A stretch of 40,659 nucleotides of DNA from assembly GCA_017474485.1 (NCBI GenBank), contig JAFVHO010000101.1:1-40659 (forward strand), given 5' to 3'. Origin of the DNA: Prevotella sp. Lineage in GTDB: Bacteria; Bacteroidota; Bacteroidia; Bacteroidales; Bacteroidaceae. Numbering within the stretch: the first letter of the stretch is position 1; every line of letters starts with the position of its first letter. Positions 1 to 40,659 of the stretch are shown one piece after another. The notes beneath the pieces were generated by a model. The model ran no database searches and was not told the origin of the DNA. It saw only the letters and a list, made by a program, of their open reading frames with translations. The translations under genes were made by a program, and so were the position numbers.

Positions 1-30
1 CGGGAAAATATGGATGCTGACCACCAAAAA

Positions 31-306
31 TCAGCCTTCGCATCGAAACGGGGTGTCCCAAAATGCCCTTTTGGGGAATTGTATGTACTTCATTTTCAGA
101 CAGATGACTTTTTTAAGACAAAATCTTGCGGAAAACAGGATATGCATCGAGGCCGCCTCGAACTTCTGCAAAAGGCTCTGATCTTCCCTGATGATGTCAA
201 TCGCTTCCTTGACATCCTTTGCTGACGGAAACGGAAAGCTGTAGTAGCGGTGCCCGGCAAAGAGTTCGTCGTGCTCATCCTTACAGAAAGTCTGGCCCTT
301 CACCAA
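31..306 (-). pseudogene. Protein-like ORF fragment of unknown family, 5' end missing
   Basis: The minus frame ending in TGA at 31-33 reads like real protein (for example FAGHRYYSFPFPSAKDVKEA) from about 360 down to about 130. After that it becomes rich in Cys, Phe and Lys and looks less natural. The only start near here is a weak TTG at 306, but the frame stays open upstream into the 5' end of the AraC-type gene on the other strand. No signal peptide or ribosome site precedes it. I do not recognise the family. The best reading is the 3' part of a gene whose 5' part was lost at a junction near 360. Chance coding is also possible. Confidence 0.3.
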
Positions 307-371
307 TCCTACCTGATCGCCATAAGCCTTGCCCAGTACTTTGACAAGAATGCCGCGCTGCCGGTTTCCAC

Positions 372-1145
372 TTGACGGGCGAGGATATCGTGTTTCCTCA
401 TGTGGTTTCTCTTTTATGTCTTCGCGGTAGTGCGCGTGTCAAGTTCGACATGCAGGAGTTTACAATTGAAAAAGACGACTATGGAATCCTCATGCCTGGA
501 CATGTCTTCCGACGTATATCGTGTTCGGACGATTTCGCTTATGCTCGTGTTTTTATCTCGGCAGAAATGGTCAGCGAGCTGAAGACACATGCCTTCAGCC
601 ATGACTCCGATAAGTTCAACTACGCGCCACACTGCCATCTTACCGATGTGCAAGCCAAGCGCATGATGGAGTTGCTCGACCTGTTAGAAGCCATTGCTTC
701 GCACGATACCGACGACGTGCAACTGCGGCGGCAGATATTGTTGTCGCATCTGGCTGTGGGCTACGAGTTCATCAGTTACTATCGTCGTGAGCAGGATAAG
801 GAGTGGGCAGAGAGCCGTTCGGCGAAGCTTTATACGCAGTTCTGCGACCTGGTGGTAGAGCACTACAAGGAGAATCGTAATGTCAATTTCTATGCGGGAC
901 TGATGCACTACGACGCGCGGTATTTCTCAAAGGTGTTCCGCCAGTACAGCAACGGCCTCTCGCCCTTGGAATGGATTCAGCAGTATGTGGCGACGCAGGC
1001 GAAGCTTATCATGGACTTGCATCCCGAGCAGACGGTCAAGGAGACCGCCTTCCAGCTCGGTTTCCCCACCACCGCCAATTTCTGCCGCTACTTCAAGCGT
1101 GCCACCGGCATCTATCCGCAGGCATATAAAGAGAGAAGGGGTTAG
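372..1145 (+). CDS. AraC-family transcriptional regulator, N-terminus apparently truncated
   Basis: The C-terminal 100 residues form a two-helix-turn-helix AraC DNA-binding domain. A first helix pair lies around NVNFYAGLMHYDARYFSKVF, and the second contains VKETAFQLGF, then FCRYFKRATGIYPQAYK. Residues 1-130 look like a cupin-type sensing domain (CLRGSARVKFDMQEF, ILMPGHVFRRI). The only start is TTG at 372, and an in-frame stop lies at 342-344. About 25-30 residues normally found before the cupin core are missing, and no promoter or ribosome site is visible. The 5' end therefore looks broken by the same junction as the minus-strand fragment. The family activates or represses nearby genes on ligand binding; the target is unknown. 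It converges on the LRR lipoprotein gene across a shared hairpin. Confidence 0.8.
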   Translation: MTGEDIVFPHVVSLLCLRGSARVKFDMQEFTIEKDDYGILMPGHVFRRISCSDDFAYARVFISAEMVSELKTHAFSHDSDKFNYAPHCHLTDVQAKRMMELLDLLEAIASHDTDDVQLRRQILLSHLAVGYEFISYYRREQDKEWAESRSAKLYTQFCDLVVEHYKENRNVNFYAGLMHYDARYFSKVFRQYSNGLSPLEWIQQYVATQAKLIMDLHPEQTVKETAFQLGFPTTANFCRYFKRATGIYPQAYKERRG

Positions 1146-1161
1146 CGGTGAACGGTTAACC
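1141..1161. repeat. Degenerate heptamer repeat, about 3 units
   Basis: Three 7-nt units, GTTAGCG, GTGAACG and GTTAACC, start at the stop codon of the AraC-type gene. This is a short example of the period-7 repeats found elsewhere in the window. With three imperfect units it could be chance. Confidence 0.4.
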
Positions 1162-1174
1162 TCCGTTATAACAA

Positions 1175-1211
1175 AATGAGGATGTGCCTATTTTGAAGAC
1201 ACACCCTCATT
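1175..1211. terminator. Bidirectional hairpin terminator candidate
   Basis: AATGAGG (1175-1181) pairs with CCTCATT (1205-1211), and the inner arms TGTG and CACA extend the stem. It lies between two convergent genes, so it could terminate both. The flanking T-tracts are weak. Confidence 0.6.
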
Positions 1212-1233
1212 GGTCTGTATGATGCAGAATTAA

Positions 1234-2952
1234 TTAATAGGTGAATTTGAAACCGTAGAAGCCGAGCTTTGAACCTGCGCAGTAGACCTTATAGCTCTTA
1301 CCAGCCTTTGCTGCAAAGCTGTATGTACCATAGTATTTCGCATCCGTCTTGATGCCGTTATAGGCTTCCAATGCTGTACCGTCTTCTTCAATATAGAAGG
1401 CCTTGTCGGCATTCAGGACCACAGCAACTTCGATAGTGCCATTCTTCTCAGGCTTAATGGTGTAGAATGTGCCACCAGTCTTGTTGCCGTTTGTACCGTT
1501 GCCTTCAGTGAATGCTGTATAGCCTTCAACTTGGCTGTCTGCTTTTGCACCCTTGAAGTCTGCACCACCAGTTTCGCCGTAAGTGATTGACACAACACCT
1601 TGCTGGACTTCGACGGTTTGTCCTGAAGTAAATGTGTCGCCTTCTGCGAGTGCATATACAATTGATGCTGTGCTTGCGCTCGCGCTCACGTTAACTGTGA
1701 ACTCGGTGGTAACGTAAGCATTATTGCCAGTGAACTTGGGGAATGCTTCGGTAGCCATGACAACGTGAACCTTATCTGCCTGTGATTTCAGGAATGCAAA
1801 CTTACCTGGCTCTACAACCTGATAGTCTTCGCCTTCCTTCAGCTCGGTTGCTCCTGCAAGGATTTTGAACGTTGTGGTAGCGGGTTCTGTCAGAATACCT
1901 GTAGCTGTGAGCTGGCTCGACAGGTCGAGCAGGTTGTTCTGGTCGGTGATGGCTTCAGCTACCTGATAAGCGGGCTGAGGATAATATACGTACTTGCTGG
2001 CCGTGGTGATTGATGGCTTGGTGGGCAGGGTTGCCAATGTGAACTTGTTGTTCTTAATCTGGATAGCACCCTTAACCGTGAAATCTGGTAAAGTGAGTGT
2101 AGCCAGTTCGTTGTCGTTAAGATAGATATTCTTAACAGTAGGAGCAATGCCCGTAACCGATGTCAGCTTGTTGTTCTCGGCAGAAATCTGCGTCAGCTTG
2201 GTGTTGTTGGTGAAGTCGAGGCTGGTGAGCATACCCTTCTTGTAGGTAGAGCCACCTAACACAACGGTCTCCAGTTCTGTGTTGCGGCTGAGGTCAATCT
2301 GCGCCAGCTGAGGCTCGAAAGCACTCTGGTTGGTGTTGTAGATGTCAATGCGAGTCAGGGCGGTAGCCTTTGAGATGTCAACAGACTTCACAGGGCTGTT
2401 AGTGAAGCTGAACTGGGTCAGGGCCTCCATAGCGGGCAGCGTGACGCTTTCAACGTTGGCGCCCGAGAAGCTGGCCTGGACGACTCTCATCAGCTTTTCC
2501 TGATCGAGGCTTGTAGGCATGGCATTGCCTTCAACCTTCAGATACCAGATTTCGCTCTTGTTGACACCGTATACGGTAATGTTGCCTTCGCCAGCAATAG
2601 TACCGGTAAATACTGTGGCAACCTTGTGGTTGGTGTCCTGTCTGGTCATTCCTTCGGCATCTCTTAAACCGCCGTTCTGATAGCATACGGTATCGGCCAC
2701 GATCTTGCCGTCGCCAAAGTCAACACCGTAAATGTCGAATTCGTCATAGACGCCAAGGGTCAGACTGACTTCCTGACCAACCTCGCCTTTGAAGGTGGCT
2801 ACAACGTCGGCCTCATAATTGACACCGTCCAGCGTGATGGTGGTTGTTGTCTTTTTAGGTGTGGGGGGAGCAGGATTGTCCTCGATTGACGTACACGAAA
2901 AGACTGTGAACACTGCGAGCATCATGGATGCAAAATACAAAATTTTCTTCAT
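1234..2952 (-). CDS. Surface-type lipoprotein with leucine-rich repeats
   Basis: This is a 572-residue exported lipoprotein. The signal peptide ends in a lipobox at VFSC with the lipidated Cys at residue 20, followed by a Pro-rich linker. Residues about 165-315 are irregular leucine-rich repeats (for example LAQIDLSRNTELETVVL and LTSLDFTNNTKLTQISAENN). A middle segment of about 340-420 looks like a beta-sandwich. The last 145 residues end in KSYKVYCAGSKLGFYGFKF, a tail I associate with the C-terminal beta-domain of secreted Prevotella polysaccharide lyases and similar proteins. No catalytic motif is visible. The likely role is surface binding or adhesion, which is inference. It is monocistronic, with its own -7 box, and diverges from the SusC gene. 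Confidence 0.8.
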   Translation of the reverse strand: MKKILYFASMMLAVFTVFSCTSIEDNPAPPTPKKTTTTITLDGVNYEADVVATFKGEVGQEVSLTLGVYDEFDIYGVDFGDGKIVADTVCYQNGGLRDAEGMTRQDTNHKVATVFTGTIAGEGNITVYGVNKSEIWYLKVEGNAMPTSLDQEKLMRVVQASFSGANVESVTLPAMEALTQFSFTNSPVKSVDISKATALTRIDIYNTNQSAFEPQLAQIDLSRNTELETVVLGGSTYKKGMLTSLDFTNNTKLTQISAENNKLTSVTGIAPTVKNIYLNDNELATLTLPDFTVKGAIQIKNNKFTLATLPTKPSITTASKYVYYPQPAYQVAEAITDQNNLLDLSSQLTATGILTEPATTTFKILAGATELKEGEDYQVVEPGKFAFLKSQADKVHVVMATEAFPKFTGNNAYVTTEFTVNVSASASTASIVYALAEGDTFTSGQTVEVQQGVVSITYGETGGADFKGAKADSQVEGYTAFTEGNGTNGNKTGGTFYTIKPEKNGTIEVAVVLNADKAFYIEEDGTALEAYNGIKTDAKYYGTYSFAAKAGKSYKVYCAGSKLGFYGFKFTY

Positions 2953-2992
2953 AGTTTAATTGTTTTAAATTCGTTTTAGATTGTTCGCAGCG

Positions 2993-3001
2993 GCAAAATT
3001 A
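2993..3001 (-). promoter_or_regulatory. Bacteroidota -7 box for the LRR lipoprotein gene
   Basis: The minus strand reads TAATTTTGC here, matching TAnnTTTGC. It lies about 40 nt upstream of the start at 2952. No clear TTTG -33 element is visible. Confidence 0.6.
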
Positions 3002-3044
3002 CGAAAAAAAACGGAAAAACCTAATACATTTTTGAATTTTTTTG

Positions 3045-3053
3045 TAATTTTGT
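3045..3053 (+). promoter_or_regulatory. Probable -7 box for the SusC/SusD operon
   Basis: TAATTTTGT at 3045-3053 is one base off TAnnTTTGC, in an AT-rich stretch about 39 nt upstream of the SusC start. It is back to back with the divergent -7 box at 2993-3001. No -33 box is clear. Confidence 0.5.
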
Positions 3054-3091
3054 AGCCGAAATATGTATAGACACTAATAATATTAAGGTAT

Positions 3092-6000
3092 ATGAAGTTA
3101 CTACTAACATCATTGTTGATGCTATGGATGGTTGTGTTGCCAGTTAATGCCCAGCGTCAGGTAACGGGTACGGTGACGGATACGAGGGGCGAGACGCTGA
3201 TAGGTGTCAGCGTGTACGTGAAGAACGGTCTGCATCGTACAGTAACCGACATGGACGGTCAATTTAAGATTCAGATAGACAATGAAGATGCCGTATTGTT
3301 GTTCCGTTATATAGGTATGGAACCCTATCAGATGGCTGTTAAGGGTCAGAAGACGCTGAAGGTCGTGATGAACGAGATGTCGACACAGCTGGCTGAGGCC
3401 GTGGTCATTAGTACGGGTTATCAGAAACTGAGTCGCGAACGCTCAACGGCAGCCTTCGGCTTTGTGGATTCGACAAAGTTGAACCGCGTGATGCACAAAG
3501 ACATCATGTCAGCCCTGGAAGGCCAGGTGGCAGGCGTGGTGATGAACATCAATCCCAATACTGGCGAGAGTTCGCCCGTGTTGCGTGGTGTGGGCACCTT
3601 CTCGAACGAGGTGGGCACGACGCCGCTCATCGTTGTCGACGACATGGCAACCGACCTGTCGCTCAGCGATATCAATCCCTACGACGTAGAGTCGATAACG
3701 GTGCTGAAGGATGCGGCAGCAGCTTCCATCTATGGCGCGCTGGCAGCCAATGGTGTGATAGTGGTGACAACGAAGCAGGGTAAGTCGGAGAAGACGACGG
3801 TGAACGTGAATGCCGACTGGTATATCTCGACCAAACCGAATTTTGACAAGATGCACTATGCCTCGACGAGCGACATCATTGACTACGAGACGGAGGTGTA
3901 TAACAACCGCGTGGCTAACAAGGGTAGTGTGTCGCTGATGTTCGGCGAACTGAAGAATAACTACTATTCACCCCTCTATCAGTTGTATCGCGACCGCGAC
4001 GAAGGGCGCATCACAGCCGACGAGGTAAACCAGACGCTGGCTCAGTGGCGCAATAACGACTACTACGAGCAGTATCGTGACAACGTGTGGCGTACCTCGC
4101 TCACCCAGCGTTACAATATATCGTTGTCGCAGAAGTCGGGTGGCAACAACCATTTTGCCTCGTTCAACTATCAGCACGACAAGAACCGCATCATGAACGA
4201 CCGTTCGAATGCCTTTACCTTATATTATAAGAGTACGTTTAAGCTGACGAAGTGGTTGAACGTGAAACTGGGCGTGGATGCCCGTCTGAGCAAGAGTACG
4301 ACACCCGATGGCTCATACACCAACTACACCATGCAGGAACGCTATGCCAGCATTAAGGATGCTGACGGCAATTTGGTGTATTCGCCCAATGTCAACATTG
4401 GCGGCTATGTGGGCTCGGCGCTGAATCTCTCACGCATCCGTGAAGTGGAAAATACGCCAGGACTGATGTCATACCGTTTCAACGTGTTGGAGTCGCTGGA
4501 CGAAAGCCTAACAGACACACGACGCGTGCGCATCCGCCCGTTTGTCAATGCCGAGGCCAAGTTCCTGAAATGGTTCAAGTATAATGTCATGTTCCAGTAT
4601 GAATGGGCACAGAACCGCAGTGAACAGTATGACGGTCCCAATACTTACCAGATGCGTGTGACGCATAATGCGTTTATCGATGAAAACGGTGACTGTCTGC
4701 TGGCCAGTGGCGGACGCTATACACAGCAGACCAACAATACGTATCGCTATACGTTCCGCAACCAGCTGAACTTTGACAAGAGCTTCGACAATAACAAGCA
4801 TAACATTGATGCCATAGTTGGTCTGGAATTCCGTGAGAACAAGACCCCACGACTCATCAACCAACTGTTGTACGGCTATAACGAGACAGCACTGACTGCC
4901 GTGCGTATGGACTGGGCATCGATGTATACCACAGGATGGCAGAGTCTGGTGTACGATAGCAAGATGAGTACTGGAGGCTTGAATCCCAATCAGAGCGAGA
5001 CGTTCCATCGCTATGCATCGTTCTATGCCAACGTGGGTTATAACTACCGCTATCGCTATAACCTAACGGCCAGTATCCGATGGGATGAGGCTGACCTCTT
5101 CGGACTGGACACCAAGGACCAGCACCATCCGCTGTGGTCGGTCGGTGCAGGTTGGAATGCTACGGAAGAGGACTTCATGAAGGGTATTTCTTGGCTCAAC
5201 TACCTGAAACTGCGTCTGACGTATGGTGTGAACGGTAATGTCGACCAGTCGTCGACAACCTATTTCGTGGCACGCTACAAGACAGTGGGCACTGACCCCA
5301 CTAATACGCAGTATCTGAACTACACGGACGACAATCTGCCTAACCCGAAACTGCGCTGGGAGAAGACATCGACATTTAATATTGGTGTTGACTTCCGCTT
5401 GCTCAATAATATTCTGAGCGGATCGCTGGAATACTATAATAGGGTAGGTGACGATCTGTTGGTGCGTAAGTATCTTGACCCGACGGTAGGAGCTACGCAG
5501 CGCGTCATCAACAACGGTAAGATGCGTAACAGCGGTGTGGAGCTGTCGCTGACAGGAAACATAATCCGCAAGGGCGACTGGAATTTCTCAGCCAGCCTGA
5601 ATCTGGCCTACAACAAGAACAAACTGCTCAGAGTGGAACACTCATCGACGGATATCGCTTCGAACTTTATCCAGGCTCCTACTAATTATTTTATCGAAGG
5701 CACCAGCTATAACACGTTGTGGGCCTACAAACTGGATCGCGTAGAGAATGGCTATCCTATCATCAAGGATGCCGAGGGTAACGATATGATTACCTTTGAC
5801 CAGAACGGTAATCCGATTGTCAACACGAAGACTATGTATGGCGTTGATGCATTGGTGAACTGTGGTACGCTGACCCCAATATATAATGGTTCGCTGTCGC
5901 TGAACCTACGCTGGAAGGACTTGGAACTGAACACGATGTTCGTCTTTGCCGGTGGCAACAAGTTGCGTCTCGATGCACTTGACATGAGTGCATATAACAT

Positions 6001-6373
6001 AACCAGTGACCTGATCAACTCGCGATGGTCGGCAGATAATCAGGAAGGCCGTGTACGTGCCTTCTCGGCTATCCCCAACGATCTGCAGACCTATGCCAGC
6101 ACGATGTCAGGCTGGTGGCGCTATAGCGATGTTCACGTCAAAAGTGCCGACTACATCAAGCTGCGCAATATCAATGTGGCATATAACTTGCCACAGAACA
6201 TCTGCAAGCAGCTGCATCTGGGGGCTACGCGCTTTACCCTACAGGTGAGCAATCTCTTTACTTGGTGTGCCGCCGGACACGACATCGATCCTGAGTCGTA
6301 TTCACCCAATTCGGGTACACGTACGCTGCCACAGCCTACAACTTACTCATTAGGTTTGAGCACTTCGTTTTAA
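3092..6373 (+). CDS. SusC/RagA-type TonB-dependent outer-membrane transporter
   Basis: The 1093-residue protein has a signal peptide ending near VNA-Q. A carboxypeptidase-regulatory-like beta domain follows (about 24-105; GTVTDTRGETLIGVSVYV). The TonB plug domain (about 110-235) carries the SusC hallmark LKDAAAASIYGALAANGVIV. A 22-stranded-type barrel runs to a C-terminal aromatic residue (SLGLSTSF). It imports a bulky nutrient across the outer membrane using TonB-ExbB-ExbD energy, together with the SusD lid encoded 30 nt downstream. The substrate cannot be read from sequence. No glycan-degrading enzyme is in the operon, and a secreted metalloprotease lies 2.4 kb downstream. A peptide-type substrate, as for RagAB, is therefore conceivable but unproven. 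Confidence 0.95.
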   Translation: MKLLLTSLLMLWMVVLPVNAQRQVTGTVTDTRGETLIGVSVYVKNGLHRTVTDMDGQFKIQIDNEDAVLLFRYIGMEPYQMAVKGQKTLKVVMNEMSTQLAEAVVISTGYQKLSRERSTAAFGFVDSTKLNRVMHKDIMSALEGQVAGVVMNINPNTGESSPVLRGVGTFSNEVGTTPLIVVDDMATDLSLSDINPYDVESITVLKDAAAASIYGALAANGVIVVTTKQGKSEKTTVNVNADWYISTKPNFDKMHYASTSDIIDYETEVYNNRVANKGSVSLMFGELKNNYYSPLYQLYRDRDEGRITADEVNQTLAQWRNNDYYEQYRDNVWRTSLTQRYNISLSQKSGGNNHFASFNYQHDKNRIMNDRSNAFTLYYKSTFKLTKWLNVKLGVDARLSKSTTPDGSYTNYTMQERYASIKDADGNLVYSPNVNIGGYVGSALNLSRIREVENTPGLMSYRFNVLESLDESLTDTRRVRIRPFVNAEAKFLKWFKYNVMFQYEWAQNRSEQYDGPNTYQMRVTHNAFIDENGDCLLASGGRYTQQTNNTYRYTFRNQLNFDKSFDNNKHNIDAIVGLEFRENKTPRLINQLLYGYNETALTAVRMDWASMYTTGWQSLVYDSKMSTGGLNPNQSETFHRYASFYANVGYNYRYRYNLTASIRWDEADLFGLDTKDQHHPLWSVGAGWNATEEDFMKGISWLNYLKLRLTYGVNGNVDQSSTTYFVARYKTVGTDPTNTQYLNYTDDNLPNPKLRWEKTSTFNIGVDFRLLNNILSGSLEYYNRVGDDLLVRKYLDPTVGATQRVINNGKMRNSGVELSLTGNIIRKGDWNFSASLNLAYNKNKLLRVEHSSTDIASNFIQAPTNYFIEGTSYNTLWAYKLDRVENGYPIIKDAEGNDMITFDQNGNPIVNTKTMYGVDALVNCGTLTPIYNGSLSLNLRWKDLELNTMFVFAGGNKLRLDALDMSAYNITSDLINSRWSADNQEGRVRAFSAIPNDLQTYASTMSGWWRYSDVHVKSADYIKLRNINVAYNLPQNICKQLHLGATRFTLQVSNLFTWCAAGHDIDPESYSPNSGTRTLPQPTTYSLGLSTSF

Positions 6374-6403
6374 TTGAGAATTGAGAATTGAAAATTGAGA
6401 ATT
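6372..6403. repeat. (AATTGAR)n heptamer array forming the whole susC-susD spacer
   Basis: Four 7-nt units (AATTGAG, AATTGAG, AATTGAA, AATTGAG) plus AATT run from within the TAA stop of the SusC gene to the base before the ATG of the SusD gene. No other sequence lies between the two genes, and there is no Shine-Dalgarno motif. The same element separates thyA and folA on the other strand (13730-13754). Confidence 0.85.
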
Positions 6404-7870
6404 ATGATGACCAAGATAAACGTGAAAGCAAAGCTGTTCTGTGCAGCACTATTCACTAGCGTAGCGCTCACCTCCTGTGACGACTATATAGACATCACAC
6501 CCAAGGGTGCCATTACCGTTGACTCCGTGTCGCAATACTATGAGCTGATAGTCATTCCTCAGCGCTGCTATAATGTTGCGTCTTTTTATATGCTGAGTGA
6601 CGATGCTTGGCCCAAGGAGACGAATATTTTCGGCAACGAAAACCGCTCGTTTGACGGCATCAACTTCACCTTTAACGAGCAGGCTGAACGTACCATCATA
6701 CCCGACAACAACCTCTATACCAACATCTACGCGTATATTATGCGTCAGAATCTGGTTATTGACAACGTTGAAAATGCATCAGGTGATGCTGACTTGAAGA
6801 CGCTGGCAAAGACTGAGGCTCGTGTGCTACGTGCCTGGGACCACTTTGTTGCCGTCAACCTCTATGCCAAGTCGTATACGCCTGCTACGGCAGCAGAGGA
6901 TGGTGGTGTGTGCATCATGAATCATTATGATTTGGAGGCCGTACCGTCCAAGTCGACAGTGGCGCAGGTCTATGACTTCATCATTAGCGAGCTGGAGGCC
7001 GCTGTACCCTTGTTGCAGGAACATCCCGTCAATATTTATCACCCGAACAAGGCTTATGGTTATGGTTTGTTGTCGCTGGTCTACCTGTTCCATCGCGATT
7101 GGGAGAAGGCCCGCGATGCTGCCCTGCAGTCGCTGGCACTGAACAATGCACTGGTGGACTACAACGAAATCCCAGCGAGTGGCTTCTATAGTTTCCGTAA
7201 GTATGCCAACGAAAACAACCCCGAGGTGTTAAGCTATATGTGGATGGGCAGTGGTTGGACAACGGAGGCTGTAGCACTCTATGCCCACGGACAGATCAGT
7301 CCAGAGCTGGTGGGACTATTCGATACTGAAAACGACTTGCGTTACAGCAAGTTCCTTAGGCAGTCAGGAGCCAGCATTGTCAGCTATTTCGACGTTGGTT
7401 CAGGTGCTGCCATCTGGACACCAGCCACAGACAGTTCACGCTTTACCTATATGACGGTAGGACTGCGTACGGCAGAAGTGTATCTGATACTGGCTGAGGC
7501 CTATGCTCGTCTGAACAATCTGACAGAATCAAAGAGCTATGTGGAGAAGTTGCGAGCCCATCGTATCAAGGGCGGCGACGGCACCATTGCTGCGCCTGCC
7601 AATCAGAAAGAGATGATGGACCAGATTATTCTGGAACGTCGTAAGGAACTGCTTTATGGTTTCCATCGCTTCTTCGACCTCAAGCGCTTTAATACGGAAC
7701 CGGAATATGCGAAGACAACCACACGTGTGTTCCCCGTGGTGAATGTATCGGCTGAGCATCCGCAGCAGACCTATACGCTGCGCCCTGACTCGCGACTCTA
7801 TATCATTCCGTTCCCACGTACGGCTCGCGACAAGAATCCGAACCTGACACTGAATACTGACGAAAAATAA
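6404..7870 (+). CDS. SusD/RagB-type nutrient-binding outer-membrane lipoprotein
   Basis: The 488-residue lipoprotein has a signal peptide ending in a lipobox (VALTSC) followed by DDYIDITPKG, a typical SusD start. The N-terminal SusD-like part is followed by the TPR-rich core. The C-terminal part has the family features AEVYLILAEAYARLNN, EMMDQIILERRKELLYGFHRFFDLKRFN and the final YIIPFPRTARDKNPNLTLN. It should form the extracellular lid over the SusC barrel encoded just upstream. I chose ATG 6404 because the longer ORF starts at a TTG inside the heptamer repeat. It is co-transcribed with the SusC gene and the next exported protein gene. The substrate is unknown. Confidence 0.93.
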   Translation: MMTKINVKAKLFCAALFTSVALTSCDDYIDITPKGAITVDSVSQYYELIVIPQRCYNVASFYMLSDDAWPKETNIFGNENRSFDGINFTFNEQAERTIIPDNNLYTNIYAYIMRQNLVIDNVENASGDADLKTLAKTEARVLRAWDHFVAVNLYAKSYTPATAAEDGGVCIMNHYDLEAVPSKSTVAQVYDFIISELEAAVPLLQEHPVNIYHPNKAYGYGLLSLVYLFHRDWEKARDAALQSLALNNALVDYNEIPASGFYSFRKYANENNPEVLSYMWMGSGWTTEAVALYAHGQISPELVGLFDTENDLRYSKFLRQSGASIVSYFDVGSGAAIWTPATDSSRFTYMTVGLRTAEVYLILAEAYARLNNLTESKSYVEKLRAHRIKGGDGTIAAPANQKEMMDQIILERRKELLYGFHRFFDLKRFNTEPEYAKTTTRVFPVVNVSAEHPQQTYTLRPDSRLYIIPFPRTARDKNPNLTLNTDEK

Positions 7871-7875
7871 ATAAT

Positions 7876-8688
7876 ATGACGATGAAAAAGATTTACTCAA
7901 CACTGCTGTTGGCGCTCATGAGCCTGACAGCCTTTGCTCAAGAGCAAAATGACACCACTTACGTGATGTTGGATTTTACACAGAATCCCTGGAATTATTC
8001 CGTGAGAGAGGTTACTACTAAATGGTATCCTGACTATTCTGATGTCGAGGGCGTTGGCTCTATCCTTGAAGCGACGGATTTCTCGTGGCCTTTAGCTGAA
8101 GGTTCATCTGAGAAGGTTAAGGTGACCGTCTATCCCGTAGACTTGGACGAGTTCAGCAAGGTATCTGTTTATGCCAATTACGAGCTCGACGCCGCTGAAA
8201 CTGCCGCACTGGGCATTGCTGCTGGCAAGACCAATATGCTCTATACGCAGCCCGGCACCACCATGCGTTTCGAGGCACCAGCTGGTTATCAGTTTGGGAA
8301 GATATTGTTCTATACCTATCGTAATTCAAACTTTTTGGTTGGCGACGAGTATGAAGAGGAGTACGGATATGAGTACAATGGTCAAGCCTTCGCCCAAAAG
8401 CTGAAGGTCTGGACACCTGCAGCATCCCACAAAAATCAGTATGATTACGACATCTGGCAGGGCGATGCCAAGAACATTCTGTTCAACTACCCCTACTTCT
8501 CTGTCGTTTTTGTAAAGGCCGACATTCGTCTGGTGCCCGAAAGTTCAGCAGGTATAGAAGAAATGACTGATGAGAAATTAGTCATGAGTAATGATAATTT
8601 CTATCGTCTCGACGGTCGCAAGTTGGAGAAGAAACCCGCGCAGCAGGGTGTCTACATCCAGAACGGAAAGAAGGTGATAGTGAAATAA
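7876..8688 (+). CDS. Exported protein of unknown function with a short C-terminal GKKV tail
   Basis: The 270-residue protein has a clear signal peptide (a second possible ATG at 7882 gives MKKIYSTLLLALMSLTAFA). The middle is rich in aromatic residues and beta-like and has no catalytic motif that I recognise. The last 28 residues contain YRLDGRKLEKK and GVYIQNGKKVIVK, resembling a shortened Por-secretion-tail motif. The LRR protein at 33092 ends almost the same way. It follows the SusD gene by 5 nt, so it belongs to that operon and may be a surface ligand-binding accessory. That role is inference. Confidence 0.75.
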   Translation: MTMKKIYSTLLLALMSLTAFAQEQNDTTYVMLDFTQNPWNYSVREVTTKWYPDYSDVEGVGSILEATDFSWPLAEGSSEKVKVTVYPVDLDEFSKVSVYANYELDAAETAALGIAAGKTNMLYTQPGTTMRFEAPAGYQFGKILFYTYRNSNFLVGDEYEEEYGYEYNGQAFAQKLKVWTPAASHKNQYDYDIWQGDAKNILFNYPYFSVVFVKADIRLVPESSAGIEEMTDEKLVMSNDNFYRLDGRKLEKKPAQQGVYIQNGKKVIVK

Positions 8689-8733
8689 ATATAAATTAAA
8701 GGCAGGAAACTGCATAATTAATGGTTTTTGTCG

Positions 8734-8742
8734 TACCTTTGC
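8734..8742 (+). promoter_or_regulatory. -7 box TACCTTTGC before the metalloprotease-exbBD unit
   Basis: This is an exact TAnnTTTGC match. Transcription should start about 8748-8750, just after the first ATG (8747). That favours ATG 8765, with its signal peptide, as the true start of the metalloprotease. Confidence 0.75.
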
Positions 8743-8764
8743 ACCTATGAATGCAAAGAATAAT

Positions 8765-11224
8765 ATGAAAACCATAAAGAGACTGATAGCCGTCGTGCTG
8801 CTCATCATGGGGCAGCAGACGGCTTTTGCTGATGTTAACGACTCTGTGCCTGCCAAGAAAAAGGCCAAGATGGAGTGCTGCGAAGACTCCACGGTGACTG
8901 ACCATAAAGATCCTTATCACAAGTTGATAAAGGAGGGAGGCTCCATGCGTGAAGGTCTCTTTACCGTGCGTCATATCAAGGACGATTGGTATCTGGAAGT
9001 GCCTGACTCGCTGCTGAACCGACTGATGCTGGCTGTGACACGTTTTGCCAGTGTACCACAGAGTTTCAAGATGATTAGTGGCGAGGAGGTCAACCATTCG
9101 GCCATCTATCTGGAACAGCATGGTGCGAAAACCATTCTGATGCGTGAATATGTACGTTCAGCGTTTGCCAACGAGAAAGATAAGATTGCTGAGAATCTGG
9201 AACGTTCCGTTGCCGACCCCATCGTGTATAAGTTTGACGTTATCGGGCGCAATCCGATGACGAAAAACCAGCTTATCAACATCACGAAATGGTTGGCGAG
9301 CGATAATAAGATTACCAGTTTCAGTTCCAGCGACCGTACGGTGGTTGGAGTTGGCAACATTCAGGCAGACCGTTCGTTTGTCGATACGATCAAGACCTAT
9401 CCCATCAATCTGGAAATACAAACGCTGCGCACATACGCTATGACGTCTGGCAAGGCACCTACTTCGAAGTCTGGTTCTGCCACCATTGGTCTCACTACTT
9501 CTTTGGTATTGTTGCCGCGTGAACCGATGATGGCACGTTTGGCTGATGATCGTGTGGGTTTCTTTAATACCAAGATAACCCAGTTTACTGACGACGATAT
9601 TCCAGAACATGAGGCTTTTATCTCGCGTTATCGTCTGGAACCCAAGAATCTGAAGGCTTACAAGGCTGGTAAATTGGTGGAACCCAAGAAACAGATAGTG
9701 TTCTATATCGACCCAGCAACGCCCAAGAAATGGGTAAAGTATTTGAAGTTGGGTATTGAGGACTGGAACGTGGCCTTCGAGGCTGCAGGTTTCAAGAATG
9801 CAATAGCGGCTAAGGACTGGCCTAATGACACCACGATGTCAATGGACGATGCCCGCTACTCCGTATTGCGCTATCTGCCCTCAGAGACGGAGAATGCCTA
9901 TGGTCCCCGAATTGTCGATCCCCGTTCGGGCGAGATTATCGAGGCTCACATCTGCTGGTACCATAGTGTCATGAATCTGCTGAAGAAATGGTATATGACA
10001 CAGTGCGGACCGTTGGACAAACGTGCTCAGTCGATGGACTTCCCTGACGGACTGATGGGACAGCTGATTCGCTTCGTGTCGTCACATGAGGTCGGCCATT
10101 CGCTTGGCTTGCGCCATAATATGATAGCTTCACAGGCAACGCCCGTTGAGAAGTTGCGCGACAAGGCATGGGTGGAGAAAAACGGCCATACTGCCAGTAT
10201 TATGGACTATGCCCGCTTCAACTATGTGGCACAGCCTGAAGATAAGATAGGCGAGAAGGGGCTCTTCCCACGCATCAATGACTACGACAAGTGGGCCATC
10301 AAATGGGGTTATCAATATCGTCCTGAGTTCAAGGATGCTTATCAGGAGAAAAAAGCCTTGTATGCCGAGACAACCAAAATACTGGAAGGCAACCGTCGCC
10401 TGTGGTGGAGCGGTGATGAGGGCAAAAGCCAGGACCCACGTTCACAGACAGAAGACTTGGGTGACAACCAGATGCGTGCCAATGAATATGGTATCAAGAA
10501 CCTGAAACGTGTGGTTCAGAATTTGGAGAAGTGGACGGCACAGCCAGACTATCAGTATGATGACCTGAATACAATGCATCGTGCCACGCGTGCTCAGTTT
10601 CAGAAATACGTCAACCACATCCAACGCTATTTGGGTGGCAAGTACAACAACAATGCCCCAGGACAGCCTGCCCATGCCTATCTGTCTCGCGAGTCGCAGC
10701 AGGAAGCTATTCAGTGGCTGGGACGTCATGTGCTGGAGGCACCGTTATGGCTCTATCCTTCTAGCATTGTTTCAAAGTTAGGATTGGATGCAGCCGATGA
10801 GATTCGCAGTCGTCAGCAGACGTTGATTGCCATGCTGTTGTCCTCTGGACTGCTCACCACTTTGCATAATAATTCACTCCGTGCGGACAACCCCTATCCT
10901 GTAGAAGAATACCTGAACGACGTGTTTGCTCAGGTGTGGATACCGCTGAATGCGAAAGACGAACGTCTGAACGACTTCCGTCGTCAGGAGCAACGTGCGT
11001 ATGTCGACCATTTGGGACTTGTCTTGAATCCTTCCCAGCAGGAGAAAGGCGGTTCGAATGTCGCTACTCAGCGTGGCGACGCCATCCTATATGTCGAGCA
11101 GCATCTGGATCAGATTGAAAACTATCTGAAAGCGCAGAATACGGATGGACTGAATGGTCGCCACTACCACAACCTGTTGTTGCGTATTAAGAAGATTCGT
11201 GAGAAATATGAGTCAGGAAAGTAA
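8765..11224 (+). CDS. Exported zinc-dependent metalloprotease (zincin, DUF5117/DUF4953 type)
   Basis: The 819-residue protein has a signal peptide (IAVVLLIMGQQTAFA). The N-terminal DUF5118-like segment (KLIKEGGSMREGLFTV) precedes a DUF5117-like region and the catalytic core. The core has the metzincin-like motif HEVGHSLGLRH with zinc ligands His441, His445 and His451 and catalytic Glu442. A later SIMDYARFNYVAQPED resembles a Met-turn. Length and order fit the zinc-dependent metalloprotease family common in Bacteroidota, whose substrates are largely unknown. It should act in the periplasm or outside the cell. The ExbB gene starts 19 nt downstream, so the two are probably co-transcribed. Confidence 0.9.
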   Translation: MKTIKRLIAVVLLIMGQQTAFADVNDSVPAKKKAKMECCEDSTVTDHKDPYHKLIKEGGSMREGLFTVRHIKDDWYLEVPDSLLNRLMLAVTRFASVPQSFKMISGEEVNHSAIYLEQHGAKTILMREYVRSAFANEKDKIAENLERSVADPIVYKFDVIGRNPMTKNQLINITKWLASDNKITSFSSSDRTVVGVGNIQADRSFVDTIKTYPINLEIQTLRTYAMTSGKAPTSKSGSATIGLTTSLVLLPREPMMARLADDRVGFFNTKITQFTDDDIPEHEAFISRYRLEPKNLKAYKAGKLVEPKKQIVFYIDPATPKKWVKYLKLGIEDWNVAFEAAGFKNAIAAKDWPNDTTMSMDDARYSVLRYLPSETENAYGPRIVDPRSGEIIEAHICWYHSVMNLLKKWYMTQCGPLDKRAQSMDFPDGLMGQLIRFVSSHEVGHSLGLRHNMIASQATPVEKLRDKAWVEKNGHTASIMDYARFNYVAQPEDKIGEKGLFPRINDYDKWAIKWGYQYRPEFKDAYQEKKALYAETTKILEGNRRLWWSGDEGKSQDPRSQTEDLGDNQMRANEYGIKNLKRVVQNLEKWTAQPDYQYDDLNTMHRATRAQFQKYVNHIQRYLGGKYNNNAPGQPAHAYLSRESQQEAIQWLGRHVLEAPLWLYPSSIVSKLGLDAADEIRSRQQTLIAMLLSSGLLTTLHNNSLRADNPYPVEEYLNDVFAQVWIPLNAKDERLNDFRRQEQRAYVDHLGLVLNPSQQEKGGSNVATQRGDAILYVEQHLDQIENYLKAQNTDGLNGRHYHNLLLRIKKIREKYESGK

Positions 11225-11243
11225 TATAAAGAATCAAATAAAG

Positions 11244-12086
11244 ATGAATAGATTGAAAATGGCTTTTATCGGACTTTTTGCCTTTGGCTTTTTGCTGTTG
11301 GCAAATGCCCAAAAAGCTGATAGTACGAAAGTACCAGCAGCAAATGATACCACGCAGACAGCTGCAGGTGATACGCTGACAGCCGACTCGGCAATGGCGC
11401 TGATTGATGCCGACTTGGCAGGTCCAGACGATATGGAAGAGGGTGGCGGACTGCATAAGCAGTTGAAACGTAAGTTTATCGAGGGATCTCCTGCCTTTAT
11501 GTCGATGGTCGCGCTGGCACTTGTCCTAGGATTGGCGTTCTGTATTGAGCGTATCGTTTATCTGACATTGTCGGAGGTGAACACCAAGAAGCTGATGGCG
11601 GCTGTGGACAGTAAACTGGAACAGAACGACGTAGAGGGAGCGAAGAATCTTTGTCGTGATACGCGTGGCCCTGTGGCTTCAATATGCTATCAGGCGTTGT
11701 TGCATATCAAGGAGCCTCTGGAGCAGATAGATCGCCAGTTGACCAATTATGGCACAGTTCAGATTGCCAAAATGGAGAAAGGATGCACATGGATTCGTCT
11801 GTTCATCGCTGTGGCACCCTCATTAGGATTCCTCGGTACTGTAATAGGTATGGTCATGGCTTTCGACCAGATTCAGACAGCTGGCGACATTAGTCCGACC
11901 ATTGTAGCCAAGGGTATGAAGGTGGCGCTGATTACGACGATTTTCGGTATCGTAGTGGCAATCGTGCTGCAGTTCTTTTATAACTATATCCTCTCGAAGA
12001 TTGAGCACTTGACCTCGCAAATGGAGGAGGGCGCCATTACGCTGATGGATTCTATCACCCAATATAAATCGCGCAACAATGGCTGA
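11244..12086 (+). CDS. exbB: ExbB/TolQ/MotA-family proton channel
   Basis: The 280-residue inner-membrane protein holds the three-helix ExbB core. The first core helix is MVALALVLGLAFCIERIVYL. A pair of helices in the second half includes the family signature APSLGFLGTVIGMVMAF and the segment GMKVALITTIFGIVVAIVLQFF. Before the core are a signal-peptide-like helix (FIGLFAFGFLLLANA) and about 60 Thr/Asp-rich residues that would face the periplasm, absent from E. coli ExbB. It should drive TonB-dependent transporters with the two ExbD proteins that follow. I start it at ATG 11244, since the upstream in-frame ATG lies inside the metalloprotease gene. No TonB gene is in the window. Confidence 0.93.
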   Translation: MNRLKMAFIGLFAFGFLLLANAQKADSTKVPAANDTTQTAAGDTLTADSAMALIDADLAGPDDMEEGGGLHKQLKRKFIEGSPAFMSMVALALVLGLAFCIERIVYLTLSEVNTKKLMAAVDSKLEQNDVEGAKNLCRDTRGPVASICYQALLHIKEPLEQIDRQLTNYGTVQIAKMEKGCTWIRLFIAVAPSLGFLGTVIGMVMAFDQIQTAGDISPTIVAKGMKVALITTIFGIVVAIVLQFFYNYILSKIEHLTSQMEEGAITLMDSITQYKSRNNG

Positions 12087-12207
12087 AGCAGGTAGTTTTT
12101 TCTTGGCTGAAGTAATGCTTTGGCTGATGTACATCGTCTTTGGTGTGGCATTGGTGGGAGTCATCGTGTCTGCTGTCCGTTCCTATTGGTTAAACAACAG
12201 GAAGTAG
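12079..12207 (+). CDS. 42-residue single-helix membrane protein between exbB and exbD
   Basis: A short ORF starts at ATG 12079 (MAEAGSFFLAEVMLWLMY) and overlaps the ExbB stop by 8 nt. It encodes one predicted transmembrane helix (about residues 13-33) followed by a basic tail, SYWLNNRK, ending in TAG at 12205-12207. The overlap, the position inside the exbB-exbD operon and the membrane-like sequence support a real gene. A role as a small subunit or assembly factor of the ExbBD complex is inference. Confidence 0.7.
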   Translation: MAEAGSFFLAEVMLWLMYIVFGVALVGVIVSAVRSYWLNNRK

Positions 12208-12240
12208 ATGTCTGATGTTAAGATGTAAAAAGTAAGATGT
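12205..12240. repeat. Degenerate ~7-nt repeat (xxGATGT) spanning the spacer before exbD
   Basis: The units TAGATGT, CTGATGT, TAAGATGT, AAAAAGT and AAGATGT run from the stop codon of the small ORF into the ATG of the ExbD gene at 12237. One unit has 8 nt. It is more degenerate than the (AATTGAR)n spacers but has the same stop-to-start placement. Confidence 0.55.
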
Positions 12241-12740
12241 TTAGGTGGAAACATAGGGACGTTCCTGAACTCAATACCACGTCGACAGCCGATATCTCGT
12301 TTATGTTGCTGGTGTTCTTTCTGGTTACCTCGTCAATGGATACTGACAAGGGACTGGGGCGTAAGTTGGCGCCTATGGACGAACAGCAACAGGAACAGCG
12401 TGACATCAATCGCAGCAACGTGCTGGAAATCAAGATTGATGATCACGACGTGCTTTATTGCGACGATAAAGTGGTGACGCACGAGGAACTGCAACACGAG
12501 GTGGAGGCGTTTGTGGCTTCGCGTCAGACTGACCAGCACGTCATAGCTGTCGAGACAGCCCGTACCACCAGCTATAACGCCTATTTCGAAATGCAGAACG
12601 CCATTGTGAGGGCATACAGGGAACTGCGTGAGAAAATGGCGCGACAACAGTATGGACACTCGTTTGCCCAGTGTTCTGAAGCGGAACGCGACGCCATCAA
12701 GGCACGCTATCCACAACGAATATCAGAAGGCGTGAAATAG
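12237..12740 (+). CDS. exbD: ExbD/TolR-family protein, first copy
   Basis: The 167-residue protein has a short cytoplasmic N-terminus, then one transmembrane helix bearing the essential Asp (STADISFMLLVFFLVTSSM), then a periplasmic domain. The second half is longer and more charged than in E. coli ExbD, with REKMARQQYGHSFAQCSEAE. It works with ExbB to convert proton flow into TonB movement. It is followed 32 nt later by a second exbD. Paired exbD genes are common in Bacteroidota, where they may serve different TonB sets. Confidence 0.92.
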   Translation: MFRWKHRDVPELNTTSTADISFMLLVFFLVTSSMDTDKGLGRKLAPMDEQQQEQRDINRSNVLEIKIDDHDVLYCDDKVVTHEELQHEVEAFVASRQTDQHVIAVETARTTSYNAYFEMQNAIVRAYRELREKMARQQYGHSFAQCSEAERDAIKARYPQRISEGVK

Positions 12741-12741
12741 T

Positions 12742-12773
12742 CGAAACATCTAAATATCGTCATATCGAAATAA
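12742..12773. repeat. Octamer repeat forming the exbD-exbD spacer
   Basis: Four 8-nt units begin one base after the TAG stop of the first exbD: CGAAACAT, CTAAATAT, CGTCATAT, CGAAATAA. The last base is the A of the next ATG. Two of the units recur with small changes in the spacer at 25610-25632. Confidence 0.65.
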
Positions 12774-13243
12774 TGAGTCGTTTTCGTCATAAACAGAATC
12801 GTGAGGTACCAGGCTTGAACTTGGCAGCTTTGCCCGACTTGATATTTACGGTGCTCTTTTTCTTTATGATAGTCACACACATGCGTGACGTGACACCTAA
12901 AGTTCGCTATGAGGTGCCTCAGGGAACGGAGGTAGAGAAAGGACGCAAGGCAGGTTTGGTTTATCTGTTTATTGGTAAACCCGTTGATGAACAGGGACAT
13001 GTGATAGGCGACGAGACGCGTATCCAGCTGAACGACCGCTATGTAACACTTGCCCAGATTCCTGAGGAAATCAAGAAGGAACGGGAAAAGATGTCGGAAG
13101 ACGAACGCATGCACATGACTGTCAGCATCCGTGCTGACAGGGATACGGAGATGGGGGTCATTAACGATGTGAAACAGGCATTGCGCAAGGCGGGAGCCCT
13201 GAACATTAACTATTCTGCGACGCAGAATAAATTAGAAAATTAG
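12773..13243 (+). CDS. exbD: ExbD/TolR-family protein, second copy
   Basis: The 156-residue protein has the same plan as the first copy. A short basic N-terminus precedes a helix with the key Asp (LAALPDLIFTVLFFFMIVTH), and the C-terminal periplasmic domain ends in VKQALRKAGALNINYS, the usual ExbD fold end. The helix differs from the first copy and has an aromatic-rich FFF segment. It is the last gene of the metalloprotease-exbBD unit and converges on folA, whose stop codon lies 3 nt beyond. No separate terminator is obvious. Confidence 0.92.
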   Translation: MSRFRHKQNREVPGLNLAALPDLIFTVLFFFMIVTHMRDVTPKVRYEVPQGTEVEKGRKAGLVYLFIGKPVDEQGHVIGDETRIQLNDRYVTLAQIPEEIKKEREKMSEDERMHMTVSIRADRDTEMGVINDVKQALRKAGALNINYSATQNKLEN

Positions 13244-13246
13244 GAA

Positions 13247-13729
13247 TTATGTTTTCCTAGTGTAGTCCACGAAGGCATAATTAAAGGCGTGCTTCTCGTC
13301 TTTCTCGTGCTCTTCTTTCTGTACTATCTGCCAGTCACTATAGTCAGGGAAGAAGGCATCAGCCTCTGTAGGTGTGTCGTCTACCTCTGTCAGACAGAGA
13401 CGATCAGCCATGCTGATGGCCTGCTCATAAACGCGTGCACCACCAATGATATACACATCTTCGTCAGCCTTGCAACTTTGTAAGGCTGACTCAAGGGAAG
13501 GATAGACGTCACAGCCAGGCAGTTCTTGCGTCGTTCTTGACAATACGACATTTCTACGGTTGGGCAGAGCTCCTTTGGGTAACGACTCGAACGTCTTTCG
13601 TCCCATCACAATCGTATGCCCCGTTGTCAATGACTTAAAGCGCTTCAAGTCGTTCGGCAACCAATAGATCAACTTGTTCTCAAAACCAATGGCGCGATTC
13701 TTCGCCACAGCCGCTATAATAGAAATCAT
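13247..13729 (-). CDS. folA: Dihydrofolate reductase
   Basis: The 160-residue enzyme has the expected DHFR signatures: ISIIAAVAKNRAIGFENKL with the substrate loop, then LPNDLKRFKSLTTGHTIVMGRKTFESLP, then VYIIGGARVYEQA. The acidic active-site residue is the Asp of LPNDLKRF. It reduces dihydrofolate to tetrahydrofolate with NADPH, regenerating the cofactor oxidised by ThyA encoded just upstream. I start it at ATG 13729 because the longer ORF begins at a TTG inside the repeat spacer. It is the last gene of the minus-strand operon. Confidence 0.97.
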   Translation of the reverse strand: MISIIAAVAKNRAIGFENKLIYWLPNDLKRFKSLTTGHTIVMGRKTFESLPKGALPNRRNVVLSRTTQELPGCDVYPSLESALQSCKADEDVYIIGGARVYEQAISMADRLCLTEVDDTPTEADAFFPDYSDWQIVQKEEHEKDEKHAFNYAFVDYTRKT

Positions 13730-13754
13730 AATTCTCAATTTTCAATTTTCAATT
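13730..13754. repeat. (AATTGAR)n heptamer array forming the whole thyA-folA spacer
   Basis: Read on the minus strand, three 7-nt units (AATTGAA, AATTGAA, AATTGAG) plus AATT run from the thyA TAA stop to the folA ATG. It matches the susC-susD spacer in sequence, in phase with the stop and in phase with the start. The gap here is 23 nt against 30 nt there, a difference of one unit. Confidence 0.85.
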
Positions 13755-14547
13755 AGACAGAAACCTCTGCCTTAATATGTGGATGTGGGTCGTAACCAAC
13801 GAGTTCGAAGTCATCGTAATGGAAGTCAAAGATACTCTTGACGTCAGGATTAATCTTCATTGTGGGCAGGGGACGAGGCTCACGAGTGAGCTGTAGCTTA
13901 GCCTGTTCGAGGTGGTTCAGGTAAAGGTGTGTATCACCTGTCGTATGAATGAAATCGCCTGGCTTGAAACCTGTCACTTGTGCCATCATCTGCAACAACA
14001 GCGCATACGAGGCAATGTTAAACGGAACGCCCAAGAAGGTGTCTGCACTACGCTGATAGAGTTGCAACGACAAGCGGTCGCCTGCGACGTAGAACTGGAA
14101 AATAGTATGACAGGGGGGCAACGCCATCTTGTTGACCTCAGCGACATTCCATGCAGAAACAATCATTCGACGCGAGTTGGGATTGGTCTTCAACTGGTCT
14201 ACGACGTACTGTATCTGGTCAATCACACCACCATTGTAATCAGGCCACGAACGCCACTGGTGCCCATAGACGGGACCCAACTCACCGTTTTCGTCAGCCC
14301 ATTCGTTCCAGATGCGCACACCATGTTCTTGCAAGTACTTCACGTTGGTGTCGCCATTCAGGAACCAAAGCAGTTCATAAATGATACTCTTCAGGTGTAG
14401 CTTCTTGGTGGTCAACAGGGGGAATCCGTCTTCGAGGTTATATCGGCTCTGGGTGCCAAAAATACTGATGGTACCTGTGCCTGTACGGTCGCCCTTTTCC
14501 GTTCCTTCTGTGAGGATGCGGTTTAATATGTCTAAGTATTGTTTCAT
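13753..14547 (-). CDS. thyA: Thymidylate synthase
   Basis: The 264-residue protein has the same length as E. coli ThyA and the catalytic Cys at the same position, Cys146, in [11 protein letters not shown]. Other signatures are [12 protein letters not shown] (folate and phosphate binding), [20 protein letters not shown] and [15 protein letters not shown]. It methylates dUMP to dTMP and yields dihydrofolate, which FolA recycles. Its start overlaps the stop of the upstream methyltransferase gene in an ATGA, which suggests translational coupling. The next gene, folA, follows after the repeat spacer. Confidence 0.98.
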
Positions 14548-15791
14548 ATCTGTTGTAATATTGGTTCGTAATCAGTGGGTATATGTGTTGTTTTGATTTT
14601 CCATTCTTTGGGGTAGAGGTTATTGGCGCGTGTGCCAATGTTCTTCGCAGGCCCAAGAGGGAAACCCTGGAAAGCGACGTTGACCAATCCGCGTGGTGTG
14701 TCCTCAGGCAGTACGAGTGCTTCATGACGCAAGTACGCCATTGCCTGCTGATAGGTTAGCTCAACCTGAGGGCCGTCTACGTGCAGAAGAATTGTTCCCA
14801 GTGTGGGAATATTTTGTTCCCAGCGTGGGAATTTTTTATTCCCAGTCTGGGAATTTTCAGCTTGCTTCGTGGAAACTGTCCGCCCGTTTCCTTTGGACAA
14901 AACGCACATAAAGAGTCCTTCGCCACGCGAGATGCCTGGTATAAAGCGGTAGACGGGTTCATCGAAGCCCTCAAGCAACGATCCTGTAATATTCCATTCT
15001 GGCTTTGTCTCGATGCGTACCACTTTGGCGTCGTCAAACTCGCTAAGCATCCAGCGGATATTCTCCTCGTTCTCTTTAGTATTAAATGTACACGTACTAT
15101 ATATTAATAGACCTCCATCGTCCAGACAAGCCCATGCATCGCTGACAATCTCGCGTTGCAGTTGCCAACACTTCTCGACGTTCTGTGGACTCCATTCGCG
15201 AATGGTGGCCTCATCCTTGCGGAACATACCTTCGCCTGAGCAAGGAACGTCACAAAGGATGACGTCGAAGCGTGATTTCGACTTGCGATAGTCCTTGGGA
15301 TAGGCGTTCGTGACGATATGGTTCGGATAACCCCACTTTGTAACGTTTTCCAACAGAATATTGGCGCGATTGCGAATGGGCTCGTTCGAGTAGAGCACGC
15401 AGTCGTCAGGCAATACCGAACGGAGTAGGGTAGACTTGCCACCAGGAGCGGCACAGAGGTCTAAAGAGGTGAGAGGTGAGAAGTGAGAGGTGAGAGATTG
15501 TCTCAACACTTCGTCAAGAAACATCGACGCAGCCTCCTGCACGTAGTAGCAACCTGCGTGGAACAACGGGTCGAAGGTGAAGTTCGGGCGTTGCTTCAGG
15601 TAAAAACCATTCCTGCACCAAGGCACAGGTTCGGCATCATTTATCTTCCATCTTCCAGTCTCTATTTTCTTTGGGTTCAGCCGAATACTGACAGGAGCAT
15701 CCTCTTCAAACGATTTCAGGTATCGTTCGAAGCGCTCGTCGCCCATCAATTGGCGTGTCCGTTCAGTGAATTCGACTGGCAAATTTTTCAT
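14544..15791 (-). CDS. 16S rRNA m5C methyltransferase, RsmF/RsmB (NOL1/NOP2/Sun) family
   Basis: The 415-residue protein has SAM motif [12 protein letters not shown] (111-121). The two Cys motifs of RNA m5C methyltransferases are present, [10 protein letters not shown] with Cys184 and STCTF with Cys234. A C-terminal RsmF-like accessory domain ends near the C-terminus ([19 protein letters not shown]). It should methylate a 16S rRNA cytosine. I start it at ATG 15791, just after a -7 box, since upstream codons are not protein-like. The gene is interrupted in frame by three repeat tracts: a heptamer array at residues about 99-108, a two-unit one near residues 43-49, and three 22-bp palindromes at residues about 313-332. 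Motifs are intact, so it is likely functional. Confidence 0.93.
14795..14853. repeat. Three 22-bp tandem palindromic repeats inside the methyltransferase gene
   Basis: TTCCCAGnnTGGGAA occurs at 14795-14809, 14817-14831 and 14839-14853, exactly 22 nt apart, separated by T-rich linkers. Each copy is a 6-bp inverted repeat around 3 nt. Three periods equal 66 nt, so the tract keeps the reading frame. It encodes Asn/Gln/Trp-rich linker residues between the catalytic and C-terminal domains. Confidence 0.85.
15469..15496. repeat. (GTGAGAR)n heptamer array inside the methyltransferase gene
   Basis: There are four units: GTGAGAG, GTGAGAA, GTGAGAG, GTGAGAG. On the coding (minus) strand they encode [12 protein letters not shown], directly before SAM motif I. 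The same repeat encodes LSPLTSHISPLTT in Fkp (24445-24472). Confidence 0.85.
15644..15664. repeat. Short heptamer repeat TCTTCCA, about 2-3 units
   Basis: TCTTCCA occurs twice in tandem, then a diverged unit GTCTCTA, in the N-terminal part of the methyltransferase gene where it encodes [10 protein letters not shown]. It is short and could be chance, but its period matches the other arrays. Confidence 0.4.
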
Positions 15792-15797
15792 TTCGAT

Positions 15798-15806
15798 GCA
15801 AAGGTA
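15798..15806 (-). promoter_or_regulatory. -7 box for the methyltransferase-thyA-folA operon
   Basis: The minus strand reads TACCTTTGC, an exact match, 7 nt before ATG 15791. The mRNA would be leaderless or nearly so. It forms one arm of an inverted repeat with the divergent box at 15821-15829. A TTG about 22 nt upstream is a possible -33 element. Confidence 0.75.
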
Positions 15807-15820
15807 CGAAAAAAAATGTG

Positions 15821-15829
15821 TACCTTTGC
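15821..15829 (+). promoter_or_regulatory. -7 box for the DUF2807-sigma factor operon
   Basis: TACCTTTGC is an exact match about 56 nt upstream of ATG 15885. Together with the minus-strand box at 15798-15806 it gives the inverted repeat GCAAAGGTAC / GTACCTTTGC with a 12-nt A-rich centre. Confidence 0.75.
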
Positions 15830-15884
15830 AACTAATTTGGAAATTATAACGTCTAACAGACAAAAGAATTAAAAAAACGAAGGT

Positions 15885-16601
15885 ATGAAAAAGGTAATTT
15901 TATCAGTTGTGGTTCTTGGAGCGTTGACTTCCTGTGTGAATTTCCACTATTCCAAGACAGCGGCATTGGCTGAGGAAAATCGTCACTTAAAGGGCTTTGA
16001 GCGCATCGAACTGCTGGGTTCGTTAGACGTGAAGTACACGCAGGCAGATTCGTTCTCTGTGTTGGTAAAGGCTCCTGTAGAAGCCATTAAGGATGTGGAA
16101 ACCCGTGTGGAAGGCAACAAACTGGTGGTTAATATGAAGGGTAGCAACAAGTTCCTCAATATCGGTGTGACGAATAGTGATGACGTGACAGTATATGTCA
16201 GCTCTCCTGATTTTCTGGGCATCGAGTTGAAGGGCTCTGGCGACTTTGACTGTGTCAATCTGTTGGATACAGACAATTTGGATATCTCTCTGAAAGGCTC
16301 TGGCGACGTTCAGTTCGATGACATCATCTGCGATCAGGTCAATGTCTCGCTGGTAGGTTCAGGAGATGTGGAACTCAAGAACGTGAAGACATTACGTTCT
16401 TCTGTAGAGTTGGTAGGCTCAGGTGATGTCAAAGTTCACTTCGATGATAGTGGTGCTGTAGAATCACATCTGACAGGCTCTGGCGACATCACGCTGACAG
16501 GCAATGTTCAGGACTACAAGTCGAATGTGCGTGGCTCTGGCGATATGCATACTGACGACTTGCGAGTAAGTAAAGAGAAAACCGTCATTAATGTAAAATG
16601 A
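15885..16601 (+). CDS. DUF2807 (GIN-domain) lipoprotein
   Basis: The 238-residue exported lipoprotein has its lipobox at ALTSC (Cys17). After GFERIELLGSLDVKYTQ it becomes a repetitive beta-helix-like domain with six GSGD turns (LKGSGDFD, LKGSGDVQ, LVGSGDVE and so on) spaced about 19-25 residues apart. This is the putative adhesin-head GIN domain (DUF2807). The molecular function of the family is unknown. It heads a five-gene cluster that ends in an ECF sigma factor and a DUF5056-like protein, so it may be part of an envelope-sensing unit. That role is inference. Confidence 0.88.
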   Translation: MKKVILSVVVLGALTSCVNFHYSKTAALAEENRHLKGFERIELLGSLDVKYTQADSFSVLVKAPVEAIKDVETRVEGNKLVVNMKGSNKFLNIGVTNSDDVTVYVSSPDFLGIELKGSGDFDCVNLLDTDNLDISLKGSGDVQFDDIICDQVNVSLVGSGDVELKNVKTLRSSVELVGSGDVKVHFDDSGAVESHLTGSGDITLTGNVQDYKSNVRGSGDMHTDDLRVSKEKTVINVK

Positions 16602-16618
16602 TAAATAACAAAACAACT

Positions 16619-17305
16619 ATGAAGAAGGTATTATTTACAATGGCATTGCTGCTCACGCTCAGTATGGGCATGCAGGCAGCAGGACAGAAGCATCGTCATA
16701 CGCCACGTAAGGAACAGGTGGATACGACAAAAAATGACGCTATCGAGGCGTTCTCTGACACCACAAGTGCTGATACGACGGTGAAGCATAAGAGCAAGGT
16801 GACCATTACGACGTCGACATCGCCTTGGAGCTCGAATACTACAACCTACGAGATGGACGATGAGGACTTTGGCAGCATGATTAGCCATGCTTTTAGCAAT
16901 ATGGACAAAAACGGCATTGCAGGCATGTTCTTCGTGTTGAGCGTACTGCTCATCATCTTTGTCTTGGCTCCCGTATTTATCATCATCGCGCTGTTCTACT
17001 TCATCAACAAGAACCGCAAGGAGAAGATGCGTCTGGCACAGATGGCCATGCAGCAGGGACAGCCCATTCCAGACCAACTGCTGAACGAGAGGTCTGCTGA
17101 TGCTGATGATGAGTATCAGAAAGGTATGCGCCAGTGCTTCGTCGGTGTAGGCTTGATGGTCTTCTTAGGCTATGCTGCAGGTCAGGTAGGCTTCGGTATT
17201 GGTGCACTGGTGTTCTGCATCGGACTGGGTAAGGTGTTTGCTTCGAAAACGGCACAGAAAAGAAATGATAAGAATAACGAATTAAATCAGCATAATTATG
17301 ACTAA
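16619..17305 (+). CDS. DUF6249-like membrane protein
   Basis: The 228-residue protein has a signal peptide (VLFTMALLLTLSMGMQAAG) and a Thr/Lys-rich exported stretch. A long hydrophobic helix follows (FVLSVLLIIFVLAPVFIIIALFYFI), then a charged cytoplasmic segment (NKNRKEKMRLAQMAMQQGQPIP) typical of DUF6249, then two more hydrophobic helices. A possible earlier ATG at 16598 overlaps the previous stop, but I prefer 16619 because the signal peptide starts there. It overlaps the next gene by 8 nt. The function is unknown. Confidence 0.75.
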   Translation: MKKVLFTMALLLTLSMGMQAAGQKHRHTPRKEQVDTTKNDAIEAFSDTTSADTTVKHKSKVTITTSTSPWSSNTTTYEMDDEDFGSMISHAFSNMDKNGIAGMFFVLSVLLIIFVLAPVFIIIALFYFINKNRKEKMRLAQMAMQQGQPIPDQLLNERSADADDEYQKGMRQCFVGVGLMVFLGYAAGQVGFGIGALVFCIGLGKVFASKTAQKRNDKNNELNQHNYD

Positions 17306-17489
17306 GAAATTACAACGTAGCAACGACCGCGTGTTGGGTGGCGTTTGCGCAGGATTCGCAGAGTATATGGACTTTGATCCAGTAGCTGTTCGCTTGGGTT
17401 ATGCAGCTCTGACGCTGTTCACTGCTTTCGCAGGTATTCCCTTCTACATCGTGGCGTGGATCATTATTCCCGCTAAGACTCAATTGTAG
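17298..17489 (+). CDS. Stand-alone PspC-domain protein
   Basis: The 63-residue protein is essentially one PspC domain: LQRSNDRVLGGVCAGFAEYM, then DFDPVAVRLGYAALTLF, then a helix ending in PFYIVAWIIIPAK. In enterobacteria PspC is an inner-membrane sensor of envelope damage. Short single-domain forms are common in Bacteroidota. Its start overlaps the previous gene by 8 nt, and the sigma factor gene begins 8 nt after its stop. This suggests a link between membrane state and sigma activity, which is inference. Confidence 0.92.
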   Translation: MTKKLQRSNDRVLGGVCAGFAEYMDFDPVAVRLGYAALTLFTAFAGIPFYIVAWIIIPAKTQL

Positions 17490-17497
17490 TAAGAAAA

Positions 17498-18031
17498 ATG
17501 TCGATGACAACAGATATCTCTCTTGTAGCGCAGGTGGCGGTGTTCGGCAACAAACGGGCTTTCGACGAGCTCGTACGCCGATACCAGTCACCTGTGCGCA
17601 GGTTCTTCCTGAGCCAGACATTGGGAGATAGTCAGTTGAGCGACGACTTGGCACAAGACACCTTTATCAAGGCATACACCAACATCCGCTCTTTCAAGGG
17701 CCTGGCGTCATTTCAGACGTGGCTAATGCGTATTGCCTATAACGTTTTCTACGATTATACACGTAGCAATCATCCGACAGAGGATGTCGATGTGATTCCT
17801 CAGCGAGGAGGAAGATGTGATAATTCCTCTCTCAAGATGGATCTTTACGCAGCTCTGGCACTTCTGAAACCTGACGAACGCACCTGTATCACCCTGCAAC
17901 TCATCGACGGTTATGATATTGCAGGTATCGCCAAGATAACAGGTCTCAAGGATGGCACGGTGAAGTCACACCTGTCAAGAGGCAAGGAGAAATTAGCAAC
18001 GTATTTAAGACAGAATGGATATGATAAATGA
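17498..18031 (+). CDS. ECF-type RNA polymerase sigma factor
   Basis: The 177-residue protein has sigma region 2 at about residues 18-90 (FDELVRRYQSPVRRFF, then DDLAQDTFIKAYTNIRSF and FQTWLMRIAYNVFYDY). Region 4 is at about 115-168 (LKPDERTCITLQLIDGYDIAGIAKI, then LKDGTVKSHLSRGKEKL). The spacing is that of group 4 (ECF) factors. The DUF5056-like gene overlaps its 3' end by 17 nt and is a natural candidate for its anti-sigma partner. Target promoters are unknown. Confidence 0.95.
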   Translation: MSMTTDISLVAQVAVFGNKRAFDELVRRYQSPVRRFFLSQTLGDSQLSDDLAQDTFIKAYTNIRSFKGLASFQTWLMRIAYNVFYDYTRSNHPTEDVDVIPQRGGRCDNSSLKMDLYAALALLKPDERTCITLQLIDGYDIAGIAKITGLKDGTVKSHLSRGKEKLATYLRQNGYDK

Positions 18032-18374
18032 TAACGAGCGCTTGCTTCAACAGTTTTTCAGCGAGGCAGCCAATCAGCAGATAGAAGACAACGGCTTCAC
18101 GGAACGCGTGATGCAGCGTTTGCCAGTAGCCACTCAGCATGCTTGGCTGAGCAGGTTCTCGAAGTTGTGGACCATTTTCTGCGTCTCCGTCTTCGCAGTA
18201 CTGTTTGTGGTATTCCATGGTTGGGAATTGCTAGTTGTGCAGTTCGAGGTGATGCTGCGCACAATGGCTACACAGTCGTTCAGCATCAACTTGATGATGC
18301 TGTTCTCAGTGGTCTTCGGACTCTTGCTTGTGGGTACTGGTGAGGTTATTTCTTCTGAGTTAGCCCGTAAGTAG
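18015..18374 (+). CDS. DUF5056-like membrane protein, candidate anti-sigma factor
   Basis: The 119-residue protein has a charged cytoplasmic N-terminus (NDNERLLQQFFSEAANQQIEDNGFTERVMQRLP) resembling DUF5056 proteins. Two transmembrane helices follow (LWTIFCVSVFAVLFVVF and INLMMLFSVVFGLLLVG). It overlaps the sigma factor gene by 17 nt, and its own 3' end overlaps the convergent PorE-like gene by 29 nt. Anti-sigma function is inferred from position and from the soluble-then-membrane layout. No zinc-binding ZAS motif is present. Confidence 0.8.
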   Translation: MDMINDNERLLQQFFSEAANQQIEDNGFTERVMQRLPVATQHAWLSRFSKLWTIFCVSVFAVLFVVFHGWELLVVQFEVMLRTMATQSFSINLMMLFSVVFGLLLVGTGEVISSELARK

Positions 18375-20379
18375 TTCTCAGCACAATAAATTCTGTACGA
18401 CGGTTCAGCTGGTTGCACTGCTCCTGCTGTTCATCATTCTCCAGCGTCTTGATGAATTCTTCCGTCAAGACGTCGTTTTCTTTCAGGAAGGGATATTTCT
18501 CAGTCAACTTCTTACGGATAGTCTTTGGTTTCTCCTTGCCATAGCCCATAGGAGTCAGACGGTCAGCCTCGATGCCGTGCTCCACCAAATATTGAACAAC
18601 GGTTTCGGCACGTCTCTGACTCAGAAGTTTGTTATATTCGGCTGGTCCCTTGTAGTCACAATGTGCGCTGAGTTCTATAGCCACGTTGGGATTGTCCTTC
18701 AATAGCGCCACCAGTTTGTCAAGTGACTCAGTAGATTCAGGTCGAAGGGTGGCTTTGTCGAAGTCGTAGAAGATGTTGTCAATCATCACTGGTGCTGTGA
18801 TTGAGGCTAGTGGGAACTGTAACACATACTCCATCGATTCGTCTACTGAGTCGACGCGCAACTGCTCCTGATGGTTTAGGAAACCTTTGCAGGTGCCCAG
18901 CAGTACATAATCTACGTTTGGCTTGATTTCCTGCACAAATGATCCATCACCTTTCACGCTCAATTTCAGGTTTGTACCATCGTTGCCAATCAGGTATACC
19001 TGTGCCTGTGGCAACTCGTAGCCCTCTGCCTCGTATACCCAGCCCTTGATAGTCTGGATGATTTCGGGCTTCTCAAACGAGAAGATATGGTCCCACCCCT
19101 TGCCGTCACCACGATTCGACGAGAAGAAACCTTTGTTGTTCATCCCTTCAAAGGTCATGCCGAAGTCGTCGCCCTGTGAATTCAAAGGATATCCTGGGTG
19201 TTCGATGATGTAGAGCTGAGAGTTTCTCGAAATATTATCGTGGGTCTCGATGGGTTTGGCGATATAGATGTCCAAACCACCCATGCCCTCATGTCCATTA
19301 CTCGAGAAGTAGAGGTCGCCATTGGGACGGAATGTGGGAAACATCTCGTCGCCTGCTGTGTTGATAGGAGCGCCAACGTTCTCTACACCACCTAAACCGC
19401 TGCTGGTCAGTCGTACGCGCCAGATGTCGTAGCCGCCCTTACCACCTGGCATGTTACTTGTAAAGTAGAGCCATTCGCCATCGGGACTGACGGCAGGGTG
19501 GGCATAGGCTGACAGCGTGTCGCGTGTCAAAACCAGTTCTGTGGCTTTGCTCCATGCAGCATCCGAACGTTGACTGGTAGCAATATTGGCATAGCGTGGA
19601 TATTGGCCGTCTGTCTTGCACTGTGTTAGGTACATGGTTCGTCCGTCGGGAGTGAAAGAGCAGACACCTTCTTCACCATCACTATTTAATTCTGAGTCTA
19701 TCACTTCAGGACGTTGCCATTTGCCTTTGTCATCCTTTGTAGAGACGAAGATGTCGGCATTCTTCGTACCTGTGATGCCGCTCAATTCATCGCCCTTAGC
19801 CTGATTACGTGTCGAGGTGAAAAAAAGCTGGTTACTCTCCTCGCCAACTAACATGGGAGAATATTCCGAACGTCGCGAGTTAAAGAAGTTCTCGCGCTTC
19901 ACGATATAACGCGAACCTTCCTCCTTCCATGTAGGTGCTTTCTGCGATGAACGCAGTCCTGTGCGGGCAACAGGAATGAGGGACGAGAGTTTAGGGTTTA
20001 GAGAAGCAGAATCCAAGAATGTCTGGAAACTCTTCGCAGCTTCCTTGTACTGGCCGTTCTTCATCAACTGCTCAGCCAGATGCAGATGTGTCAATGAGTC
20101 GGTCTGCTTATAGCGTACAGCATTGTTATAGGCAGCAATGGCCTTTTGGGTATAGTTAATCTTGCGATAGCTCTCAGCCATCTTCAAAGCACGTTGCCCT
20201 CTCAGTGCACGTTCCTTGGCAGGTGTCTGCGAATAGGCTTTTTTATACTGCGCGGCAGCATCATAGTATTCGCCAAGGGCATAGAACCTATCCCCCTTCT
20301 TGATAGCTTGTTCAGCACCACATCCCATCAGGAACAATGCCAACAGCCAGCAGCCAATAGCCAATTGCCAATTCTTCAT
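18346..20379 (-). CDS. PorE-like lipoprotein (TPR, PD40 propeller, CRD, OmpA domain)
   Basis: The 677-residue lipoprotein has its lipidated Cys at residue 20 (LALFLMGC). Domains in order are TPR repeats (about 25-150, ALGEYYDAAAQYKKAY), a PD40/WD40-like propeller (about 165-425; YSPMLVG, FTPDGRTMYLTQC and AVSPDGEWLYFTSN), a carboxypeptidase-regulatory-like domain (about 440-525), and a C-terminal OmpA peptidoglycan-binding domain (about 545-670; IFYDFDKATLRPES, SQRRAETVVQYLVEHGI). This is the architecture of PorE (PG1058) of the P. gingivalis type IX secretion system. The Trp/Leu/Gly-rich signal peptide is encoded by a heptamer array. It could be another paralogue, since PD40-OmpA proteins are numerous in Bacteroidota. 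Confidence 0.85.
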   Translation of the reverse strand: MKNWQLAIGCWLLALFLMGCGAEQAIKKGDRFYALGEYYDAAAQYKKAYSQTPAKERALRGQRALKMAESYRKINYTQKAIAAYNNAVRYKQTDSLTHLHLAEQLMKNGQYKEAAKSFQTFLDSASLNPKLSSLIPVARTGLRSSQKAPTWKEEGSRYIVKRENFFNSRRSEYSPMLVGEESNQLFFTSTRNQAKGDELSGITGTKNADIFVSTKDDKGKWQRPEVIDSELNSDGEEGVCSFTPDGRTMYLTQCKTDGQYPRYANIATSQRSDAAWSKATELVLTRDTLSAYAHPAVSPDGEWLYFTSNMPGGKGGYDIWRVRLTSSGLGGVENVGAPINTAGDEMFPTFRPNGDLYFSSNGHEGMGGLDIYIAKPIETHDNISRNSQLYIIEHPGYPLNSQGDDFGMTFEGMNNKGFFSSNRGDGKGWDHIFSFEKPEIIQTIKGWVYEAEGYELPQAQVYLIGNDGTNLKLSVKGDGSFVQEIKPNVDYVLLGTCKGFLNHQEQLRVDSVDESMEYVLQFPLASITAPVMIDNIFYDFDKATLRPESTESLDKLVALLKDNPNVAIELSAHCDYKGPAEYNKLLSQRRAETVVQYLVEHGIEADRLTPMGYGKEKPKTIRKKLTEKYPFLKENDVLTEEFIKTLENDEQQEQCNQLNRRTEFIVLRTTYGLTQKK
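20338..20372. repeat. Heptamer array encoding the PorE-like signal peptide
   Basis: Five units read on the plus strand as TGCCAAC, AGCCAGC, AGCCAAT, AGCCAAT and TGCCAAT, beginning seven bases inside the gene's start codon. They encode the hydrophobic core WQLAIGCWLLAL. A change of one unit would shift the frame. Confidence 0.75.
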
Positions 20380-20454
20380 ACCATAATCTATAACGTATCT
20401 CTTACCCGTTTTATTGCATATTTTGTGTTTTGTGTGTCATTTTTCAAAATTTTA

Positions 20455-20482
20455 TCTAAACTCTAAACACTAAACTCTAAAC
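20455..20482. repeat. (WCTAAAC)n heptamer array in the porE-yfhO spacer
   Basis: There are four units: TCTAAAC, TCTAAAC, ACTAAAC, TCTAAAC. The array lies immediately upstream of the -7 box at 20490 and covers the place where a -33 element would sit. Confidence 0.8.
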
Positions 20483-20489
20483 TTTTTAT

Positions 20490-20498
20490 TACCTTTGC
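20490..20498 (+). promoter_or_regulatory. -7 box for the yfhO-fkp-GSCFA-murF/alr operon
   Basis: TACCTTTGC is an exact match 22 nt before ATG 20521. No TTTG is visible 19-21 nt upstream, where the heptamer array lies instead. Confidence 0.75.
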
Positions 20499-20520
20499 AG
20501 CCGAAATAATATAATAAGGT

Positions 20521-23013
20521 ATGAAAAATTTGAAGATATGGCTGCCCGACATTTTGGCAGTGGTACTGTTTGCAGTAATCTCGTTTGCTTATTTCTTCCC
20601 TGCTGACATCGAGGGGCGCATCCTGTATCGTCACGACTCATCAGCCGGACGAGGTGCAGGACAAGAGGCTACTGAGTATCAACAGCGTACAGGTGAGCGT
20701 ACGCGCTGGACCAATGCTCTGTTTGGTGGTATGCCTAATTATCAGTTGGCACCTTCGTACAACAGCATGTCAACGCTACAGAAGGTCGAGAAGGCTTATC
20801 ATCTTTGGTTGCCTGAGAATGTGTGGTTTGTATTTGCATACCTGTTAGGATTCTATATCTTGCTGCGTGCCTTCGACTTTCGTCAGTATTTGGCTGCGTT
20901 GGGTGCGGTGGTATGGGCGTTCTCCAGCTATTTCTTTATTATCATAGCCGCAGGACATTTATGGAAGGTGATGGCATTGGCTTATCTGCCGCCGATGATA
21001 GGTGGTGTGGTATTGGCCTACAGGGGTAAGTATCTGTGGGGCTTGATAGTGACGGCACTCTTTGGAGCATTGGAAATATTGGCCAACCATGTGCAGATGA
21101 CCTATTACTATTTGATAGTGATACTGCTGATGGTGCTGGCTTTCGTCATTGACGGACTTCGCCAAAAGCAATATATGCACCTGCTCAAAGCCACAGGCGT
21201 ATGTTTGGTAGCGGCAGTGATAGCGGTATGTCTGAACTTGTCGAACCTGTATCATACATGGGAGTATGGTGAGGAGTCGATGCGTGGCAAGAGTGAATTG
21301 GTGAAAGCGAATAGCGAAAACCAAACGTCAAGCGGACTGGACCGCGACTATATCACCCAGTGGAGTTATGGCATCGACGAGACGTGGACACTGCTGGTGC
21401 CCAATACGAAAGGTGGCGCCTCAGTACCTTTGGCTGAGAATAAAGATGCCATGAAGAAGGCTGATCCGAACTATATAGGCATCTATCAGCAGTTGGGACA
21501 GTATTGGGGCAATCAACCCATGACTGCTGGTCCTGTGTATGTGGGTGCCTTTGTATTGATGCTGTTTGTATTGGGCTTGTTCATCGTCAAAGGACCGTTG
21601 AAGTGGGCTTTGTTAGTGGCAACCATCCTCTCTATCCTGCTGTCGTGGGGGCGTAACTTCATGCCGTTTACCGACTTCTTTATCGACTATGTGCCCATGT
21701 ATGCCAAGTTCCGTACAGTGGCTTCCATATTGGTGGTGGCCGAGTTTACTATCCCCTTGCTGGCTATGTTGGCTTTGAAAAAGCTGTTGGATGAGCCTGA
21801 AAAGATGAAACCACGAATGAAGTTTATCGGCATTTCGTTCCTTTTGACAGGCGGAGTAGCCCTGCTGTTCTCGCTGATGCCAAAGGTGTTTTTTTCTGAC
21901 TTTGTAAGCCAGAGCGAGATGCAGGCTATGAGTCAGATTCCTGCCGATCAGTTGATGCCGCTGCTAAACAACCTGACGGAAGTACGTATGTCGATGTTTA
22001 CATCGGATGCACTGCGTTCGTTCTACATCATTCTTGTAGGCACGGGCTTGTTGCTGTCTGTTGTAATGGGTAAGTTGAAGAAGGAGTACGGCATAGGAAT
22101 CATCTTGGTACTGTGTCTGGTCGATATGTGGACGGTGAACAAACGTTATCTGAATGACAGTATGTTTGTGTCAAAGAGCGTGCGTGAGGCTCCTATGCAG
22201 AAGTCGGAAGCCATCGACCATATTTTGCAGGATAAGTCGCTGGACTATCGTGTGTTGAACCTGTCGACATCGACCTTCAACGAGAACGAGACATCTTTCT
22301 ATCTGAAAAGTATTGGAGGTTATCATCCTGCCAAACTGCGTCGCTATCAGGAGTTGATAGATGCGCATATCCAGCCTGAGATGCAACATCTGTATGGTGC
22401 CCTGAGCAAGGCAGCAGGCGATATGACGCAGGTCAATGGTGATTCGATATTCCCTGTACTCAATATGTTGAATACGAAGTATTTCATCCTGCCCCTGCAG
22501 GGTGGACGCTCGGTACCATTGGAAAATCCCTATACTTATGGTAATGCGTGGTTCGTAGATAAGATACACTATGTGGACAATGCCAACCAGGAACTGGATA
22601 TGACAGGAAAATTGCCGCTGCGCCATGAGGCTGTTGCTGACAAGAAGTTCCAGCAGCAATTGGGTGAAGCTGTCGTTCAGGATACCAGTAGCCTGGTACG
22701 TATCACTGCCTATGAGCCCAACAAGTTGACGTATGACGTAACTTCAGGCAAGGGTGGTGTCATCGTGTTCTCAGAAATCTATTATCCTGGATGGACGGCT
22801 ACGGTGGATGGTGTGGAACAGGAACTGGGACGTGTCGACTACGTGTTGCGTGCCCTGCAAGTGAAGCCTGGTCACCATGAGGTGGTGCTGAGCTTCTTCC
22901 CCAAAACCATCGACCGCACGGAGACTGTGGCTTACGTAGCTTACGCCGTGTTGTTATTGCTGATTATCTATCTGATTGTTATGTGCGTCAAACGTCGCAA
23001 GCAAGAAAAATAA
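20521..23013 (+). CDS. YfhO-family polytopic membrane protein
   Basis: The 830-residue protein has a first transmembrane helix ILAVVLFAVISFAYFFP. A periplasmic loop follows with YRHDSSAGRGAGQEATEYQ and the WTNALFGGMPNYQL motif typical of YfhO/GtrB-linked GT-C-like proteins. There are about 12 helices and a soluble C-terminal beta domain (YYPGWTATVDGVEQELGRVD) before a final helix. YfhO proteins are GT-C-fold membrane glycosyltransferases thought to use lipid-linked sugars. The exact acceptor is unknown. The gene overlaps fkp by one base, so a role in surface glycan or glycoprotein modification fits the context. That role is inference. Confidence 0.88.
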   Translation: MKNLKIWLPDILAVVLFAVISFAYFFPADIEGRILYRHDSSAGRGAGQEATEYQQRTGERTRWTNALFGGMPNYQLAPSYNSMSTLQKVEKAYHLWLPENVWFVFAYLLGFYILLRAFDFRQYLAALGAVVWAFSSYFFIIIAAGHLWKVMALAYLPPMIGGVVLAYRGKYLWGLIVTALFGALEILANHVQMTYYYLIVILLMVLAFVIDGLRQKQYMHLLKATGVCLVAAVIAVCLNLSNLYHTWEYGEESMRGKSELVKANSENQTSSGLDRDYITQWSYGIDETWTLLVPNTKGGASVPLAENKDAMKKADPNYIGIYQQLGQYWGNQPMTAGPVYVGAFVLMLFVLGLFIVKGPLKWALLVATILSILLSWGRNFMPFTDFFIDYVPMYAKFRTVASILVVAEFTIPLLAMLALKKLLDEPEKMKPRMKFIGISFLLTGGVALLFSLMPKVFFSDFVSQSEMQAMSQIPADQLMPLLNNLTEVRMSMFTSDALRSFYIILVGTGLLLSVVMGKLKKEYGIGIILVLCLVDMWTVNKRYLNDSMFVSKSVREAPMQKSEAIDHILQDKSLDYRVLNLSTSTFNENETSFYLKSIGGYHPAKLRRYQELIDAHIQPEMQHLYGALSKAAGDMTQVNGDSIFPVLNMLNTKYFILPLQGGRSVPLENPYTYGNAWFVDKIHYVDNANQELDMTGKLPLRHEAVADKKFQQQLGEAVVQDTSSLVRITAYEPNKLTYDVTSGKGGVIVFSEIYYPGWTATVDGVEQELGRVDYVLRALQVKPGHHEVVLSFFPKTIDRTETVAYVAYAVLLLLIIYLIVMCVKRRKQEK

Positions 23014-25604
23014 TGAAAAAATTGCTTTCTTTGCCACCAAATCTGGTGGATTGCTTCCATGAGGTGACAGGCCTGTCACGCGATGAATATTTTTGTTCAT
23101 GCGACCCAATTGGTCACCGGCTAGGTTCGGGTGGGGGTACAACCTGGCTTTTGCAACAAGCTTGGCGTGCTGAGAAGTGTGCCCAGTCGTTTGATGAATG
23201 GGTAAATAAAGAGCGCCGCATTATTCTCCATGCTGGTGGACAGAGTAAACGACTGCCAGCTTATGCTGTCAGTGGCAAGGTGCTGACACCAATACCCGTG
23301 TTCCGTTGGGAGCGAGGTCAGCGTCTGTCGCAGACGTTGCTCGACCTGCAACTGCCACTTTACGAACGGATGATGGAACAGGCACCCCGTCGTCTTACTA
23401 CGATGATAGTCAGTGGCGATGTGTATATTCGTGCCGCTGAGCGTATTGGTGAAATTCCTGATGCCGACGTGGTATGCTACGGTTTATGGCTTGATGCCTC
23501 TATTGCCCGTAACCATGGCGTCTTCGTCAGTGATCGTCGTACGCCCACTGTCCTGAAGCAGATGCTGCAAAAACCATCACCTGAACGCCTCTCCGACCTT
23601 TTGAAGGAACATTTCTACCTTACTGATATTGGCATTTGGATGCTTAGTGACCGTGCCGTGCGTCTCCTTGCCGAGCGCTCTGCAGATCCTGTGTCTGCAG
23701 CGGGTCTCAAAGAATATGACCTTTATAGCGAATTCGGTTGTGCCCTTGGTACTAATCCCACCATCGATGACCCCGAACTCCGTGAGCTCTCTGTGGCTAT
23801 TGTTCCTCTCCCTGGTGGCGAATTCTATCATTTCGGTACCTCACGCGAGATGATATCCTCTACATTGGCTATCCAGAATGTCGTCAACGACCAACGTGAC
23901 ATCATGCACAATGACCGTAAACCGCACCCCAGCATTTTTACACAGAATGCTATCGTGCACTTCAAGTTTACGGAGCAGAACTATAACATCTGGGTGGAGA
24001 ACAGCTTTGTGGGACTGCGCTGGACACTGACTCACGACAATGTGGTGACAGGTGTACCCGAAAACGATTGGGACATTACTCTGGAACCAGGTGAATGTAT
24101 TGACGTGGTGCCTGTTGGAGAGAAAGACTATGAGGTGCGCCGCTACCGCATCGACGAGGCTGTGAACAGCAACGAACTGGCCGAACGGGCCAATCTGCGC
24201 CGTCTCTTTGCTCAGCGTCGCCAGTTCCGTAGTCAGAACTGGCCTGCATTGGCAAAAAATTGGCAGCATTCGGTATTTTACCAACTCGACTTGGATGATG
24301 CGTCACGCGAGTTCCACGAGATGCAGATTCCCATGCCAGAACCCGTAGCATCGGATGCTCCCTTGATGACACGCATCCACGACGCCATGTTCCGTGGCGA
24401 TAGCAATGGTGCTTTCTCGTTGCTTCGCGAAGGTCTTCTCTCGCCTCTCACTTCTCATATCTCACCTCTCACCACTCCTCGTCTCTCCGTCTTCCCTGAC
24501 CAGATTGTGTGGAGCCGTTCGCCTGTACGTATTGACTTGGCAGGCGGTTGGACGGACACACCGCCATATTGCCTGATGGAGGGTGGCTCGGTGGTGAATA
24601 TCGCCATAGAACTGAACGGACAACCACCTTTGCAGGCTTACGTCAAGCCCTGTCGCGACCTGCATGTCGTGTTGCGTAGTATTGATTTAGGCGCTGTCGA
24701 GGTCATCGACACCTTCGAACAACTGGCAGCATATAATAAGATAGGCTCGCCCTTCTCTATCCCTAAGGCCGCTTTGGCATTGGCTGGATTCCTGCCGGCT
24801 TTCTGTGCTGAGAACTATAAGACACTGCACGATCAATTGGAGGCCTTTGGCAGTGGCATTGAACTGACGCTACTCTCAGCTATCCCTGCTGGTAGTGGAC
24901 TGGGTACTTCTAGTATTCTCGCATCGACCGTCCTGGGTGCTATTAGCGATTTCTGCTCACTGGCGTGGGATAAGAACGAGATTGGACGTCGGACGCTGGT
25001 ACTCGAACAGTTGCTGACCACTGGAGGTGGCTGGCAGGACCAATTTGGTGGCGTGTTAGGTGGCGTTAAACTCTTACAAACCCAACGTGGCTTCGACCAG
25101 AATCCATTAGTACGTTGGCTACCTGACAATCTGTTTACCCAACCAGAATATGCGCAATGCCACCTTCTTTATTATACAGGCATCACGCGGACAGCCAAAA
25201 CTATCTTGGCAGAGATAGTGCGTCGCATGTTCCTCAATCATGGTGGCGAAATCCAACAATTGCGAGCCATGAAGGCGCATGCTATCGATATGTACGAGGC
25301 TATCCAACGTCAGGAATATGCGGTCTATGGACAGTTGGTGCGTAAGACGTGGCAACAGAACCAACTCATCGATAGCGGTACCAATCCTGATAGTGTGCGT
25401 CGTATTACCGACCTTATTGACGACCTCTGCTTAGGCTATAAGCTACCTGGTGCTGGTGGAGGCGGCTACCTGTATATGGTGGCCAAAGACCCAGAAGCTG
25501 CTGCCCGCATCAAGCAAATCATCAATCAGGCTCAGCCTAATCCCAACGCTCGCTTCGTTGACATGACGCTGTCGAAGACAGGTTTGCAAATATCCCGAAG
25601 CTAA
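23013..25604 (+). CDS. fkp: Bifunctional L-fucokinase / GDP-L-fucose pyrophosphorylase
   Basis: The 863-residue protein has an N-terminal guanylyltransferase half (HAGGQSKRLPAYAVSGK near residue 72, then LDASIARNHGVFV). The C-terminal GHMP kinase half carries VRIDLAGGWTDTPPYC near 505, AIPAGSGLGTSSI near 625 (ATP loop) and LPGAGGGGYLYMV near 810. It converts L-fucose to GDP-L-fucose, which Bacteroidota use for capsule and for O-glycosylation of exported proteins. It is shorter than B. fragilis Fkp (about 950). I start at ATG 23013, which shares a base with the YfhO stop. A heptamer array encodes the inter-domain linker at residues about 478-488. Both active halves look intact. Confidence 0.93.
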   Translation: MKKLLSLPPNLVDCFHEVTGLSRDEYFCSCDPIGHRLGSGGGTTWLLQQAWRAEKCAQSFDEWVNKERRIILHAGGQSKRLPAYAVSGKVLTPIPVFRWERGQRLSQTLLDLQLPLYERMMEQAPRRLTTMIVSGDVYIRAAERIGEIPDADVVCYGLWLDASIARNHGVFVSDRRTPTVLKQMLQKPSPERLSDLLKEHFYLTDIGIWMLSDRAVRLLAERSADPVSAAGLKEYDLYSEFGCALGTNPTIDDPELRELSVAIVPLPGGEFYHFGTSREMISSTLAIQNVVNDQRDIMHNDRKPHPSIFTQNAIVHFKFTEQNYNIWVENSFVGLRWTLTHDNVVTGVPENDWDITLEPGECIDVVPVGEKDYEVRRYRIDEAVNSNELAERANLRRLFAQRRQFRSQNWPALAKNWQHSVFYQLDLDDASREFHEMQIPMPEPVASDAPLMTRIHDAMFRGDSNGAFSLLREGLLSPLTSHISPLTTPRLSVFPDQIVWSRSPVRIDLAGGWTDTPPYCLMEGGSVVNIAIELNGQPPLQAYVKPCRDLHVVLRSIDLGAVEVIDTFEQLAAYNKIGSPFSIPKAALALAGFLPAFCAENYKTLHDQLEAFGSGIELTLLSAIPAGSGLGTSSILASTVLGAISDFCSLAWDKNEIGRRTLVLEQLLTTGGGWQDQFGGVLGGVKLLQTQRGFDQNPLVRWLPDNLFTQPEYAQCHLLYYTGITRTAKTILAEIVRRMFLNHGGEIQQLRAMKAHAIDMYEAIQRQEYAVYGQLVRKTWQQNQLIDSGTNPDSVRRITDLIDDLCLGYKLPGAGGGGYLYMVAKDPEAAARIKQIINQAQPNPNARFVDMTLSKTGLQISRS
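24445..24472. repeat. (CTCTCAC)n heptamer array inside fkp
   Basis: There are four units: CTCTCAC, TTCTCAT, ATCTCAC, CTCTCAC. It is the reverse complement class of the (GTGAGAR)n array in the methyltransferase gene (15469-15496). It encodes LLSPLTSHISPLTT between the two enzymatic halves. Confidence 0.85.
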
Positions 25605-25609
25605 TGCTT

Positions 25610-25632
25610 CGTCATCTCGAAATAACGTCATC
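25610..25632. repeat. Octamer repeat in the fkp-GSCFA spacer
   Basis: CGTCATCT and CGAAATAA, followed by CGTCATC, run up to the ATG at 25633. Two units nearly match those in the exbD-exbD spacer (12758-12773), and the end against the next start codon is the same. Confidence 0.6.
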
Positions 25633-26484
25633 ATGGATTTTAGAACTGTTGTTGATATCCCCAAGCCTGCTTTCGAGATTGCTCCCTGCGAAGACATCCT
25701 CTTCGTGGGCTCCTGCTTTGCCTACAACATCGGCCTGCGTTTCAAGGATGAGGGCTTTCCCGTCGTCGTTAACCCCTTTGGCACAATGTACAATCCTGCT
25801 TCCATCCTGCACACCCTCCAGCGTCTATTGTTAGGTGAGGTTGTGCCTCGTACCGTCTTCCTCACCCTCGGCACCAACCACGTCTACCGACTTAAGGAAA
25901 CAGGTGAAATAGTCGATAACTGCGAGAAACGCCCTGCTGCCCTATTTCAGGAGGAAGAACTCACCGTCGACAAATGTGCCGACTATCTCCAGCAGGCTAT
26001 CACCCTTCTGCGTCAGGTGAACCCCGATGTTCATATTGTCCTGACCGTCAGCCCTATCCGCTATCGCAAATATGGTTATCATGGTTCGCAATTGTCGAAG
26101 GGCACCCTTCTCCTCGCTGTAAATACTGTTGTCGGCGGTTTTGCCGCAGGCTTTCCTGTCACTACTCCCAAAGCGTTAGCTGCGGGGCCCGTCTCCTACT
26201 TCCCCGCTTATGAAATCGTGAACGATGAGCTTCGCGACTATCGCTTCTATGCTTCCGACATGCTGCACCCATCCGAACAGACCGTTGACTACATCTGGGA
26301 ACGCTTGGTTGACACGTACTTCTCCCCTGAAGCCAAAGCCTTCCTCGAGGAATGGCGCCCTCTGAAACTGGCTCTGGCTCATAAACCCTTTAATCCCGAT
26401 GCCCCAGAGTATCAGGCTTTCATGGATAAAACAATGTTAAAAGTTGAGGAAATACGGAGAAAATATAGTAATTTTGCACTATGA
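25633..26484 (+). CDS. GSCFA-domain protein (SGNH-like hydrolase or acyltransferase fold)
   Basis: The 283-residue protein has the defining motif DILFVGSCFAYNIG near residue 24 and the second block VVVNPFGTMYNPAS. A VHIVLTVSPIRYRKYG segment and, late in the protein, SDMLHPSEQTVDYIWERL follow. The Ser of GSCFA and the Asp/His of DMLH fit an SGNH-type catalytic set. Members are uncharacterised; deacylation or O-acetyl handling of a cell-wall or surface glycan is plausible. The stop overlaps the start of murF-alr in ATGA, and there is no signal peptide, so it acts in the cytoplasm. Confidence 0.88.
   Translation: MDFRTVVDIPKPAFEIAPCEDILFVGSCFAYNIGLRFKDEGFPVVVNPFGTMYNPASILHTLQRLLLGEVVPRTVFLTLGTNHVYRLKETGEIVDNCEKRPAALFQEEELTVDKCADYLQQAITLLRQVNPDVHIVLTVSPIRYRKYGYHGSQLSKGTLLLAVNTVVGGFAAGFPVTTPKALAAGPVSYFPAYEIVNDELRDYRFYASDMLHPSEQTVDYIWERLVDTYFSPEAKAFLEEWRPLKLALAHKPFNPDAPEYQAFMDKTMLKVEEIRRKYSNFAL
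26469..26477 (+). promoter_or_regulatory. Possible internal -7 box before murF-alr
   Basis: TAATTTTGC inside the end of the GSCFA gene fits TAnnTTTGC. Transcription from it would start at or next to ATG 26481, giving a leaderless message. It may let the essential murF-alr be transcribed apart from the operon, but could be chance. Confidence 0.4.
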
Positions 26485-28976
26485 ATTACAACATCGAGAA
26501 AATTACAACGCTCATAGGAGCGCGACGTATCGGCAATGCCGATGCACAGATAGGATGGCTGTTGACTGACAGCCGCTCCCTTTGTTTCCCTGAGGAAACG
26601 CTGTTCTTTGCTCTGAAAACGCAGCGCAACGACGGCCACCGCTATATTCAGGACTTATATCGTCGTGGCGTCCGCAACTTCGTGGTCACCACTATTCCCG
26701 CAGCGTCAGCTGCGGGTCTATACCCCGATGCCAACTTCCTTGTTGTTCCCTCACCTTTGGCGGCCCTCCAGCGCTTAGCTGAGCGCCATCGTGATGAGTT
26801 TGATATTCCCATTGTCGGTATTACAGGTTCGAATGGTAAGACGATGGTTAAGGAGTGGCTTTACCAGTTGCTTTCGCCCCAGTTTTCGGTAACGCGTTCG
26901 CCCAAGAGCTTCAACTCGCAGATTGGTGTACCCCTATCGGTATGGCTTCTCAATGAACAGACGGAGATTGGCCTCTTTGAGGCGGGTATCAGTCAGATGG
27001 ATGAGATGGAGGCTTTGCACGACATCATCCAACCTACTATTGGTGTGCTGACTTCGTTAGGTACGGCTCATCAGGAGAATTTCCGTTCGCTGGAAGAGAA
27101 GTGTATGGAAAAAATGCGTCTCTTCGACGGTGCTAAGGTCCTTGCCTATAACAGTGACGACGACATCGTCTCGCGTTGTATTCGTCGTAGTGGTTTCAAG
27201 GGCGAGAAAATAGGGTGGAGTAGGGAGAATATCTCTGCACCATTATATATTTCAAAAGTAAATGGTGCTAAGGTGTCTTATATATATAAAGGTACGCGAG
27301 CCTGCTATGAGATTCCTTTCTACGACGAAGCTTCGTTGCAGTGCTCTTTTGCCTGTGCCGCCATCGCTTTGTACTTGGGTGTGACACCTGACCAACTGGC
27401 TGAACGCATGCCTCAGTTGGAACCTGTGGCCATGCGCTTGGAGGTCAAGGAAGGCCAGCATGGTTGTACGCTCATCAACGACTCGTATAATAGTGACATC
27501 AATTCTTTGGATATTGCACTCGACTTCATGTCACGTCGTGCTAATGCTGCCACTATGACTAGCGGTTCAGCTGCTGGAATCTCTACCACTTTAATTCTTA
27601 GCGATATCTTCCAGAGTGGTAAGACGGATGCCGACCTCTATGCTGAAGTCAATGCCCTCTGCATGAAGCGTGGCATCAACAAACTGATAGGCATCGGAAC
27701 TCACATTGCATCACAACGTTCAACGTTCAACGTTCCGCATTCAACGTTCTTTGCCACCACCGATGCCTTCCTGCATAGCGAACAGTTCCGCTCGCTCCAT
27801 GACGAGGTTATCCTCATTAAGGGTGCGCGTCCTTTCGGTTTTGATCGCATTACCGAACAGTTGGAACAAAAGGTTCACGAGACCATTTTGGAGGTCAACC
27901 TCAACGCATTGGTCGACAATTTGAACTTCTATCGTTCCTTCCTGAAACCTGAGACGAAATTGGTTTGCATGGTCAAAGCCGATGCCTATGGTGCCGGAGC
28001 CGTCGAGGTTGCCAAGACGTTGCAGGAACATCGTGTCGATTATCTCGCTGTGGCTGTAGCCGACGAAGGTGTCACCCTGCGTCACAACGGTATCACGCAG
28101 AACATCATGATTATGAATCCTGAAATGACGGCTTTCAAAACCATGTTCGACTACGATCTGGAACCTGAGGTATATTCCTTCCGACTGATGGATGCCCTTA
28201 TTCATGCCGCTGAACAGCAGGGTATCACAGGCTGGCCTGTACATATCAAATTAGATACGGGCATGCACCGTCTGGGCTTCGACCCTGAGAAGGACATCGA
28301 CGAGGTCATCCGTCGCCTCAAAGGCCAGAACGCCATCATTCCACGTTCGGTATTCTCACATTTCGTGGGTTCCGACAGCGACGACTTCGACAATTTCTCG
28401 ACTATGCAGTTCCAGAAGTTCGACGTAGCCAGCCAAAAACTCCAGGCAGCCTTTAAGCACAAGATCTTGCGCCACATGGACAACAGTGCTGCTATCCAGC
28501 ATTTCCCCGAACGTCAGCTCGATATGTGTCGACTCGGTCTCGGTCTTTATGGTTACGATCCCCGTGCCGCTTCTGCACCCCTGCACCCCGTCTCAACTCT
28601 CAAAACGACGATTCTCCAACTTCGCAGCGTCCCCAAGGACGAAACGGTAGGCTACAGTCGCAAGGGTGTGTTGACGCGTGACAGCCTTATTGCCGCCATC
28701 CCTATCGGCTATGCTGACGGCTTGAACCGCCATCTGGGGCGTGGCGCCTGTTACTGTCTGGTCAATGGTCAGAAGGCACCCTATGTAGGCAATATCTGTA
28801 TGGATGTGGCAATGATTGATGTGACAGACATTCCCAACGTCAACGAGGGTGATACGGTCGAAATTTTCGGAGAGCATCTGCCTGCCTCAGTACTGAGCGA
28901 TGTGCTCCAGACTATTCCCTATGAAGTGCTTACCAGCGTCTCGAATCGCGTTAAAAAGGTCTATTTCCAAGACTAA
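26481..28976 (+). CDS. Bifunctional UDP-MurNAc-tripeptide:D-Ala-D-Ala ligase / alanine racemase
   Basis: The 831-residue fusion begins with a MurF part (about 1-455). This has the ATP loop VGITGSNGKTMVKEW near residue 113, then FEAGISQMDEM and INDSYNSDINSLDIALDFM. The alanine racemase part (about 462-831) has VCMVKADAYGAGAVEV with the PLP Lys499, KLDTGMHRLGF, the catalytic Tyr loop ETVGYSRKG and the C-terminal VGNICMDVAMIDV. It makes D-Ala and then adds D-Ala-D-Ala to the peptidoglycan precursor in the cytoplasm. MurF-Alr fusions are known in Bacteroidota. A heptamer array at residues about 412-423 encodes STFNVPHSTFF near the end of the MurF part. All key residues remain. Confidence 0.96.
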   Translation: MNYNIEKITTLIGARRIGNADAQIGWLLTDSRSLCFPEETLFFALKTQRNDGHRYIQDLYRRGVRNFVVTTIPAASAAGLYPDANFLVVPSPLAALQRLAERHRDEFDIPIVGITGSNGKTMVKEWLYQLLSPQFSVTRSPKSFNSQIGVPLSVWLLNEQTEIGLFEAGISQMDEMEALHDIIQPTIGVLTSLGTAHQENFRSLEEKCMEKMRLFDGAKVLAYNSDDDIVSRCIRRSGFKGEKIGWSRENISAPLYISKVNGAKVSYIYKGTRACYEIPFYDEASLQCSFACAAIALYLGVTPDQLAERMPQLEPVAMRLEVKEGQHGCTLINDSYNSDINSLDIALDFMSRRANAATMTSGSAAGISTTLILSDIFQSGKTDADLYAEVNALCMKRGINKLIGIGTHIASQRSTFNVPHSTFFATTDAFLHSEQFRSLHDEVILIKGARPFGFDRITEQLEQKVHETILEVNLNALVDNLNFYRSFLKPETKLVCMVKADAYGAGAVEVAKTLQEHRVDYLAVAVADEGVTLRHNGITQNIMIMNPEMTAFKTMFDYDLEPEVYSFRLMDALIHAAEQQGITGWPVHIKLDTGMHRLGFDPEKDIDEVIRRLKGQNAIIPRSVFSHFVGSDSDDFDNFSTMQFQKFDVASQKLQAAFKHKILRHMDNSAAIQHFPERQLDMCRLGLGLYGYDPRAASAPLHPVSTLKTTILQLRSVPKDETVGYSRKGVLTRDSLIAAIPIGYADGLNRHLGRGACYCLVNGQKAPYVGNICMDVAMIDVTDIPNVNEGDTVEIFGEHLPASVLSDVLQTIPYEVLTSVSNRVKKVYFQD
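27714..27748. repeat. (CAACGTT)n heptamer array inside murF-alr
   Basis: Four CAACGTT units and one diverged unit, CCGCATT (fourth), span 35 nt. Each unit contains the palindrome AACGTT. The array encodes QRSTFNVPHSTFF in the MurF C-terminal domain without breaking the frame. Confidence 0.85.
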
Positions 28977-29035
28977 TTATGGTTGTAGGTTTTGCCGTCG
29001 ACACAACGAATGAAAACGTTTTAGTAAGAAAAATC

Positions 29036-29067
29036 AGCGAAAGATGCACGTCTTTCGCTCTTTTTTT
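29036..29067 (+). terminator. Rho-independent terminator after murF-alr
   Basis: AGCGAAAGA (29036-29044) pairs perfectly with TCTTTCGCT (29051-29059) around a 6-nt loop, followed by CTTTTTTT. The T-tract runs straight into the next promoter. Confidence 0.85.
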
Positions 29068-29069
29068 AT

Positions 29070-29078
29070 TACCTTTGC
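29070..29078 (+). promoter_or_regulatory. -7 box for the uronate operon
   Basis: TACCTTTGC is an exact match 46 nt upstream of ATG 29124. The upstream promoter region overlaps the terminator hairpin at 29036-29067, so folding and initiation share the same DNA. Confidence 0.75.
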
Positions 29079-29123
29079 AAGCAAATAGGCTAAAACGAAC
29101 AAGAAATATCGATATTTTAAACA

Positions 29124-30497
29124 ATGGAACAAGTCTTTAGTTACATCATCAGCTTGGGTGCATCGGTCATGATGCCCATTCTGTTTACCATCATCGGCCT
29201 TTGTATAGGCCTGAAATTCGGTCGTTCCCTCAAGTCGGGCCTCTACGTGGGCGTCGGTTTCGTGGGCTTGGGCATTGTTACTGCCCTGTTGACCACTAAC
29301 TTCGGAGGACCGCTGTCTGATATCTCCCAGCTCTACGACCTCCAGCTTAAGGTGTTTGACATGGGATGGCCCGCAGCAGCCGCTGTAGCCTACAATACCG
29401 CTGTCGGTGCCCTGATTATTCCCATTTGTCTGGGTGTCAACTTTCTGTTGCTCATTACAGGCTGTACACGTACCGTCAACATCGACTTATGGAACTATTG
29501 GCACTTCGCCTTCATCGGTGCCGTGGCCTATTTCGTCATGGATCAGTCGCTGGCTTGGGGCTATTTTGCTGCTATTGTATGCTACATCATCACACTGGTC
29601 ATGGCTGACCTCACTGCCGACAAGTTCCAGGAGTACTATCCTGAGTGGCAGGGCATTTCTATTCCTCAGCCCTTCTGTCAGAGTTTTGTACCTTTTGCCC
29701 TCATCATTGGCAAGGCACTTGATAAGATTCCTGGTTTCGATAAGCTGAACATAGATGCCGAGGGCATGAAGAAGAAGTTCGGTGTCATGGGCGAACCGCT
29801 CATCCTGGGTGTTATCGTAGGTGCCCTGATTGGTGTCCTGGCCCAACTCGACATCAAGAAGGTACTGTTCTTGGGTGTCACGATGGGTGCCGTTATGGAA
29901 CTGATTCCCCGTATCACGTCGCTGTTCATCGAGGGTTTGAAGCCTATTGCCGAGAAGACGCAGGAAGTCGTCAAGCAGAAATTCAATGGTAAGAAGATAT
30001 ATATTGGTATGTCACCTGCCGTCGTCATTGGTCATCCCACGACGCTTGTTGTCTCGCTGTTGCTCATCCCTGTAGCTCTCGGCCTTGCCGTTGTGCTGCC
30101 TGGCAACCAGTTCCTGCCTTTGGCCTCACTGGCAGGCATGTTCTACCTCTTTCCCGTGGTACTGCCGTTCACCAAAGGTAATGTCGTTAAGACTTTCATT
30201 ATAGGACTTGTTGCCCTTGCCGTTGGCCTCTATTTCGTTACTGATATGGCCCCAGCCTTCACGCAGGCTGCCCACACAGTCTTCGAGCAGACGGGTGACA
30301 AGGCTGCCGACATTCCCGCAGGCTTCGAAGGTGGTGCCCTCGATTTTGCCTCGTCACTCTTTGGCTGGGTCATCTACAAGTGCGTAGCCTACCTGCAGTG
30401 GATTGGTGCTGGCATCCTGACGCTCATCACCATTGGCATGGTGGTGTGGAACCGTATGCGTATCGCTAAGGAAAGTAAGACCGTGAAATCCGAGTAA
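29124..30497 (+). CDS. Orphan GatC-like PTS EIIC-family transporter
   Basis: The 457-residue polytopic protein has about 11 helices. It has features of the galactitol EIIC family: FGRSLKSGLYVGVGFVGLGIV near the N-terminus, AVAYNTAVGALIIP, and VIGHPTTLVVSLLLIP near residue 305. In true PTS systems EIIC passes a sugar while EIIB phosphorylates it. No EIIA, EIIB, HPr or EI gene is present here, and most Bacteroidota lack a sugar PTS, so it probably works as a simple carrier. It is the first gene of an operon with KduI and an ExuT-like transporter, which points to an uronate or a related sugar acid or polyol as substrate. That is inference. Confidence 0.88.
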   Translation: MEQVFSYIISLGASVMMPILFTIIGLCIGLKFGRSLKSGLYVGVGFVGLGIVTALLTTNFGGPLSDISQLYDLQLKVFDMGWPAAAAVAYNTAVGALIIPICLGVNFLLLITGCTRTVNIDLWNYWHFAFIGAVAYFVMDQSLAWGYFAAIVCYIITLVMADLTADKFQEYYPEWQGISIPQPFCQSFVPFALIIGKALDKIPGFDKLNIDAEGMKKKFGVMGEPLILGVIVGALIGVLAQLDIKKVLFLGVTMGAVMELIPRITSLFIEGLKPIAEKTQEVVKQKFNGKKIYIGMSPAVVIGHPTTLVVSLLLIPVALGLAVVLPGNQFLPLASLAGMFYLFPVVLPFTKGNVVKTFIIGLVALAVGLYFVTDMAPAFTQAAHTVFEQTGDKAADIPAGFEGGALDFASSLFGWVIYKCVAYLQWIGAGILTLITIGMVVWNRMRIAKESKTVKSE

Positions 30498-30528
30498 TCC
30501 GTGCTAAATCATTTAAAATACAATAACA

Positions 30529-31503
30529 ATGAAAAAATCATTTCTTTTATTACTGTTTATGGGCACTATGACCAGTGGCTTTGCCCAGCAGAAAGTAAAC
30601 TTCCAGACGGCCTGCCATCCTGAGGACGTGAAGCACTACGACACGAAGACTCTTCGTGAGCGCTTTGTCATGGAAAAAGTGATGGTAGCCGACGAGATTA
30701 ACCTGACTTATTCGCACTACGACCGCTTCATCTTCGGTGGCGCGATGCCTGTCAACAAGACCCTGAAGCTTGAGAACTTCCGTGATCTGGGTCTCGACGT
30801 AGATCCTGGCATCAAGGACAAGTATTTCCTCTACAATCGCGAGTTGGGTGTTGTCAACTGCGGTCAGGGCGACGGTGTGGTCATCGTCGATGGTAAGGAG
30901 TATGCTCTTGCTCCCAAAGAGGCTCTCTATATTGGTCGTGGACATGTTGACAAGAACAAGGACGTCAACAAGGAGGTGCTGTTCCGTTCGAAGGACGCCT
31001 CGAAGCCTGCTAAGTTCTATCTGAACTCAGCAACAGCCCATAAGCACTATAAGACTCAGTGGATTACCCTTGATGGTCGTAAGGGTTCGCTGAAGGCTGC
31101 CGTTTGGGGACCCGTAGGCTCTTTGGAGGAGTGCAACAACCGTACCGTTTACAAACTCATTGTCAATGACGTGTTGGAAGAGGGCCCTTGCCAGCTCCAA
31201 CTTGGTCTGACACAGCTCAATCCTGGTGCTGCCTGGAATACGATGCCGCCCCATCTGCATGGTCGTCGCATCGAAGCTTACTATTACTTCAATCTGCCTC
31301 AGGATCAGACCATTGCCCACATCATGGGTCAGCCTGATGAGAGCCGCGTCGTATGGTTGCACAACGAGCAGGCCATCATGTCGCCCGAGTGGTCCATCCA
31401 CGCTGCTGCCGGCACTTACTACTATACCTTCATCTGGGGTATGGCTGGCGAAAACCTGTATTATAACGACAAGGACAATATTCCCGTCATTGATATCAAA
31501 TAA
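30529..31503 (+). CDS. kduI: 5-dehydro-4-deoxy-D-glucuronate isomerase (KduI) with a signal peptide
   Basis: The 324-residue protein matches KduI over its length from about residue 30. The zinc ligands fall as HLH (His242, His244), Glu249 in RRIEAYYYF and His291 in [13 protein letters not shown]. Their spacing equals that of E. coli KduI (His196 to His245). KduI isomerises 5-dehydro-4-deoxy-glucuronate, released from unsaturated uronic acids by lyases, to the KduD substrate. Unusually it starts with a signal peptide, [17 protein letters not shown], so it should act in the periplasm. The family is normally cytosolic and about 278 residues long. The gap to the MFS gene is 14 nt. Confidence 0.93.
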
Positions 31504-31517
31504 CAACAACAATATCT

Positions 31518-32969
31518 ATGAGTGCAGTTCAAACTACCAAGATGTCCAATTTCCGTTGGGTCATCTGTGCGTTGCTCTTCCTGGCAACCACCATTAACTA
31601 CATGGACCGTCAGGTCCTGTCACTAACTTGGAAGGACTTTATTGCTCCAGAGTTCCACTGGACCGATGGCGATTATGGTACCATTACTGGTATGTTCTCG
31701 CTGTTCTATGCTATTGCCAACCTCTTCGCTGGTAAGTTCATCGACTGGATGGGCACCAAGAAGGGTTACCTCATCGCTATTTTCGTATGGTCATTGGGTG
31801 CCGTTCTCCACGCTGGTTGCGGCTGGGTGGCTATGACTGTCGAGGGCTATGACTCAGTGGCTCAGTTAGGTCAACTTACGGGTGATGCCGCTGTGGCCAT
31901 TGCTACCATCTCCGTTTGGCTCTTCCTCTCTTGCCGTCTGATTCTCGCTGTTGGTGAGGCTGGTAACTTCCCTGCTGCCATCAAGGCTACGGCTGAGTAC
32001 TTCCCCAAGAAGGACCGTGCCTTCTCTACCTCCATCTTCAATAGCGGTGCCTCCGTTGGTGCGTTGGCTGCGCCTGCTACGATTCCCCTCTTGGCTCGTG
32101 CCTGGGGTTGGGAGATGGCATTCATCATCATTGGTGCCTTAGGTTTCATCTGGATGGGCCTGTGGACATGGCTTTACGACAAACCCGCTAAGAATTCGCG
32201 TGTCAATCAGGCTGAGCTCAACTACATTGAGCAAGACAATGATATTGCTGAGTCGCAGAATCGCGACAACATGAAGGAGGAGAAGACCATTCCGTTCTTC
32301 AAGTGCTTTACCTACAAGCAGACGTGGTCGTTCCTCGTTGGTAAGTTCATGACTGATGGTGTGTGGTGGTTCTTCCTGTTCTGGGCACCTGCTTATTTCA
32401 GCGACCAGTATGGCTATACCTCCGACTCTACTATGGGTATCCTGCTTATCTTCACGCTCTATGCCATCGTGACCATCCTGTCCATTGGTGGTGGCTATCT
32501 GCCTACCTATTTTGTCGACAAGAAGGGCATGAATCCCTATCTAGGCCGCATGCGTGCTATGTTTATCTTCGCCTGCTTCCCCGTTTTGGGTCTGTTTGCG
32601 CAGCCTATGGGTGCCTATAGCGCTTGGTGGCCTGCCATTCTGATTGGTCTGCTGGGTGCTGGTCATCAGGCTTGGAGTGCTAACCTCTTCTCGACCATTG
32701 GTGACATGTTCCCCAAGTCTACCATTGGTACCATTGTTGGTTTGGGTACGATGGCTGGCGGTATCGGCTCTATGTCCATCAACCTCGGCTCTGGCCGCTT
32801 CTTCGATTGGGCTGCTGCTCAGGGCAGTGCCTTCCAGTTCTTTGGTTTCGAGGGTAAGCCCGCTGCCTATATGGTTGTGTTCTGCATCTGTGCCGTAGCC
32901 TACCTCATCGGCTGGTGCATCATGAAGGCCCTTGTACCTAAGTACAAGCCCATCGAACTCGAGGACTAA
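31518..32969 (+). CDS. MFS hexuronate transporter, ExuT-like
   Basis: The 483-residue protein has the 12-helix MFS layout. Family signatures are ATTINYMDRQVLSLTWKDF in helix 1 and the loop GKFIDWMGTKKGYLIAIF. Helices 4-5 contain LILAVGEAGNFPAAIKATAEYFPKKDRAF, a region shared with anion:cation symporter members such as ExuT. It likely moves a hexuronate or the deoxy-keto product of KduI across the inner membrane with protons. It is the last gene of the operon, which ends in the hairpin at 32985-33034. KduD and a kinase are not in the window. Confidence 0.9.
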   Translation: MSAVQTTKMSNFRWVICALLFLATTINYMDRQVLSLTWKDFIAPEFHWTDGDYGTITGMFSLFYAIANLFAGKFIDWMGTKKGYLIAIFVWSLGAVLHAGCGWVAMTVEGYDSVAQLGQLTGDAAVAIATISVWLFLSCRLILAVGEAGNFPAAIKATAEYFPKKDRAFSTSIFNSGASVGALAAPATIPLLARAWGWEMAFIIIGALGFIWMGLWTWLYDKPAKNSRVNQAELNYIEQDNDIAESQNRDNMKEEKTIPFFKCFTYKQTWSFLVGKFMTDGVWWFFLFWAPAYFSDQYGYTSDSTMGILLIFTLYAIVTILSIGGGYLPTYFVDKKGMNPYLGRMRAMFIFACFPVLGLFAQPMGAYSAWWPAILIGLLGAGHQAWSANLFSTIGDMFPKSTIGTIVGLGTMAGGIGSMSINLGSGRFFDWAAAQGSAFQFFGFEGKPAAYMVVFCICAVAYLIGWCIMKALVPKYKPIELED

Positions 32970-32984
32970 TCGAGATTTCTGCTT

Positions 32985-33034
32985 ATATATGAAGGGGATG
33001 TATCTGTCTTTGGGGTTACATTCTCTTCATATAT
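32985..33034 (+). terminator. Terminator with 18-bp stem after the uronate operon
   Basis: ATATATGAAGGGGATGTA (32985-33002) pairs with 33017-33034 over 18 positions, including two G-T pairs, with a 14-nt loop. A short T-rich stretch follows. It ends the ExuT-like unit before the LRR gene. Confidence 0.8.
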
Positions 33035-33091
33035 TCTTTCTTAAACTAAACGGACAATGGAAAATATGACAAACTAATCTGGAATAAAAGG

Positions 33092-35920
33092 ATGAAACAG
33101 AAAAAACTATTATTGGTGACTGCTCTCTTGCTGACAGTTCTATGGGTAAGGGCAGCAGATGGCGACACATTTACGGCAGCAACTGTCGAGGGTGTCGAAT
33201 TAACTTATAAAATTATCAGTGAAGCAGAAAAGACTTGTCAGGTGGGCGAGGGTGAAATAAACCATTGGGCTTATCCCTCATCAGAAAATCCGTCTGTAGT
33301 TACTATTCCTTCGGAGGTGAATGGCTATAGAGTAACGAGCATAGGAAGTTGGTCGTTTAATAATAAAAGAGATCTGATAAATATCAATATTCCGAATACT
33401 GTTGTAGAGGTAGGAGAATCTGCTTTTTCTGGATGTCGGCTACTTAAAGACATCAACTTACCCGATGGACTGACTGCTATCAGCGACGAACTGTTCTACG
33501 ATTGTCAGACATTGACAAGCATCACAATCCCTGCAGGAGTGACGAGCATTGGCCGAATGGCATTCAGTAGCTGTTCAAGATTAAGTTGTATTCATCTGCC
33601 AGATGGACTGAAAACCATAGGAGAATCTGCTTTTTATTACTGCAACCAACTCTACACTATAGACATACCTGATGGTGTAACTGCCATCGGTAATTATGCA
33701 TTTGGTAATTCCAGCATCTTGCAATGCCAATTGCCAGCAGGCCTAACCGCTATACCTAAAGGTTTGTTTACTTGGGGTAAACTGAAGAATATCGTCATAC
33801 CAGATAATGTGACAACTATTGAGGAAGCGGCTTTTGAGCATTGTCAGGATCTAGAGAGCGTACTCATTCCAAGTACAATGACAAATGTTGACGTAAAAGT
33901 TTTCCAATATTGCTCGAAATTGAAAACAGTGAGATTCTTAGGCGATGTTCCTGCCACTTTGGCAACCGATGCTTTCTATTATGTCGGCAATTCTTGGTTT
34001 GGTACTAAACCAACCTTAATAGTTCCATCAAGCTATCTGGCTAACTATCAGACAAAGATAAGTGGTACGTCGTTCTGTGGTGGTACGTTTAGCGGTATTC
34101 AGGCTGCCAGCAGCGATATACCTCTTTCGCCTTATACAGCCAATGGCATCGTTTATACCTATGCGAATGGCAGCTATGCCGTAACAGGCTATGATGCAAC
34201 AACAGCAGAGACAAGTTCTAATAAGCTGATAGTTGCCAGCGAGATAGACGGTTATACTGTGACCAGCATTGCCGACGATGCATTCAGCAATGCAACCAGT
34301 CTGCTGACGATTACCGTACCCAGTTCTGTAAAAAGCATAGGTGAACGTGCCTTCTCAGGATGTTCCAGCCTGACGAAGGCAGAACTGACTACAGGACTGA
34401 CAATTATAGGTGACTATGCCTTCCAGAACTGTGCGTCACTCGTCCTGTCATCTGTTCCTACTGGTATAGAGAAGTTGGGACCTGTGTTCGAAGGATGCAG
34501 CAACATAACAAGCATCTCGTTGCCAACAATTAAAGAACTGAATGGAACGTTCAAGGAATGTACCAATTTGAAATATGTATACATGTATGACGGTCTGTCT
34601 GTTATTGGAACAAACACCTTTACCAACACGGGACTTACGATGGTAACAATCCCTGCCAGTGTGCAGACGATATCGGCAGGTGCCTTCAAGGATAGTCCGT
34701 CTCTGACGTGCATAAAATTCAGCGGAGACATACCTGCAAACATAGATGGTGCAGCTTTCGATGGCTTAGGAACAGTAGAAACCCCTGCATTGTTAGTCGT
34801 GTCAATGGACTATCAGCCGAATTATCAAGCAGAGTTCGTTGAAGGAAAATTTTATGGTGGTTGGTTCAAAATCATTGCTACAGGTGCCCTCAATGGCATT
34901 GTGTATGATTTCTACACTGACCACTATATAGTTGCAGGATATGATGAGGCTACGGCTGCCCCATTGGACTATAAACTGACCATTGTCAGCCAGATAGGTG
35001 GATATGACGTTACCCAGATAGACCATACTGGTATGGATGGAAGTGAACATATGAAGAGCATCGTAATACCTGCTACAATTACTGTTATTGGTAAGGGCGC
35101 TTTCCGTGATTGCAGTAATCTGTCATTGGTCGTTTTTGAAGGCGATGTACCAGAATTGTACTACGGGACCTGCTTCGATGGTGTGGGAACGAGCGAGAAT
35201 CCAGCCATCCTGTGTGTACCTGTGGCCTATGTGGAAAACTACAAGAACACGTTTAGCAACGGTAGGTTCGATGGCGGTTACTTCACTCTGGTGACCCCTT
35301 CAGTCGACATCACGACGGCAGCGGCTGGCTACGCCACTTATTACAACTCGAAAGCAGATGCAACGCTGCCCGCCGGACTGGTGGCATATACTATAAGTGG
35401 ACTGGCATCGGCATCTCATCCTGCCTATAAGCAAGTGACAGGCAATATCATTCCAGCAGGACTGGCTGTCATGCTATACAGCGCTGAGGGAGAAACTGCA
35501 GGAGAGTCGAAAGCGTATACGATAGACCTTGACTATACAGTCACCCCTGATACTGAAGCCAATAACGGTAATTGGTTGTATGGTTCAGATATCGACTGCA
35601 CGACAGCAACCGACGGTGCGGCAAAATACTATAAGCTAAGCTATAGCAAGACTAACAGCGAACAGTTTGGATGGCATTGGGGAGCAGCAGACGGTGCTGC
35701 CTTCGCCATAGAGGGACACCGTGCATGGCTGGCTCTGCCTGGCAATATGAGTTCTCCGTCTTTGACCTTGCCGAACCATCTTGGAATAATGGCTGTAGAT
35801 GGGCTGAAGACTGACGATACAGGATGCTGTGCTGATTATCATGACATGCAAGGTCGTGTGGTGAAGAATCCCGTTCGCGGACTGTATATTAGAAACGGAA
35901 AGAAGGTAGTTGTTAAATAA
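33092..35920 (+). CDS. BspA-type leucine-rich repeat surface protein
   Basis: The 942-residue exported protein has a signal peptide ending near VRAADG. At least three blocks of BspA/LRR_5 repeats follow (for example VTSIGRMAFSSCSRLSCIHLPD, VKSIGERAFSGCSSLTKAEL, ITVIGKGAFRDCSNLSLVVF). The blocks alternate with beta segments that share the pattern NGIVYTYANGSYAVTGYD. A C-terminal region ends in DMQGRVVKNPVRGLYIRNGKKVVVK, similar to the end of the protein at 7876-8688. BspA-type proteins bind host or matrix proteins; the role here is inferred. It is followed 14 nt later by a small ORF. No consensus promoter is obvious. Confidence 0.88.
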   Translation: MKQKKLLLVTALLLTVLWVRAADGDTFTAATVEGVELTYKIISEAEKTCQVGEGEINHWAYPSSENPSVVTIPSEVNGYRVTSIGSWSFNNKRDLININIPNTVVEVGESAFSGCRLLKDINLPDGLTAISDELFYDCQTLTSITIPAGVTSIGRMAFSSCSRLSCIHLPDGLKTIGESAFYYCNQLYTIDIPDGVTAIGNYAFGNSSILQCQLPAGLTAIPKGLFTWGKLKNIVIPDNVTTIEEAAFEHCQDLESVLIPSTMTNVDVKVFQYCSKLKTVRFLGDVPATLATDAFYYVGNSWFGTKPTLIVPSSYLANYQTKISGTSFCGGTFSGIQAASSDIPLSPYTANGIVYTYANGSYAVTGYDATTAETSSNKLIVASEIDGYTVTSIADDAFSNATSLLTITVPSSVKSIGERAFSGCSSLTKAELTTGLTIIGDYAFQNCASLVLSSVPTGIEKLGPVFEGCSNITSISLPTIKELNGTFKECTNLKYVYMYDGLSVIGTNTFTNTGLTMVTIPASVQTISAGAFKDSPSLTCIKFSGDIPANIDGAAFDGLGTVETPALLVVSMDYQPNYQAEFVEGKFYGGWFKIIATGALNGIVYDFYTDHYIVAGYDEATAAPLDYKLTIVSQIGGYDVTQIDHTGMDGSEHMKSIVIPATITVIGKGAFRDCSNLSLVVFEGDVPELYYGTCFDGVGTSENPAILCVPVAYVENYKNTFSNGRFDGGYFTLVTPSVDITTAAAGYATYYNSKADATLPAGLVAYTISGLASASHPAYKQVTGNIIPAGLAVMLYSAEGETAGESKAYTIDLDYTVTPDTEANNGNWLYGSDIDCTTATDGAAKYYKLSYSKTNSEQFGWHWGAADGAAFAIEGHRAWLALPGNMSSPSLTLPNHLGIMAVDGLKTDDTGCCADYHDMQGRVVKNPVRGLYIRNGKKVVVK

Positions 35921-35934
35921 AGAATCCCTAAAGC

Positions 35935-36096
35935 ATGAAATACAAGAAATTTTATTCTGCCCCCACATGTGAGGCTATTGTCATCGAACAGAACGATGTA
36001 TTGTTGGCAGGCTCTCCTGAAATTTACGATGAAGAGGGAGATGCCTCCTATAGCCCTGAATATCCGTTACAATGGGATTTCTATACTTTTGATTGA
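35935..36096 (+). CDS. 53-residue Prevotella-type small peptide
   Basis: The ORF starts at ATG 35935, 14 nt after the LRR gene, and ends at TGA 36096. It reads MKYKKFYSAPTCEAIVI, then QNDVLLAGSPEIYD and a Tyr/Asp-rich tail. The layout (basic start, YxxPxxxVI-type strand, LLAGSP, acidic tail) matches a class of short peptides I associate with genes of exported Bacteroidales proteins, of unknown function. There is no hydrophobic signal peptide. The GC-rich hairpin at 36118-36148 follows. A real gene is likely from position and composition; a precursor-like role is speculation. Confidence 0.65.
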   Translation: MKYKKFYSAPTCEAIVIEQNDVLLAGSPEIYDEEGDASYSPEYPLQWDFYTFD

Positions 36097-36117
36097 TGTA
36101 AATTGATTTTGGAATAT

Positions 36118-36148
36118 ACGCGGGCGAGCCATCACGGCTCGCCCGTGT
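36118..36148 (+). terminator. GC-rich terminator-like hairpin
   Basis: CGGGCGAGCC (36121-36130) pairs with GGCTCGCCCG (36136-36145) around ATCAC, and the stem can be extended at its base. No T-tract follows, so it may act as an mRNA 3' end stabiliser rather than as a terminator. Confidence 0.6.
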
Positions 36149-36257
36149 AGTTAAGTAGAGAACCGTCCCGCACTTATCACTCTTCGAGAGATATATCGCT
36201 TCTCTGCAATCGAGGAGCCGTTTCTCTCGCAAATATTGCAGTTTTTTTCTTTTTTTC

Positions 36258-36289
36258 TTTGTCGTTTAAGATAAAATGCTTATCTTTGC
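36258..36289 (+). promoter_or_regulatory. Full consensus promoter of the caspase operon
   Basis: TTTG (36258-36261) and TATCTTTGC (36281-36289) are 19 nt apart, matching the Bacteroidota TTTG-N19-21-TAnnTTTG consensus. It is the only complete two-part match I found in the window. The start at 36334 gives a leader of about 38 nt. Confidence 0.85.
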
Positions 36290-36333
36290 AGCCATGGCGG
36301 AGAATCCGTCGCAGACATGACAATACTTCAATA

Positions 36334-36858
36334 ATGAAAAAACCGATGAAAATAATGAGATTATGTTGTGTTGTGTTAAGCATGCTTTTCTGTATGAACA
36401 TCACACTGAGTATGGCAGGTGTACCCGGCAGCAAGGGTAGCCTGAAGAAAGAATGCCGACAATATTACAAGAAACTCAAGGCAGAAGGATGGGAGGGATG
36501 GAGCAATCCGGAGGTATTGCAAGCTGACGTAAACGCCTATTTTTCGCTCTTGGAGGATGACGGTGATATGCTGTCTATTATAGGACAAGGTACAGATAAG
36601 GATAAGGACAAGGCCAGACGCAAAGCTGAAATGAATGCCAAGTCACAACATGCCCACAGCAAGGGCGGAACGACGAGCAGCCATTTTGTGGCAACTGAGA
36701 AGACCGACGGTACAGGTACAGATAGTACAACGCTGGTTTTGGGCATACAATCCAATGTCAGTAGGAAGGTGGAACTTCCCCAGCCATCGCTTCGCATTCT
36801 CCGTAAACGCCCTGACGGTCTTATCGATGTACAACTCTACTATCTATTAAAACAATAA
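36334..36858 (+). CDS. Exported LPP20-like protein, first gene of the caspase operon
   Basis: The 174-residue protein has a signal peptide (IMRLCCVVLSMLFCMNITLSMAG). A helical SLKKECRQYYKKLKAEGWEGW segment follows, then a stretch LSIIGQGTDKDKDKARRKAEMNAKSQ that resembles the G.G....AR..A..NA core of LPP20/SIMPL-like periplasmic proteins. The C-terminal part ends in GLIDVQLYYLL. There is no lipobox. I reject the longer ORF from 36259 because it starts inside the promoter. The function of the family is not established. The next gene repeats the Ala/Lys-rich theme, so the two may share a partner. Confidence 0.75.
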   Translation: MKKPMKIMRLCCVVLSMLFCMNITLSMAGVPGSKGSLKKECRQYYKKLKAEGWEGWSNPEVLQADVNAYFSLLEDDGDMLSIIGQGTDKDKDKARRKAEMNAKSQHAHSKGGTTSSHFVATEKTDGTGTDSTTLVLGIQSNVSRKVELPQPSLRILRKRPDGLIDVQLYYLLKQ

Positions 36859-36928
36859 TTTGAATGATTCATACCAAAAGAAATGTTATTATCAAAGAGG
36901 TAAAAAACTAAAACGTATATTACAAGTT

Positions 36929-37822
36929 ATGATTCGAAATACAATTCTTCTCATTGTGGCTCTGGTAGCCTTTCCTGTGATGATGCACGCGCAACGTGTT
37001 GAAGAGGTCAACGGAAAATATACCTATACAATAGGTGATAATGACCACATCACCCTGCGTGAGGCTAAACACAAATGCATCGAACTGGCAAAAGCCGAAG
37101 CCATCAAGAAGGTTTTCGGCGAAATCGTTACCTCCGATGTCATTGACAGCAATGCTGAAACCAATGGCGAGGCCACGAGCTCATTCTTCTGGGAAAATAC
37201 CGTTGCAATGGCAAAGGGCGACTGGTTAATGAATACTAAAGAACCTGAGATAGAAGTGGAATATAACGACGGCAAACTGACCTTCAAGGCTGAAGTATGG
37301 GGGAAAGTGCGCGAGATTACTCCCCCTTCAACCGACCTGAAATGGACGGTTATGAAGGGTGGCGATGCAGGTAAAGTGGAGACCACTCAGTTTAACAGCG
37401 GCGAGCGTGTCTATGTCAATTTTCAGTCGCCTGCTGACGGCTTCGTAGCCATCTATCTTGTGCTAGGCGAAAACGAAACGTGCTGCCTGTTGCCCTATAG
37501 AAATGATCCTTCTGGACGTTACCCTGTGAGAAGCGGTAAAGAATACGAATTCTTTGATAAAGAGGTGAACCACATGGCAGTGAACTACAATCTCAAGACT
37601 AAGCAACCTTTGGAGTACAACCAGTTGGTAATTATTTATTCGCCGTTTCCGTTTACCAAGTGTATTGACAACGTAGGCGACCGACGTCATCCCAACTCGC
37701 TGAATACACGTGAGTTCCAAAAATGGCTGCTCAACTGTCAGCGGAAAGATCGCGACATGGTGGTGCAGAAGAAATGGATAGAGATACGTGGCACACAGCC
37801 TGCCAATAGCAATAATAATTAA
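36929..37822 (+). CDS. Exported DUF4384-like protein, second gene of the caspase operon
   Basis: The 297-residue protein starts at ATG 36929, giving signal peptide IRNTILLIVALVAFPVMMHAQ; an upstream TTG is rejected. Residues about 35-140 contain ITLREAKHKCIELAKAEAIKKVFGEIV, an LPP20/FlgT-N-like helix, and strands KLTFKAEVWGKVREI. Residues about 145-250 (GERVYVNFQSPADGFVAIYLVLGENETCCLLP) match the DUF4384 pattern. As I recall, DUF4384 often occurs with C14 caspase domains, and a caspase gene lies two genes downstream. It probably folds as a periplasmic or surface accessory. The gap to the next gene is 17 nt. Confidence 0.75.
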   Translation: MIRNTILLIVALVAFPVMMHAQRVEEVNGKYTYTIGDNDHITLREAKHKCIELAKAEAIKKVFGEIVTSDVIDSNAETNGEATSSFFWENTVAMAKGDWLMNTKEPEIEVEYNDGKLTFKAEVWGKVREITPPSTDLKWTVMKGGDAGKVETTQFNSGERVYVNFQSPADGFVAIYLVLGENETCCLLPYRNDPSGRYPVRSGKEYEFFDKEVNHMAVNYNLKTKQPLEYNQLVIIYSPFPFTKCIDNVGDRRHPNSLNTREFQKWLLNCQRKDRDMVVQKKWIEIRGTQPANSNNN

Positions 37823-37839
37823 TCAAAACAATTATAGCA

Positions 37840-38769
37840 ATGAGAAAAAAACTTATTTTACTAATTACCAGTATGGCATTCACAAGTGCCTTTGCACAAA
37901 ACGTGAATGATGATGAACAGCAGAAGTACATCGACTGGGCTGAAGATTCTACAGAGATTACTACTATTAGCGACATCATCAGAGAACAGCAGGAGATTAA
38001 CTCGCGCAACAACAGTTTCCGTCATTTTGAGGAGGTATGGGGGCGTAGGGGCTACTTCAATATCGCCTATGCTAATTCTACCTTGGATCCGGATGGGCAG
38101 ATTCCGACAGGCATTGGTAACGGGGTCGTATCTAAGTTTAAGTCTGACTGGGGAGCATCAATTCAACTGGGGCGTAGCTATCGCCTTCATAAGAAAGCTA
38201 TTGCCAACACTTTGCAGTTCAATATTGACTACACTTATATTGACCTCGGTGTCAACCACTTCAAGGCCGCAGACGGTGACTATCTCTATGATAGTAGCAA
38301 CAAGAAAACTGTGATTAACGGTGCGAAGACTGAGACCTATTACTATATACCCTGGAATCTTGAGAAGTATGAAGCCAACTACAGTATGAGTTTAGGTCCT
38401 TCACTGACCATTGCCCCCTTCAACTATATCAAAGCCAGAGGACTCCACCATATGAAGTTCAATGCATACTACCACATAGGTTATGGCGTGTCATTTCTTT
38501 ACATGAAGAATAAGAAAGAGGCCGATCTGAACCACCAGAACGTGGACAATGCAGATTATAAGGAGATGAGCGACAACCTAAAGCTCTGTTGGGGCCACGG
38601 TCTTACCAGCAGTTTCGGTTTCACCATGTCATGGAAGGTCATCGGTATAGGTTATGAGCACCGTTCAGCTACATGGACTTACAAATCAATGAATACTAAA
38701 GAGTTTGAAGACGACAGCAATAAGTTTAAGTCGGCAACAAACCGTGTTTTCATCCAGTTCAGAATGTAA
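37840..38769 (+). CDS. Exported beta-barrel-like outer-membrane protein
   Basis: The 309-residue protein has a signal peptide (MRKKLILLITSMAFTSAFAQ). From about residue 65 it shows alternating strands rich in aromatic residues (GYFNIAYANSTL, DWGASIQLGRSY, FNIDYTYIDLG, FNAYYHIGYGVSFLY) and ends in VFIQFRM. That pattern suggests an 8- to 12-stranded barrel or autotransporter-like protein. No family is recognised. It lies third in the caspase operon, 65 nt before the caspase gene. Confidence 0.7.
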   Translation: MRKKLILLITSMAFTSAFAQNVNDDEQQKYIDWAEDSTEITTISDIIREQQEINSRNNSFRHFEEVWGRRGYFNIAYANSTLDPDGQIPTGIGNGVVSKFKSDWGASIQLGRSYRLHKKAIANTLQFNIDYTYIDLGVNHFKAADGDYLYDSSNKKTVINGAKTETYYYIPWNLEKYEANYSMSLGPSLTIAPFNYIKARGLHHMKFNAYYHIGYGVSFLYMKNKKEADLNHQNVDNADYKEMSDNLKLCWGHGLTSSFGFTMSWKVIGIGYEHRSATWTYKSMNTKEFEDDSNKFKSATNRVFIQFRM

Positions 38770-38834
38770 TAGTCAACAGTCCCTTTTTTAATTACAAGCA
38801 TTAAAATATTATCAATTTTAAAAACATTAGTATT

Positions 38835-40355
38835 ATGATGAAAAGATATTTAGCAGTTGTCTTGATGGCAATTATATGCATACCGGCAGCCTTTGCTCAG
38901 TCGGCTGTCTATAAATTGGATGGCACCTGTGGTGAAGACGCGAAATGGACATTCGATGGATATACACTTACAATCCAAAATGTTAACAATCGTGGAGAGA
39001 GCGTAGAGATTAAAGACTACGACCTAAATATTCAAAAAGCTCCCTGGATAAAAAAGAAGCTTAACGTGAAGAAGGTTGAAATAGGAGCGAATATTACACG
39101 TATTGGTTCGTGTGCTTTTGCCAACTGCACAGAACTACAAGAGGTAATATTCGAAGGAACAAACCTGACTGATATAGGCTGGGCCGCGTTCCTTAACTGC
39201 AGCCGACTGCGCAACATCTCTCTGCCCCGTCAACTACGAAATATTGAGACCATCGCCTTTGCCGAATGCTCGTCGTTGACAGCCGTCAGCATTCCGTCAC
39301 AATGCCGTGTGGGTAATCAGGCATTCGCCTCTTGTACCAATATCAAGACTATCGAACTTGGACCTACTACCATACTGGGCCATCATACCTTCGCAAGTGA
39401 GGTGGAGGTTGACGACATGATACGTCACTCTCTCTATAATGGTGAGATTCGTTCGCTTCCCTCCTACATCAACAAGGAAAACTGCCATGAATTCGGACTG
39501 TCAATGCCGTCGGTAGCCAAACTGTTGGAAAACCAAATTTCGAAAGTGAATTATGACGTGAAAACATCGTCGGTAGACTCTATGATTCCTAGCACCATAA
39601 GAACGCGCCAGGATACATACGCTCTCATTATTGGCAATCAAAACTATCGCTTCGTGGCCGACGTGCCATACGCCATTCACGATGCCCGTGTCTTTGCCGA
39701 ATACTGCAAGAATACGCTCGGTATTCCTACCAGTAACATTCACCTTACAGAAGATGCCACTAAACAAATGATTCTGGAGGAGGAACTCGAGGATTGGGTG
39801 AAGTCAATCAGCGATCGTGAGAAAAAGACTTTGATAGTATATTATGCAGGACATGGTGTTCCTGATATTAAGAACAAGAATAAAGCTTATATCTTGCCCA
39901 CTGACGTACGCGGAACGAATCCTCGAAGGGGGATAGCCCTCGACGATTTCTATGCAAAAATAGGCGATCTGGCCTTCAATCACGTTTCAGTGTTCATGGA
40001 TGCATGTTTCAGCGGTATCAACCGCGATAACGAAGGCGTGTCTGAGGGATTACGCGGTGTGGAAATCGAAGCTGAAGAAACCGCTGTTGGCAATGGTCGT
40101 ATCGTGGTATTCTCTGCTGCCCAGGGCAACGAGACTGCTCAAGGTTATCCCGAGCAGGGACACGGTCTATTCACTTACTATCTGCTGAAAGAAATTCAGA
40201 ATTCTTCCGGCTATATCAAGCTTGGCGACCTGTCAGACAGACTGAAATACAACGTATCGCAGCAGGCCACACAGATGAAGATGAGAAAGAAGCAGACACC
40301 GGCTACTAGCGCATCGGGCGAAATTGCAGACTCATGGCGCTATCTGGATTTTTAA
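38835..40355 (+). CDS. Secreted LRR-caspase protein (peptidase C14)
   Basis: The 506-residue protein has a signal peptide (YLAVVLMAIICIPAAFAQ). BspA-like LRRs cover about residues 75-190 (ITRIGSCAFANCTELQEVIF, LTDIGWAAFLNCSRLRNISL). A linker of about 60 residues leads to a C14 domain from about 258 (YALIIGNQNYRFVADVPYAIHDARVFAEYC). The catalytic dyad is visible, His340 in YYAGHGVP and Cys391 in FMDACFSG, followed by GHGLFTYYLLKEI. It should cleave proteins outside the cytoplasm, with the LRRs possibly choosing the substrate. It is the last gene of the operon and precedes a strong terminator. A caspase with its own LRR array and signal peptide is unusual. Confidence 0.9.
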   Translation: MMKRYLAVVLMAIICIPAAFAQSAVYKLDGTCGEDAKWTFDGYTLTIQNVNNRGESVEIKDYDLNIQKAPWIKKKLNVKKVEIGANITRIGSCAFANCTELQEVIFEGTNLTDIGWAAFLNCSRLRNISLPRQLRNIETIAFAECSSLTAVSIPSQCRVGNQAFASCTNIKTIELGPTTILGHHTFASEVEVDDMIRHSLYNGEIRSLPSYINKENCHEFGLSMPSVAKLLENQISKVNYDVKTSSVDSMIPSTIRTRQDTYALIIGNQNYRFVADVPYAIHDARVFAEYCKNTLGIPTSNIHLTEDATKQMILEEELEDWVKSISDREKKTLIVYYAGHGVPDIKNKNKAYILPTDVRGTNPRRGIALDDFYAKIGDLAFNHVSVFMDACFSGINRDNEGVSEGLRGVEIEAEETAVGNGRIVVFSAAQGNETAQGYPEQGHGLFTYYLLKEIQNSSGYIKLGDLSDRLKYNVSQQATQMKMRKKQTPATSASGEIADSWRYLDF

Positions 40356-40372
40356 GATAATCCTAAGAATCA

Positions 40373-40424
40373 AAGAAGTGGGAAAAGCGTAGCTGTTAGC
40401 TGACTTTTCCCACTTCTTTTTTGC
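40373..40424 (+). terminator. Strong rho-independent terminator of the caspase operon
   Basis: A 15-bp perfect stem, AAGAAGTGGGAAAAG (40373-40387) with CTTTTCCCACTTCTT (40404-40418), encloses a 16-nt loop with its own AGCT pairing. A T-run follows at 40417-40422. It begins 18 nt after the caspase stop. Confidence 0.92.
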
Positions 40425-40548
40425 TACATCATTTTTACCCTCACATACTCACATAACCCCTCTCAAAGGCTGATGTACAGAGGGCTGAAGGCACGTGAGG
40501 GACATTCGTTTTCCCTCAAGTAACAGGGATTTCTAAGACAAAACCAAG
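40425..40548. other. Non-coding structured stretch beyond the caspase operon
   Basis: No gene is visible in 40356-40659. Between the two terminator hairpins lies a stretch with repeated CCTC/GAGG words. It contains the inverted repeat TGAGGGA (40496-40502) / TCCCTCA (40512-40518). It looks like an intergenic repeat element or a small structured RNA. I cannot decide between these. Confidence 0.4.
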
Positions 40549-40595
40549 AATGAGGTACTTAATAAATGTTAAGGAGCCTCATTTTCTTTGTTTTT
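40549..40595. terminator. Second terminator-like hairpin
   Basis: AATGAGG (40549-40555) pairs with CCTCATT (40577-40583), and CTTAA (40558-40562) with TTAAG (40569-40573). A T-rich tail follows to 40595. The outer arms are the same seven bases as in the hairpin at 1175-1211. It may serve a gene beyond the right edge on the other strand. Confidence 0.6.
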
Positions 40596-40659
40596 AGGGC
40601 TGAGACAACATTTTTTGCTGTAGCGAAAAGGAGGGGGTAATTCCGTTTTCGTTACAAAA

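Follow-up and report, generated by a model that had tools for sequence, protein, structure and literature searches.

Bacterial caspase homologs and the present locus

Caspase homologs of bacteria have been catalogued for over a decade, and the accessible text of a 2012 survey (PMC3501461) describes metacaspase operons, 14 of them with OmpA domains, one CHASE2-caspase fusion, in Trichodesmium, and programmed death as the role widely proposed for C14 proteases. In the available portions of two further papers, the basic-specificity pocket of orthocaspases consists of two acidic residues (PMC6426788) and DUF4384 occurs in 19 true orthocaspases (PMC8283722). The partners of bacterial caspase homologs and the place where they act are little known so far.

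The locus described here, from Prevotella sp., places an exported-looking LRR-caspase gene beside genes for a predicted outer-membrane barrel and two further exported-looking proteins. Its initial annotation knew of no named system with this set and order, and none was found in the literature searched. More specifically, the available text of papers including PMC6426788, PMC4933709 and PMC7159879 yielded no description of the operon, and no paper was found on DUF4384 with LPP20 or on CHASE2 with a CHAT domain and a caspase. The terms 'LRR', 'leucine' and 'DUF' are absent from the main text of PMC3501461, 'LRR' from PMC6426788 and 'leucine' from PMC8283722, as far as the accessible portions of these papers go. 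Most subscription papers and the supplementary tables lay outside the literature search, and an unnamed listing may therefore exist.

Organization of the operon

Within the window (the whole stretch of DNA that was analysed, 40,659 nucleotides), the operon comprises the following features:

36258-36288, + strand: Bacteroidota-type promoter TTTG-N19-TANNTTTG, found by pattern search and enriched before the leading gene of relatives
36334-36858, + strand: gene 1 (g1, product P0001), exported-looking small protein of 174 aa, family weakly LPP20-like
36929-37822, + strand: gene 2 (g2, product P0002), exported-looking protein of 297 aa with a C-terminal DUF4384 (under cut-off) and a weak Ig-like beta-sandwich match
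37840-38769, + strand: gene 3 (g3), 309 aa, 8-stranded outer-membrane beta-barrel in the structural model, N-terminal helix at 43-67
38835-40355, + strand: gene 4 (g4, product P0004), exported-looking protein of 506 aa with LRR_5 (75-188) and Peptidase_C14 (262-493), His340, Asp389 and Cys391
40372-40424, + strand: intrinsic terminator, 16-bp stem (40372-40419) and then a T tract

The layout originally read from this DNA, one promoter, four genes and one strong terminator, is borne out, and the gaps g1-g2, g2-g3 and g3-g4 measure 70, 17 and 65 bp. With spacers of 17-23, the strict promoter pattern occurs twice on the plus strand of the 40.7-kb window (the other occurrence is at 18886) and is absent from the minus strand. 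Of 34 relatives that allow the comparison, 11 have the pattern close to where the leading gene begins, against a shuffle expectation of 0.35 on average and 2 at most (200 shuffles), and it precedes the internal genes g3 and g4 in 2 of 72 windows. The terminator stem has a stability of -27.2 kcal/mol (z -6.29), equalled in 0 of 200 shuffles. The promoter was not among the matches of a sigma-70 scan, nor was the terminator among those of a simple terminator scan. We infer a single transcript for g1-g4.

Upstream of the operon lies a 942-aa BspA-type LRR gene (33092-35920). It is followed by a short open frame (35935-36096) that encodes, as judged by eye, a small acidic peptide and ends before the operon promoter. 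Ten further genes of the window were scanned; one is without a match, and the other nine belong to ordinary chromosomal families, among them a TonB receptor, an OmpA/PD40 protein and a Mur ligase-alanine racemase fusion.

Signal peptides had been assigned to all four proteins. Assessed by sequence pattern only, the N-termini do look exported: sites of the AxA|Q type occur in 32 of 37 g3, 25 of 35 g2, 30 of 40 g4 and 8 of 20 g1 sequences. Lipobox-like sites, by the same kind of pattern, are rare (1 of 37 for g3, 1 of 35 for g2, 3 of 40 for g4 and 1 of 20 for g1).

Properties of the four proteins

The LPP20-like helices once proposed for both of the first two genes are not supported in that form. 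P0001 has no Pfam match, P0002 has no match to LPP20 (PF02169) at E up to 1, and none of the 35 g2-family members matches LPP20 at E up to 0.01; weak matches occur in the g1 family, of which 8 of 20 members reach E up to 1, the best being 9.4e-4. Compared with each other, the profiles of g1 and g2 show no match. The DUF4384-like nature of gene 2 fares better at the level of the family than of the single protein: P0002 itself reaches E 1.3e-4 and 22.4 bits against DUF4384 (PF14326), below the curated cut-off of 27, whereas 33 of 35 family members match at E up to 0.01 (best 2.5e-9), and g2 is therefore likely a divergent relative of DUF4384. Alignments A1-A3 comprise 20, 37 and 35 rows, respectively, which were picked by hand. 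Several g1-family copies can surround one operon, with four in L037:6043-11770, three in L064:768-6071 and two in L042:931-2155; g1 may therefore be a diversifying component.

Gene 4 is the LRR-C14 caspase that it was first taken to be, with His340 and Cys391 at the expected positions. P0004 matches LRR_5 (E 9.6e-25) and Peptidase_C14 (E 2.1e-18; 67.3 bits, above the curated cut-off of 21.4) in Pfam, all 40 g4 sequences match Peptidase_C14 at E up to 0.001, and both dyad residues are invariant in the 40 aligned sequences. Asp389 lies two residues before Cys391, and Asp283 is invariant in the alignment; any g4 counterpart of the TbMC2 pocket residue Asp95 is putative. The cleavage specificity of g4 is probably Arg/Lys. 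Mean pairwise identity is 0.61 in the LRR and 0.71 in the C14 domain; the LRR is thus conserved and not diversifying, which favours one fixed ligand over variable guidance. Outer-membrane anchoring of the caspase and its guidance by the LRR, as in the working model of the initial annotation, are hypothetical. Six cysteines occur in the LRR of g4 (window 38835-40355), namely C93, C98, C122, C145, C157 and C167; three of them (C122, C145 and C167) never vary among 40 sequences, and at least 90 percent of the sequences retain C93 and C157.

The predicted structure of g3 is a closed 8-stranded barrel of the OmpA/OmpW type, in agreement with its earlier description as barrel-like. The termini of known outer-membrane barrels face the periplasm; the topology of g3 is assumed to be the same, and its conserved surface would therefore be periplasmic. 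Conservation is 0.56 for the turns on the side of the termini and 0.70 for turn 116-124, as compared with 0.25 for the opposite loops; the strands reach 0.49 and the N-terminal helix (43-67) 0.43, so that the helix is not above the strands. Because the presumed periplasmic turns are conserved and the outer loops are not, the partner of g3 in this model is probably periplasmic. Outer-membrane proteins commonly have variable outer loops, however, and those of g3 therefore favour a periplasmic partner only weakly.

Conservation of the gene set

A contig scan anchored on g4 returned 40 loci, 38 of them with near-full-length relatives (L031-L068); L031, in which g4 is 100 percent identical and which is nearly the window's own genome, is counted among the 38. 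The 40 loci counted below are these 38 together with G059 and G001, both from 100 relatives, and exclude the own locus (L001) and all loci without a full-length LRR-C14. The barrel gene lies directly before the caspase gene in every one of the 40. Gene 2 is present in 37, being missing in L003, L065 and L067 and placed downstream in L046, and among the 38 loci L031-L068 there are 25 with g1 directly preceding g2 (L049 was counted by eye; 2 of the remaining 13 are cut off). The lack of a conserved neighbourhood, which would have counted against the initial annotation, is thus not observed, but the full set of four in order is not obligate: g3-g4 is the fixed core, g2 is usual and g1 facultative.

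A search anchored on the barrel leads to the same core. Among 399 genomes of the family, 61 carry a barrel relative, and 20 places score at E 2.9e-79 or better, the next being at 4.6e-43; these 20 fall in 6 of the 30 genera searched. The 18 close barrels that were fetched all have an LRR-caspase as the next gene downstream, and in 17 of these loci the gene immediately upstream is g2; including the own barrel and that of G059, the counts are 20 of 20 and 19 of 20. In the two loci fetched for barrels below the score gap, neither an LRR-caspase nor g2 adjoins. Twelve of the 18 loci are very probably from the same genomes as the g4-anchored set and only six are new, so this test is independent in anchor, though not in all genomes. 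Pairwise gene distances within the module correlate (Mantel r 0.53-0.82), which may reflect shared genome descent alone. In G059, which is of the same genus, a second C14 match with one internal stop codon lies just upstream of the operon (G059:C22:42171-42917).

A wider modular set in the order

Across the order, 69 of 393 genomes, and 50 of 206 genera, contain relatives of g2. At 13 of 17 places in 18 genomes, which were chosen for having C14 matches, a PF00656 match lies within 10 kb of the g2 relative (hand count). A C14 gene is present in 23 of 40 g2-anchored stretches and absent from 17, several of the latter being short contigs; these 40 are the best-scoring places of the order search not fetched earlier, with weaker places excluded and five in the same score range (G246, G391, G243, G435 and G197) left out. 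The wider C14 proteins of L127, L137, L138 and L145 lack the Cys motif by pattern. In G080 the gene order g1, g2, barrel, LRR-caspase is retained, but the barrel belongs to the OMP_b-brl family; G097 reads barrel, caspase, g1, g2, g1. Elsewhere, WD40 propellers of about 690 aa that start with a signal-peptide-like stretch adjoin exported-looking C14 proteases (L109:9149-11233, L128:11107-13194 and L130:927-3002), as though a separate gene provided the repeat partner in trans.

Within L031-L068, 15 of 38 loci have a CHASE2-profile match and 18 of 38 match a transglutaminase-like family; in both counts many rows also built the profile. In the latter family Cys597, His624 and Asp651, which we take to be a catalytic-type triad, are either invariant or conserved to at least 90 percent, and matches to the Pfam transglutaminase families fall below their cut-offs. 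TIR proteins that are 62 percent identical, each apparently (by eye) with one membrane segment and an outer part, directly follow the LRR-caspase at L102:10638-11780 and L067:10558-11751, so that, of the three loci lacking g2, two (L003/L102 and L067) carry such a protein beside g4; some other loci have CHASE2 in this position. The TIR row (L067) and the divergent rows L037 and L064 were removed from alignment A5 before profile building. In the window's own genome, members of the transglutaminase-like family are found on three other contigs (L165, L167 and L168). On one of these (contig C58, L168:7919-10668), away from the caspase operon, a transglutaminase-like gene is immediately followed by a CHASE2 gene; a whole-genome CHASE2 search missed this CHASE2 gene. 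With g2 relatives near other C14 proteases, and with the CHASE2 and transglutaminase-like additions, the operon is one version of a wider modular set, for which the literature searched likewise gave no description.

Proposed function and alternatives

The conserved, presumably periplasmic side of g3 and the conserved LRR of g4 favour a co-transcribed envelope protease module in the form of a barrel-docked periplasmic protease switch, a reading that stands about an even chance of being correct. We infer its topology, docking, specificity, activation and substrate as follows. All four proteins, to judge from their N-termini, would be exported through Sec; g3 would form an 8-stranded barrel inserted in the outer membrane, and its conserved periplasmic turns, above all 116-124, would serve as a docking platform. 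Gene 4 would supply the protease, which is of the orthocaspase type, has both dyad residues and probably cuts after Arg/Lys; its LRR, short and conserved, would bind one fixed partner, and the simplest candidates are the barrel complex and a conserved protein of the envelope. A g3-g4 contact would take more than gene adjacency to prove. The products of g1 and g2 may be periplasmic adaptors presenting signal or substrate. Because many relatives add a CHASE2 receptor and a transglutaminase-like protein to the set, an envelope signal probably switches on the protease, with CHASE2, where present, as the putative input, and the activated protease would then process envelope proteins.

A broader and tentative proposal, which is unlikely to be right, is a caspase signalling system of Bacteroidales that is modular and membrane-spanning. 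In the inner membrane would sit a CHASE2 or TIR membrane protein, LPP20-like/DUF4384 proteins would be the periplasmic adaptors, and the exported caspase would dock on an interchangeable outer-membrane barrel; its recognition repeats would be interchangeable as well (LRR fused here, WD40 propellers neighbouring elsewhere), and a Cys-His-Asp transglutaminase-like protein would be the second enzyme. If true, such a system would follow, in the bacterial envelope, the same logic as the platforms on which caspases are activated under repeat control.

Other explanations were weighed against the protease switch. Envelope-triggered cell death, with the caspase as an executioner that responds to stress or phage by degrading proteins of the envelope or of the cell itself, would suit the role widely proposed for C14 proteases (available text of PMC3501461), the match of g4 to the PADLOC caspase model (library of 2023; E 8.5e-16), the CHASE2 receptors and the TIR membrane proteins beside g4 in two loci. 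It is nevertheless doubtful, in that genes 1-3 are without a PADLOC match in that library, g4 is conserved and not fast-evolving, and four proteins that look exported by pattern would be away from cytoplasmic targets and phage replication. A barrel-displayed surface protease for nutrition or for host or plant proteins, its LRR being a BspA-like adhesin, is quite unlikely. LRR_5 is a BspA-type repeat, P0004 has 24 matches in its own genome, presumably mostly LRR proteins, and rumen samples are, by their titles, the source of many relatives; however, no type IX sorting domain is among the Pfam matches of P0004, the few lipobox-like sites of g4 and the variable barrel loops on the presumed outer side do not suit display, and two more exported-looking partners are not barrels.

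The constant pairing of an outer-membrane barrel gene with an exported-looking C14 gene, and the conserved turn 116-124, would also be compatible with a maturation or sorting device in which a barrel-docked caspase-fold protease trims exported proteins, by analogy with PorU and PorV. This reading is decidedly improbable, since g4 is a C14 protease and g3 an 8-stranded OmpA/OmpW-type barrel. Chance neighbourhood of four exported genes without a common function can appeal to domain types that are each common in Bacteroidota. It is very improbable and already contradicted by the linkage (40 of 40, 20 of 20 and 19 of 20) and the promoter enrichment; furthermore, beyond the module, frames overlapping its genes and the CHASE2/transglutaminase-like partners, no gene cluster is common to more than 5 of the 40 loci.

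The conserved set names likely partners of a bacterial caspase homolog, the outer-membrane barrel foremost, and points to the envelope; localisation, activation and substrate are therefore testable in a defined four-protein system. That gut and rumen Prevotella relatives carry the set suggests a protease switch in the bacterial envelope, and its combination with CHASE2, transglutaminase-like, WD40 or LRR components suggests a general envelope signalling theme in Bacteroidales.

Comparison with described systems

Orthocaspases and prokaryotic metacaspases, as described in the available text of PMC3501461, PMC6426788 and PMC8283722, share with g4 the His/Cys dyad, the invariant Asp two residues before the Cys and a C14 match over the cut-off, but g4 differs in its N-terminal LRR_5 and linked barrel gene. 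In cyanobacterial C14 fusions with DUF4384 or CHASE2, both domain types accompany the caspase as they do here; in the present case, however, each resides on a protein of its own, encoded close to an exported-looking caspase. The EACC1-associated caspase (NF047832; PMC7159879, available portion) is alike in its caspase domain, and g4 matches the model at E 2.3e-17 but with 63.2 bits, under the cut-off of 140. The small barrels OmpA and OmpW are 9-14 percent identical to g3, which is set apart by its N-terminal helix and its linkage to a caspase gene. PorU-PorV of type IX secretion likewise combines, in outline, a caspase-fold protease with an outer-membrane barrel; PorU is a C25 peptidase and the PorV barrel is larger, whereas g4 is C14 and g3 8-stranded. 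Thus, known domain families are brought together here in a conserved and apparently undescribed envelope operon.
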